Shown here: positions 1 to 64,000 of the stretch, one piece after another | Layout: every line of letters starts with the position of its first letter | Numbering within the stretch: position 1 is the first letter of the stretch | Source of the DNA: Notolepis coatsorum | Lineage: Eukaryota > Chordata > Actinopteri > Aulopiformes > Paralepididae | DNA: 64,000 nucleotides | Direction: 5' to 3' | NCBI GenBank assembly: GCA_963971535.1 | Contig: OZ020593.1 | Location: 14,003,057 to 14,067,056 of the forward strand | The notes under the pieces: generated by a model | Database searches by the model: none | What the model was told of the DNA's origin: nothing | The model's input: the letters and a program-made list of their open reading frames with translations, nothing else | Program-made: the position numbers and the translations under genes

Positions 1-3
1 AGG

Positions 4-484
4 CATAGACATATATAAAGGCTAGATGACTCACCCGCGCTGCTGGCCAATGGAGACCGACGTTGTCACATGATGGCGGCCATCTTGCCACAGGCAGCAC
101 GCCCACTCAACTATGTCTATGGTGCATCATGTACTATTGAAATAACCATAGCTTGCTAAATTTTCAACCGATTTTCAAACGGTTTGGTTTGTTATAAACG
201 TCAGAGATATAGTTATCATATTATACTTATAATGGACTTTCATATGAAAAAAATGTCAACATGTCCCAAGCATCCTGAATCATAGCCACGTTAATAACGT
301 TTGTAATAAACCAAACCGTTTGTAAATCGGTTGAAAATGTAGCAAGCTATGGATATTTATAAATTGCACATGCACCATAGACATTCATGTTATGAGTGGG
401 CGTGCTGCCTGTGACAAGATGGCCGCTGGTGAACCACACTGGAGACTCCGCCTTGCACCATCTAGTTATATATATATATCTATG
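4..484. mobile_element. Foldback MITE, about 480 bp
   Basis: The two ends are imperfect inverted copies: CATAGACATATATAAAGG at 4 pairs with the end of the element near 484. Internal blocks also pair: the stretch with GGCGGCCATCTTG near 74 pairs with CAAGATGGCCGC near 415, and AACCGATTTTCAAACGG near 167 pairs with CCGTTTGTAAATCGG near 318. No ORF is present, so it must be non-autonomous. A diverged partial relative lies at 61515-61702. I cannot assign a superfamily because no clear target-site duplication is visible at the window edge. Confidence 0.6.
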
Positions 485-552
485 GTTACAGGTGTTGTGA
501 CGCTCGTCGCGTGTCTGTTCACGTCAGAGCCGCGGTGACGGCGTGTCCTCGG

Positions 553-733
553 TGCACTTCCGCGTTACACAGGAGCTCGTTTTAATTCATAAAATGAATG
601 AATGTTGATTATAGAGCCTTGACCTAAGTGGTTGTAGCTATACGGCTATCAACAACCACTTTACGCCAAGGCTCTAATCAACATTCATTCATTTTATGAC
701 TTAAAACGAGCTCCCGTGTAACGCGGAAGTGCA
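553..733. repeat. Long near-perfect palindrome (hairpin element)
   Basis: Two arms of about 80 bp, starting TGCACTTCCGCGTTACAC at 553 and ending with its complement at 733, flank a short loop near 636-652 (TAGCTATACGGCTA). Few mismatches or one-base indels are seen along the arms, and the strand would fold into one long hairpin. There is no coding potential. It is probably a small foldback or MITE-type element; no TSD was identified. Confidence 0.7.
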
Positions 734-1946
734 GTGGTTTATAAGACGCCCGGCCTCTCCAGCTATAATCGCTAATTAGAATCGGCCAAGTGGTCCCTCT
801 GACCGCGCCGTCGCCGACGTGGGACGCAGGTACGGAATGTTTTCTCCTGGTTCGGCTCGAGACAAGATGAAGGAAACGTCTTCTGGATATTGAAAAAAGT
901 CCAATTTTATTTCCCTTTTAGTGTCCTTTGTACATACATTTCCAGAGAGCCTTAAACGCCTCACAAAAATATATATATATATCTATATATATATTTGTAT
1001 ATATGCAGTTCTATTAACAAACCCAAAAGAAGTAGAATGCGGGGCATAGAACGTGTATGCCTACGACAGACATAACAACCACAATACTGTTTATGTTGTG
1101 AGTGTAGACACACATTAAACCTGGATTTAGCCCTTTTTCTGCAGTGAAGTGACAACACTATTATGTATAGAGGAAATAAATCTATTTTATAGCGGAGTAG
1201 CGGCTACAGTGCTGGCACTGCCATCTGTTGACAGACAATGAAATAACAGCCTGCGATCAATTTCTAGGGACCTTACAATATCTTCTTCCTTTTCTCATTT
1301 TCTCCCTTCATCCTTTTTTAACACTTTTCTTTGTACCCTGTAGCCCGTTCACCTTTTAAAAGTGTTTTGGAAGTACAGCGAATAACGGTGCTTACGTTTG
1401 GATGACGCTATGGCAGAAGATTTAAGAGTGATCTGTCTTTTTTATCGCCTGTTTTTTTCCCTTTTTAACTTTACATATTTCAATGTCTCTCAACCTGTTC
1501 ATTTTTCCTCATCTCTAATAGCTTTACGACTTATGTACAAATGCTCTACGCATCTCTTTAAGCCATTTTCTCCCTTAGTTATTGTTTGCTTGTCATGGAT
1601 TTCAGATACAAATGCGGCAAAGCCATGTATTTGTTTTATGCCAATTTCAAATAAAAGGTTTTGTACAGATATTACATCTTTTGGTCGTCGAATACGTCAT
1701 TGATTGCATGTAGCCTACTCTGTGTCCTTTCAGACCAAAGTGTCAAACCACAATGTACACAAGGCAATTGGAAATACACATGTGTTCCTTCTAGTTCCAC
1801 ATAAACACGGTCCCCCACACACGTGCATCTCATCAGCGAGGTCGGGGTGCAGGGTTGCATGCCGTTTTGGGGTCCAGTGGGCTTGGGTGTGAAGTGTGTG
1901 TGTGTGTGTGTAGGTGTGTGGTTGGAAAGCAGCCCGATCTCTCTTC
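734..1946. other. No supported gene; AT-rich unique or decayed sequence
   Basis: A short TA-rich microsatellite lies near 968-995 and a short GT run near 1893-1920. Open frames here are under about 100 codons with no recognisable domain. Nothing else can be supported. Confidence 0.5.
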
Positions 1947-2137
1947 TTAACCCTTTCACTACTAAATGGTTAACCCTTTCACTGCGACATGACAGAAGGT
2001 TAACCCTTTCACTACCACACTACAGACGGTTAACCCTTTCACTACCACACTACAGACGGTTAACCCTTTCACTACCACACTACAGGCGGTTAACCGGTAG
2101 TGAAGGGGTTAACCTGTAGTGTGGTAGTGAAACGGTT
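1947..2137. repeat. 30-bp tandem repeat with an inverted terminal copy
   Basis: The unit TTAACCCTTTCACTACCACA plus ACTACAGACGG-like remainder recurs at 1970, 2000, 2030 and 2060, with a shortened copy at 1947. From about 2090 the same motif appears in reverse complement (TAGTGTGGTAGTGAAACGG), making a small inverted structure. A single related unit (TTAACCCTTTCACTGCCGC) appears near 5076. Confidence 0.75.
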
Positions 2138-2146
2138 CAAATGTGT

Positions 2147-2377
2147 AAATAAAGTACTTATCAACCACAGGAAAAGGGTACATAATGTACGTTATGTTAC
2201 AGCCAGTAATATATTTACATATTGTATAAGTAATATATATACGTTTCGTATCAACAAAAGTAAAAATAAACCGTGCGATCAGGAGTTGAACTAACAATGC
2301 TAAAATATATATTATATATATATAACATAACGTACATTATGTACCTTTTTTCCTGGGGCCGATTAAGTACTTTATTT
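2147..2377. mobile_element. Small inverted-repeat element (MITE-like)
   Basis: The left arm (AATAAAGTACTTATC, then GGTACATAATGTACGTTATG) is mirrored at the right end (CATAACGTACATTATGTACC, then GATTAAGTACTTTATT). The arms are about 50 bp with some mismatches around an AT-rich core. A decayed related stretch lies near 51705-51765. There is no ORF. Confidence 0.6.
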
Positions 2378-2638
2378 AAGTTGGCTGATGAGACGGTGTT
2401 GTATCAGCAGAATGTGTATGTGTGAAGGAATGCAATGGTACAAATTATCATCGAATGAAATTCCTGGGATTCCTGGGACACCATTCAAGTATCTGTTTTT
2501 ATCTAATTAGGAGCCAGACGATATCAGGAATTTTCATACAGTATCTCAAGTCATGTTCTGGCGAATGCTGTACAACTAAAAAACTATATGAATAAAAAAT
2601 GCATGTAGTGTTAATTCAGTTTAGCAAGTCGCACATGT

Positions 2639-3491
2639 TTAACACTTTGGGCGCCAGCCGCTTTCGCCATCTTTTACTCAGTGTGCCACCGCTGTAAAGG
2701 ATAGGGATTTTCAGTGTGCGTCGCGGTGTTTGCAGGGCTATATCTATATTCTATATTATAGCTATGGAGACAATACTATGGCTCATTTGACATTAACTAT
2801 CCATCGTTTAACATGTGAAAAAGAATAATTTTTTTCATGTATACGTTTGCGTGTTATACCGTGGTGAATATTGTATAGTTTCAGAGTGATCCTGGCTAAT
2901 TCCTGGTAACTGTGTTATGGAGCAATACGTGAATTTTGCTAAAAGCGTTCGCATTGCTTGCCTGGACACGCTACTATTTCCAATTCAAAGGTATATAATA
3001 GGTATTATGTTTCATCATGAATGCATGAAAGGGGGGGTCGTTTTCTGATGCTTTGATCATCAGCAACGGCATACGTTTTGGAGTACGTTATATGATCGTT
3101 GCGATCGATTGATGTCATATAGTCCTTACCTTTACTAGGAGGTATCCCAAAAAGAATATTCCAATTGTCTCATCGCGATTTCCAGTATTGATGTCCATCT
3201 GTCCCGGACATAATTTGGCACAATTTATGGATTGAGTGTGCTAGATGCGTGTGAAATAAGGTTTCAAAGGGTGGGCGATACTGCCACCTAGCAGGATGCG
3301 GCCAGTATTGCACTCTCAGAATCTCAGAATGATTTCCTATGGTAATTAACACCGAGGTCCGTGAACCTGTAATGAATTAAAAAAAATCTAATAAAAGAAA
3401 TAATTATGAAAACCCGACTATACTCGGGTATGGCGTTCAACCGCTGGCGAGATAACCCGACTATCATCGGGTCTGGCGCCCAATGAGTTAA
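2639..3491. mobile_element. piggyBac-like non-autonomous element with TTAA ends
   Basis: The element is bounded by TTAA at 2639-2642 and 3488-3491. Its termini are inverted: CACTTTGGGCGCCAG inside the left TTAA and CTGGCGCCCAATGAG inside the right one. Near the right end, motifs of the form ACCCGACTATACTCGGGT (about 3412) and ACCCGACTATCATCGGGT (about 3453) form small internal hairpins. No transposase ORF remains. TTAA target choice is typical of piggyBac transposons, so that class is an inference from the ends. Related sequence in opposite orientation occurs at about 22430-22566. Confidence 0.65.
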
Positions 3492-3634
3492 AAGTCACGT
3501 TTGGGATAGATCAATCTCGGCAATCCATTTGTTTTTTTTATATTCTTTTTTATATTCCATATCCACAAATATGGAATATTCAAATAACGATTTCTGAGAT
3601 TAGGGATCGATCGCTGTCATTATGGACCACATTT

Positions 3635-3822
3635 TAGTTGTGTCATCTGTGGCACTTCCTTGACCGCGGAGAGCGAAGGTCCATTTCTCAATGGATTTGT
3701 CATCTAGGAGGGTTAATAAACTAATTTAGCTGGGGTGTATTTTTTTTTAAAGGCGGGGACATTTTGTGAGAGACCAAAATCCAAAATGGCTGCCATGGAA
3801 ATTTACTTTTTAATGGTTTGAC
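3635..3822 (+). repeat. Left arm of a long inverted repeat
   Basis: This arm (GACCGCGGAGAGCGAAGGTC, then CCAAAATCCAAAATGGCTGCC and TTTTTAATGGTTTGAC) is the imperfect reverse complement of 5787-5975, about 190 bp at visibly high similarity. The pair brackets about 2 kb of AT-rich DNA. This may be the ends of one degenerate transposon or two copies of a repeat in opposite orientation. Confidence 0.65.
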
Positions 3823-5384
3823 CTAAGCACAGCTGAAGATGAGATAGAAATATAACATGACGAATGCATGTAGTGATTGGTTGGCCCATCTTCCCAGGAG
3901 GTGGTGGTGTAAACGTCACCAAATGTATCCAGTCCTGACCAGTTTTGGGCTTTTAATTGTAAGCTGTCCCATTTGCCTTGATTTATAGTATCGGTGGGTT
4001 TACAAGGCTTGCCACATTTTTAGGACACATTCATAGGCGTAGCCACTGGTGGTAGTGTTTCTAACACATTAGGAGTGAATGGGATCCTTTAAAAATTAAA
4101 TAGGCTTACGTTTTGAGCATTGCTGGTAGTAACGTTACGGAAACACTAAACATTTTTGGAACTTGATGGAAATGGCTTCGTAGTAGGCTACATAGTATCT
4201 GAGAATGCAGTCTATGGGATTTTAAATGGACTGTTCTCTGATCGGAACATTAACGCTATCACTAGAGATAATCTTTTACTCTCCCTCCCTACATAACACC
4301 AGAGGCTCTGGAAATGTTTTATGCCAAAGCTATAGCTAGATATAATATTGCTATTATATGTCATTTTTTTTTCAAAAGCAAATGGATATGTCAGTTGATA
4401 GAAGTGTGGAGACGGATAACGTTAATGTTAGCTCAAATTAATATTAAAGTTACCTAACTTTAGCTAACACTAAATATCAATGATGATTTCTGCAAATAAA
4501 ATTTGTTTTGCTTTTGTTTTATATGTTCATCATGGTAGAACTATCTTTAGACTAGTGAATAATGTTGATATCCTCAAACAAAGTGTCTTAAAGTGTGTAA
4601 CGTTAATGTTAGTTAGAGAAAACGCGGGTTTGTGCAAGTGCTGACACTGACTGCTTCACAGACTGACTGAGCTAAACTGAAAATGCTTGACTGAAAAAGT
4701 GGCGTTGAAACAAGGTCAAGCTTAAAAGTCCATAGGCCTACTCTTAGCAAAAACTAAACCTTTACTGAAAAGGGACATTGCACAACAGGGATTAGGGCTA
4801 GACAGTCAGCTGAGTTCGAGGTCAAGTTCCCTTTAACGTGTGTTGATGAAATTTAGTAGCCTAGGATTCTGTTTTAATTTCAAAGTTAATTTTATTGTTT
4901 GTTTTGAGTTGACCTTTAAATTCAGTTCAAGCAACTAACCTTGCTATATCTTTGCATACATAATACTATTTTATGTTAGGATAATAGGCCTACTAGTGCA
5001 AAATTATTTTTGGTTCATTATGAAAATGTGATGGGATATGGACTGGACACCATTATTCTCAGTAGCCTACCCTATTTAACCCTTTCACTGCCGCACTACA
5101 GAAATCAGCAACCTGTTGTTTACACACAAACATTGACTTTATTGACCTCAGAGATTACTTCTGTGTACTACTTATACTGTATTATTCAACTCATCACGAG
5201 CAGAGCTTTCATTAGAGCCTAATATGAAGGCTCTGTGACGATTTTGAAAGAAAAAAATCCCGTTTGGAGCTCAAGATTTGCAGCCATCTTGCATTTGAAA
5301 AAAAAATAGGTCAAATAGGTAAAATCATTAAATAAACACCAAGTATGTATTCCTTGACCGAAATAAGCTCTGAAACCATGTATT
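3823..5384. other. AT-rich spacer between inverted arms, no gene seen
   Basis: There is no ORF above about 70 codons, no recognisable domain, and no clear repeat apart from one isolated 30-bp-repeat-like unit near 5076. If the flanking arms are transposon termini, this is the decayed interior. Confidence 0.45.
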
Positions 5385-5786
5385 CTAATCCCAACCCCAC
5401 CCGCCTACCCACCCCCCCCCCCCCCAACCTCAGCACCTCCAATGTACAGTCCCCCGCCCCCCCCCCCACCTACCCAACCTCCTCCCATGTACAGTTTCTA
5501 CATCAAATGTATATACTCTCTTTTCTAGACAATTTTTGTATCACAAACAGTACTGTATTTGCAAATCTGGTATGTCATAAATGTATAGATGTAGCAGTAC
5601 TGTCTATCTGTATGTCATGTATGTCATATTATGTTATGATGAATTGAAAATGGGGGACCCTGATGTAAACAAGACGAAAGTCTTTCTCTGGTCTGCATCC
5701 CCTTAACAATTGTATGTACTGAGCTGTACTGTACTGTACCCATTCTGCAATCTGTTAATAAAGTTTTCAATCAATCAATCAATCAA
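5385..5786 (+). mobile_element. CR1-like LINE 3' end, tail (ATCA)n
   Basis: This is a 5'-truncated LINE 3' UTR. It is recognised by its repeated occurrence in the window with shared blocks (GAATTGAAAATGGGGGACCC, TCTGCATCCCCTTAACAATT, CCATTCTGCAATCTGTTAAT AAAG) and a short tandem tail, here AATCAATCAATC. Other copies are at 5985-6140, 11960-12131, 12690-13010, 26353-27313 and 58099-58517. The 26353 copy carries the end of a reverse-transcriptase-type ORF, which ties the UTR to a LINE. It lies directly beside the right arm of the inverted repeat. Confidence 0.7.
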
Positions 5787-5975
5787 GTCAAACCATTAAA
5801 AAGTTCATTTCCACGGCAGCCATTTTGGATTTTGGTCTCTCACTAAATTTCCCCGCCTTTTTAAAAAACACACCTCGGCTAAATAACCCTCCTAGGTGAC
5901 GAATCCATTGAGAAACGGACCTTCGCTCTCCGCGGTCACGGAAGTGTAGTGTAGCTGCCACAGATGACCCAACTA
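5787..5975 (-). repeat. Right arm of a long inverted repeat
   Basis: Reverse complement of 3635-3822, with scattered mismatches and small indels. It is sandwiched between two truncated copies of the same LINE 3' end (5385-5786 and 5985-6140), which suggests repeated insertion at its edges. Confidence 0.65.
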
Positions 5976-5984
5976 TTTAGTTCT

Positions 5985-6140
5985 CTATTACGATGAATTG
6001 AAAATGGGGGACCCTGATGTAAACAAGACGAAAGTCTTTCTCTGGTCTGCATCCCCTTAACAATTGTATGTATTGAGCTGTACTGTACTGTACCCATTCT
6101 GCAATCTGTTAATAAAGTTTTCATTCATTCATTCATTCAC
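5985..6140 (+). mobile_element. Short CR1-like LINE 3' end, tail (ATTC)n
   Basis: The last 150 bp of the family at 5385-5786, nearly identical over GAATTGAAAATGGGGGACCC to TAATAAAGTTTTCA, ending in a (TTCA)n tail. It is strongly 5'-truncated, as is usual for target-primed reverse transcription. Confidence 0.7.
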
Positions 6141-7500
6141 TCATCTGTATGGCTGTCCTCCCAACGGTCTCGATGCACTTCACTCCAATGGACACCAGGG
6201 GGCAGTATGAACACACGAAACACTCATTCATTCCACTACCGTTTGCTAAGTGAGAAGCATAATAATTAACTTGAGAGGTACTGAGACATGGATCATCTTT
6301 GGGTGCAAACAAATCCCTAACGTTTCAACACAGATGTGTCTTCTGTTAGTGATGTATTATCACCCTTAGCACCCTATTAATGGTAAGAGTGTGAGTATTT
6401 TTTTCAATCTGACATTACAAATAAAAAAATGTATCCATGAAAATCAGTGTTGTTGCTAATCATTGACATAGCCTGTAATAATCTCTTAATTAATTAATTA
6501 ATTTTATATATATATAATTTGTGATGCCATCACACACACTGGCATTTAAAGGGTTAACATTTTAAAATGAAATGAATAATATGGTGGTTATGATCAGGGC
6601 TGAAGTTTAATAAAAGTTTTATGAAAAATAAAGTGGAAAATGATTTCAACATATAATATTCTTATGGCGTTTTTGAAGAGGCCAATTTAGTCCCCTAATG
6701 GTAATAGTGTAACTTGTAATTCTACAGGGTGAGTGAAAGTAGAGTTTAAAAAAGAAAGTTACAAAATTCCAAGATAATTCTAAAATACACACCGTTGCCA
6801 CATATATTGGCTACAAACATAACCACTGCAAAGTTATCAAAAAAATAAGAATCTCAAAAGACCATTTGGTCCTTATCAGACACAAGGGTTAAACATATAA
6901 TTAACTATTTCAGAGGTGAGATGTCCTGCTTTCCTCTGCTCACTGTTCCTCAATATCTAAGAAGACTTGTCTTATTAATTGTCACCTACGGATAATCCAT
7001 TTTATTTTCATGATAACAGACTTGACAGTTGTTCTGTAGAGCTGCCCTCGACAAAAGAAACCCGTAGGTGACCAATAGTCACAGGACTTTGTGTAGACTA
7101 ATTGATTAGTTGATTTAATCAGCAAATCTATGAAATTGTGTTTACCACATGTAATCATGCGGAAGGTCCTCTATCATCTAGCTGCCCAATTTCCCACCGT
7201 CGACTAAAAACACTTCTTCAATCAATATCTGAAAAGAAAATAATAATAAAACTACTAACCTTCTTTGACTATCATGCACTTTGCTACTAAGTAATCTACC
7301 TTGCCTATATTACTACCTACTATGCTAATATGTCTATACTACTACCCGGTCCCAGTGGCGTCGTTTCAGTAAAACCCAAGGTATGGCAAGGCGGGAGGGG
7401 GGAGAGGGGGCAATTTTTTTGTTGAATCAGTTGTGCAATAGTCACTTTTGGTGAGTTGTTTCTATACAACTTGAATCATCCCTTGAGAGAAGAGTGACCG
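6141..7500. other. No gene supported; AT-rich
   Basis: Contains a (TTAA)n and TATA run near 6487-6520 and a small inverted repeat (GTCACCTACGG near 6981 with CCGTAGGTGAC near 7062). No ORF with a recognisable domain. Confidence 0.45.
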
Positions 7501-7518
7501 AGTGCCTTTCACTCTTCA

Positions 7519-7968
7519 ATGTGGTGGTTGTTCCTGAGGCAAGAGAGCTGGGATGAGTGGGTGAGAGAGAGTCTGGAGTTGAAAGATGAAGTGAGAGCGG
7601 ATATGAGAGCATTTGTCCTCTCAATTGTTTACGCTGAGAGTGCAGATGTTACGTGTGGCAGAGCTTCCAAGTGGCACAAATTGAAGAAGAAGAAGTGTAC
7701 GATTCGTCTCCCACCTGATGAGGACTCCTTTGATCTTCATGTGGAAAGGACAAACTACATTACATATTACCAGCTCCATTACAACCTTCAAGAACATACT
7801 TCCCACATTGGTCACGGCTGGGAACTAGTGAATGGGAAGTGCCGGCCAGTGCGTCTTGCGCTTCCCCCCTTGCCCCAGCAGCTCACATCTCATGACTGCT
7901 CAGATGAGAGTAGCAGTGATGATGAATGGAGTCAGTGTGGAGAATCAACAGATTCTGATGAAGAATAG
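7519..7968 (+). pseudogene. Relic ORF of a repeat-associated protein (C-terminal part)
   Basis: An open frame of 149 codons. The middle has the pattern RLPPDEDSFDLHVERTNY then HGWELVNGKCRPVRLALPPL. The end is acidic and serine-rich (SDESSSDDEWSQCGESTDSDEE). From memory, a LPP-x-H-x-R-x-Y-x-GW-x-PV arrangement occurs near the C-terminus of an uncharacterised fish protein family often linked to mobile DNA; this is inference. I do not recognise a catalytic domain, and no upstream exon or promoter was identified. The 119-bp direct repeat and LINE insertion follow 135 bp downstream. It could be a small domesticated gene, but a truncated relic is more likely. Confidence 0.35.
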
Positions 7969-8103
7969 TGATTCTCTCTCCGGTTCTCATCATCCATCAA
8001 CAACAAGTTGTTACGTTATATCCATCCCTACTCTGTATTTTGTGTTTTCTACCAGCCTTTTCTCTCCACCCTCATTTCCTTTTTTTTTAATGTTGTTGTT
8101 GTT

Positions 8104-8222
8104 GTTGTTGTGATGTGAACATTAGTGTGTTTTATTCTAACAATTATATTTTCAGTTTGACATTCAGTTCAGTTGCTGTGTCAGCCAGAGGGAGATGCGG
8201 TTGCCTCCAAATCTGCCCTTAA
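8104..8222 (+). repeat. 119-bp direct repeat, copy A (flanks LINE)
   Basis: Begins GTTGTTGTGATGTGAACATT and ends AATCTGCCCTTAA. It is repeated at 11096-11214 with one visible mismatch (TCAGCC versus TTAGCC). The two copies exactly bracket the LINE at 8223-11095, so they behave as an unusually long target-site duplication. Confidence 0.85.
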
Positions 8223-8652
8223 GTCAAGTCAAGTCAAGTCAAGAGTTTTAATTGTCACGGCATACAGGTATACAATGAAATGCGGGTGGTCTTGCCCGCA
8301 ACGATGTGCAATACAGTGGTACAACATATAATAGAATAAAAAAAATTTAAAAACAACATTGTGCAGTAAACAGGTAACAGGTAACATGGAGTGACATCTC
8401 GGTATCTGTACATAGTTATTTACAGAGCATATGGGACATGCTAGTTAGCTTTGGTAGTGCAATACACTGTTCCTGTTATTCTAATTTAAAGTGTCCTTTC
8501 CTTTTGGCCATAAGTGTGCGTGTGTGCGACATGAGTGTGTGCCCGCTCATGTTAAAGTGTTAAGTGGCTGCTCGTGTGTGAGCGTGCACAGCGTGCGTGT
8601 CGTGTGTGTGTTCATGTGTGCTTGTGTGTGGATAGTTCAATGTTCTGAGCAC

Positions 8653-10137
8653 TCAATGTTCATTGTTCATGGCTCTGATGGCCTGGGGGAAGAAGCTGAG
8701 CCTAAGCCGCTCTGTCCTAGTAGCTGGGGTTCGCAGGCGTCTGTCTGACCTCAGCAGCTGAAACAGGCTGTTATTGGGGTGGTGAGGGTCTTTCATTATC
8801 CTGCAGGCTCTGGATTTGCACCTCTTGTTGTATAGAACCTGCAGGGGGGGTAGTGCAATACCCGTGGTACGCTCGGCTGAGCGCACCACTCTCTGTAGGG
8901 TCTTCTTGTCCTGTGCCGTGCTGTTTCCATACCAGGCAGTGATGTTTCCGGTCAGGATGCTCTCTACAGCTCCTGAGTAGAAGGACTGGAGTATCTTCCC
9001 CGATACTCTGAACTTCCTTAACTGTCTCAGGTGGTAGAGGCGCTGTTTCGCCTTCTTTACTACTGTGTCTATGTGTGTTGACCATGTCAGGTCCTCTGAG
9101 ATGTGGACCTCCAGGTACTTAAAGCTGCTCACCCTGTCCACGGTAGCCCCGTTAATCATCAGTGGTGTGTGCGTCTCCTGCTGTCCTCTCCTATAATCCA
9201 CGATCAGCTCCTTGGTTTTACCAATGTTCAGGAGCAGGCTGTTGTCCTGGCACCAGCGTTCCAGTACCTCAACCTCCTCCCGGTAGGCCTTCTCATCGTT
9301 GTCCAAGATCAGCCCCACCACCACCGTGTCGTCTGCGAACTTCACTATGGAGTTGGAGCTGAACTTGGCCACACAATCGTGTGTGTAGAGTGAGTACAGC
9401 AGGGGGCTCAGAACACAGCCCTGGGGGGACCCGATGCTCAGGGTGATGGTGTTGGAGGTCTGACCCCCCACCCTGACCGCCTGGGGTCTTTCGCTCAGAA
9501 AGTCCAGTACCCAGGCGCTCAGGGCGGAGCTCAGACCTAGCTCGATCAGCTTGTCCACCAGTCTGGTGGGGACTATGGTGTTGAACGCTGAGCTGTAGTC
9601 AATGAACAACAGTCTCACATAGCCCCCCTTCTGACGGTCAAGGTGCGAGAGGGTGCTGTGCAGTACCTGGGAGACCGCGTCGTCGGTGGACCTGTTTGTC
9701 CTGTATGCAAATTGCATAGGGTCCATATCACTGGGGAGGGAGGCACAAATGTGGTCCTTGACCAGCCTCTCGAAACATTTCATGACCACAGAGGTGAGTG
9801 CCACCGGTCTGTAGTCATTTGGACATGTTGGGGAGGGTTTCTTCAGTACAGGGATGATGGTAGACATCTTGAAGCAGGCAGGGACCACTGACTCCGCCAG
9901 GGATTGATTAAATATGGCGGTGAACACTGGGGCCAGCTGGTTGGCACAGGACTTGAGTATGCGTCCTGTTATGCCATCTGGGCCAGCAGCCTTCCTGGTG
10001 TTCACCTGCATAAATGCTCTTCTCACACTGTGTTCCGACAACGAGAGAGCGTCCCCGCCCCCCCGCGGTTGCCCCCCCCCCCTCCACAACAGCCGGCGCG
10101 CCAGTGACGTCACTAGCCGGAGAGCCAGCAGCGCCAC
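8653..10137 (-). pseudogene. LINE reverse transcriptase ORF
   Basis: 494 codons. RT motifs in order: AGPDGITG (about residue 51), DYRPVALTSVVMKCFERLV (about 108), FIDYSSAFNTIVP (about 178), SIGSPQGCVLSPLLYSLYT (about 234), the catalytic FADD box (267-270) and FKYLEVHISEDLTW (about 335). The C-terminus has a typical LINE tail with RLYHLRQLRKF and the Cys-poor end IRAMNNEH. All catalytic aspartates are present, but the frame is broken from the upstream endonuclease near 10100, so the element is not autonomous as it stands. The first 30 residues are probably read-through in a shifted frame rather than native sequence. Confidence 0.8.
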
Positions 10138-11041
10138 TGTCTACACCAAACCAAGCGTAGAAGATGTTGAGCTTGTCTGCGAGGGAGGCGTCGTCGCTCC
10201 CCATTGAGGGGGCGCTGACTTTATAGTCAGTTATTGTCTTCAGTCCCTGCCATAATCCTCTTGTGTCGTTTTGTGCCATTTGTGTCTCCAGTTTGTCAGC
10301 ATATGTCCTCTTAGCAAGTTTAACAGCCTTGCGTAGAGTATAGACTGAAGCCTTATACTCCTCCATGTTTCCTGACTCTCTACCCAGGTCGTAGGCGGTG
10401 GTACGAGAGTTCAGAGCTGCTCTAATAGTGCTGTCCACCCACGGTTTCTGGTTTGGGAAAACCCGCACCGTTTTTCTGGGGACAATACCATCAGCTATTG
10501 TTATAATGTAGCTCACCACTGTGTCTGCGAGCTCCCAATCCGTATCTGTAAACACGTCCTGGAGTGTGGCCTCTAATTCGTCAGTCCACTTCTTTGTCTC
10601 ACGTGACACGACGGCGTCACGTGATCTCTGTTGATATGCCGGAAATAGCAAGATGGAGTCGTGGTCGCTCGAGCTTGAGGACCCCGTTAATGGCGGAGCG
10701 GCTACTGCCTTGTAGCCGGCTCTGAACGGGGAATAACAGTGGTCGAGTGTGTTTTTCCCTCTGGTGGAGCAAGCGATGTGCTGAAAAAAGGACGGCATCA
10801 CTTTCTTCAGGTTTGCCTGGTTGAAATCGCCGGCCACTACCATCGCTGCGTCTGGATGTTTGATCTGGTGTCTGTTGAGGTAATCGTGTAGTTCTCCCAG
10901 CGCTTTGCCCGTATTCGCGTGTGGGGGAATATATACGGCGGTCATGATGACCGCGGTGAACTCCCTCGGGAGGTGAAACGGACGACACAGGATAGAAAGA
11001 TGTTCCATGTCCGGGGAACACGAGTTCGAGAGAACATGCAC
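9908..11041 (-). pseudogene. LINE endonuclease C-terminal half and linker
   Basis: 377 codons. The frame shows the end of an APE-type endonuclease: AVYIPPHAN (about residue 35), VVAGDFNQA (about 67), LDHCYSPFRAGYKA (about 100) and the SDHDSILL box (about 124). A linker to the RT follows (KPWVDSTIRAALNSRT, then RGLWQGLKTITDYK). The amino-terminal endonuclease motifs are missing by 5' truncation. The last roughly 45 codons overlap the RT frame and are out of register, which shows a frameshift near 10090-10140. Confidence 0.75.
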
Positions 11042-11095
11042 CCCTCCGGGATTAACCCAGGAATTGTTCGTGAGGAGGCAGACCCCAGGTAGGCA

Positions 11096-11214
11096 GTTGT
11101 TGTGATGTGAACATTAGTGTGTTTTATTCTAACAATTATATTTTCAGTTTGACATTCAGTTCAGTTGCTGTGTTAGCCAGAGGGAGATGCGGTTGCCTCC
11201 AAATCTGCCCTTAA
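11096..11214 (+). repeat. 119-bp direct repeat, copy B
   Basis: Second copy of 8104-8222. The unique sequence GCCATTAGGCTACAG continues immediately after it, so removing the LINE and one repeat copy restores a continuous flank. Confidence 0.85.
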
Positions 11215-11831
11215 AGCCATTAGGCTACAGTGCTACTAGTTGGTCAATTATTATTTTGGAGTGCTATTTGTCCGGTTTGCGTGTATGCTTTTAGCTTTTA
11301 GCATACACGCGTCCGGCGTGGTAAAAGCTGCTAGGAGTTTCCTCCTACTGGCCTAGCTCTCAGGGTTCACTGAGGTACTCAAGCTCCCTTACCACGACAA
11401 GGTGAACAGTCAAAAGGGAGTTATTTATTTCTTTTTTCTCTATATATTTTTTCACTCCTGAGCCTAAAAGTGTGAGCTCCATGGGCTCACAAGGCTGGAC
11501 GGAGGGCACGGAGGCCAGGGTGTGTTTTCCTCCGTGCGGTCGGATCACTTATCATTTTCATTCAGCATGAAAAAAAAAAAGTATAAAACGACTAATTGAT
11601 TAACAAAGTGTTGATCGACTATGACCAAACCAACCAATTAATCAACTAATCGACTAATCCCCTAAATCCTTGAACACAACAAATATAGTAATCACAATGT
11701 TGTACTGTATGTGTAAAAACACCGGATGCATCTGCTACACGCTCTTCTCTACACCTTTGTTGTATGACATTGAGTAAGTAGTGTATGTACAAACAAAATA
11801 AAGTTCATAATAAACCAAAAGAAACTAATTG
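11215..11831. other. No gene; hairpin and AT-rich sequence
   Basis: A perfect hairpin lies at 11279-11310 (GCGTGTATGCT, loop, AGCATACACGC). Near 11590-11665, repeated ACTAATTGATT/CGACTAATC motifs resemble the interior of a decayed hAT-type MITE. No coding domain was recognised. Confidence 0.4.
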
Positions 11832-12240
11832 TTAAAGGAACACGCCAACATTATGGGAAATGTACTTACCATAGATACCAATGTCCTCTCTGTGCGTTCA
11901 GTAGAAAGCTAATCGGCTGCAAGCTAGCCTAGCTTAGCGCAATGAATGGAAGCAAGCCTAGCTCCAATGTACCCCCTCCAATGTACAATTCCCGCCCCCC
12001 CCCCCCCCCCCCCCCACCCCCATCTGGTCTGCATCCCCTTAACAATTGTGTGTATTGAGCTGTACTGTATTGTACCCATTCTGCAATCTGGTAATACAAT
12101 TTTCAATCAATCAACCAATCAATCAATCAAGCTTAAAACTCCAGGAGATATGTTTTTGGCAAACAGCTGCATCCACTTCTATTAATTTGTGCTAAGCTAG
12201 GCTAGCTTGCAGTTCCTATAATGTTGGCATGTTCCTTTAA
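11832..12240. mobile_element. TIR element flanked by TTAA, interrupted by a LINE end
   Basis: The termini are inverted (TTAAAGGAACACGCCAACAT at 11832; ATGTTGGCATGTTCCTTTAA ending at 12240). An inner block also pairs (CAAGCTAGCCTAGCTTAGCG near 11920 with GCTAAGCTAGGCTAGCTTG near 12191). There is no ORF. The middle holds a truncated CR1-like 3' end (11960-12131) that inserted later. Confidence 0.7.
11960..12131 (+). mobile_element. CR1-like LINE 3' end nested in the MITE
   Basis: Shares CTGCATCCCCTTAACAATTG and CCATTCTGCAATCTGG with the other copies and ends in (AATC)n. It includes a C-rich run of more than 20 bases near 11996-12016. Its position inside the inverted arms dates it after the MITE. 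Confidence 0.7.
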
Positions 12241-12689
12241 CCAGATATATTGTACATATTAACTATACATTACATTATACACAATATAATGAGGACATGT
12301 TTAACCGCATGGCAACATGTAAACAGCACAGAGGAATGGAAGCTGGAATAAAAGTGTTCAGATCAGATCAACTCTATTTCATGCATATGAAACCGACAAA
12401 TTGAAATGATCCCTGTATCCGTTCCCAGATGGAACACATTTGGAATGGATTCAAGCATTTATTATTCGCAAACTTGAAGCAGATGGCTGGTTTGGATGAG
12501 TGATCCACTTCATTTCCTAATCTGGTCAATCTGTCTGGCGAGGTCCACAGAGTCGCATTATTACCGGCAAGTGGCGTTGAGTTCTTTAGGCTTTTATGAC
12601 AAACGGATGAAGTTGTGTCATTCAGAAGTGCTTTATTTCATTGCAGTCATCTTTCCAGGGGGCTCTGTGTCTGCGGCCCCAACTTATAT
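12241..12689. other. No gene recognised
   Basis: No supported coding region or repeat structure. Open frames are short and without motifs. Confidence 0.4.
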
Positions 12690-13010
12690 CTCAATTATGC
12701 AATTATGTGAATCCCTACCCTCCTTCAAAACCGCTCACATAGAGCACATACGGGAGGCTGCAATTCTAAACTGGCCCCCGTAAATGTCCAAACCCCCCCT
12801 CCCACCGTACAGTTTCCTCCCCCTTGTATGTATATTATCTGTTAGGATCTCTGTTTAACAGTACTGTATGTTTGCATATCTTGTATGTCACAAATGTAAC
12901 AGTACTGTTTACCTGTATGTCATGTATTGTCATAAATGTCATGATATATATCTGTCTATCTGTATGGCCCCCGTAAATGTCGAAACCCCCCCTCCCACCC
13001 AATCTGTACT
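12690..13010 (+). mobile_element. CR1-like LINE C-terminus and 3' UTR fragment
   Basis: Encodes ESLPSFKTAHIEHIREAAIL then NWPP and a stop. This parallels the better preserved ORF end at 26353-27313 (ESLPTFKTALKEHLREAAIQ). The same family 3' UTR motifs follow, interrupted by a small internal duplication of GGCCCCCGTAAATGTC (12773 and 12966). Confidence 0.65.
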
Positions 13011-13163
13011 TGATGAGAATCAGAATCAGAAAGGTCTTTATTGCCAAGTAGTTTGCACATACAAGGAATTTGATTTGGTCGTTTGGAGCGACATTAACAG
13101 ACAGACAATTACGGTAGAATAAAATAAAAGGTAGAATAAATTAAAATGGAATATAGTCAAGTC
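13011..13163 (-). mobile_element. Probable LINE 3' tail (minus strand)
   Basis: GAATCAGAATCAGAAAGG, TCTTTATTGCCAAGTAG and the following bases look like the reverse complement of a LINE 3' end with an (ATTCTG)n tail. No coding part is attached. The family is uncertain. Confidence 0.4.
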
Positions 13164-13567
13164 AAGTCAGCTTTTTTTTATTTTCTTTTTATTATTTTTT
13201 TATTATTGCAAAACAAAAATTATTAAAAGTCAGTACTCAACACACAATGCATAATGAAACTTTCAGTAAAGGTGGTTAAAATATATGCAAGTACAGAAAC
13301 AAGATAAAACAAAAATAGTCTATAATAACATTTTAACCGTATACAGTGTATATCCAGCGAAATTACAATTATATAAATGTTAGTATATAATATACCCCTA
13401 ATACCTATTTTCTAAAACCCTACACACATATGCTCCAGCTCGAACCCCCCCCTCCCGGACCCCCTCTTGGATAGTACCTCCATTATCCCTCACTCCTAAC
13501 CAGACACTACCATTATAAGCTAGCTTTTATTCTCTCCACCACTTCTAACCACATTGACATTTTGGAT

Positions 13568-16150
13568 TCATTGAGACCCAGAATTCTTGCTGTAGATATT
13601 TCTTGATATATCACATCGAGATATGTAAGAAACCACACTTTTCGGCACATTTTTTCCGGTTGAAACCAACGTGATGCGATCAGTTTTTTTAGCTACTGTG
13701 ATACCCGATAAAACCAATCTCTTTAGTTGTGGATTCACTGCAAACTCAAAAACATCATTCAATAGTAATACCGAGGGGTGTACAGGTATATTCCAAGATA
13801 CGAGTAATGATAATTGTTGGGACACGTCTTTCCAGAATGCCTTAACTGGTGGGCAGTCCCAATACATGTGCATAAATGTTCCTTCGTCCCCATTTGTACA
13901 TTGGGAGCATTTGGAGTCTTGTTTAAGCCCCATTTTGCACAGCCTTATAGGAGTCAAGTATGTCCTGTGAATATAGTTCAGATTGATTTGTTGATGATCC
14001 GGGTTCCTTGATGTAAGTCGGACATTTGCCCAGGCTCCTTGCCAATCAAAGTCATTTTCCAGGTCTGGTATATCCCTCCTCCAGACAGTGTCTAGTTGAA
14101 GGGTTTCATACGAGGACGTTAGTAATTGATAATAAAAACCTGATAAAAAACCTCCCAATGTTTCTCTTTCATAGAAAAATTTGTGGTATCTGTGGTGTTC
14201 AATTGGTATGAGTAATGGAACACCGTGAGACCTCAGACAAAGTCGTAACTGTATGTAAAAAAGCCATGTGGACTCGGTGAGGTTAAACTTTGTGCATATT
14301 TCGACATAACTACAGAGGCCCTGGTTATTAAAAATATCCCCTAATGAGTGTATGCCTTGCTCTTCCCATATAGGGAATCTTATAGGGCGTTTTCCCATTA
14401 AGAGTGCATTGTTATTGAATATGGGAGTGTGATTATGCCATTCTTGAGGGTTAGGATATTTCTTTTGTGTTTCCCGCCATGTTCTGATTGCATGGGTAAT
14501 TATTGGGCCAAATTCTCGCTCACAATGCTTGATTGAAAGTTTAGTGTGTGCTATGTCTTTCAGTCTCTGTGGGGCTACTATGTTTTCTTCTAATTCTCTC
14601 CAAGATACCAAAGCCTGGGGGTCAAACCATATCTTCAGTGGTCTTAATGTGAAGGCCTTAAAATATTGTAAAAAATCTGGAACTGCCATGCCACCGTCTG
14701 CTTTATTTCTCTGTGCAGTGGATCTTTTTATGCGAGGTGGTTTGTTATTCCAAATAAATTTGTATGTGGAGGTTTGTAATCTTCTCCAGTAGCCCTCTGG
14801 AGGAGGTAACGGAAGCATTGAGCTGAAGAAATTGATTCTTGGTAATACATCCATCTTAACTATTGATACCCTTGCCTGTACTGAGTTTTTAAGTTTTGCC
14901 CACCTGTCCAGGTCGTCTTTGATTTTGTTCTGTATTTTTGTGTAATTGTGCTTCACCGTTTGTCTTATGGTGGGAAATATTTCCACACCCAAGCATCTAA
15001 AATGTTTGACCATGGGTATCGCACCTGGGAGGGTTGTGTCTTTTTTTGCACTGATGTTAAGAGGAAGAAAAGCCGACTTAGGCCAATTTATTTTAAATCC
15101 CGATAAATCACCAAAGTTCTCTATCAACTTGAGTATATGCGGCAATGTGTTGTTGGGGTTTTGCATGAACAATATTACGTCGTCCGCATATAAACTAATT
15201 TTATGTTGTGTGCCCTTGATTACTATTGGTTCTATGTGTTGGGATTGTCTTATAAATTGTGCTAAAGGTTCTAATGATAGATCGAATAGTCCGGGACTAA
15301 GAGGGCAACCCTGTCTGGCTGAGCGTGATACCGGAAAGATATCGGAGATGAATGTGCCTGTTGTAATCCTGGCCGATGGGTCCTTGTATAGTACTTTAAT
15401 CATATCAATGAATCCTTTTCCTAACCCCATCCTTTCTAATACTGCCCATAGAAACGACCATTCCAACCTGTCAAATGCTTTCATAGCATCCAGGGATAGC
15501 ATCGCCTTAGGTGTGGTGTCCTCTTTGTCTGCGTCTAGTACGTGCAGTATTCGCCTTATGTTATCATTGATCAGGCGACCTTTTATGAAGCCTGTTTGGT
15601 CCGGATGAACTAAAGACGTCATATGCTTTTGCAATCTGATGGCTAATATCTTAGAGTACAGTTTGACATCGGTTCCGAGGAGGCTTAAAGGTCGGTAACT
15701 ACCGCACTCAGTGGGGTCTTTGTCTTTTTTGTGAAGAACTGAAATGAGTGCGATATTTTGGTGTTTATGGAAGCTTCCCTCTTTGACTGAGTATAAGATC
15801 ATATTTAGTAATAAGGGTCCAAATATGTCCCAGCAAGAAATGTACATTTCTGATGGGATACCGTCAATTCCCGGAGCCTTGCCGTTTTTCATTCCGGATA
15901 TGGCCTTCTTGAGTTCTTCTAATGTGATCGGTGCTTCTAACTGTTTAGCGTCGTCCTCCGAAAGTTTAGGGAGAGTAATTTGATTAAGATATGTGTCTAA
16001 TTTGTCTTGATCAAAGGTCGTCTCTGAATTATACAAATCGGAGTAGAATTCTTTGAATGTATCGTTTATTATTTTGGGTTCTGTTACTAGAGCTTGTTGT
16101 TTCCTAATGGCAGTTATATCTGCAAATTTTGCATTAATTCTTAGTCGCAT
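13568..16150 (-). pseudogene. L1-Tx1 LINE reverse transcriptase ORF
   Basis: 860 codons. Motifs in order: GKAPGIDGIPSEMY (about residue 90), YRPLSLL (152), QTGFIKGR (185), LDAMKAFDRLEW (220), RQGCPLSPGLFDLSLEPLA (280) and the catalytic YADD (321-324). A carboxy region follows with CSQC and HMYWDCPPVKAFW (about 735-755), the Cys/His-type element of L1/Tx1 proteins. After AGITVAKK-like VLSGITVAKK the frame shifts near 13680, and the native ending (a LTYLDVIYQEIS-like segment) lies in another frame. The protein is therefore broken at both ends, although the RT active site is intact. Confidence 0.8.
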
Positions 16151-16152
16151 GG

Positions 16153-16899
16153 CTAATAGGTGACTAGGTTTAGATCCTTGGAAGTACTGCTGTTGTCTTG
16201 TGCTGCGTATTTTTGCAATTCCGATTTTTGTCTGTATATTGCTTTGATCTCTGTCTTTAGAATGTTAACTTGGTTTTCTAGTCTAGTAGAGTTGTTGTAT
16301 TTTAAAGAATTAAAAAGCGTTGAGTAAAGCGTTTCCATTTCAGACAGTTTTGTGTATTGATTTTTGCGCAATATGGAGGAAAATCTATCCGTGAAATCCT
16401 TGATCATACTCTTTACCGACATCCATAATATTCTGGGATCTTGCACCGAGTTTGCGTTATCCCGTAGGAATACTGTGAGAGCTTCTTTAATTTGTGTAAT
16501 GAATTCCTTGTTGTTAAGCAGCATAGAATTAAAACGCCATCTTGGGGCCCGGGAAGATAGTGTACCAAATGTTGCTTTCAGGATTAAGTAGCAGTGATCT
16601 GATAGCGCATTGGGTGTCATTTCCACTTCATATTTATCAAATATTCTCGGGGATGCAAAGACGTAATCAATTCTGGATAGTGTGTTGTGTCTCGCCGAAC
16701 GACAGGAGTACTTGCGGGTCATGGGATTAAGTGAACGCCATAAATCAATTACCCCTGTTGATTTTGACCAATCTTTTAATGCTTTAGATGCATTTTTTTG
16801 TTCGCTGGAAAAGGTAAGGTAAGTTTTGTCCATCCTTGGGTTCCAAATGGCATTAAAATCCGCACCTATTATATATGAGTACTCGGGATGGTTTAACAT
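16153..16899 (-). pseudogene. L1-Tx1 LINE endonuclease fragment
   Basis: 248 codons with YIIGADFNAIWNP (about residue 9), RIDYVFAS (about 76) and ALSDHCYLILKATF (about 97). These are the catalytic N, D and SDH elements of an APE-type endonuclease, followed by the linker to RT. The start of the domain is missing. The frame runs off into a stop at 16153, while the homologous continuation GSKPSHLLAMRLR is in a shifted frame. One small indel near 16195-16206 therefore separates it from the RT ORF. Confidence 0.75.
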
Positions 16900-16912
16900 T
16901 TCTCCGGTTACT

Positions 16913-17400
16913 CAGCTTTTTTTTTATCCGCTTTTTCTCCTCCTGTTTTTCTGTGTTTTTCTCCCATCCCAATTTAGTCGTTATGCCAATTCCCCCCTCC
17001 CCTTCCTGGTCGTTGCTCGCATGTGCCCCCCACTGGTCGGTCTAGGGAGCCCTGAAGTCTATCAGATGCTTCCTCCGATACATAGGAGACAGCCAGCAGC
17101 ATCTTTTCACCTGCCAGCGCGGACTCTCATTGGTGAGGTGTAACGTGTGGGAGGTCACACGACTACACTCACCATCTTCCTCCCCCGCTGTGCAGGCGCC
17201 CTGACCGACCTGTAGGAGTCGCTGTTTTTACAACGACCAGAATACCACCCCACCGGCTTCCCTCCCGCTGACTCCGCCAATTGAGCCAGTATGACGGCCG
17301 GCCCAAGCCGGCTGCCGGAGGCAACGCTGACAGCCGGATTCGATACCAGTGTCTCTCGCGTTGGTGACAAGCGCTTAGTCCGCTGCGCCACCCAGCCGCC
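16913..17400 (-). mobile_element. tRNA-derived SINE (family A), full length
   Basis: Read on the minus strand, it starts GGCGGCTGGGTGGCGCAGCGG at 17400, with an A-box-like segment and the B-box-like GGTATCGAATCC. A body of about 400 bp follows, ending GGATAAAAAAAA. The same body occurs at 21945-22415, 52301-52715 and 60624-61103. The 5' end touches the target-site duplication at 17402, and the A-rich 3' end touches the truncated LINE at about 16912. Confidence 0.8.
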
Positions 17401-17401
17401 T

Positions 17402-17700
17402 AAGTCAGCTTTATTTATATAGCATGTTTACAATGACTAAAAGCCACCCAAAGTGCTTTACAGGTAGAGCACAATAAAAAACACGTACAGTACAGTAACA
17501 AATAAAATACACTAAATTACAGTAAATAAGCATAGTACACTAAGAAACGATAGCAAGGTGCAATATAAAAAGAGGCAAGAAGTAATAAAATAGATACAAA
17601 AAGTCCAGAGTAACAGTTGACAGGCTAACTCTGATCAAAGGCCAGGGAGGAAAGGTGCATTTTAAGCAGCGCTTTTTAAAGCTGATCTAATGTGTGTGTG
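17402..17700. other. Possible LINE 3' end or decayed repeat
   Basis: AAGTCAGCTTTATTTATATA then a CCCAAAGTGCTTTACAGG motif resembles the reverse complement of L2/SINE tails (AAAGCACTTTGG-type). No coding sequence. A G-run of about 21 bases follows at 17707-17728. Confidence 0.35.
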
Positions 17701-17762
17701 TGCATGGGGGGGGGGGGGGGGGGGGGGGCTGCACCTTTATTGTACTAAAAGAACAATAGAAT

Positions 17763-18107
17763 TAGGGATGTCCGATATTATCGGCCTACCGATATTATCG
17801 GCCGATATCGGCATTAAAATGTGATATCGGAAAATATCGGTATCGGTTTTCAAAAAAAATAAACATTTACATTTCTATAACCTTTATTTACCCAGGCAAG
17901 CAAGTAAGAACAAATTATGGTTTTATTTATTGTCAAAAGTATGCATAATGTTGTGTTAATTCCACAACAAGAGATATGTAATGTTTATTACCTGAAATTA
18001 TTCCATTTTTTGGGGGGGAAACCCTGCATATATCGGTATCGGTAATTAAGAGTTGGACAATATCGGTATATCGGTATCGGTAAAAAAGCCAATATCGAGC
18101 ATCCCTA
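17763..18107. mobile_element. hAT-like MITE with 8-bp TSD
   Basis: The termini TAGGGATGTCCGATATT and AATATCGAGCATCCCTA are inverted, and the interior is rich in TATCGG repeats. It is flanked by the 8-bp duplication AATAGAAT at 17755-17762 and 18108-18115. An 8-bp TSD with TAGGG-type termini is characteristic of hAT elements. No ORF. Confidence 0.85.
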
Positions 18108-18480
18108 AATAGAATAGAATTATAAAACAAAATAGGCCAGGGCTGTACAATTGTGCACGATGTAGTCGAGTATATACACCGATTAGAATAAAAATAACAA
18201 TACAGTGGGATGGGATAATTAGCAGGGCTGTGCAATTGAGCTACTGTGCAAAAAGTATGAACAGTTTTGAGTGTGTGTATAAATATCTAGTCCAGAAAGG
18301 GTGTGTTGATGTCATGATCTTCCTGTAGCTGCTGCTGTCAGTCGTCCTTGTCATTTCTTTTCATTTCTTTTCACTGCATCTTTGCTTCAAATCCCTCGAA
18401 GACGACTTCAAATCCACATAGAAACACCTTTTTTTTTTGTGATAATTTTTTTGCCTTTTCATTTTTCCTTTTTACATGAA

Positions 18481-18618
18481 AACAAAACACAACACAATAC
18501 AGTGTGACACAATACACAAGACATCACAGGACAGTACTTCAACAATAATAATTACAATAACGACAAGACAATTAGAAATAATACAAATAATAAATACAGA
18601 ATATAAAAATCTAATTAT
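18481..18618. repeat. About 140-bp direct repeat, copy 1
   Basis: Starts AACAAAACACAACACAATAC and ends AATCTAATTAT. Repeated at 19028-19167 with a few substitutions and one small indel. Part of the LINE 3' UTR. Confidence 0.85.
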
Positions 18619-19027
18619 TAGGGCTGTCAAAGTTAATGCTTTAATTTTGGAGATTAATTCAAATTATTTAAAGCATTAAAATAAATTAATCTAGATTAAT
18701 CTATGGAGTGAAAAATGTTAAATTTTAGCGCCGCGGATATAAGAAATAGGTCTAGCTGAGTCAATGTTGAATGTTTTGTTGAACATTTGTATTTCACAGG
18801 AGAGAAACTGTATTCAATGAAAGCTATTAAAATAGTCTTTGAATCTAAATATACTTTCTTTGTGTTGATTTTACATTAATTCCATGATTTTACTCAAGTA
18901 AATATATGTTACAACAAGCTTCGGTCTTAAGTAGAAAAATGCTATTTTTAATCTAGATGAATCTAGATTAATTACAGAAAATGGTGAGATTAATTAGTAA
19001 AACATTTTTAATCTATTGACAGCACTA
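18619..19027. mobile_element. hAT-like MITE (TAGGGCTGTCAAA family)
   Basis: Termini TAGGGCTGTCAA and TTGACAGCACTA are inverted; the interior is rich in AATCTAGATTAAT. The same family recurs at 32136-32931. Unlike the others it has no 8-bp TSD; instead it sits exactly between two 140-bp direct repeats. Confidence 0.75.
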
Positions 19028-19167
19028 AACAAAACACAACGCAATACAGTGTGACACAATACACAAGACATCACAGGACAGTACTTAATTACAATAATAA
19101 TTACAATAACGACAAGACAATTAGAAATAATACAAATAATAAATACAGAATATAAAAATCGAATTAT
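19028..19167. repeat. About 140-bp direct repeat, copy 2
   Basis: Second copy of 18481-18618. The LINE 3' UTR continues on its far side. Confidence 0.85.
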
Positions 19168-19419
19168 ATTATCACAGACACCCCTCAAAAGACATTCCCT
19201 CCCCCACTCCCACCCCTCCACCCCAGGACCCCTCAGGACCAACATCCCGACCCCGCTTCGCCGCTAGATCATTACCGTCTCGGCCGCTGAGGCCCACAGT
19301 TCGATGTTGGATTGCCCAACTCCAATCACCCGAGCGAGCGGTGGAGATCTCCATGTAAATGACATCCAAAAGTGTCAAAGACCAATTGGCCGTTGTGAGT
19401 TTCTCAGGTTGTTTCCACC

Positions 19420-19782
19420 TATAGGGTTGGGCACCGAAAACCGGTTCTAATAGGAACCGGTTCCTAACTTCTGGTTCTGGAACCGGAAGTAACATATTTG
19501 CATTTCGGAAAAACATTTTTAAAATTACTTTGTTAATTAATACCCTAGTTACAGTACAGCAACCAAATGAAACTGTATCAAGTCAACTGAAAATGTGAAT
19601 AGTATGAATTTTTTATATTTTTTTCCAAAAAAATATAAAATTCTCCTGCGAAATAAGCTGTGACCTGTTTTGACCTCCTGCACCTCAAAGAATCGGAAGC
19701 GAGAATCGTTTAGAACAGGAATCGATATGGAGAATCGGAATCGGAACCGGAATCGTTCAAATCCAAACGATGCCCAACCCTA
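19420..19782. mobile_element. hAT-like MITE with 8-bp TSD
   Basis: Termini TAGGGTTGGGCACCG and GATGCCCAACCCTA are inverted, with AACCGGTTC-rich subterminal repeats. Flanked by TTTCCACC at 19412-19419 and 19783-19790. It splits the L1-Tx1 fragment between its MRWK and QPEKLTTANW segments, so it is younger than that LINE. Confidence 0.85.
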
Positions 19783-19935
19783 TTTCCACCTCATGGCTAT
19801 CAGTTTCTTGGCTGCTGTAACGCCCGCCAGAATGATTCTTCGTTGCTGTATGGAGGCCGGCAGTAGTGATATATCATTTAGAAGCAGTGTTGCTGCTGCA
19901 AGTGGAGTTGTCAGGTTACATTATGTTTTAAAAGT

Positions 19936-20528
19936 TTAGTTGTCCAAAAGCGAGCCACCGGTGGACATTCCCAAAACATGTGCGGCGGCGTCGCTGCTGT
20001 CGCGCGGCGGGTCGGTGATGCTGAGCACCAGGGTGCCGTTCGTCTTCCTCGCCCCCCGCCCGCCGAAGAGGCGAATAGGGGGGAAGGATTTCAACGCGGC
20101 ACCCTCCGCCGCCGCCGCCGCCTCCGCCTCCGACGGCGGCTCGGGCGAGGAGGGCCCCCCCCCCCCCCGGGACGCGGCCTCCGGCCCCCACACCACCACC
20201 CTGCTCCACCGGCGGCGTCGCTCGGCCGGGAGGCGGCGCTCGGCCGCCGCCGCCGCACTGCCGCCGGGGGGGAAGGAGGGGGCTTCGGCGCCGTCGGGGA
20301 GGGGTGCGACGCCGACTCTCGCGCCGCCGCCCCTCCTCCGGTTCCCTACGCCGGACAGGCAGCGCGCCAGTGCCCTCTGACCCCAGATCAGCAGGGTGAC
20401 CAGGTCCCTCTTGAAGCAGGTGTTGAGGGCGACGTACACCAGAGGGTTGCACACAGAGTTGCTGAAGCCCAGGATCTGGACGGCGCTGATGAGCAGGAAC
20501 TCGGAGTTCAGGTCGAGTTCCAGTTGCC
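19936..20528 (-). CDS. qrfpr: Receptor terminal exon: TM7 and C-terminal tail
   Basis: The acceptor is TCTCCCAG before GGCAACTGG (phase joins exon 5). The exon encodes a short ECL3, TM7 with SAVQILGFSNSVCNPLVYVA (NPxxY as NPLVY), a helix-8-like FKRDLVTLL, then a long tail of about 145 residues. The tail is very GC-rich, with poly-Ala and poly-Gly runs, clusters of Arg and a late segment RKTNGTLVLSITDPPRD. The final 14 codons (HVLGMSTGGSLLDN) and the TAA stop at 19936-19938 are read out of frame from L1-Tx1 LINE sequence that starts at about 19982, so the native C-terminus has been replaced. The seven-helix core is untouched, so a functional receptor is still possible. Confidence 0.85.
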
Positions 20529-20789
20529 CTGGGAGACGGGATAACAAGGACACACGGTGTCATATGGATGTGAAGCGAACCGGTCTGACAGTATATAAGT
20601 GCATCGTCCGTGAGCCACCACTCGAGGCAGAGTGGCCGTGTGTGTGTTCAGTATGTTATATTTGAAATTTTATTTGAAGGATAAACCCCTTGAGATATGC
20701 TATCTCGTTTTCGAGGGGGTCCTTATGCAAATATGGGTGGTGGTGGGGGTGGTGCTGTGGAGTCTTTGCTTAAATACAAATTCATGTTC

Positions 20790-21590
20790 TCCAAATTATT
20801 ATAAGTATTATCAATGGGTCAGACAAAATAGGAAAAGGGGAGGGGTTGCTGCTATTTTATCTACATCGTTTGTTTGTATGTAATGACATTGACATGGGGG
20901 AATTTACATCATTTGAATATCTTGCTATTGAGCTCAAAGCTGAACTGTCTTTGCTCTAGGGATGGGCATTTTAAAGAAAAATCCAGATCGATTGATCGCA
21001 TGCTATATACTCGATTGATCGTGTATTACCCGAAAAGGGAAAAAAACTTTAAAATATATATATATATATATATATTCGATTTTTTTCTTTTTTTTTTTTT
21101 TTTACTTATTTTTGTTCATTCACGTATATATGTTTAAGGGAACCAACAAACAGTTATAATCTTACACATACATGTGAAAAGATATGTAAAAAAAAAATTA
21201 TAATAATAATAATTTCATAAAAATTTATAATTTCGATTTTTTTATTTTTATTTTTTCATAGCTACGAGTAATCGATTACTCACGCCCATGCCTAATTTGC
21301 TCATCATCACATTGTACCGGCCACCAAAATAAATATTTCTGCAAGAATTCTCAGAGCTAATCTCAGTCGGTATCATTAGATGTGAAAGATGAATCATACA
21401 TGGAGATCTGAATATTCATATAAATAAGAAGAACGACCTAAAGGCTATTGAGCTTATCAACCTACTGGACAGCTTTGAGCTAATACAACATGTAAATGAA
21501 CCCACTCACCAACATGGTAACACCCTAGACTTAGTGATAACAACAAGGCTGAACATTGATAAAGTAATCAGTAGAAATCAGTAATCGAAT
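20790..21590 (+). pseudogene. CR1/L2-like LINE endonuclease relic, split by a MITE
   Basis: Before the MITE the plus strand encodes RKRGGVAAILS and EFTSFEYLAIELKAELSLL. After it come ITLYRPPK, then IIHGDLNIHI and AIELINLLDSFELIQHVNEP followed by THQHGNTLDLVITT. These are consecutive pieces of an APE-type LINE endonuclease (the GDxN and LDLVI motifs). Stops and frameshifts break it. Removal of 20957-21294 with one TSD restores the order. Confidence 0.75.
20957..21294. mobile_element. hAT-like MITE with near-perfect 8-bp TSD
   Basis: Termini TAGGGATGGGCATTTT and ACGCCCATGCCTA are inverted, with ATCGATTGATCG-type interior repeats. Flanks are CTTTGCTC (left, ending 20956) and ATTTGCTC (21295-21302), 7 of 8 identical. 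Confidence 0.8.
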
Positions 21591-21944
21591 TACCTATATA
21601 TACCATCACTGTGTATTCTTCAATGCTAACCTTCAATGCTACCTTCTGACTAAGGTAAGGTCTATTTTAGGTATATTTTACGGAACCTAAAACATGCTTT
21701 TGTATTGATCACAGCTTCGTATTTTAACGAACCTAAAACATGCTTTTGGTAGCGATCGCAGTTTCGTAAAATGATGATTGATGATTTTGTGAAGAAATAA
21801 TATAGGTTTCAGGCGAGCAACCCGAAAGATTTTAGCATAATATAACATGTCATATCTCGCAATCTAGAAAAAAATACTGGATTATTTTGAAAATGGGGGA
21901 TGGAATAGCGCACAAACGAAAGTATATCGAAATTAACTGGTTTG

Positions 21945-22415
21945 GGCAGCCGGGTAGCGCAGCGGACTAAGCGTCTGTCTACCACCACAGACCCAGTGGG
22001 ATCGAATCCGGCTGTGGTGCCTCCGGCTTGGCCGACCGTCCATACTAACACAATTGGCAGTGTTAGCGGGTGGGAAGCCGGCGTGGGTGGGTCCTGGTCA
22101 TTGTAAACAGCGACTCCTACAGTTTGGTCGGGGCGCCTGCACAGCAAGGGAAGGATCTGGGAGAGGTAGTGTGACCTTCCACACGTTACACTCTCCCAGT
22201 GAGAGTCCGCGCTGCCAGGTGAAAAGAAGCGGTGGGCTGGCTACACATGTGTCGGAGGAAGCATGTGATAGTCTCCGCCCTCCCAGACCGACGGTAGGGG
22301 GTAGAGTGCGCAACGACCAGGAAGGGGATTGGGAATTGGCATAACGACTAACATTGGGATGGGAGAAAAACGGAAAAAGAAGGGGGAAAAAGATAATAAA
22401 AAAAATTATAAAAAT
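21945..22415 (+). mobile_element. tRNA-derived SINE (family A) with 13-bp TSD
   Basis: Starts GGCAGCCGGGTAGCGCAGCGG (A-box region) with the B-box-like GGGATCGAATCC, and ends GGGAAAAAGATAATAAAAAA. It is flanked by ATTAACTGGTTTG at 21932-21944 and 22416-22428. The clean TSD and defined ends set the family length at about 470 bp, unusually long for a simple tRNA SINE. Confidence 0.85.
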
Positions 22416-22429
22416 ATTAACTGGTTTGT

Positions 22430-22566
22430 CAGTGTTGGACTATAAATAGTGCCTGTCAAATGAGCCATACTATTGTCTCCATAGCTATAATATAGAATAT
22501 ACGATGGGTCCGCAAACATTGTGAAAATGGTCAATAACGCTGGCGCCATTGAGTAAAGATGGGAAA
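22430..22566 (-). mobile_element. Fragment related to the piggyBac-like element
   Basis: AAATGAGCCATACTATTGTC, then TCCATAGCTATAATATAGAA, matches in reverse complement the left part of the element at 2639-3491 (near 2745-2800). The end CGCTGGCGCCATTGAGTAA resembles its terminus. The rest of this copy probably lies at 21640-21944 and was split by the SINE. Confidence 0.55.
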
Positions 22567-23661
22567 ACAGTGTTGATTGTACTGTAGCACTATTTTACTC
22601 TGTCCATTCTATTTTATTGCACTGCACTTTGCATCATTTTACTTTACTTTTTAGTGCACTGCACTGCATTGGGTAGGTAGGGTGGGGGGGGGGGGGGGGT
22701 AACTGTACATTGGATTATCGACGAAACCTTACTTGGTCCCAGGAAGAGGGTCTCGTGTATTATTGGGTTAGGATATTTACTGTACATTGGAGGGGGTTAG
22801 GTTAGGACATTTACAGGGGCCAGTTTCGAATTGCAGGAGGGAAGACTGTCAAGTTTTAAACTGTGGATACCAAACAGAGAAGGTAAAGACGACTTTGAAC
22901 TGTTAAACAGTAATCCAGAACAATTTTATTACACTGTAAAAAACTGATTTTATATGTGTAATGGGAAATATTAAAGGACAAAACGATGAGCCGTTTTATA
23001 AATCATTCTGAGTCATTATTAATGATAGAAAAGTTTATTTCACCGTGGCCACAATGAAAGGACAGTTTACAGACAGAAACATCATGTTCACACACAATCG
23101 TCTGGCCATAAAGTGACCAGGAGGTCTGGGCAGAACATAGTTTATACACACTTGCAAGACGTAACATTAGAAGAGATATGATGATGAAAGTAAATAAAAA
23201 TGGTTCCCAGTTACGGGAAGTAATAATAACCTTGCTTTGGCTGGCTGGGGAGATGTTGGGAACTAGGGGTCTCTTAAAGAGACACACACACATTACACTA
23301 GTTGGTCACACTGAAACAGTCAAGCTGTAAAATGATAAAATGATATCTCAACACAGATCTATAATGACATGATCATATTTTCCACCACACTCCACCCTGT
23401 TTGATAATATAGATTACATAATCACTTATCATAACAACTAAAAATAAAATATTATCATTCTTTAACCTCTAAACGCTATTAACCTTAAAAAATGCCAAAA
23501 ACAAGACTTTAACCTATAATTAAACATGCAGAATACGGGTAGACTACTGTCTCTAATATCAACCTGCAAAAACATAACTTTATTGATCAGAGGAAGAATA
23601 ACTTTATGTGCTCATTTTATGTCTATTCTATTCTACTATTTTATTGCACTGCACTATTTTA
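22567..23661. other. No gene; unrecognised repeat-like DNA
   Basis: Contains a G-run near 22684-22700 and ATTTTATTGCACTGCACTTT-like motifs at 22610 and 23640. The 23000-23400 segment looks like a decayed repeat or possible solo LTR on the minus strand, with an AATAAA-type signal near 23033, but termini could not be defined. Confidence 0.35.
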
Positions 23662-25825
23662 CATTTTACATTTACATTTAGTCATTTAGCTGACGCTTTT
23701 ATCCAAAGCGACTTACAAGTTCTGTACGACAAGCCATCAGGAAGGGCACAACTCTATCAGCTGAGCAACAATGTTCATCAAAGTGTTGAGTGCTACAGTG
23801 TAGGTTAGTTTATTAGGACAAGTGCATGACAGTACGGTTAGTTAGGGTTAGATTTTTTTTTTTTATAGTTTTTTTTTTAAATTCAGATAATGGTTGAAGA
23901 AGTGCGTCTTTAGTCGACGGCGAAATATTGGACGTGATTCGGCTGTCCTAACTGGGGTGGGTAGTTCATTCCACCATTGTGGGGCAAGGACTGAGAATAG
24001 GCGACTTCTCTTTGATGACCCTCCCGGAGCTTGGATAGGAGTAGGTCTGAGGCGGCCAGAAGATGCAGAGCGTAGGGGTCTTGAGGGTGTGTAGTTAGAG
24101 ACCATTGACCGGAGGTAGGCGGGAGCGGTTCCCTTTGCCGCACGGTATGCTAGGTCGAGGGCCTTGAAGCGGATTCGTGCAGCAATGGGGAGCCAGTGCA
24201 GGTCCCTAAGAAGTGGGGTGACATGGGCCGACTTCGGTAGGTTTGAGATCAGGCGGGCCGCTGCGTTCTGAATGAGTTGAAGAGGCTTAGTGGCAGTGGC
24301 CGGGAGGCCAGCGAGCAGTGCATTGCAGTAGTCGAGGCGGGAGATGACTGTTGATTGGACGAGGAGTTGGGTGGCTTCTTTTGTCAGGAAGGGGCGGATC
24401 CTTCTGACGTTGCTCAGGAGGAATCGGCAGGTTCTGGTCGTCGCTGCGATGTGAGCAGAGAAGTTCAACTGGTCGTCGAGGACAACACCAAGGTTCTTGG
24501 CGGTCGGGGACGCAGTCACAGCTGCATTCTCGACTGTGATTGAAAGGTCGGTTAGGGGGGAGGATTTGGCCGGCAGGTGGAGCAATTCTGTTTTGCTTAG
24601 GTTCAGTTTGAGGTGGTTGGACGTCATCCAGGCGGAGATGTCGGACAGACAGGCCGAGATCCGCTCAGAGACGTGGATATCTGAGGGAGGGAAGGAGAGG
24701 AAGAGTTGAGTATCGTCGGCATAACAATGGTAGGAGAAGCCATGAGACGTGATAATGTTACCCAGTGATTTAGTGTAGAGGGAGAAGAGAAGGGGTCCTA
24801 AAACCGAGCCCTGGGGGACACCCGTCCGCAGGGGGCGGGTGGCCGACAGGGTCCCTCTCCATGACACTTGGTAGGAGCGGTCATTGAGGTATGATGACAG
24901 CCATGTCAGCGCAGAGCCAGCCACTCCCATTCCTGCGAGGGCCGCAAGGAGGATCTGGTGGTTGACTGTGTCGAAGGCTGCAGATAGATCTAGGAGAATC
25001 AGGACAGAGGAGAGGCCTTTCGCTTTTGCTAAGTGAAGTGCCTCTGTGACCGCAATGAGGGCTGTCTCTGTGGAGTGACCAGTCCTGAAGCCTGACTGAT
25101 TAGGGTCTAGGAGGTCATTCCGTAAGAGATAAGCAGTAAGTTGGTTGGATACAGCACGTTCAAGTGTTTTAGAAAGGAAGGAGAGAAGAGAGACAGGACG
25201 GTAGTTGCCTATGATGGTAGGGTTCAGGGTTGGTTTTTTTATGAGCGGCGTGACTCTGGCTTGTTTTAGGGAGGTGGGGACCACCCCCGAGTTGAGTGAG
25301 GAGTTGATGGTTGCAGTTAGGAATGGGAGGATGTCTGGTGCTATGGTCTGGAGGAGTGGGGAGGGTAGCTGGTCCAGCTGGCAAGTAGTCGGACGGTTCG
25401 ACGTTACCAGTGTCAGGGTCTCTGCTTCTGTAATGGGAGAGAAAGATGACAGAGTGAAGGATGAGGTTCTCGATTCAGCATTTGGAATGGGTGGGGGTTG
25501 GGAGAAGGAGCTGCGGATGTTCTCCACTTTTTCCTCAAAGAAGATCGCAAAGTCTTCGGCAGAGAAAGATGAGGGAGGGGGGGGGTGGGGGGGGAGTGAG
25601 GAGGGAGGACATGGTAGCATGCAGTTTGCGAAGATTCTTGGCAGAGGCCTCGATCCTATGGTGGAAGAAAGAAGCTTTGGCATTAGTGATGGTTTTGGAG
25701 AATGTTAACAAGAGGTTGTGATATGTGTCGATGTCAGCAGTGAGGCGTGACTTTCTATACTTCCTTTCAGCTGCTCTCAGGACCTGTCTTTGTTCTCTCA
25801 CTGGATCTGTCAGCCATGGACTGGT
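23662..25825 (-). mobile_element. L2-like LINE, 5'-truncated
   Basis: The 3' end carries the fish L2-type tail, seen on the plus strand as TTTACATTTACATTTAGTCA and CGCTTTTATCCAAAGCGACT. A possible 8-bp target duplication CTATTTTA flanks it (23654-23661 and 25826-25833). Shorter 3' pieces of the same family are at 30087-30588 and 50753-51209. Confidence 0.8.
23863..25683 (-). pseudogene. L2-like LINE reverse transcriptase, open but truncated
   Basis: 606 uninterrupted codons. Motifs: YRPVSLLSFLSKTLERAV (about residue 161), LLDLSAAFDTVNH (230), GVPQGSVLGPLLFSLYT (288), catalytic YADD (321-324), and the C-terminal signature RLDYCNALLAGLP followed by RAAKGTAPAYLRSMV. An in-frame upstream piece (25535-25801, RAAERKYRKSRLTADIDTYH) is in another frame because of a disrupted proline-rich stretch near 25590. 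The endonuclease domain is absent. The open RT frame suggests recent insertion. Confidence 0.8.
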
Positions 25826-25946
25826 CTATTTTATCTTACTCTTTTTATTATTGTCTATTTAAAACTGAATCAAACCATAAACAAGTTGGCCTGTTGGGAT
25901 GTTAATCCTAATGTGAAAAACTGTTTTATATGTCTGCACTTTATGT

Positions 25947-26288
25947 GGGGCGACAGTGGCTCGGGAGGTAGAGCAGTCGTCTGACAATCCGGAGGTTACC
26001 GGTTTGATTCCCACTCCTCCCGGGCAGCGCGTCGATGTGTCCTTGAGCAAGACACTTAACCCCTAATTGCTCCCGATGAGCAGGTTGGCACCTTGCATGG
26101 TTGCCTCCGCCGTCTGTGTGTGAGTGAACGGGTAAAATGTGAGTAACAAATTGTAAAGCACTTTGGATAAAAGCACTATATAAAAAAGTGGCCATTGCCT
26201 ATGCCTGTATTTTCTCTGTTGTGAAGCATTTTGAGTTGCAGTTTCTGTATGAAAGGTGCTATACAAATAAAGTGTATTATTATTATTA
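25947..26288 (+). mobile_element. tRNA-derived SINE (second family) with L2-like tail
   Basis: A tRNA-like head with TGGCTCGGGAGGTAGAGC and GGTTTGATTCC (A/B boxes), then the fish SINE body CCTTGAGCAAGACACTTAAC and GATGAGCAGGTTGGCACC, then AAAGCACTTTGGATAAAAGC. A further tail GGTGCTATACAAATAAAGTG and (TTA)n follows and may be a separate L2-type 3' end. Confidence 0.75.
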
Positions 26289-28675
26289 AGAGGCACTACA
26301 GGGCTGCTTTGAGGTCACAGACTGGCAGGCACTCTGTGAGCCCCATGGAGAGGACATTGATGACAGACTACTTCTAGCAGGAGCACTCATTCAAGGGTAC
26401 TACGACTATGCGTGCACCTCATGGTACCAAAGCACCTCAAAGGCACTAAAAACAAGATTACAAACATCACAAAACAAACTGGTCAGACTACTACTTGACC
26501 TTACCCCCAGAACCCACCTCACCCCTGCCCACTTTGACAACCTAGGATGGCTTAGAGTAGACGACAGAGTACAGCAACTTGCAATGGGCCTGATCTACAA
26601 GATACACTATACGACTAAGGTACCCATGTACATGTCAAAATACTTCCCAAAGGTCAGTGAATACCACAACCACTACACCAGAGGAAGCTCAACAAATCAT
26701 GTTAAACCCAGATTCGGCTCAAACAAGGGACTAAACACGTTTCGCAATTATGCCACATCAATGTGGAACGCCCTACCCAAAGCTGTAAAGGAATGTGAAT
26801 CCCTACCCACATTCAAAACTGCTCTTAAAGAGCACCTACGGGAGGCTGCAATTCAAAACTGGCCACCGTAAATGCCCAAACCCCCCACCACCTCCTAATA
26901 GAGACAGTCTCCTCCCCACCGCATGTATATATTCCCTCCCCGCCGTATGTATATTTCTCTCTCTCCCACCCACCCACCCCCTCCTAATGTACAGTCCCCT
27001 CCCCATCATATGTATATACTCTGTCAGGATCTAGGGGTAACAGTACTGTATATTTGAATACCGTTTATGTCACAAATGTATCAGTACTAAATACCTATAT
27101 GTCCCTATGCCATAAATGTCATGTATGTTGTGTATGTCATAAATGTCTATATGAATTGAAAATGGGGAACCCTGATGTAAACAAGACAAACGTCTTTCTC
27201 TGGTCTGCATCCCCTTAACAATTGTGTGTATTGAGCCGTACTGTATTGTACCCATTCTGCAATCTGTTAAATAAAGTTTTCATTCATTCATTCATTCATT
27301 CATTCATTTCATTCAACTGGAGAACAATGACATCAAACAAGTGTGGACTGGAATCCAGACCATAACCGGCATTAAACCGGCGGGGGGAAGGCATGGGGAG
27401 TGGATGGAGATGTAGACCGGGCTAATGAACTAAACCTGTTTTACAACAGGTTTGATACAGCGGCCCCGGGTAGTTTTTTTTTTACTTCTCCAGTGCTTTT
27501 GATACCAATAAGGCCTGGGCTGGTGGGTGAGAAGTTGGAGGCGATGCAGGTAGAGGCCCCCCTGGTGTCCTGGGTTGTGGACTATCTGACGGGCAGACCA
27601 CAGCCTACGGAGCTGTGTGTCGGACAGACTGGTCAGCGACACCGGAGCCCCGCAGGGGACAGTCCTCTCTCCCTTCCTCTTCACCGCCTACACCAACGAC
27701 TTCCACTATCGGTCAGAGTCCTGCCACCTTCAGAAGTTTTCTGATGACTCTGCGATAGTGGGATGTATAAAGGACGGTGATGAGAGGGAATACCGGGAAC
27801 TGGTAGTGGACTTCGTCACATGGTGCTATAAAAACCACCACCTGCAGCTAAATGTGGCAAAGACCAGGTAACTGAGAAGGAGTGCACCTGTGACCCCCGA
27901 TTCCATCAGGGGAGTCGATGTGGACATGGTTGAGGTGTACAAATATCTCGGTGTGCACATCGGCAACAAACTGAACGGGTCAAAACACGCAGAGGCACTG
28001 TACAAGAAGGGCCAGAGCCGACTCTACTTCCTCAGAAGGCTGAGATCCTTCAATGTCTGTACAAGGATGTTGGGGATGTTCTATGAGTCGGTGGTGGCGG
28101 GCGCCTTCTTGTACGCTGTGACCTGCTGGGGCAGCGGTCTGAGAGCTGGGGACACAACCAGGCTGGATAAGCTGGTCAGGAAGGCCAGTAGCGTGGTTGG
28201 GGTGGAGCTGGACTCTCTAGCGAGGGTGGCGGAGAGGAGGAGCCTTGCTAAGCTGCAGGCCATCAGGGAAAACCCCTCCCACCCACTACACACAGACCCC
28301 TCCCACCCACTATACACAGACTTGGCTGACAGAAGGAGCATGTTCAGTGCTAGGGTAACACTCCCTAAATGTAGCACTGAACGGCACAGGAAGTCCTTCA
28401 TTCCGACAGCCATCAGACTTTACAACGCATCACTGTGCCTCACTGCATCACTGAGCACAGGGTGACAGTTACCATCTTCCTGGAATTTTACTTTTGAAAC
28501 AACACTGTGCAATATTACACTTACTGTACACTTCTGTATATCTTTACTGTATATTTTATTCTATTCTTAGGCAATTTGTTTTGTTATTCTTATTCGTGAC
28601 TTTGTTCTGTCTAAATGTTTAATGTGAGCGATTTGTAGTGTAAAATGTCCCTCTGGATAATTAAAGAATTTCTAT

Positions 28676-28680
<5 letters not shown>
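26289..28680 (+). mobile_element. Rex1-like LINE relic interrupted by a CR1-like insertion
   Basis: Left part 26289-26352 encodes GCFEVTDWQALCEPHGEDID, a linker segment. The element resumes at 27314 with NNDIKQVWTGIQTITGIKP. It then has an internal deletion removing the first RT motifs, then YLTGRPQ, PQGTVLSPFLFTAYTND in shifted frames, FSDDSAIVG as the catalytic box variant, and a C-terminal ORF at 27890-28465 (VEVYKYLGVHIGNKLNGSKH ... RLYFLRRLRSFNV). The 3' UTR ends ATTAAAGAATTTCTATTC and runs into the ATT array. It is multiply frameshifted. Confidence 0.75.
26353..27313 (+). mobile_element. CR1-like LINE C-terminus and 3' UTR, nested
   Basis: Encodes LVRLLLDLTPRTHLTPAHFD, then YTRGSSTNHVKPRFGSNKG and FKTALKEHLREAAIQNWPP with a stop near 26871. 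The family 3' UTR follows, with an (ATTC)n tail at about 27284-27310. This is the longest copy here of the (ATTC)-tailed family and links the untranslated fragments elsewhere to a protein. It sits inside the Rex1-like element. Confidence 0.75.
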
Positions 28681-28992
<312 letters not shown>

Positions 28993-28999
28993 GGTAAAT

Positions 29000-29450
29000 A
29001 AGTAAGGGATAATGTATAGCTACGAGGTCATTGTCGCAAAATAATTGACCGACACGGAGTTTAAAATACCGAGCCGCCTCGGCGAGGTGTTTTAAACGTC
29101 AGTGAAGGTCAATTATTTTGCGATGGTGACCGAGTATAGCTATACATTATCCCGCTTATTACATGGCTAACTTACTAACAATATACCTAATTCATTTGAC
29201 AAATCGCAGTTGTTCTGTGGCTCTGTCAGCCCAAATAAAGTGATTATTATTATCGCGGGCAGCCCGGCAGGTGTGTCTGATTGGCTGCACTGAAACAGTG
29301 CGTGTCAGTGGGGCTTGATTACTCCAGCTGCGAAAAACAATAATCACCTGTGGTTATCGAAAAATAATTCACCGCTGTCGGGGGGCTATTGACCAAAGCA
29401 CAAGCAAGCATTTCGGCGAATGTGAAAACGCCATGTAATAAAGGTCGTTC
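29000..29450. mobile_element. Foldback repeat, about 450 bp (copy A)
   Basis: The first 160 bp form a hairpin: AAGGGATAATGTATAGCTAC near 29005 pairs with the region ending GCTATACATTATCCCGC near 29155, and GCAAAATAATTGACC pairs with GGTCAATTATTTTGC. A non-palindromic part follows. Nearly the same sequence recurs at 59150-59600. The motif TGTGGTAAATA lies on both sides (28989 and 29451) as a possible duplication. It ends about 60 bp from receptor exon 5. Confidence 0.7.
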
Positions 29451-29512
29451 GTGTGGTAAATAGAACAATGATAAACTATGACCAGACCACCAGACCAGAC
29501 CACCATACGCAC

Positions 29513-29610
29513 CATAATCTAGGAGCAGTGACACCAGATGGAAAGGCGCCCAGCAGGCGGCAAACAGCAGCACCACAGTGACCATCATTCTCACCGCTCG
29601 CCTCTTCCTC
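29513..29610 (-). CDS. qrfpr: Receptor exon 5: TM6
   Basis: 98 bp between an acceptor (TTTTGTCCTATAG) and a donor (GATTATG then GTGCGT). It encodes the basic end of ICL3, RKRRAVRMMVTVVLLFAACW, then APFHLVSLLLDY. The CWAPFH motif of TM6 is intact. Phases fit exon 4 (two bases plus G) and exon 6 (G plus GG). The exon is isolated by a 20.1-kb upstream and a 9.0-kb downstream intron. Confidence 0.9.
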
Positions 29611-29999
29611 CTATAGGACAAAAAGACAAAGATAAAACATGTCAAAAGGGTCAGCAGACATCCTCCCTCATGAGCCTCTGTTACAGACGTCTCTCACGCT
29701 AACAAAAGACTCTTACTTCTGCTCTCAGGCTGGAAGCTGCACAATTACTGTACACGACACAGGCTTTTGAAAAATCGAAAACCCCACACTTTATCTGATG
29801 CTTGAAAGGCACTTGAAGTCTTGATTTGGCCCCTGGAGGGCACTTGAAGAGTCGACGAAGAGGTGTGATTGCTAGGGCAGTATTTATGAGGAGTGAGTTT
29901 AACAGACCATTTCAATCAAAAGGATGCTGAAAAAGAGATCCATGCCTTTATTTCAAGCCCACTTCACTACTGTAATGCACTCTTTACTGGTGTTAGTGT

Positions 30000-30955
30000 T
30001 AGCCACTCTGCAGCTAGGCTATTAACTAGAATCAAGAGGAGAGACCACATCAGTCCAGTGTTAGCCACTCTGCAGCTAGGCTATTACATTTACATTTACA
30101 TTTAGTCATTTAGCTGACGCTTTTATCCAAAGCGATTTACAAGTTCTGTACGACAAGTCATCAGGAAGGGCACAACTCTATCAGCTGAGTAACAATGTTC
30201 ATCAAAGTGTTGAGTGCTACAGTGTAGGTTAGTTAGGGTTAGATTTTTTATTTTTATTTTTTTAATTCAGATAATGGTTGAAGAAGTGCGTCGACGGCGA
30301 AAGATTGGATGTGTTTTCGGCTGTTCTAACTGGGGTGGGTAGTTCATTCCACCATTGTGGGGCAAGGACTGAGAATAGGCGACTTCTCTTTGATGACCCT
30401 CCCGGAGCTTGGATAGGAGTAGGTCTGAGGCGGCCAGAAGATGCAGAGTGTAGGGGTCTTGAGGGTGTGTAGTTAGAGACCATTGACCGGAGGTAGGCGG
30501 GAGCGGTTCCCTTTGCCGCACGGTATGCTAGGTCGAGGGCCTTGAAGCGGATTCGTGCAGCAATGGGGAGCCAGTGAGGAGATAGCACATCAGTCCAGTC
30601 TTAGCTACTCTGCAGCTAGGCTATTAACTAGAACCAATAGGAGAGACCACATCAGTCCAGTGTTAGCCACTCTGCAGCTAGGCTATTAACTAGAACCAAG
30701 AGGAGAGACCACATCAGTCCAGTGTTAGCCACTCTGCAGCTAGACTATTAACTAGAACCAAGAGGAGAGACCACATCAGTCCAGTGTTAGCCACTCTGCA
30801 GCTAGGCTATTAACTAGAACCAAGAGGTGAGACCACATCAGTCCAGTGTTAGCCACTCTGCAGCTAGGCTATTAACTAGAATCAAGAGGAGAGACCACAT
30901 CAGTCCAGTGTTAGCTACTCTGCAGCTGTTAACTAGAATCGAGAGTGTTAGCTAC
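30000..30955. repeat. 62-bp minisatellite derived from LINE coding sequence
   Basis: The unit begins GTTAGCCACTCTGCAGCTAG and contains GAGAGACCACATCAGTCCAG. Near-identical copies occur about every 62 bp at 30000-30086 and through 30590-30955 (about seven). Because 62 is not a multiple of three, the array destroys the frame. It is interrupted at 30087-30588. Confidence 0.85.
30087..30588 (-). mobile_element. Truncated L2-like LINE 3' end inside the minisatellite
   Basis: Nearly identical to the 3' part of 23662-25825, with the ORF end at about 30262-30588 (LPIAARIRFKALDLAYRAAK) and the (TTTACA)n tail at 30087. A small deletion near the RRLKTHFFNHYL end shifts the frame. Confidence 0.8.
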
Positions 30956-31277
30956 TCTGCACTGCCTTCTGGTAGCATTTAGAATTGTTTTTAAGGTCCT
31001 CCTTATATACAAAGCACTAAATGGAACAGGACCAAGCTACATTACCAATTCTCTTGTCAACTATGTTCCCCCAAGAACATTATGATCACTACTGGTTTAT
31101 TGGAGGTTCCCAGCAATAGCCAAAAGAAACTCGGGTATGGAGCCTTTGCTAATTACGCACCAAAGCTATGTGATTATCGTATTGTAAATTAGAGCTATTT
31201 TATTGAACTGCTATCTATTTTATGTCTATTCTTACTGTATTTTATGTCTATTTCTATCCATTTTACTCATGCAATTC

Positions 31278-31280
31278 TTC

Positions 31281-31321
<41 letters not shown>
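31278..31321. repeat. (TTA)n microsatellite
   Basis: About 44 bp of TTA repeats. Confidence 0.9.
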
Positions 31322-32127
31322 ATAACACTTATTCCATTAATTCAGATAGTTGGATTTCGGGTCCTCATCCAGTAATCACCTCGTCACCTGTGGCTCCGTG
31401 AAGTTTCTGCGTTGTATTGATCTCTTTCTCATTGTACTGACTGATACCCTCTCTCCCTCCCCGGTGATACATTCGTCTCAAAAGAATTAACGACACACTT
31501 GAAACATGATACCTTTCCTTGATGGTGATGTTTATTTCCATAAACAAACAGTTCTGAAAGGTCTTTGACTGCTATTGAATTCATTATCTCTACCGTCTCT
31601 TCTGCTATTAGTCCGATGGTAGTTGAGGCCTAGTCGTTAGCCAAAAGCCTTCCCTGTTAGCCGAAGCTAGCCCTCATGGCCTAGGAGGGTGGAGGAGGCC
31701 CATCCCCCACCCTCCAGCTATTGCAGTCTCTCTGTCCACCTCCCTACGTGTCAGCCTCGTGTCCTAGTCTAACTTAAACCGGAAGAAACTCACAGCTATA
31801 ACGTCTTTCCCCTAGCAACGGGGGCCATCCCCGTAGCCACGCCCCTTCTCTCGTTACTAAGTGACACGACACCATGGCAACGGCTCTTGTCACCTACTGA
31901 CCCACTCTAAAGCCCTTTCTCTATCTCTCCACCTGCCAGCGGCGTGCTCTAGATGGTGACCTTGGCCCTATCTCTAACACCCTGCCTGCTGCTCTCCCAC
32001 TGTCTACCGTGGAAACACACACACTGGCTGCCGGCTACTTTTAAGATCTATAGATCCGCCTGAGTAGATGCTGTCATCTACAGATATTTACATTATGTAC
32101 ACACAGGGCCGCCGCTTTTTTTAAAAT
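31322..32127. other. No gene; possible decayed LTR, unproven
   Basis: Moderately GC-rich sequence with no ORF. On the minus strand GGAAATAAACATCACCATC could be a polyadenylation region of an LTR, but I see no paired terminus or target duplication. Confidence 0.3.
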
Positions 32128-32135
32128 AAAAATAC

Positions 32136-32931
<796 letters not shown>

Positions 32932-33185
32932 AAAAATACAAATAAATAGAATGTTAACAATCACTTTCCATCACAGACCTAAAATCTAGTTTGGCTTACA
33001 TGCTTATATATTTCACATTAGACAGTGGCAGATAAACTAGGAACAGACTCCCAAGTTCATCCCGACGGGGGGGGACAATATCATGGGACTGGTGAACTTT
33101 GTCATCTCCACGGTTGTCTCCTTCCTCTTGGACCTGATTCTGCGTTAGGGTGAGTTTTTAATGCAATCTATTCTGTTCCCGCCGT

Positions 33186-33967
<782 letters not shown>

Positions 33968-34179
33968 TGTAGTGATTGTTAATTGTACATAATTCACCCA
34001 CGGAACTATTGTTAGGAACAAGAGTTCCGCCCGGACATTATAGGAGGTGGCACTACTTGCCACCACGAGTCAGTCCTCTGCACGCAACGTACCTGTAGCA
34101 TGTTGTATGTGTGTACCAAATAAATGCTGTTCGCTCTAACTCGAGCTACCGTCTCCGACTCCCATCTCTCGGCACTACA
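33968..34179 (+). repeat. 5' LTR of the Gypsy-type element
   Basis: TGTAGTGATTG ... CGGCACTACA, with TG/CA ends and a longer terminal inverted TGTAGTG/CACTACA. Contains AATAAATG near 34119, a likely polyadenylation signal. Confidence 0.95.
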
Positions 34180-34180
34180 C

Positions 34181-34194
34181 TGGTGACCCTGACG
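34181..34194 (+). promoter_or_regulatory. Primer binding site
   Basis: TGGTGACCCTGACG starts one base after the 5' LTR. TGG pairs with the CCA end of a tRNA. The tRNA identity is not assigned. Confidence 0.75.
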
Positions 34195-34229
34195 TTGGTC
34201 TCGCTGAAGTATCAGGGACCGAACCGAAC

Positions 34230-34871
34230 ATGGCAAACGATGCCGTTATTATTCGATTGCCGGAGTTTTGGGAGCATTCTGCGGCGGCGTGGTTCGCGCA
34301 ATCTGAGGCGCAGTTCGCCCTACGAGGGGTTGACGACGACGCCGCAAGGTATTACCACGTCGTCTCGAGCCTCGGGAGCACTACAGCGGCGAGGACGGTA
34401 GGCTTCATAACAGCTCCGCCTGCACGGAATAGATATGAGGCGTTTAAGACGCACCTACTCAGAATATTCGAGTTGTCACAGTCAGAGCGGGCCCGACGCT
34501 TGCTGGCTTTACGAGGCTTGGGGGACAGCAAGCCTTCGGAGCACATGGAGATGATGTTAAACCTGCTGGGTGCAGAACGGCCTGATTTCCTGTTTATCGA
34601 ACTGTTTCTCAGGCACTTGCCGCCACACGTGCAGACGGCACTTGCCAATACAGCGGCTACGGATCCCCGGGCTTTAGCAGAAGAGGCTGACCGCTTCTAC
34701 CTGGCCACTCGACACTTTGCCCCAGGGCTAATAGCCTCGACATGCGGTTACACGCCGCAGGGGGAGGGGCGAGGAAGATCAGGAGCAGCGCGGCCGCAGG
34801 CCTGTGTTATTACCACGCACGTTTCGGCGCGAGGGCGACAAGATGCCGTTCCCCTTGCACTTTCGGCATAA
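34230..34871 (+). CDS. Gypsy-type gag-like ORF
   Basis: 213 residues starting with an ATG 50 bp after the LTR. It begins MANDAVIIRLPEFWEHSAAA, and the pattern LPxFWxxSAAAWFAQxEAQF with RYYHVVSSLG and FLRHLPPHVQTALA is typical of fish Gypsy gag capsid regions (structural protein that packages the RNA). The last 40 codons overlap the next ORF (34742-35977) in a different frame (-1). The conserved zinc-knuckle region is in that second frame, so the end of this ORF is probably not native. Confidence 0.8.
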   Translation: MANDAVIIRLPEFWEHSAAAWFAQSEAQFALRGVDDDAARYYHVVSSLGSTTAARTVGFITAPPARNRYEAFKTHLLRIFELSQSERARRLLALRGLGDSKPSEHMEMMLNLLGAERPDFLFIELFLRHLPPHVQTALANTAATDPRALAEEADRFYLATRHFAPGLIASTCGYTPQGEGRGRSGAARPQACVITTHVSARGRQDAVPLALSA

Positions 34872-35977
34872 CGCATAAACGCAGGCACCTGCGCCCAGTA
34901 GCAGCGGTGAGCGCAGGTATGTCGAACCGGCTGCTTTTCATTAGAGACACACTCTCCGGTTGCAAATTCCTCTGCGACACCGGAGCTCAGAGGAGCGTCC
35001 TGCCAGCTACAAAAGAGGACATCGCCGGCGATGATAGAGGTCCACGCCTGACGACCGCCAACGATACCCCTATCCGCACCTACGGTACAAGGACCGTGGA
35101 ACTGTGTTTTGGGGGCCAGCGGTTCACGTGGGACTGCATCACGGCCGACATTTCGTTCCCACTACTGGGGGCAGATTTCCTGGGTGCACACGGTCTCCTC
35201 GTGGACATTAGACATGGCCGCCTAATAAATGCACAGACACGGGCTTCGTTGGCATGTGTCCGCGATGAGGCGACATACGGCGGCCTTCTTACAGCTTTCA
35301 CCGACCACGAACCCCTCACGACGTCTGAGTCAAAGGTGGCGGAGCCATGGTCGGCACGACAAGAGCTCACGTACGATTCCGAGGGCGCCGCGGGACACGT
35401 CGCCGAGAAGCCCAGCGTCGTCATCGGAGCTGTACAGCCGGGCCTCGACTACGTCGACAGGGGCTCGGAACAGGCCTCCGACCACGACATCCAGGCCCTC
35501 GGGACTGCAGATTCCAGGCTATGCCTGGAGGACGTCGCGATTGGTCACGCGGGTCCGACGCTGCTGTGTGACCTGTCCACCGGACACCCTAGCCCACAGG
35601 CCCCTGAGGACTGGCGAAGGCTCGCCTTTGAGGTGGGGTACAACCACCACAAGGTTGAACCCGCCCACGTAGACATTTCCCAGCCCTTAGAGCTGGCCCT
35701 CTCCCCCCGCCGAGGCCGTCCGCCGCTACCCCGGGACCCGCCAACGACGGAGCCGCCGTTGGCCTCGTCGACGTCTGTGCCCCCGGGTGTCGGGGAGGAC
35801 ACGGGCGCTTGCGCCGCCCCTACCTCCCCGCCCCTGGCTTTCCGCACTCACCGTGGCCGGTTCATGCCCCCGGGCGCCGTGGAGGGCGCAATCGCTTGCA
35901 CCGCGCCCCGGGTTGTCCGCTCACGCCGCGGCCGAGTCGTGGTCTCTCCCCGCCGTGGAGATTTTGACCATGGTTGA
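34742..35977 (+). CDS. Gypsy-type protease with pol remnants
   Basis: 411 codons, uninterrupted. A Cys/His-rich segment GLCYYHARFGARATRCRSPC (residues 21-40) is followed by an aspartic protease with FLCDTGAQRS (DTG at 79-81) and PLLGADFLG (about 141). From about residue 200 the frame jumps to a segment like the RNase-H-to-integrase linker (SEQASDHDIQALGTADSRL, residues 242-260). At about residue 298 it jumps to a pol C-terminal tail (KVEPAHVDISQPLEL, then RRGRPPLP). RT, RNase H and integrase cores are absent, yet the junctions keep the frame. The first methionine may not be used; expression by -1 frameshift from gag is inferred. Confidence 0.75.
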   Translation: MRLHAAGGGARKIRSSAAAGLCYYHARFGARATRCRSPCTFGITHKRRHLRPVAAVSAGMSNRLLFIRDTLSGCKFLCDTGAQRSVLPATKEDIAGDDRGPRLTTANDTPIRTYGTRTVELCFGGQRFTWDCITADISFPLLGADFLGAHGLLVDIRHGRLINAQTRASLACVRDEATYGGLLTAFTDHEPLTTSESKVAEPWSARQELTYDSEGAAGHVAEKPSVVIGAVQPGLDYVDRGSEQASDHDIQALGTADSRLCLEDVAIGHAGPTLLCDLSTGHPSPQAPEDWRRLAFEVGYNHHKVEPAHVDISQPLELALSPRRGRPPLPRDPPTTEPPLASSTSVPPGVGEDTGACAAPTSPPLAFRTHRGRFMPPGAVEGAIACTAPRVVRSRRGRVVVSPRRGDFDHG

Positions 35978-35980
35978 ATT

Positions 35981-35993
35981 CTGGGGGGGCTTG
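35981..35993 (+). promoter_or_regulatory. Polypurine tract
   Basis: CTGGGGGGGCTTG lies directly before the 3' LTR at 35994, the expected place for plus-strand priming. Confidence 0.65.
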
Positions 35994-36205
35994 TGTAGTG
36001 ATTGTTAATTGTACATAATTCACCCACGGAACTATTGTTAGGAACAAGAGTTCCGCCCGGACATTATAGGAGGTGGCACTACTTGCCACCACGAGTCAGT
36101 CCTCTGCACGCAACGTACCTGTAGCATGTTGTATGTGTGTACCAAATAAATGCTGTTCGCTCTAACTCGAGCTACCGTCTCCGACTCCCATCTCTCGGCA
36201 CTACA
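35994..36205 (+). repeat. 3' LTR of the Gypsy-type element
   Basis: 212 bp, no difference from 33968-34179 found by eye, which indicates very recent insertion. Confidence 0.95.
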
Positions 36206-36224
36206 ACATAAATAAAGATTCTAA

Positions 36225-36379
<155 letters not shown>

Positions 36380-36420
36380 CACGCATAGGGGTGTAGATGT
36401 AAGGGGGGGGGGGGGGGGGG

Positions 36421-37155
36421 TTGCAAGGGACATGTTGAGAAAAGGTCAAGAAAATATAGCTAATATGAAAGACAACCCCCTCCCCAAAAGAGGTGAAAAA
36501 TACAGGGGGTCAAAACATTCATATACTGCTTACCTATAACTATAGAATAAATATATTTGAAAGCAATACAGAATGCGTGAGAACCTGTCAGTGGGTACCT
36601 GAATGTTGTCTTTTTCTTTACATAACGAGGGCTTGGAGCAAAAGGGGCGAAAACTTGTTTTATATATAATTGTAAAGCTCTTTACGAGCTCTATCAATCA
36701 AATGGTAAAAAGATAAGTTCGGTATAATTTTACTTGTTCAAATAAAGGCCACAAACATAAAGGCATAAGTGGGAACCCTCAATTGAGTTTGGCGTTTGTC
36801 TTTGCTCTTCTGTAACATTTTGAAAATGTCACTTACACCCCCTTTTGCACCAATCCCTCGATAAGTAAAGGCAAATTGGTGCATAAAAGTACATACGAAT
36901 GCAGGAAATTAAATGTTTGACGCTCACATCTTCCCGAGGGAGGACCGCCAGACCCAATGTTGACAGCAAACCTACGCCCCTTGTGTGCGTGAACACTTGA
37001 GCAATTTTTTATTTGCGCACGTGAACGTTGTCGGGCCAAGACGGCCACTTCACTTCACAAGACCACTCATCGCACGCCATGCTAAACCAGCGGGGGGGCC
37101 CCTTCTTGGAGACCCGTCTCTCAAATGGGAACGCGTGTTAAAATGCTTGTCACAT
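36421..37155. other. No gene recognised
   Basis: AT-rich intronic DNA without repeats or domains that I can support. The stretch 36985-37167 is open in the frame of the following LINE but has no LINE similarity. Confidence 0.4.
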
Positions 37156-37167
37156 ACAATGCAATGT

Positions 37168-38460
37168 AGGCTGGAATGGGAGTACTTATGGCACACCATG
37201 AAGAATATGGCATTTGGAGACACATTTATAAATATGCTCAAAATCTTATATCATAATCCAACGGCCATGGTTATCACATCCAATCAGTGTTCCACACCCT
37301 TCCCTATCAGACGTAGCGTCAGGCAGGGTTGCCCCGCCTCCGCATTATTATTTGCGTTATCTCTTGAACCCTTGGCCCAAAAAATTAGAAATTGTGCCGA
37401 AATAAAACCCATAATAGTAAATAACACCTACCATAAAATTTGTCTGTACGCAGACGATCTGTTATTATTTCTTGACAATACACCACGGTCCCTACCTGTA
37501 GTCCTAGACACTATTAAACATTTTAGTTTTATTTCAGGCTACAAGATCAACTTGAATAAATCAATTTTACTTCCCCTAAATACAGCAGCAAGTAGTCCCC
37601 AACTACATACAGAAATACCAGTGGGCTCTGGTTTCAGATATTTAGGTATAGATATATACACATCCATTGACAAAATTGTGTCAAAAAATTACAAGAGCCT
37701 TAAGAAGGTAATATCTGACGAGTTAAACCGTTGGTCACTATTATTAATCCCATTTTCAGTCAGGCTTTCAGTAGTCAAGACCCACATTCTCCCTAAGATC
37801 AATTTTCTGGTAAGCATGATTCATTTACCGCCACCTCCAGGATTTTGGGAGAAGCTACAGGGACTAGTATTCAAATTTATATGGCGTGAACAACATCCAC
37901 GAATCAGCAATTCCACACTCCAAAACAGTAGGAAAGCAGGAGGGCTATCTGTTCCTAATTTTGAACAGTACTATTTTTCTTTTATGCTCAGACCGTTGCT
38001 AAGATGGTTCAATAATGATTCTGACATACCATGGGTGAATATGGAGAGGCACATTGTATCTCCATATACATTCAAAGATATACTATTTTCTGGTCTATCC
38101 CCAAGCTTTTGCCGTACTAAATTCGGACCAATTATAGCACATTCAATTTACGTCTGGAAATATATTGCCGAAACGGGACAGTGGAACACAAAATGGCACA
38201 TAGATACCCCTATTTTTGATAACAACTTCTTACTGTTGGGAGGGGAACCAGTTACATTTCCCAATTGGCAAAGACAAGGTATTCACAAACTATCTGACAT
38301 ATACAGTGAATACGGTCTCAGATCATTTCAAGAGCTCAAACAAATCTATAATGTCCCTAGTACATCCTTCTTTTTTTATTTACAGTTACGCACTGCAATG
38401 CGCACTTATGGTGTCCCATGGAATCAGCCTTTACCAGGTCACCCTTTAATGAATATAGTG
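37168..38460 (+). pseudogene. L1-Tx1 LINE reverse transcriptase, 5' part
   Basis: Starts within the RT domain at RLEWEYLWHTM (after the missing AFD). Then come RQGCPASALLFALSLEPLA, the catalytic YADD (about 37447-37458), FRYLGIDIYTS, LPKINFLVSMIHLPPPPGFW and IWREQHPRISNS. No stop before the LTR insertion. The amino-terminal RT motifs and the endonuclease are absent because of 5' truncation. Confidence 0.8.
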
Positions 38461-39897
38461 TGTAACTGAGGGGTACAATTCCCTGACTGTATTACTAGAT
38501 ATGATACTTACTACCACTACCTTTGTACTTAATATTCGGCCACCCAGTACACGGCATAAATATATTATGATGAACACTGTCACGTAGATGAAACGGATCC
38601 AACACAAATGTACGAATTAGAAATAGGTCTTTATTTCTACACAGCGATGGTGTGTAGAGCAAGCACTTAATCAAATCAATCACATTTATGAATGGAAATT
38701 AGTATGCACTTTTATGGCAAGAGTATTCGTCGGTATATCAATAGAGAATGTCCAATCTCTGAAGGCGCAGGTGGTACATATACGACCTGGAATAGTTTAA
38801 GGAATAACAGCAATGATACTTTAATGATTATATACTGGATACGCTAGGGGGGGTTAATCCGGTCGCTTGTAAGCCGACAGGAGTAGGAAGGGGGGGGGGG
38901 GGTAGAATCCGGCTGCCTCATCCGGCCAAGGGTATCCCAGGTGAACCCACTGTAGTGCCGTTCAATGCGCCGGCGATCCTTGGACCACAGATGAAAGCAG
39001 GTGGACTCTTTGTGGGCCGGCGTCCTCCGGTCCACGGAGGAGAGACGTGAAGCGACCTCGTCTTGCAGAGCGTCTCCTCACCTTGCGTCCTCTCCAGGGG
39101 GGGGGGGTTCCAACACACGGCAGTGTCGGGGGTCTTTATCCATGGAATAATCAATGTATACAAAGCATAATCCGTGCCTGGGAAGGCGGGCTGTCGTCGG
39201 TAGAATAATCCGGTGTACAGGTCCACTCGCTCGTCGGCTCTGGGGCTCCTCGGGTGCAGCTTCACGTGGGGTCAACCACCCTGGATAAGCAGCCAGTTCT
39301 CTGCCCGAAACGATGGGGTACTGACTACGGTAGTATTCTCACCGCACGAAGCACTATATATTCACAGACTATTATTAGCTTAATAGACTACGTCCAACTC
39401 GACGATATAGTGCCAAATATGACTATTCAAATATTAATATACACGATGTCTCAATACCGATGGTAGGCGAACTTGGCCTTACTCCCACACGTGGCGTCGC
39501 GGGGAGGCTTTACGTCTGTGACTCTATTGGAGGGTGAGAAACTGGACTGAAAAGAAAGTCCTACTTTAGTAGCGCAGTATATATACGCACTATGAACAAA
39601 TAGTCCCATTAGTGGTGCGGTAGTCAGATTCCTACGCGGAACTAGGACTTGTTCGTACATGTGGAGCGGTACGTTTGAACTGGGTCTGAGGGGTATGGCA
39701 GCCTGGCACCAAGGTCTCGACCAATAGTAGAATGGAGACTATTATGGGATGTTCAGTAGGCTAGAATGGATATTCAATGCATATTGTACAAGGAATATAC
39801 AAGGGATATCAGGGAATATTAGAGAATATACAAATACAATTAAATATATATATATAAATAAATATATATATTCGGTTTAATCTGGCCCTTCACAACA
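38461..39897 (-). repeat. 3' LTR of the BEL element
   Basis: On the minus strand it starts TGTTGTGAAGGGCC and ends CCCTCAGTTACA. Contains AGAAATAAAGACC near 38630, a likely polyadenylation signal. G-runs near 38890 and 39097 account for the length difference from its partner. Confidence 0.93.
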
Positions 39898-39908
39898 GCC
39901 ACCCCCTG
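39898..39908 (-). promoter_or_regulatory. Polypurine tract of the BEL element
   Basis: Minus strand AGGGGGTGGC immediately upstream of the 3' LTR start. Confidence 0.65.
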
Positions 39909-40005
39909 ATTGGTCCCAGACCTAATCAGTTAAACAGAGACAGATTAATCGCGTTGTCTATTTACACATAAGGGTTTGCTGTAGGGGTCAGTCAACTTCA
40001 CAAAG

Positions 40006-43000
40006 TCATAGGGTTATAGGGTCATGGTCATCATCGATTGTGTCTGGGAGTCGGGGCAGTTCTATGAGCCTCGCCACGGGATGGGTGTAAGTGCGACCCT
40101 GGACGAGCACTTCAGCTGCTCGGACCTTGCCGTCGGCACCGGTGATCACTTTGCTTATGCGGCCGGCCGGCCACATAGCTCTGGGCAGTGATTGATCAAT
40201 AATCATGACGACTGTTCCTTCTGTCAAATTGTCTCTCTCCTTTACCCACTTCTGGCGGGTCTGTAGAGACGGTAGGTAGTGCAGTAGGAAACTGCTCCAA
40301 AACTTGTCGGCTAATACTGGGCTGTACCTCCACATTCGTCGGCCGTTCGCTTCTTCAGGCCGGTACATTGTCTGGGGTAATGCAGGATCTAGCCGCCCCA
40401 TCAGGAGTGTGTTGGGGTCTGCGGAGATAACAGTGCTCAATCCACAGAACACAGGCTTCTTATTTTCCACCTCCTCTGGACTTGCTTCCCTCGGGATAGG
40501 CATGGGCCACTGTCCTTCCGGGAGTCTTAGGAATGCGGGGCCGTCACTGTAAGCATTGTGACGGGTGAGGTCATCCAGGGGGATCCCCCGGGTGATGACG
40601 TCAGCTGGGTTCTGTTTTGTATCAACGTAGCGCCACTCTGTTTCTCCGGTTAACTCTTCGGTTAAGTCTTGAATCTCGGTGACTCTGACTCCCACGAAGA
40701 CTTTGTACTTGCATGAGTCCGATTTGATCCAGGCGAGTACCGTCGTGGAATCTGACCACAGGATTGTTCTAGACACCGGTATGGTGAGCTCACGTTGGAT
40801 GAGCGTGGCTAGGTGCGCTCCGGCTAGGGCTGCGCAGAGCTCTAGACGTGGGATAGATTGTTGCTTGCGTGGGGCTATTCTCGAGCGGGCGAGGACAAAT
40901 GCTGTGTAGATCTCTCCCCCCTTCTCTTGGGCCCGCAAGTAGGCTACTGATCCGTATGCGACCTCTGAGGCGTCACTGAAGACGTGTAAGTCCATTTTAC
41001 ATGTCTCTGGCCTCACCGTGGGTGGGAAGTAGCTTCGGCGCATATTAACGCCTGGGAGTGAGTGGAGCTCCATCTCCCACTCTCTCCAGGTGGATGTAAG
41101 GTGTGCGGGAATGGGGTCGTCCCAGCCCTGGTCCTTGTCCCACAATGCTCGTACAATCATTTTTGCCCTGGTGGTGTACGGTAGAATACATCCTAGCGGG
41201 TCATATTGTCGGGCGAGTGTTGTGTACACACTCCGTCTGGTGGTCGGCGCCGCCGCCGGCCTTCCCTGCTCCGTAGTCAGGGGCTTGTGTCTGTAGTGAA
41301 GCGAATCTGTTTTGAATCGCCACACCAATCCCAGGGTCATCTCCTGGGCTTCTCCCGGGATTGTAGCCATCCAGGTCTCGCTGCTGGCTGCCTTGTCCTC
41401 GGAGGAGAGGCTGCGCAGTACTTGCGGATCGCTGCTGGCCCACTGCCTGAGATCAAAGCCGCCTTTGATCAATGAGGCGCGGAGTTTAATCAGGAGAGCC
41501 TCGGCTTCTTCCTGGGTTGAAAGGCTTTGTAGACAGTTGTCTACGTAGAAGCTGTTCTTTACGCTGTGTCGGACCTCTTCGTCCGCTGCTGGGTCCTCTG
41601 CTACATGTTTCTGTAGTGCAAATGTAGCACAGCAGGGGCTGCACGTCGTTCCGAAGGGGAGGACTTCCCATTGGTAGATGGCTGGGTGCTCATCTCCTGG
41701 CTTCTCTCTCCATAGGAACCGTAACAGGGGCTTGTCCGCCTCTACTAATCTCACCTGCAGGAACATTCCTTTAATGTCCCCGCTGATGGCCACCTTTTCC
41801 TGGCGGAAGCGGAGTAGAACGCCGAGTAGGGAGGGGCCGAGTGTGGGACCGGGCAGTAACTCTTTATTCAGATTTTGGGATCCGATCTGGTAGCTGCAGT
41901 TAAATACTATGCGGTCTTTACCGTTGTGATGGACCTTGTGGTGAGGCACGTACCACGATTCAGTGGTCTGGTCAGCCTCTTTAATGTCCATCTTTGTGAC
42001 GTGTCCCGCTGTGATGAGCTTCTCAATCTCAGCGCGGTATACACTCTCTTGGGCGGGGTTCTTGGCTAAGCGCCGCTCCGTGTTCAGCAGGTACCGTTCT
42101 GTGGCGTCTGTCTTGGCGTGGAAAGTAGGCATTCCTTCTCGCCGCAGGAGTGGCGTGGCGTATCTCAACACGCCGTTGACCGGGACTCTCTTGGTCCCTG
42201 TCTCGAGGAGGTGAATGGCGTAAATGTCATCTTTAGAGCGAATGTCTTTCTTTCCGTTCTTAAAGGGCATTTGTTCCAAGGTCCATAGCCGCTCTACGTG
42301 TTGCAGGAGTGCGGTTTCTCCCTCTGTGACTCGGGAGTGGAGACATCTAGTGGCTGTACTTCGGTTGAGAGATTTGGCGAGCGGGCCTTGGAGAGTCCAT
42401 CCCAAACGGGTCTCGACTGCTGCAGGACAGCCTCGGGGTCCGGTATGAACCCGGTCTATCGGGACAATGAGGTCTGCATGGTCGGAGCCTATCAACAGGG
42501 TCGGCATAGCATTGTCTATGAGCGGGATCGGTAACTTGCGCAGATGTGCATATTTCTCCATCAGCTTGGCGACGGGGTATGTGTACCGCGACAGCCCTAT
42601 TTCTTGGCTGGTGAAAGCGTCTGTAATCTGGTACCGTCGCTCAGGCTGGCCGCTTGCTGCGATAGAGAATGAGACATTCTCGCCCTTTATCGTCTTCAAA
42701 TCTCGTCTTATTGTCCGAATTGTCATTTGGGTTTCGCTTCCCCGCAGCCCTAGCTGGGCCGCAGCGGAGGCGAGCAGAAGGGTCTTCTCGGACCCGTCAT
42801 CGAGGACGGCGTAAGTGTCCAGGACTTTATTCTGGTAGCTTAGTGTCACACGCACTACTTTTAGGAGTACTCGGGCTCCACTGCTGCTGGCGGGATCGAT
42901 GTACATGACGCTCGCTTTGCTGCTGGATGGTGCGGGTGAAGGGCGCCGTCTGTTACTGTCGTGAAGTATGTCCAGATGGGCTCCATCGCACTTGGTGCAC

Positions 43001-45048
43001 CTTTTCTTTAAGCGGCATTCGGCTGCCATGTGTGAGCGCGCACAGCGAAAACAGCGCTTGTTGGACTTTATCCATTGACTTGCTTCCTCCGCGTTCAGCT
43101 TGGGGAAGGAGTCGCATTGCGCTAGCCAGTGTTCTTTCTCACAGTAGGGGCACACTATCTTCCACTTCTCCGTTCTGGAGGGGGTACTGTGGCTCCTGCT
43201 GCTCGGTACTGACTCCGATTGGTGCATCACAGTCACCGATCTTCTTCCATCATTTAGTCGTCTGGTTCCTTCTCTGGAGCCAGGGGTGCTCCGTCCGAAT
43301 GTATCTAGCCGTAGGCTGCTGACTTCTCTCGCCAGGAAGTCTGCTAGATCGAGGAGGTTCGGTTCGGGGCCATTCGGGTCTCGGTGGTCCCTCTGTCGCC
43401 TAAAACGCTCCTGTCGAGCGGGCGGCAGCTTCTCCAAGATCCTTTCCACATTTGAGTTGGCGTAAAGTTCATGCCTCCCCTTCTCTCTCTGCGCTCCCAA
43501 CATCCCTACCAGGGACTGCACTCTGATGGACAGGTCGTCCAGTGCTCGATTGTCTATTGCTGGGGGTAAGCGGTCGATGTGTCGGATCTCCTGGATCACG
43601 TAATCCCATATGCGCCCATACCTCTGGTCCAATGCTACCAGCGCTGCTGTGTATGGGGTGGTGGAAGTCGCGTAGGCGAGCGCTATATTATGTGCGCGGG
43701 GTACCTTTAAGTGCTTCAGTAGGATGGCGTATTTATGGCGTTCATCCAATACATCCACCAACATGGTCTCCAGACACATGCAGAGTTCCGTATACTGGGC
43801 CCGGTTCTCTTGGGTGAAGTCGGGTACCATAGGCGTGCCAATGTATGACGCTGACTGTGGATACATCGGCGAGCGTTGGGGGAGAGGCCTCCTAGGCGAG
43901 TCTCCTCCCGCTCCTTGGTATGGGCTGGTACCGGCAGTGTACCATGGCCCGCTTGTCCAGGTGCTGTTCCTCGGTGCGGGTCGTGCGTCGTGCTCACCCG
44001 TGTATAGAGTCGGGGGTCTGTAGCGCAGCTCCGCGGGAGTATAGCCTGGGCTGTACCGGACCTCCTGGTCCGGTAGAGTACTGTGCTGTCGTCGGGCGTG
44101 GTTCTCCTCCTCTTCCTCTTCGTCTTCAGTTAGGTCATCCAGTGCTTGTAGTCTCTGGTTTAGCCTCTCCACAGGATATGCTGCTCCTTCCCGGTTGCTA
44201 GGTCTCGCTTGGACCGGTGGGGGGAGGTGGTCTGTGGGGGGTATAGACCTCGTCTGTTGGTCAAGTTCAGGGTTGTTTACTCGGCTAGGGGATGCCGCCC
44301 TGGAGGTGTGTCTAGACGAGTTCCTGGAGCCTCTGGCGGAGGGAGAGGGTGTTGTCCGTCTGATCAGCTGTTCTATTAGTTGCGCTTGCTGTCTGTCGCG
44401 CTCTGCGTCCCGTAGAGCACCAGCAGCTGCTCGCTGGCTGTCTGCTCGGTCTCGGGCCACATTCTCTTCTCTCTGAATGCGTCTTAGTTCTAGACGTATA
44501 TGCTCTTCTTCGCTCCGCTGCTGGATCTGCAGTCGGTCGCGTTCAGCAGCGGCGTTCAGGCTGATGAGGAAGGCCTGCTGTAGGGTCCTCTCTGCCTCGC
44601 TGGGAGAAGGCGGTTGTATAGGGGAGCCTTCCCTCGGGGTACTCCTTGCGGAGCCTTGGAGCTCTATCTCCACGGTGCTCTCCCCGTCTTCTTCCGTGCC
44701 GAGTTCTCTCTCGGTAGCGTTGTATTCCTCCCGGGACTCATCGGGGACTACTTCTTCAGTACTGGCGGGGTGTGAAGTCATGTCTGGTTCCCACTGGTCC
44801 CCACCGTGAACTTGGTCAGTTACATTAGAGCCCGTAGGGGCCTCTATGGTCGGGGTAGTCTGGGCGTTGGGGTTAGACATACTTTTACTTTCTAGTTTTA
44901 CCGCGTTTACTGTTAGTAGAAGACTAGGTTGTTGACTGACAGCGTAGGCCTCTAAGTACTGAGGGAGCCGTCGTTCGCGCTGCGGGCGTTGGTTAGGAGG
45001 ATCGTTTCGTGGAGTGTTCATCATAGGCCATTTCAATATTAATAACAC
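40006..45048 (-). CDS. BEL/Pao gag-pol polyprotein lacking integrase
   Basis: 1680 residues without a stop. Order: charged coiled-coil gag (about 150-230), gag core (about 410-580), zinc knuckles (CPYCEKEHWLAQC at 633; CFRCARSHMAAEC at 666; CTKCDGAHLDILH at 684), aspartic protease with LDDGSEKTLL (749-758), reverse transcriptase with LPFGTTCSPCCA (about 1130) and the YVDN box (1168-1171), and RNase H with FSDAS (1357-1361) and WSDS (1431-1434). The C-terminal GRLDPALPQ...RQKWVKERDNL domain (about 1550-1610), which normally follows integrase, comes only about 40 residues after the RNase H tail (KKPVFCGLSTVI, about 1530). The zinc-binding and catalytic integrase domains are therefore missing without frame loss. 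The first methionine is uncertain; MNTPRND at residue 10 is an alternative start. Confidence 0.88.
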   Translation of the reverse strand: MLLILKWPMMNTPRNDPPNQRPQRERRLPQYLEAYAVSQQPSLLLTVNAVKLESKSMSNPNAQTTPTIEAPTGSNVTDQVHGGDQWEPDMTSHPASTEEVVPDESREEYNATERELGTEEDGESTVEIELQGSARSTPREGSPIQPPSPSEAERTLQQAFLISLNAAAERDRLQIQQRSEEEHIRLELRRIQREENVARDRADSQRAAAGALRDAERDRQQAQLIEQLIRRTTPSPSARGSRNSSRHTSRAASPSRVNNPELDQQTRSIPPTDHLPPPVQARPSNREGAAYPVERLNQRLQALDDLTEDEEEEEENHARRQHSTLPDQEVRYSPGYTPAELRYRPPTLYTGEHDARPAPRNSTWTSGPWYTAGTSPYQGAGGDSPRRPLPQRSPMYPQSASYIGTPMVPDFTQENRAQYTELCMCLETMLVDVLDERHKYAILLKHLKVPRAHNIALAYATSTTPYTAALVALDQRYGRIWDYVIQEIRHIDRLPPAIDNRALDDLSIRVQSLVGMLGAQREKGRHELYANSNVERILEKLPPARQERFRRQRDHRDPNGPEPNLLDLADFLAREVSSLRLDTFGRSTPGSREGTRRLNDGRRSVTVMHQSESVPSSRSHSTPSRTEKWKIVCPYCEKEHWLAQCDSFPKLNAEEASQWIKSNKRCFRCARSHMAAECRLKKRCTKCDGAHLDILHDSNRRRPSPAPSSSKASVMYIDPASSSGARVLLKVVRVTLSYQNKVLDTYAVLDDGSEKTLLLASAAAQLGLRGSETQMTIRTIRRDLKTIKGENVSFSIAASGQPERRYQITDAFTSQEIGLSRYTYPVAKLMEKYAHLRKLPIPLIDNAMPTLLIGSDHADLIVPIDRVHTGPRGCPAAVETRLGWTLQGPLAKSLNRSTATRCLHSRVTEGETALLQHVERLWTLEQMPFKNGKKDIRSKDDIYAIHLLETGTKRVPVNGVLRYATPLLRREGMPTFHAKTDATERYLLNTERRLAKNPAQESVYRAEIEKLITAGHVTKMDIKEADQTTESWYVPHHKVHHNGKDRIVFNCSYQIGSQNLNKELLPGPTLGPSLLGVLLRFRQEKVAISGDIKGMFLQVRLVEADKPLLRFLWREKPGDEHPAIYQWEVLPFGTTCSPCCATFALQKHVAEDPAADEEVRHSVKNSFYVDNCLQSLSTQEEAEALLIKLRASLIKGGFDLRQWASSDPQVLRSLSSEDKAASSETWMATIPGEAQEMTLGLVWRFKTDSLHYRHKPLTTEQGRPAAAPTTRRSVYTTLARQYDPLGCILPYTTRAKMIVRALWDKDQGWDDPIPAHLTSTWREWEMELHSLPGVNMRRSYFPPTVRPETCKMDLHVFSDASEVAYGSVAYLRAQEKGGEIYTAFVLARSRIAPRKQQSIPRLELCAALAGAHLATLIQRELTIPVSRTILWSDSTTVLAWIKSDSCKYKVFVGVRVTEIQDLTEELTGETEWRYVDTKQNPADVITRGIPLDDLTRHNAYSDGPAFLRLPEGQWPMPIPREASPEEVENKKPVFCGLSTVISADPNTLLMGRLDPALPQTMYRPEEANGRRMWRYSPVLADKFWSSFLLHYLPSLQTRQKWVKERDNLTEGTVVMIIDQSLPRAMWPAGRISKVITGADGKVRAAEVLVQGRTYTHPVARLIELPRLPDTIDDDHDPITL

Positions 45049-45074
45049 TATATTAATATTACACTAATTACCCC

Positions 45075-45091
45075 TCCGGCTCGAAGGACCA
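45075..45091 (-). promoter_or_regulatory. tRNA-Arg-type primer binding site
   Basis: Minus strand TGGTCCTTCGAGCCGGA two bases inside the 5' LTR. It is the complement of a tRNA 3' end of the arginine type (TCCGGCTCGAAGGACCA), from memory of tRNA-Arg termini. Confidence 0.75.
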
Positions 45092-45093
45092 AT

Positions 45094-46528
45094 TGTAACT
45101 GAGGGGTACAATTCCCTGACTGTATTACTAGATATGATACTTACTACCACTACCTTTGTACTTAATATTCGGCCACCCAGTACACGGCATAAATATATTA
45201 TGATGAACACTGTCACGTAGATGAAACGGATCCAACACAAATGTACGAATTAGAAATAGGTCTTTATTTCTACACAGCGATGGTGTGTAGAGCAAGCACT
45301 TAATCAAATCAATCACATTTATGAATGGAAATTAGTATGCACTTTTATGGCAAGAGTATTCGTCGGTATATCAATAGAGAATGTCCAATCTCTGAAGGCG
45401 CAGGTGGTACATATACGACCTGGAATAGTTTAAGGAATAACAGCAATGATACTTTAATGATTATATACTGGATACGCTAGGGGGGGTTAATCCGGTCGCT
45501 TGTAAGCCGACAGGAGTAGGAAGGGGGGGGGGGGTAGAATCCGGCTGCCTCATCCGGCCAAGGGTATCCCAGGTGAACCCACTGTAGTGCCGTTCAATGC
45601 GCCGGCGATCCTTGGACCACAGATGAAAGCAGGTGGACTCTTTGTGGGCCGGCGTCCTCCGGTCCACGGAGGAGAGACGTGAAGCGACCTCGTCTTGCAG
45701 AGCGTCTCCTCACCTTGCGTCCTCTCCAGGGGGGGGGGTTCCAACACACGGCAGTGTCGGGGGTCTTTATCCATGGAATAATCAATGTATACAAAGCATA
45801 ATCCGTGCCTGGGAAGGCGGGCTGTCGTCGGTAGAATAATCCGGTGTACAGGTCCACTCGCTCGTCGGCTCTGGGGCTCCTCGGGTGCAGCTTCACGTGG
45901 GGTCAACCACCCTGGATAAGCAGCCAGTTCTCTGCCCGAAACGATGGGGTACTGACTACGGTAGTATTCTCACCGCACGAAGCACTATATATTCACAGAC
46001 TATTATTAGCTTAATAGACTACGTCCAACTCGACGATATAGTGCCAAATATGACTATTCAAATATTAATATACACGATGTCTCAATACCGATGGTAGGCG
46101 AACTTGGCCTTACTCCCACAAGTGGCGTCGCGGGGAGGCTTTACGTCTGTGACTCTATTGGAGGGTAAGAAACTGGACTGAAAAGAAAGTCCTACTTTAG
46201 TAGCGCAGTATATATACGCACTATGAACAAATAGTCCCATTAGTGGTGCGGTAGTCAGATTCCTACGCGGAACTAGGACTTGTTCGTACATGTGGAGCGG
46301 TACGTTTGAACTGGGTCTGAGGGGTATGGCAGCCTGGCACCAAGGTCTCGACCAATAGTAGAATGGAGACTATTATGGGATGTTCAGTAGGCTAGAATGG
46401 ATATTCAATGCATATTGTACAAGGAATATACAAGGGATATCAGGGAATATTAGAGAATATACAAATACAATTAAATATATATATATAAATAAATATATAT
46501 ATTCGGTTTAATCTGGCCCTTCACAACA
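45094..46528 (-). repeat. 5' LTR of the BEL element
   Basis: 1435 bp, nearly identical to 38461-39897. It carries the promoter of the element on the minus strand, although no TATA box was assigned with confidence. Confidence 0.93.
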
Positions 46529-46533
46529 TAGTG

Positions 46534-47196
46534 AATGGCATAAATGTTAAAAATGGTTTTGTTTCTGGGTTATATAATAAAATACAAGGAAAACTAAACA
46601 GAACTACAGGTAATACCACTGTCTGGAACATAGATTTAAAGAATTACAATGCCTGCATAAATTGGCAGAATGTATGGGATAATATTCCACTAACCTCTCG
46701 TAATTATAATAACCAATTAACTCATTACAAAATGATACAAAGATTTTATCTGTCACCCAGGAAACTCTGTCAAATAAAAATATTACAAAGTCCTCTATGT
46801 GCTTTATGTCCGCAAAAAGTTATAGGAACATACATACATATGATGTGGGAATGTCCAGGAGTACTCGCTTTTTGGGCCAAGGTTGCATTATTTCTCACTA
46901 ATATAACAGAGATAAACATACCTTGTTTGCCACACATTTTATTATTAAATGATGATTCATCTCTAAAATTAACACCTCACAAAAAGAGAGTGTTTCTGGC
47001 CGGTTTAACGGCAGCAAAGAAAATGCTCGTAATGAGATGGAAACCACCCCATAGTCTCAATATTTACCGTTGGAAACTGTCCTTCTACGAAGTATTGAGA
47101 TTAGAGGCATCCAGTGCTAGAGCACAGGGAGCAAGGACAGAATCGATCCAAATATTACTTACTGCGGCCCAGAAGGTAAAATCAGTACTCCACTAG
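46534..47196 (+). pseudogene. L1-Tx1 LINE C-terminal region
   Basis: Continues the frame interrupted at 38460: GINVKNGFVSGLYNKIQGKL, then CALCPQKV and IHMMWECPGVLAFWAK (Cys/His element), then LAGLTAAKKMLVMRWKPPH and a stop at 47196. Homologous in order to the ends of copies 1 and 3. Confidence 0.8.
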
Positions 47197-47765
47197 GTTG
47201 AACACTTGTACCTTGACACCAGAGAATGAACAAAAATCATGTTGCTGTTGTTTCCATTTATCTTTTCCATTTATCTTTTCCTTTTCTGTTTACTGCTATA
47301 ATTTGTTGTGGTTGTTTCTAAATTGTATTGTATTTTTCCCTATTACTTGGTTATCTAACAAACATAATTATGATTTCTTTTCTAATTAAGAGTATCCTAT
47401 ACATGTATGCATCAAGGTTTCCCCCTCTCCTAAAATGTCTATGCAAACCCGGGGGGCTGGGAGTGGGGTTAAGAAGCGACCTGGGCTGTCTCGCAGCCAC
47501 AGGACCGCCAGAACGGAGGAAAAGACTGTCACAACTGCAACAGTCAGGCTACACAGTATATGAATATACTGACGGACAATATATACTGAAAAGACACTTT
47601 TTATGCCACTGTGTGAATTAATATGAAATGCTGATGTGAATGTCCTTCCTCTGAACTTGTTTTAAAAAAAGACAAAATAAAAAGTTGGTCACAAAAAAAC
47701 AATGCAATGTTAAATCACATTTAATTAACACAGCAGAATTCAATTACGGCGATGGAGGACGGAGG

Positions 47766-47766
<1 letters not shown>

Positions 47767-47840
<74 letters not shown>

Positions 47841-47892
47841 CTCTCGCTCTCTCTCTCGCTCTCTTGCTCTCTCTCGCTCTCTCTCTCTCTCA
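47767..47892. repeat. (CT)n microsatellite with CG interruptions
   Basis: About 125 bp of CT, with CTCG and CTTG variants toward the right end. Confidence 0.95.
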
Positions 47893-48092
47893 CTCGGTGT
47901 GTTGCATCGTGCAGTTTGTGACGTGTGTACTAAGCTCATAGAGTTCGATTCAAATAAGGCAAAACTGCAAATCTGCATGTCGTGCTTGAAAAATTAACCT
48001 GGCTTTAAGCTTGTTTATCAGGTTCCAGGGGTGTTTTATGCATTTTCCCTGTTACTGCCAGGTGTACGACTGTACAGGTGCATTGCCACTAA

Positions 48093-48181
48093 GCCTCGGG
48101 CAGCGCTATTATTTAAGAATACGTTGACTGTATGCCCAGCCTCGGGCAGCGCTATTATTTAAGAATATGTTGACTGTATGC
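48093..48181. repeat. 46-bp tandem duplication
   Basis: GCCTCGGGCAGCGCTATTAT then TTAAGAATACGTTGACTG occurs at 48093 and again at 48139 with one substitution. Confidence 0.9.
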
Positions 48182-48194
48182 AAAAAAAATTATA

Positions 48195-48610
48195 ATATGT
48201 ATTAACACTTTGATTACCAGCCATGCGGTGTGCCTTACCCCCGTTAAATGCCCCCACCGACTTCAATGATAGCGTTGTGAACGCATAATCTCTGTCTTAA
48301 ATTATGGCTATGTGTCTAATCTGCCCGTCGTTGTCAATGACTTGTTTGCAGTCAACATTGTCGAAACAGATTGTTTTTTAATCGCTTCATTTCCGTTTGA
48401 TAGCATTTTGAAAAGCCCTCGTTTTCAAGGAAAATATAAAGATTCCGTGATAATCGGGATTTACTGGAATATTCTGGCATACACAAAAACGTTGTAATTT
48501 TTCTGCCTATTTATGAATCGTTTTCAAATAAACGCTAGATTATCGATAGTATATGTGTACTTATGCACGCTATAGAAGCGGGCTGAAATATCGATTCTCT
48601 CATTTCCTGA

Positions 48611-48613
<3 letters not shown>
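48195..48613. other. No gene; possible piggyBac-like remnant
   Basis: TTAACACTTTGATTACCAGCC near 48203 resembles the terminus of the 2639-3491 element, but no matching right end was found. Confidence 0.3.

Positions 48614-48683
<70 letters not shown>
48614..48683. repeat. (CA)n microsatellite
   Basis: About 70 bp of CA repeat. Confidence 0.95.
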
Positions 48684-48684
<1 letters not shown>

Positions 48685-49162
48685 GCATAGGGCAAAGGCT
48701 GATATCTCTATGAAAATAGCTCTGATTATCCTAAGACTGGTAAAATAAATTCCTTACCTCAGATCAGATGTTATCCAAAAAGATTATTCCAATTCCTGAT
48801 CGCCATTCCAAATATCGATCGCGTTTATTGATTCAGCGTTGGGTACTGTAAATACATAATCCACACGTTTTCCGGGCCGGTGATCACAATGGATTCTTCA
48901 GTTGGCTTGACAGAAAAGTAAAATGAGGAAACTGACCCGCCCCCCCCCCCCCATCAGTCTAAAGTAATGGGGTGCAGTTACACAGGGAGAGACGATAGGG
49001 GGCGGTATCTTCCCAATTGAGCTCAGAGAGAGTCTGCAACACTAACCTGAGGCTCGTTCCTTCCCACCTCTTGCAGAGACAAGTCGCATATTTCTTTCCT
49101 CTCCCCAGACCTTCAAGGTCGTTCCTATCGCCGGCTCACACTGCCTCCCTGTCGGTCTTGAC

Positions 49163-49492
49163 GTGTGGATTCTACCTTCTTCAACGGACTTGACTCCCTA
49201 CTCAAATCACAATATGGATCAACTAGTAAGCTGGCCATTTGCTGCGGTTGATCGTATTTTTTTTTTTCTTCAAGGAAGCAGAGCACAGCTGATCGCTATC
49301 TGGATCTGGATCTGTACAAGAATAATTGGGAAAAAAGACGATAACCGTCTGGAGATAGCTGTGGCCAGACTGGAAGTCTACCACATGGAACTTGTAAAAA
49401 GACTTGCTGTCCATCAATCTGATGAACAATCGAGAACTCAAGTCATGCTGGGGGTCGCGCAGGAAATGAAAAGCGTGACAAATCAAATTTAA
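49163..49492 (+). other. Unrecognised 109-codon ORF
   Basis: If the inner ATG is used (MDQLVSWPFAAVDRIFFFLQ) the product is 94 residues: a hydrophobic start, then a charged, possibly helical segment (DDNRLEIAVARLEVYHMELV, QEMKSVTNQI). It lies antisense in the receptor intron just before exon 4. A T-run at 49259-49268 supplies the Phe run. I recognise no family; chance or a decayed transposon ORF are both possible. Confidence 0.2.
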
Positions 49493-49752
49493 ATCAAATT
49501 GGAGCATTCAGGGAGCATTGTCTGCCCTGATGCACCCCCCCCCCCCCCCCCCCCCCCCCCACTCTCAAGTCTGCTGGAGCATGTGGAATGCACAAGGTCA
49601 CGTCGGAGAGTCAAGATAAGAACAGGAGACATGGCGTTCCTTTACCCAGCACCTCACCTCCCCCACCAGGACTTGGCTCGTGCACTCCCCCCCACCTTTC
49701 CACCCCCCCTCCTATGATCCTCATAGGACGCATAACAGAAAAACTGTCTGAC

Positions 49753-49985
49753 CTGGTGATCTTGCTGATCTCGGATCCCGGCAGCGTCTGCAGCATGACA
49801 TCATGGACACGGCGCCTCCCCCACAGCTCCCGCACCACCTTCCCGTACAGGACGCCCATGGTCACCATGGGGACTAGGAAGACCAGCACCGACAGGCAGG
49901 CGGTGTAGGCCCGCCTCTGCTGCGCCCCGGGCCACACCTCCTGACAGCAGGTGTGGACGACGTCGTAGAGGAAGTCGTACTTCAC
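49753..49985 (-). CDS. qrfpr: Receptor exon 4: ECL2, TM5 and ICL3
   Basis: 233 bp; acceptor TCGCCTCCAG then GTGAAGTAC, donor ATCACCAG then GTCAGA. It encodes VKYDFLYDVVHTCCQEVW (ECL2, with the Cys expected to bridge to TM3), TM5 YTACLSVLVFLVPMVTMGVL, then YGKVVRELWGRRRVHDVML and SEISKITR (ICL3). The length and layout match the known exon of QRFPR-type receptors from memory. The acceptor follows an in-frame codon boundary and the donor leaves two bases for exon 5. A run of C bases lies 190 bp downstream in the intron. Confidence 0.9.
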
Positions 49986-50040
49986 CTGGAGGCGAGGAAA
50001 CAGCTGAGTCCTTCCATGACACCATGGGAACTATAGAGAC

Positions 50041-50389
50041 TAGGGGTGTAATGACGCATCGATGCATCGAAATGCATCGATCCTAATGTGACGATTCAAC
50101 TGCATCGATTTGAAAATGTTAGAATCGATCTAAAAAATAGATAGAAAATTTTACAAAAATCTGTTTTTTTTGTGTGTATTGTTTTTATTGACCTATAGTC
50201 CATTCATTGCTGAGTGAATCAGTTCCCCCAGCCACATTTGTGTATTCAAAAATGTTTGGGGAATTAACTGATAGAAAATGTATCGAATCGAATCGTGGTC
50301 AAATGAAGAGATTTCATGATGCATTGAATCGTTGCCTGAAGAATCGTAATCGAATTTAATCGTTGTGAGGTTGCATTGTTACACCCTTA
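50041..50389. mobile_element. hAT-like MITE with perfect 8-bp TSD
   Basis: Termini TAGGGGTGTAATGACGC and GCATTGTTACACCCTTA are inverted, with ATCGATGCATCG-type interior repeats. Flanked by ATAGAGAC at 50033-50040 and 50390-50397. Its left end lies 48 bp upstream of the exon 4 acceptor, within the intron. Confidence 0.85.
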
Positions 50390-50752
50390 ATAGAGACTGT
50401 TAGTGATTATCATGTGTACCATCGTCACGATTACTACCGTCTGATTGAATCCTGCCACTCACTACTGTTCACTACTACTACTGTCATTATTACTTGCACT
50501 TTGTTCTATGTTCTATTATTCTATTATATATGTACCCATCATGTACCCCCCATGCTGCTATGACATTTGAATTTCCCCAAGGGGATTAATAAAGGAACAC
50601 TTGACTTGACTGGGATTTTGCCATAGACATATATATATATAAAAAAAAAAACTGTTTGCACGTTGCAGCAAATTTGGCCTCAGGCTGTGTTATTAAGATC
50701 AACCAACACATCGTTTGAAAGCTAAAACGTACGCCGTTTGATTGATACCCTA
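50390..50752. other. Intron with LINE-like 3' end
   Basis: CATTTGAATTTCCCCAAGGG then GATTAATAAAGGAACACTTG near 50568 looks like another LINE or SINE 3' end with a (CTTGA) tail. No gene. Confidence 0.4.
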
Positions 50753-51209
50753 CTTACATTTACATTTACATTTAGTCATTTAGCTGACGCTTTTATCCAA
50801 AGCGACTTACAAGTTTTGTACGACAAGTCAGCAGGAAGGGCTGCACTCTATCAGCTGAGTAACAATGTTCATCAAAGTGTTGATTGCTACAGTGTAGGTT
50901 AGTTTATTAGGACTTAGTTTAAGGTTAGTTAGGGTTAGATTCTTTTTTTATTATTATTATTTCAGATAATGGTTGAAGAAGTGCGTCTTTAGTCTACGGC
51001 GAAAGATTGGACGGGTTTCGGCTGTCCTAACTGGGGTGGGCAGTTCATTCCGCCATTGTGGGGCAAGGACTGAGAAAAGGCGGCTTCTCCTTGATGACCC
51101 TCCCGGAGCTCGGATAAGAGTGGGTCTGAGGCGGCCAGAAGATGCAGAGCGTAGGGGTCTTGAGGGTGTGTAGTTAGAGACCATTGACCGGAGGTAGGCG
51201 GGAGCGGTT
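50753..51209 (-). mobile_element. Truncated L2-like LINE 3' end
   Basis: Same 3' end as 23662-25825, including the tail (TTTACA)n at 50757 and the ORF end RRLKTHFFNHYLK. Truncated at GGGAGCGG near 51208. Confidence 0.8.
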
Positions 51210-51579
51210 GTAATTTTATGTGATCGCTCTGTTCCACTGTGTGTGTTTTTGTGTTCAACATTAAACTATTGTGCAACATTATGCGTTGTACTTAAATAAA
51301 TAACTTACCCCTGTGCTATTCTATTGAAATTATGTTTTTATTAAGTTGCAGGAAATTACAGTAAATGTCTTTCTTTATTGCAAATGTATTTGCCTCCCAG
51401 TTGGGGGCCCCTGCCCCCCTCCAGACCACCCCCTAGTTGTGACTCAGCACCATCTTACAGCCTTGCTCTCCAATATGGCACTCTGTTTTTGATACATTTG
51501 AGAAACTCAACAGCAAATGTCTTTTAATTTTGGGTGAACTGCCCCTTTAAGAGTTAATTTGCAAAGGAAGCATGTTTAC

Positions 51580-51641
51580 CTGCACTTTCTGGACAAACCA
51601 CATAGGAGCTGCTATCGCCACGGCAACCAGCCATACAGTCA
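51580..51641 (-). CDS. qrfpr: Receptor exon 3: TM4 (62 bp)
   Basis: A short exon found by splice logic: acceptor GTCTTCTATAG then TGACTGTATGG, donor AAAGTGCAG then GTAAAC. It encodes (V)TVWLVAVAIAAPMWFVQKVQ, a TM4 helix with the conserved Trp and a Pro near the outer end. 62 bp equals two bases completing the codon from exon 2 plus 20 codons, and it meets exon 4 on a codon boundary. Similar TM4 sequence (VVWLVAV...PMWHVQ) is known in QRFPR. Confidence 0.88.
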
Positions 51642-51878
51642 CTATAGAAGACAAAGCATAAATTATACAATGCATACTATATCCTACACAGTATCAACAC
51701 TGTAATGTACGTTATAATTTACATATTGTATACGTAATGTATTTAAGTTTCGTATTGGCGAAAGAAAAAAAACAAAAAACAGAAGAATAAAAACAGTTAC
51801 AGCACAAAAACTAGACCAAGCCACCCACCCTGATACAAACACAGCAATACTATGATGATGGTTCTTAACATAGAAAGT

Positions 51879-52015
51879 TAGTGTTAGGGTTAAGGTTATG
51901 GTTAGTTTAAGGTATCAGTGTGGTTAGGTTAGGGTTATGGTTATGGTTAGTTTAAGGTTAGGGTTAAGGCTGGGGTTAGTTTAAGGTAACAGTGTGTGGT
52001 TAGGGTTAGGGTGAG
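51879..52015. repeat. Degenerate telomere-like (TTAGGG) stretch
   Basis: Interspersed GTTAGGGTTA, GGTTATGG and GGTTAGTTTAAGG units, an interstitial telomere-like or GTTAGG minisatellite of about 135 bp. Confidence 0.6.
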
Positions 52016-52083
52016 GCTATCAGAAAAGTGTGTGTGTAGTCTTGAGCTGCTTAGTATTGTGAACGAACCATCATAGTACTGCT

Positions 52084-52300
52084 GTATTTGTATCAGGGTG
52101 GGTGTCTTGGTCTAGTGGTGAGAGCTGTGTTTGTATCAGGGTGGGTGTCTTGGTCTAGTGGTGAGAGCTGTGTTTGTATCAGGGTGGGTCTCTTGGTCTA
52201 GTGGTGAGAGCTGTGTTTGTATCAGGGTGGGTGTCTTGGTCTAGTGGTGAGAGCTGTGTTAGTATCAGGGTGGGTGTCTTGGTCTAGTGGTGTTAGTATC
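52084..52300 (+). repeat. 43-bp tandem repeat containing a tRNA A-box-like motif
   Basis: TGTTTGTATCAGGGTGGGTG then TCTTGGTCTAGTGGTGAGAG recurs every 43 bp, five times. TGGTCTAGTGGT resembles the A box of a tRNA. The array leads directly into a SINE with a B-box-like GGGTTCGAATCC at about 52319. Confidence 0.85.
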
Positions 52301-52715
52301 AGGGTGGGTAAGAGACACCGGGTTCGAATCCAGCTGTCGGCGTTGCATCCGGCTTGGGCCGGCCATCATACTGTGGGTGGGAAGTCGAAGGGTGGTAATC
52401 TGGACGTTGTGAACAGCGACTCCTACAGGTCGGTTGGGGCGCCTGCACAGCAGAGACAGGAAAATTGCGGGGGCAGTGTGAGCCTCCTACATGTTACTCC
52501 TCGCCAAATGAGAGTCCGCGCTGGCAGGTGAAAAGATGCGACAGGCTGCCTGCACATGTATCGGAGGGGACACGTGACAGGCTTCCATCCTCCCTACAAC
52601 CGGCCAGTGGGGGGCACATGCGAGCAACGTTCAAGACAGGGGAGGGGAGAATTGGTACGGCTAAAATTGGGATGGGAGAAAAATAGAAAAAGGAGGAGAA
52701 AAAGTGGATAAAAAA
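52301..52715 (+). mobile_element. tRNA-derived SINE (family A), head expanded
   Basis: From the B box on it matches the other family A copies (GGCTTGGGCCGGCC, then AACAGCGACTCCTACAGG, GAGAGTCCGCGCTGGCAGG), ending GGAGAAAAAGTGGATAAAAA. The usual 5' end is replaced by the 43-bp repeats. Confidence 0.75.
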
Positions 52716-52968
52716 AATAAAAAAAGCTAAATAGTATATTATGCTGTATTGTATTATGAATGAATTATGAGTAGGTATTGTTGTATTATGAATTTGAATA
52801 TGAGTAGGTATTGTTGTATTGTATTATGAATTTGATTAGGAGTATTTATTGTTGTTTTAATTGTCTGTATGACATGTGAATGTTGTGACTGAGTGTATAA
52901 AGTCTGTAACTGTATTTTACGTGTTATGGACCCCAGGACACTCGGTGCGTCATCTGCCGTTCCCTTAC
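52716..52968. other. Intron with truncated CR1-like 3' end
   Basis: GTTATGGACCCCAGGACA near 52923 matches the start of the GGACCCCAGGAAG...AATGGGGATCC LINE terminus seen at 56920, 59100 and 62790. It stops 30 bp before exon 2. Confidence 0.5.
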
Positions 52969-53127
52969 CCAGCATCTTGCAGGCGTGGCAGAGGAAGTAG
53001 CCGTTCCGTACGTGGAGGGGATAGAGGATGCCCTGGAATCGCTCCACGGCGATGCAGGTCATGGTTAGGATGCTGGTTGCAATGGCAGTCACCTGGAGGA
53101 AAGGCACCAGCTTGCACAGGAAATCCC
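52969..53127 (-). CDS. qrfpr: Receptor exon 2: TM3 and ICL2
   Basis: 159 bp; acceptor CTTTCAG then GGGATTTCC, donor ATGCTGG then GTAAGG. It encodes (G)DFLCKLVPFLQVTAIATSI, TMTCIAVERFQGILYPLHVR and NGYFLCHACKML. The Cys at the top of TM3 and the ERF version of the DRY motif (QRFPR has ERH) are present. It begins with two bases and ends with one base of split codons, both matching the neighbours. The preceding exon (N-terminus, TM1, TM2) was not found. Confidence 0.88.
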
Positions 53128-53139
53128 CTGAAAGCCCCC

Positions 53140-53985
53140 AGGAATAGGATAGAATGGAAATCCTTTATTTATCCCGAGGGGGAAATTCTGCTACTACAGA
53201 TCGCTCACAGTAAACGGTAAACATTTTAGGTATAGTCAAAAACAAAAGTCACGAATAAGAATAGAGAATAAAGTACAGTCAGGGATATACATTCTGGTAT
53301 GCACTATACTGTACATTCTAAATTATACAGCCAAAAATATACAGTAAAATGTACAGTAATAGGGAGGTGTAGTGGTTACGTCATTGCCGTTTTTCGTGTT
53401 CCACCCTCTGTCCAACGCAATGTATTTCCCCATTGCCCATTTCTAAATCGTCTCGTTTAAAACAAATAAAGCATTAACATTTGCATGGTCTACCTTTCTG
53501 TGCTTATTCATCCACAATCTACTGTATAGCTCAACGTGAAAATATTCGCAATTAATCATAAAGAAAAATTCGAAAGTCGAATTTATTTCAACCAAAAATG
53601 CTTAAACAATAATGTTAGTGATAGAAGGGAACTCATTTTGTGCAAAAAGGGAACGCTTTTCAATTTCCATGCGTCAGAATTGTTACAATAGCCGATGATC
53701 CATTTTCCCAATGATGAATCCCTATACGGGTGGAACAACCAGTGACGTCAGACTACACCTCCCTATATGTGTAAGATTGTAAAGTGTCAGGATACGGCAT
53801 TGGGAGAGAAAGCCAAGTCCTGTTCCCAAAGTGTCGATTTAAAGGTAAAGGTCCAGAAAGATTATGCCAGACTGTATCGTCACCCTGTGCTCAGTGATGC
53901 GTTATAAAGTCTGATGGCTGTCGGAATGAATGACTTCCTGTGCCACTCAGTGTTACATTGTGCGAGACACAGACACGAGGAGGAT
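53140..53985 (-). mobile_element. Rex1-like LINE 3' end, interrupted by a MITE
   Basis: Minus strand reads GGCACAGGAAGTCATTCATT then CCGACAGCCATCAGACTTTA near 53900-53945, matching 28385-28425 of the other Rex1 copy. Its 3' UTR ends GGATTTCCATTCTATCC at about 53142, just outside the receptor exon 2 acceptor. Split by 53360-53765. Confidence 0.8.
53360..53765. mobile_element. MITE with 14-bp perfect TIRs
   Basis: TAGGGAGGTGTAGT at the left and its exact complement ACTACACCTCCCTA at the right. Flanking bases fit a TA duplication if the outer TA is counted, which suggests a Tc1/mariner-like origin; this is uncertain. No ORF. Confidence 0.8.
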
Positions 53986-54965
53986 GAGTCACGAGGAACA
54001 GATCAGATCTGATTCTATTATTGTTGCAGCTTTTTTTTTTAAATGTACATACGTTCAGGAAAACGGGAGATGCTTGTAATTCCCGGCTCCTAAACCGTAG
54101 TAGAATAGATCTAAAAATAATATTAGACATAATAAGGAATTCAATTAATTAATTAAATTAATTTAAATGTATTAATTTATCATGCTGAGACACATACATT
54201 ATAGTCTACGCCTTTCTCATTTGAGAGCACGGGCTCGGAGCACAGGAACATCCATTTGTGGCGTGTCTGGACTGAGTGTATAGTGGCTCATTATCTTCCT
54301 CAAGGATCATTCACAGCGATGAACACATTTGCCGTGCATAATTGAACCGGAGAGACCGGTACTAAAGGTCCCGCTGCTATTGTGCTGCTTCACACAGAGA
54401 AACCCACGTGTGACAGAAATAACCTGCCTTCAGTGAAGCAAAGCAAGGTTGAGACGACAATAATTGTGACATCCTCGGCACGACGCAAAACACAAGTTGA
54501 TTTCTTGGACTGATTTTAATGAAGAAGCTTAATCCAACCTCATCCAAACCGTAAAATCGTATTGGCTGCGTGCCAGTACATGAGAACATCGATGCGTTAC
54601 TGTAGTATGTCTTCTGTCAGTTTCTTGGAAGATTGTCTTGTTTCGTTGGCGTGATGGATTGTTCTTTACTTATTAGAACGCCAGGTAATTCCATTACCAT
54701 TCAAGTTCATGGTCCAACGCAGAGAGAGAAGGCGGAAACACGTCACCGGATACCAGGTGTGTCAACTCTCGTGAGATGTGGTAATTGCACAAATAAAATA
54801 GAAAAAACAGTGCGCCACTAATATATATCTTATATAAAACAAATAAGAAATACATTGAAAAGCAATTGAGTGTATTATTACTATTATACAAAATAAGCAT
54901 ATAAATTGTAAACATAAATAACTATATTAACCAACTGTTAACCATAGCTGCAGTTACAATAATGA
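53986..54965. other. No gene recognised
   Basis: AT-rich with short open frames only. A TTAATTAATTAAATTAATTT stretch lies near 54143-54163. The missing first receptor exon was looked for here and not seen. Confidence 0.45.
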
Positions 54966-56215
54966 TGTCACTTCCATAGAAACATCACCACAGAAACCAC
55001 TTCCATAGAAGCATCACCACAGAAACCACTTCCATAGAAGCATCACCACAGAAACCACTTCCATAGAAACATCACCACAGAAACCACTTCCATAGAAACA
55101 TCACTACAGAAACCGCTTCCATAGAAGCATCACCACAGAAACCACTTCCATAGAAGCATCACCACAGAAACCACTTCCATAGAAGCATCACCACAGAAAC
55201 CACTTCCATAGAAGCATCACCACAGAAACCACTTCCATAGAAACATCACCACAGAAACCACTTCCATAGAAGCATCACCACAGAAACAACTTCCATAGAA
55301 ACATCACTACAGAAACCACTTCCATAGAAGCATCACCACAGAAACCACTTCCATAGAAGCATCACCACAGAAACCACTTCCATAGAAGCATCACCACAGA
55401 AACCACTTCCATAGAAACATCACCACAGAAACCACTTCCATAGAAGCATCACCACAGAAACCACTTCCATAGAAGCATCACCACAGAAACCACTTCCATA
55501 GAAGCATCACCACAGAAACCACTTCCATAGAAACATCACTACAGAAACCACTTCCATAGAAGCATCACCACAGAAACCACTTCCATAGGAACATCACTAC
55601 AGAAACCACTTCCATAGAAGCATCACCACAGAAACCACTTCCATAGAAACATCACTACAGAAACCACTTCCATAGAAGCATCACCACAGAAACCACTTCC
55701 ATAGAAACATCACTACAGAAACCACTTCCATAGAAACATCACTACAGAAACCACTTCCATAGAAACATCACCACAGAAACCACTTCCATAGAAACATCAC
55801 CACAGAAACCACTTCCATAGAAGCATCACCACAGAAACCACTTCCATAGAAACATCACCACAGAAACCACTTCCATAGAAGCATCACCACAGAAACCACT
55901 TCCATAGAAGCATCACCACAGAAACCACTTCCATAGAAACATCACCACAGAAACCACTTCCATAGAAACATCACCACAGAAACCGCTTCCATAGAAGCAT
56001 CACCACAGAAACCGCTTCCATAGAAACATCACTACAGAAACCACTTCCATAGAAACATCACCACAGAAACCACTTCCATAGAAACATCACCACAGAAACC
56101 GCTTCCATAGAAGCATCACCACAGAAACCGCTTCCATAGAAACATCACTACAGAAACCGCTTCCATAGAAACATCACTACAGAAACCGCTTCCATAGAAA
56201 GACTCTTCATCACTA
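54966..56215. repeat. 29-bp satellite, about 43 copies
   Basis: The unit AAACCACTTCCATAGAAGCA then TCACCACAG is repeated head to tail for about 1.25 kb. Recurring variants are GAAACATCAC versus GAAGCATCAC, CCACAG versus CTACAG, and CCACTT versus CCGCTT. The period holds throughout, with one irregular unit at the right end (GAAAGACTCTTCATC). There is no spacer variety, so it is not CRISPR. Confidence 0.97.
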
Positions 56216-56289
56216 CAGAAACTGCAAAATGTGTGGTTGGAATGTAAGCGGACATAGTCTAGGCATTGTCCAACTAACCCCTCTGTGGG

Positions 56290-56990
56290 ACAGGTGGCGA
56301 AATCTTAAATTTTATGTCACCTGGATTATTGTGCACCACCAGTATGGTCCTCTGCATCCAAAGGTCAACTAAAGAAATTGCAAACTGCCCAGAACAGAGC
56401 TGCAAGGTTAGTCTTACATTGTTCCATGAGAACAAACACTATCACTATGCACCGTGGCGTCAACTCTCATGGTTAACGGTAGAGAATAGGCTGGTTTTCA
56501 ACACAGTTCCATTTTTCAGGAACACTGTCTTTTCGTCTCAACCTGTTTTCTTATACAAACAAATTGTCAGATGCAGACAGGTTCATTCTTATTTTACTAG
56601 GTCAGCCGATGATGGACAGATTATGTTACCACGTCCAAAATCAAATGCTTTAATTAAAGAGGACGGTTGTTTATCGTGCCATCAATCATTGGAATAACTG
56701 CCCACTGAACATAAGTAAATTGAATAGCAAAGTGTCTTTCAAATACCACCTGAGAATGCACTACTTAAATATGTGAGCAAAATATTCTGATGTTTATAAT
56801 GATGTCTACAATGTTTTACTGTTTTTAGATTATCATTGTTAATTAAGTGAATTGTGATTGTCATATGTATCTCATGTATTGTTATGTTTTGTGTTTTTGT
56901 TGTCTTGCTGTGTGGACCCCAGGAAGACTAGCTCGCCACTTAGGTGGCAGCTAATGGGGATCCTTTTAAACAATAAACAATAAACCTCTC
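56290..56990 (+). pseudogene. CR1-like LINE C-terminus and 3' end
   Basis: Encodes APPVWSSASKGQLKKLQTAQ, then NRAARLVLHC, VENRLVFNTVPFFRNTVF and VHSYFTRSADDGQIMLPRPK. These are characteristic of the C-terminal region after RT, with frameshifts and a stop. The 3' end GTGTGGACCCCAGGAAGA ... CTAATGGGGATCC closes with an (AATAAAC) tail. Confidence 0.7.
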
Positions 56991-57736
56991 CCGAAGGTTT
57001 TTTTGGCTCATCAGTCCAGTCTCGAGTTCACGAGATCCTCCCTCACTGAACTAAGCCATTCTGATTTGACTGTTTTGCTGACGTGAATAAGGCACTGGTT
57101 GTAGTCACCGCCCACAATCAACAATTCGCTCAACAACAGAGCGAGTGGAAATACTGACACTTCCTCAAACGGGTTGACGTGGCGCGGGAGAGAGCAGAGC
57201 ACCAGCGAGCGAGAGAGAGGGAGCGAGCGAGAGAGAGGGAGAGAGAGAGAGAGGGACACGGAGCATTTACACACATACTCCCGACGCGAGCACGCGCGGG
57301 GATACACAAACACACACGCAGTCGGGAGCACTCGCATATCACTGTCAACCTGCTGCAAAATATCATTGCGCGTGCCCGTATTCCGATCCGTGCAATAATA
57401 TTCACAGGGGTATATATTGTCATTTGAAACAAGTTACCAATGCATTGTCCCGTGGGATTATGCCCCCCCGCGGCGTAATTAATTAGTATCCCTCTCAATC
57501 TCTCTATGTCTCTCTCTGTCTGCCAGTGCAGACTGTGGGTGACTGTCACTTATGGGCGGAGCCCAGCCCAAAACAGTTTGAAATCTTGAAGTGGAAAAAT
57601 GCTGCTTTAGACTAGAGTACTTGATTAGAAATACAAAACAATGAATTTCTTTGAAAAAAAACTTTACAGATGTGTTCCATAGACTCACAGGAATTGTGTA
57701 AAGTTGCCCAAATAGTGAAAGGAATAGCAAGACACA
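56991..57736. other. No gene; GA-rich and unremarkable sequence
   Basis: GAGAGAGGGAGCGAGCGAGA low-complexity DNA at 57190-57256, then unique-looking sequence. No domain recognised. Confidence 0.4.
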
Positions 57737-58749
57737 GGACCTTTAAAGCTTTCTTTGCTTGTTGCTTGAGTAATTTCATACGGCAACCTATTCCAATGTG
57801 AGATGGCCCTATACATAGCAGTTATTTTCATTGCATTTGATCTCGGTAGAGGAATTGAAACATGACCCCTGGTAACTTGTCTTGTCCTGTGCTCATGTCT
57901 GTCTGGTGAAAAGATTATTCTTGAGTACAGGCAGCTTGGTTGTTTGGACACAGTTATATTCCTGAATAATGTTAGTAGGCTGCGTGTCGATCTGTCCTCT
58001 ACTTTCAACCGAGCAAGATCACTATGCATTTGGTCTACACCTGTCCTCGTAGCACACCCGAGTGCAAGACGAGCTGCTCTATTCTGCACAATCTGAAGAC
58101 AGTCTCCTCCCCACCGCATGTATATATTCCCTCCCCGCCGTATGTATATTCCCCTCCCACCCACCCACCCCCTCCTAATGTACAGTCCCCTCCCCATCAT
58201 ATGTATATACTCTGTCAGGATCTAGGGGTAACAGTACTGTATATTTGAATACCGCCTATGTCACAAATGTATCAGTACTAAATACCTATATGTCCCTATG
58301 CCATAAATGTCATGTATGTTATGTATGTCATAAATGTCTATATGAATTGAAAATGGGGGACCCTGATGGAAACAAGACAAACATCTTTCTCAGGTCTGCA
58401 TCCCCTTAACAATTGTATGTATTGAGCCGTACTGTATTGTACCCATTCTGCAATCTGTTAAATAAAGTTTTCATTCATTCATTCATTCATTCATTCATTT
58501 CATTCATTCATTCATTCAAGTTTAAGATCTTTTTTTTGCTGCACTTGACCAGATTGCTGGCCCAGTAGTCAAGGTGTGATAACACCACAGTTTGAATAAC
58601 CTGTAAGAGGGTAAGTGGCGTTAATAAAGAGGAGTATCATAGATATTCCTTTCCTCATTTTACTAGTCACCTTGTCGATGTGATTGTGCCACGTTAGCTG
58701 TTCATCAAGTAGGACTCCTAGAGGTTTAGACTCAAGGAGCATGTCTTGT
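57737..58749 (-). pseudogene. CR1-like LINE relic split by another LINE end
   Basis: On the minus strand, 58520-58749 encodes MLLESKPLGVLLDEQLTWHN, then HIDKVTSKMRKGISMI. After the insert, 57737-58098 continues LQIVQNRAARLALGCATRTG, then LARLKVEDRSTRSLLTLFRN and HWNRLPYEITQATSKESFKG. Joining the two sides across the insert keeps the expected order (KKDLK then LQIVQNRA). Confidence 0.75.
58099..58517 (+). mobile_element. CR1-like LINE 3' end, tail (ATTC)n, nested
   Basis: Same family as 26353-27313, in the opposite direction to its host LINE. It is flanked by a short AAG (58096-58098 and 58518-58520) that may be a minimal target duplication. Confidence 0.8.
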
Positions 58750-58920
58750 AGGGATGGGTACCTTTCACATTTGAACCGATACGTTACCGGTACCTGTGAA
58801 TCGATACCGGTACCCAACGGTACCTTTTTTCTGTACTTTAGTCTCAAAAAATGTAATTTACCTACCTCAGTGAGAGAAAAAAATCCAAACTTCAAATAAC
58901 AAAAATGTCGACAGTTTTCG
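58750..58920. mobile_element. Possible hAT-like MITE, left part
   Basis: TAGGGATGGGTACC followed by ACCGGTACC-rich repeats (TACCGGTACCTG, CGATACCGGTACCC) is like the start of the other TAGGG MITEs here, but no right terminus or TSD is visible. Confidence 0.45.
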
Positions 58921-58989
58921 GCTTGCCATTGCTCCGACTGCTTTGTTGTTGAATCAACTCAAATCCTAGGTAAGCATATATTGTGCGTG

Positions 58990-59149
58990 TGAACGTTGAC
59001 ATGAAAAGAAAAAAGGTAAAAAAAAGATTTGTTGTTTTTACTTTGTCTGTATGCCATGTGAATGTGAGTGTATAATGTAGGTCTGTAACTGTATTTGATG
59101 TGTTATGGACCCCACTGCTGTGGCTAATGGGGATCCAAATAAACTGAAA
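58990..59149 (+). mobile_element. CR1-like LINE 3' terminus
   Basis: TGTAACTGTATTTGATGTGT then TATGGACCCCACTGCTGTGG and AATGGGGATCCAAATAAACT, the same terminus as near 52925 and 56920. Confidence 0.6.
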
Positions 59150-59600
59150 CGTAAGTAAGGGATAATGTATAGCTACGAGGTCATTGTCGCAAAATAATTG
59201 ACCGACACGTAGTTTAAAATACCGAGCCGCCTCGGCGAGGTGTTTTAAACGTCAGTGAAGGTCAATTATTTTGCGATGATGACCGAGTAAAGCTATACAT
59301 TATCCCGCTTATTACATGGCTAACTTACTAACAATATACCTAATTCATTTGACAAATCGCAGTTGTTCTGTGGCTCTGTCAGCCCAAATAAAGTGATTAT
59401 TATTATCGCGGGCAGCCCGGCAGGTGTGTCTGATTGGCTGCACTGAAACAGTGTTTGTCAGTGGGGCTTGATTACTCCAGCTGCGAAAAACAATAATCAC
59501 CGGTGGTTATCGGAAAATAATTCACCACGCTGTCGGGGGCTATTGACCAATCACAAGGAAGCAAGCATTTCGGCGAATGTGAAAACGCCATGTAATAAAC
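59150..59600. mobile_element. Foldback repeat, about 450 bp (copy B)
   Basis: Nearly identical to 29000-29450, including the 160-bp hairpin and the end GAAAACGCCATGTAATAAA. Few substitutions and short indels separate them, so the family moved or was copied recently. Confidence 0.75.
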
Positions 59601-59874
59601 ATAGCTAATGGAGAGAGAGAAGGCATTATTGTTCATAATTTGAGGGAACATGGCTATAATTAGCCAACTCTGCTGCTCCTTCAAATAATCATGTTGAGGA
59701 GCAGAGTCGAGAGACCAGTTAGACTAAATATATATATCTATCTTTTTTCTTTTTTTGTTCTTAAACACAAACACCTGGCTGCTCCTGTGTCTTTCTTCAC
59801 ATACACAGTGATGCTCCGTTGACACTGGTGCTCTTTCTTCACATTCACAATAGCAGATGGTATCCGGGTTTTAT

Positions 59875-60041
59875 CTAAGACAAAGCAGGGGGCTCGCAAC
59901 TCATTTGTAGTTTCCAAGGTGTTTATTTGACAAAAAGGCAGATGCTTGAAGAAGACCGGAAGGGTCGAAACGTTGCATCTGCCTTTTTGTCAAATAAACA
60001 CCTTGGAACTACAAATGAGTTGCGAGCCCCGCTTTGTCTTA
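59875..60041. repeat. Long palindrome, about 70-bp arms
   Basis: The left arm AAGACAAAGCAGGGGGCTCG then CAACTCATTTGTAGTTTCCA pairs with the right arm ending GTTGCGAGCCCCGCTTTGTCTT at 60041. The loop at about 59945-59970 holds GAAGACCGGAAGGGTCGAAACG. Confidence 0.75.
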
Positions 60042-60134
60042 TATATTACTGTGTTTACAGTTTGGCTCAGCACCAACAAAACGGAGGATGTGCGTTATTT
60101 ATTTTATTTTTTATTTATTTTTAAACTTTATTTT

Positions 60135-60330
60135 TTAGCGTTTATCGCTTTCCTGGTCAAGCATGACCGACAGTTGCAGGGTGAAACGGGAGAGAGAGCA
60201 GGGGGAGACATTCGGCAAATGACGGCGGGTCCGGGAATCGAACTCGGAGTCAACCAGATCCGTGACGCAGCACGGAGTCCCGCGCGAGCGCGGTAACATG
60301 GTGTGCTACTGGAGCACCCTGCGTTATTTA
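60135..60330 (-). mobile_element. SINE-like fragment with tRNA-like B box
   Basis: Minus strand contains GAGTTCGATTCCCGGACCC (B-box-like) downstream of a possible A box (CATGTTACCGCGCTCGCGCG region). Body CCTGCAACTGTCGGTCATGC. No copies elsewhere in the window. Confidence 0.45.
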
Positions 60331-60623
60331 TTTTTTCTGAATCCTTGTTGTATCTGTCACACCACACGAGAGATGACACACCAAGTAAAAAAGAAAAAGA
60401 AAAAAAAAGGAGGTCTTATAGTTGTCGTGAGAAGACGCCATAAGGAAAGGGTTTGAACACGGCAGCCTGAGATGTCTAGACAGGTGTCAACTCTCAAAGC
60501 ACTTATTGAAATTACTTTTCACAGACAGAATTTCTAAACATTTTTGATTCATATGACTCCTGCTCCGGCAGACCTTGCATCCGATGGCAACATTCGGAAA
60601 AAACTCTGAAAAGGCCATGGACA

Positions 60624-61103
60624 AGGGCGGCTGGGTGGCGCAGCGGTCTAAGCGCTCGTCACCAAAGCGTGAGACACCGGTATCGAAATCCGGCTGTCAG
60701 CGTTGCCTCCGGCTTGGGCCGGCCGTCATACTGACTCAATTGGCAGAGTCAGCGGGAGGGGAGTCGATGGAGTGGTAATCTGGTCGTTGTAAACAGCGAC
60801 TCCTACAGGTCGGTCAGGGCGCCTGCACAGCGAGGACAGGAGATGTCGAGGGTATAGTGTGAGCCTCCCACACGTTACACCTCGCCAATGAGAGTCCGCG
60901 CTGGCAGGTGAAAAGAAGTGGCTGGCTGACTCCGCATGTATCGGAGGGGGGACATGCGATAGATTCTTCAACCCTCCCTACGACCGACCAGTGGGGGGCA
61001 CATGCGAGCAACGGTCAAGACAGGGGAGGGGGGAATTGGCACGACTGAAAAATTGGGATGGGAGAAAAACAGAAAAAGGAGGAGAAAAAGTGGATAAAAA
61101 AAA
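60624..61103 (+). mobile_element. tRNA-derived SINE (family A) with 16-bp TSD
   Basis: Starts AGGGCGGCTGGGTGGCGCAG, with GTATCGAAATCCGGC as the B-box region, and ends GGAGAAAAAGTGGATAAAAA. Flanked by GAAAAGGCCATGGACA (60608-60623) and GAAAAGGCTATGGACA (61104-61119), one mismatch. Confidence 0.85.
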
Positions 61104-61119
61104 GAAAAGGCTATGGACA

Positions 61120-61500
61120 CTATAAAAGAAAGTCCTCATTCTACTCATCACCTTCAAAGCCCTCAACAGCCTGGCCCCCTCCTATCTCTCTGATCTCCTT
61201 CTCCACCACACGTCTACCCGCTGCCTCAGGTCCGCAGATGCTAACCTCCTCCAACCCATCAGGACTGAGCTCCGGACCTGGGGGGGGCGACAGGGCCTTC
61301 GCTGCAGCTGCCCCCACACTCTGGAACGTCCTGCCCAACCATATCCGTCACGCAGACACCCTCTCATCATTTAAAAAGCCCTAAAAACCCACCTTTTTAC
61401 CATTGCCTTCAAGCCTCGAACACCTTTTTTATATCATTTATTTTTATTGTCAATGTCTTTGAGCATTCGGAAAAGCGCTATACAAAAAAATTTATAAGTA
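61120..61500 (+). pseudogene. L2-like LINE C-terminus and 3' end
   Basis: Encodes ITFKALNSLAPSYLSDLLLH, then RSADANLLQPIRTELRTWGG. A shift follows, then TLWNVLPNHIRHADTLSSFK and a stop. It ends GAAAAGCGCTATACAAAAAAAT, the fish L2-type terminus. Confidence 0.75.
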
Positions 61501-61514
61501 TGCAGTATCATAAC

Positions 61515-61702
61515 TACATCTTTGATGTTTATAGCAAACCAACCCGTTTGTAAATCCGTCAATATTTCAGCGAGTTATGAGTATTTTTGTCTGTGCAGCT
61601 CACTCACTCTCACTCAAGGCTAACTGGAGCAAGATGGCGGCGGTTCAGTGACGCTGGTGACTCCGCCTTAAGCTATCTAGTGTTCTATAGATATCTATGT
61701 CT
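61515..61702. mobile_element. Diverged partial relative of the 4-484 MITE
   Basis: GCAAACCAACCCGTTTGTAAAT, then GCAAGATGGCGGCGG and GTGACTCCGCCTTAAGCTA, TCTAGTG, then TATAGATATCTATG parallel the right half of 4-484. Confidence 0.6.
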
Positions 61703-62200
61703 CCACCCTCCACCGGAGCTTCGAACAGGAATGCCCCCGCCCCCTCCATGTAATCTTCAGTTTCCATCGGACGCAATGGAGAGTAGGCGAGGGAATCCCC
61801 GCTCTGGGCCAGCTCAACACGGCCGCTAAGCCGTCCGCCCCTGCTGCTCATCGCCGTATGACGAGAACGAGCAGAGGCGAAGAGCCTGCATCGCAAATCC
61901 CCGGCCACCAGAGGGACTGCCAGCCTACCGGCTGACTGCCCTCCGGCGGGGGGGGGGGGGAACCAGAACCGGAACTCGGCCACCTCACAGGAGATGGGAG
62001 CTTGACGGTCCCTCGGCGACGCGCACTCTCCTCCGGACGCCGCTGAGGCGCACCTGTCTGCCACAATCGTGGAGCCAGGAATGCCCCACGACGCACGGAG
62101 GAAGCCGCGACTGTGAAGCGCTGGTGGAGGTCTAAAACGATCTAAGCGACATTATCCTTTTCTTTTCCCGAAAATGTGCGCGAGAGAGAAAACAAAAGAA
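61703..62200. other. GC-rich, CpG-containing stretch, no gene proven
   Basis: Many CpG and a 139-codon open frame on the minus strand (61645-62064) with low-complexity Arg/Ala/Gly content and no domain. A CpG-island-like promoter of a neighbouring gene is possible but unsupported. A G-run lies at 61949-61960. Confidence 0.3.
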
Positions 62201-62479
62201 CAATGTCAACGCAGCTCCTTTACCAACAACTACTTTTAGCACTAAACTTAAAGCGGTGCTATACACTGACTTCACGGTGGTGAAAGTAGGTAAGGAGCTG
62301 GTAGTATGGCCATGACCCTGCTTATATGTGAGCGGATGTGGGCGTGGTCAGGCAGGTGGGTGCGTACACGTGCACGGTTGAAAGTTTTCATGATAGCATA
62401 TGATTAAAGGGACTGCCTCATCCTCCCCACTCCCCTTTAACCACAGGACGAACAGGATGTCTTTGTCTAGTGGTTATGA

Positions 62480-62862
62480 GGAGTATTAAAGTATTAGTGT
62501 ATGGAATGTCGTGCTGTTTTTGAGCACGTTTTAGTTTTCTCTGAGATGTGTCCGTTTGTTGTTTTATTGATATTAGTTGTTTTATTGATATTCGATTTGT
62601 TCTATATGTTTGTATATTTGTTATTGTTCTATATTAGAAAATTTGGCATACATATTTGTATGTCTGATTTTGATTGGTTTAATGTTCTATAATTGTTTGT
62701 ATATTTTATTGGTGTTTTATTGATATTTGTTTTGTTTTTATGTTGTTCTATGGATTATTCTTGTTTAATTTTTATATGTTTTGTATCCAGACCCCAGGAA
62801 GAATGGTCGCTGCTGAGGCAGTGACTAATGGGGATCTGAAATAAAGAAATAAAGAAATAAAC
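62480..62862 (+). mobile_element. CR1-like LINE 3' UTR and terminus
   Basis: T-rich region followed by GACCCCAGGAAGAATGGTCG, CTAATGGGGATCTG and an (AAATAAAG)n tail. Same terminus as 56920-56990. Confidence 0.6.
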
Positions 62863-62889
62863 AAACTGGTCTCAAACTTAAGCCCCACT

Positions 62890-63310
62890 CTTATCGTAGC
62901 TTGCGCCCAGCTCCCCCCTGGGGAGTGCTAAGTGCTAACAGCAAGAACTATACCCGGCACCCACACACACCTGCTCAAAGCAGCCTGGCTATCAGTCTGT
63001 TCCAATAACAAACTATCTAATAACAAACTCAACACCCTCTGTAAAACCCAGTAACCTCAGACCTATCGATGCTCAGCCAAGGCCGGCCTCACTCCCCGTC
63101 ACTGAAGATGTCCCTTCTTAATGTCAGATCGTTGGCCAACAAATCTTTCTTAATCAATGATCCAATAACCGAAAAGAAACGTACAATGCATGTTCTTGGT
63201 GGAGACCTGGCTAAACGACATTACTGGTGCGACAACACTGATAGAAGCCTGTCCTCCAAAATATTAATATTATCAGTCAGTCGGACGGACAAAACAGGAA
63301 AGGGGGAGGG
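62890..63310 (+). pseudogene. LINE endonuclease amino-terminal fragment
   Basis: The frame reads MSLLNVRSLANKSFLINDPI, the usual beginning of a CR1/L2 endonuclease domain (LNVRSLxNK). It then degenerates, ending with SRTDKTGKGEG. A related later segment (RKRGGVAAILS) appears at 20790-21590. Confidence 0.6.
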
Positions 63311-63324
63311 GTTTGAAAAAAAAA

Positions 63325-63655
63325 ACAAGGGCAGCCGGGAGCAGACAGGCCGTTGACGTGGGGCCGCGCCTGGGGACCAATCCAAGTGCTCCTGCCCGTC
63401 TTCATCAAGGACGCGACACGCGACAGTGTCAGCGATCTGTTGGTTGTGCATGTTTTTCCATTGGGTTTCTCTTATCGGGGGGGAACCCTTGCGAGCACGG
63501 GGAGAACATGCAAACTCCACACAGAAAGGCCTGGGAGATACCCCACCTGGGTACCTGGCAACGTGGAAACCTGGTCCCCAAGCGGGAATCGAACCCTGGA
63601 CCTTCTTGCTGTGAGGCGAGAGTGTCAACCACTACACCACTGTGCCGCTGCGATA
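63325..63655 (-). mobile_element. tRNA-derived SINE (third family)
   Basis: Minus strand starts near 63650 with CACAGTGGTGTAGTGGTTGA (A-box region), then CCTCACAGCAAGAAGGTCC, GGGTTCGATTCCCGC (B box) and the body GTGTGGAGTTTGCATGTTCT. This body is a widespread fish SINE motif. A-rich end near 63316-63326. Confidence 0.75.
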
Positions 63656-64000
63656 GAACAATTATAGGCTACTCTAGGGACGTGTTGGCACAGGGTGAAT
63701 GGAAGTGATGGTGAGCAGAGGAGAGTCAGTCAAATGTCAAATGACTGGTCAGGATAACAGGAGAGAGTTCCACTTTTAACCACTCTCAGTGTGACCAATC
63801 ATAGGTGACTCACTTCACAACACAGTCCATCATGACTGTGGATCATGTTACTCACTGACCTCCGTTACATCAGGTGGGTTTTAGTCATCACGGAAATGGC
63901 GGTGGTATGTGCGTTTCTTTCCGAATGACGCACACAATCGGATCAGAGTCTCTGTGACGAAGCGGCGAGGTGGGTGGCGACTTGTGATCATCAAGCCAGG
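63656..64000. other. No feature recognised
   Basis: Unique-looking sequence to the window edge. No TM1/TM2 exon seen on the minus strand. Confidence 0.4.

Follow-up and report, generated by a model that had tools for sequence, protein, structure and literature searches.

A receptor gene of the QRFPR type in the genome of Notolepis coatsorum (3.42 Gb) takes its final codons and its stop codon from a LINE, of a family that we take to belong to the L1-Tx1 clade, and apart from this end the gene is intact. The LINE lies in the sense orientation relative to the receptor gene in the window, by which we mean the whole stretch of 64,000 nucleotides that was analyzed (G000:C27:14003057-14067056). Our preferred explanation, to which we assign a probability of roughly 0.78, is that target-primed reverse transcription placed a sense, 5'-truncated L1-Tx1-type LINE in the final coding exon of an otherwise intact QRFPR-type gene. 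Such an insertion would have brought a TAA in the receptor frame, and a later 9-base deletion trimmed three codons. An mRNA reading across the break would then encode a receptor ending in 15 residues from a frame other than that of the LINE itself, and the receptor 3'UTR would begin in LINE sequence. With the insertion site at or close to the native coding end, the outcome would be a short swap of residues and stop, probably of little effect on a seven-helix receptor. The coordinates of the features are given in Table 1.

Table 1. Features of the receptor gene and of the LINE at its end (positions within the window unless a contig is given).
Feature	Position	Strand	Evidence
Receptor exon 1	L082, C27:14069840-14070307, 2.8 kb past the window end		Found by bait search; splice join
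Receptor exon 2 (ECL1-TM3-ICL2, ...CIAVERFQGILYP...)	52969..53127	-	tblastn with human QRFPR bait; GT-AG and phase
Receptor exon 3 (TM4)	51580..51641	-	tblastn with bait; GT-AG and phase
Receptor exon 4 (ECL2-TM5-ICL3)	49753..49985	-	tblastn with bait; GT-AG and phase
Receptor exon 5 (TM6, CWAPFH)	29513..29610	-	GT-AG and phase
Receptor last exon (TM7 with NPLVY, GC-rich tail, then the codons and stop from the LINE)	19936..20528	-	ORF; GT-AG and phase
Host part of cytoplasmic tail	19984..20400	-	GC by codon position, 417 bases
LINE-derived codons AHVLGMSTGGSLLDN and TAA stop	19936..19983	-	Genome matches, 27-copy alignment
5'-truncated L1-Tx1-type LINE (remnant of the ORF2 C-terminus, 3'UTR and A-rich terminus), interrupted by two later inserts	18429..19983	-	Genome matches, ORF2 alignment
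Nested 362-bp element with inverted ends (hAT-like)	19421..19782	.	8-base repeat TTTCCACC on either side; edges and repeat read by eye
Single-copy DNA behind LINE: probable remainder of native exon or 3'UTR	18308..18428	-	Genome search; frame reading

Structure and Identity of the Receptor Gene

The last exon of the receptor gene begins at 20528, where it is preceded by a CCCAG acceptor, and the remaining exons were located by tblastn with a human QRFPR bait. The six exons, all on the minus strand, can be joined conceptually into a stop-free product of 492 residues; every join is GT-AG, the phases match and a single frame is kept throughout. This product matches the 7tm_1 model in full (profile positions 1-260 of 260, E 3.3e-54) and its closest relative among solved receptors is QRFPR (E 5.3e-99), the next family being NPFFR2 (E 1.1e-38). 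The arrangement of six exons and five introns is the pattern of the QRFPR (GPR103) family. In the portion available to us of a study of that family (PMC4208404), its genes are described as having five introns and repeated loss of members is reported; the window gene is alike in its introns and in encoding the same seven-helix receptor, whereas no LINE-derived end is mentioned in that portion.

A second QRFPR-type locus is situated on contig C24 and is closer to the human bait than is the window gene: it matches at 56 % over residues 4-118, compared with 38 % over residues 7-156 for exon 1 of the window gene, a match that overruns the exon. A gene resembling NPY4R also lies on contig C24 (E 2.3e-53 against NPY4R and 1.9e-52 against NPY1R), and the neighbor of QRFPR3 in gar is given as NPY4R in the same portion of the family study (PMC4208404). 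As the C24 locus shares its contig with the NPY4R-like gene, another subtype would be left for the window gene, which may, by elimination, be QRFPR4. No NPY8R was identified among the receptor-like genes of C24 and C27 that were translated, of which only L062 was searched for relatives. The C24 gene was considered as a guide to how the window gene natively ended and rejected, as the tail encoded by its last exon (L012) is hydrophilic and unrelated.

The LINE-derived end could also be read as one sign of lost constraint in a receptor gene that is decaying, a possibility that gains from the piling up of the LINE and its nested elements at the gene end and from the C24 locus, which is closer to the human bait and could cover the function. 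We consider decay unlikely, however, given that the six exons are intact, the splice sites correct and the 7tm_1 domain full.

The Break Between Receptor and LINE

A genome search with positions 19800-20100 as the query listed 40 matches (40 of 795 candidates scored), one of which was the window itself. Within 19800-19983 the 39 other matches have 82-92 % identity to the window (E 8.2e-47 to 2.8e-64, for the 40 of 795 candidates scored), and the LINE similarity exceeds chance. The membership of the LINE in a dispersed family rests on this kind of sequence similarity. Among these 39 listed matches, 34 reach base 19983 (base 184 of the query) and none passes it; the other five end at query bases 143-144 (four matches) and 181 (one). 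The alignment likewise starts at 19983 in 7/7 loci retrieved with long flanks.

These seven loci and 20 more copies were aligned. LINE sequence is present in 22 of the 27 fetched copies (counted by eye) in the 60 bases upstream, a stretch that in the window is receptor tail; it runs GGGGTTGGTGGC...TGGCACTTATAT before GCACATG, with internal losses in some copies. L003 has just about 12 bases in common upstream of the break, and in four copies (L045-L048) the match begins some 40 bases past it. The break is located at 19983/19984 and the sequence upstream of it is not LINE; because other copies continue upstream as LINE and the window does not, base 19983 marks the point of 5' truncation in the window copy. 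Chance identity with the receptor side could extend over the first one or two bases of GCA (19983-19981).

Reading Frame of the Tail up to the Break

The minus-strand receptor ORF is open from TM7 through the GC-rich tail into the LINE. An open frame alone is weak evidence here, because shuffling the bases of the tail also gave a stop-free frame in 1027 of 5000 trials; the tail itself is open in two of the three sense frames and one of the three antisense frames. The composition of its codons is more distinctive. In the host part of the tail the three codon positions have a GC content of 0.73/0.71/0.91, and in the 51 codons that end at the break 0.67/0.65/0.92; neither third-position excess was reached in any of 5000 shuffles, while the third-position excess of the 135 bases after TM7 was matched by 64 of 5000. 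With its third-position GC of 0.92, the receptor frame bears the mark of coding sequence as far as the break.

A run of 14 G (minus strand) is situated at 20155-20168 inside the low-complexity tail, and an assembly error there could shift the frame. Were the native stop to lie upstream of the LINE, concealed by an indel error in this run or by an unseen splice, the LINE would be 3'UTR alone. We regard this as unlikely even though the run does sit within the tail and more than one frame of the tail is open, for the GC excess is in the same frame after TM7 as after the run. Because the signal keeps one frame on either side (the 135 bases and the 51 codons above), a frame error at the run is disfavored, and a crude pattern scan of the tail for splice sites printed none that was donor-like.

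The LINE-Derived End and Stop

Element sequence occupies the receptor reading frame through to the stop codon at 19938-19936, which follows directly on HVLGMSTGGSLLDN. The initial annotation had described an end of 14 codons and a stop derived from the LINE; the end and the stop stand, but with the break at 19983/19984 the count is probably 15 codons (A plus HVLGMSTGGSLLDN, read from GCA CAT GTT ... GAC AAC TAA). In the same frame the majority row of the LINE family reads ...TTG GAA ATC TAT AAC AAC TAA (...SLLEIYNN-TAA), and because this row has TAA in the receptor frame, the stop was most likely brought by the insertion itself. L005, L033 and L045 read TAT at the stop position, and L003, L008, L039 and L042 have indels of their own ahead of it.

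Just before the stop, the window copy has a private in-frame deletion of nine bases, by which three codons are gone and the frame is kept; this gap is seen in no other aligned row, that of L048 being different and larger. The end has one C-to-T change (P to S) relative to the family majority, which is common to L002 and L008. Overall, the window copy differs from the majority row at 7 of 198 compared columns, five of the differences being transitions. For the 27 other rows, the difference from the majority is 1.7-10.6 % in 25 and 16-17 % in L046 and L047, which are unaligned at the start.

In the LINE's own frame the same DNA reads HMFWECPPVARFW at 19982-19944 and, after a shift of frame, PLAAATLLLND...RRIILAGVTAAKK at 19905-19804. 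Both pieces align with an 898-aa ORF bearing RVT_1 at 13568-16264 (joint tblastn E 3.4e-07), and the remnant is homologous to the C-terminal Cys/His region of this ORF2, whose zf-RVT match is weak here (21.2 bits, under the Pfam cut-off of 27.5). These alignments bear out the earlier reading of a LINE Cys/His element in another frame with LINE homology continuing downstream, in fact to about 18429, and the two further copies of the motif that had been noted in the window are present at 13870 (minus strand, HMYWDCPPVKAFW) and 46837 (plus strand, HMMWECPGVLAFW).

We rejected the idea that the receptor has gained a LINE protein motif, since the 15 codons lie outside the LINE's own frame and the Cys/His element is in another frame than the tail. 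It is also highly improbable, in our view, that the new tail is translated and has been kept by selection, with the 9-base deletion as a trace of tuning and with altered trafficking or desensitization of the receptor in this lineage; the changes within the 15 codons, namely the one substitution common to two other copies and the one in-frame deletion, give too small a basis for a test of selection.

Target Site and Native End

The initial annotation held that a truncated LINE had replaced the native C-terminus. That a 5'-truncated LINE gives the final codons and stop is upheld by the results above; the word "replaced" exceeds the evidence. In the genome search, positions 18308-18432 behind the LINE had a single candidate and a single match, the query itself. 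When this flank is read as a continuation of the receptor, its three frames run into a stop after 6, 22 and 19 codons, and their third-position GC is 0.33, 0.55 and 0.47, respectively, so that its codon GC is unlike the signature of the receptor tail. Because the flank stops within 6-22 codons and is without that signature, the LINE was probably inserted at the native coding end or close to it, with some native residues and the stop displaced or deleted. If nothing was deleted, the flank permits just 6-22 more codons, and the native loss may be small. A genome search for a LINE-free duplicate of the last exon gave only its own locus, the next best match having an E of 0.07.

A search for a target-site duplication at the window copy gave none, the best repeat being five bases long, a length reached by 187 of 300 shuffles. 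Duplications of 9-18 bases (0-8 of 300 shuffles) are present at five of 12 other copies (L020, L025, L026, L047, and L053); the seven without one include L027 (nine bases, 20/300 shuffles, not counted) and L003, which was scored with its end placed too far. Because these 7/12 insertions are also without a duplication, its lack at the window copy is not decisive, although it does require us to assume that the target suffered a deletion or was rearranged later. For the repeated GACAGCAGC (minus strand, 18331-18339 and 19993-20001), a target-site duplication was rejected as the likeliest reading because the repeat is found 89 bases behind the A-rich end and nine before the 5' break, in CAG/GCC-rich DNA. 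An assembly chimera at 19983, in keeping with the missing duplication, is scarcely credible given that the LINE continues to its A-rich end with nested inserts, one having its own 8-base repeat, and that single-copy DNA adjoins its far end.

Comparison With Other Transposon-Derived Protein Ends

Protein ends derived from transposons are already known, and the receptor gene is, at the level of its DNA, a clear further example. As described in the available portions of the respective papers, exonization of an intronic Alu-like element as SMN exon 6B creates a new C-terminal end (PMC4969610), and an intronic Alu insertion gives rise to a short isoform of the general transcription factor TAF8 (PMC12871804). 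As in SMN, a mobile element supplies the new C-terminal end of the receptor, but the LINE is directly in the last coding exon, whereas the SMN element was exonized from an intron. As in TAF8, a transposon would supply a new protein form, although that isoform comes from an intronic site while the receptor is known from DNA alone. Among the titles and abstract openings listed for transposon-derived C-termini and exonization, L1-Tx1 in teleosts, QRFPR in teleosts, QRFPR4, and retrotransposon insertions in GPCR tails, none reports this case. The gene provides a clean and base-exact case of a LINE ending the coding sequence of an otherwise intact neuropeptide-receptor gene and, if the end is translated, a recent change in a GPCR tail could be dated and tested. 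A LINE-ended receptor opens no new kind of mechanism.

Insertions Within the LINE and Downstream Sequence

The LINE finishes in its A-rich 3' end near 18429, a position consistent with L004, L006, and L008 and with the edges of the genome matches. Past the 362-bp nested element, which appears hAT-like from the length of its flanking repeat, the alignment resumes at 19420-19415 in six of the seven long-flank loci and, in L008, not before the 3'UTR. A 408-bp element with inverted ends (TAGGGCTGTCAA.../...TTGACAGCACTAA) is also present inside the LINE, at 18619-19026. It is flanked exactly by a duplicated 141-bp piece of the LINE 3'UTR (96 %; 18480-19167), a length well beyond that of a normal target duplication. 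Both window copies of this piece match one single stretch in L002, L003, L004, and L008. Some 120 bases beyond the LINE, a further dispersed repeat overlaps 18150-18312. The receptor gene has possible poly(A) signals on the minus strand at 17989, 17931, 17888, 17741, and 17415.
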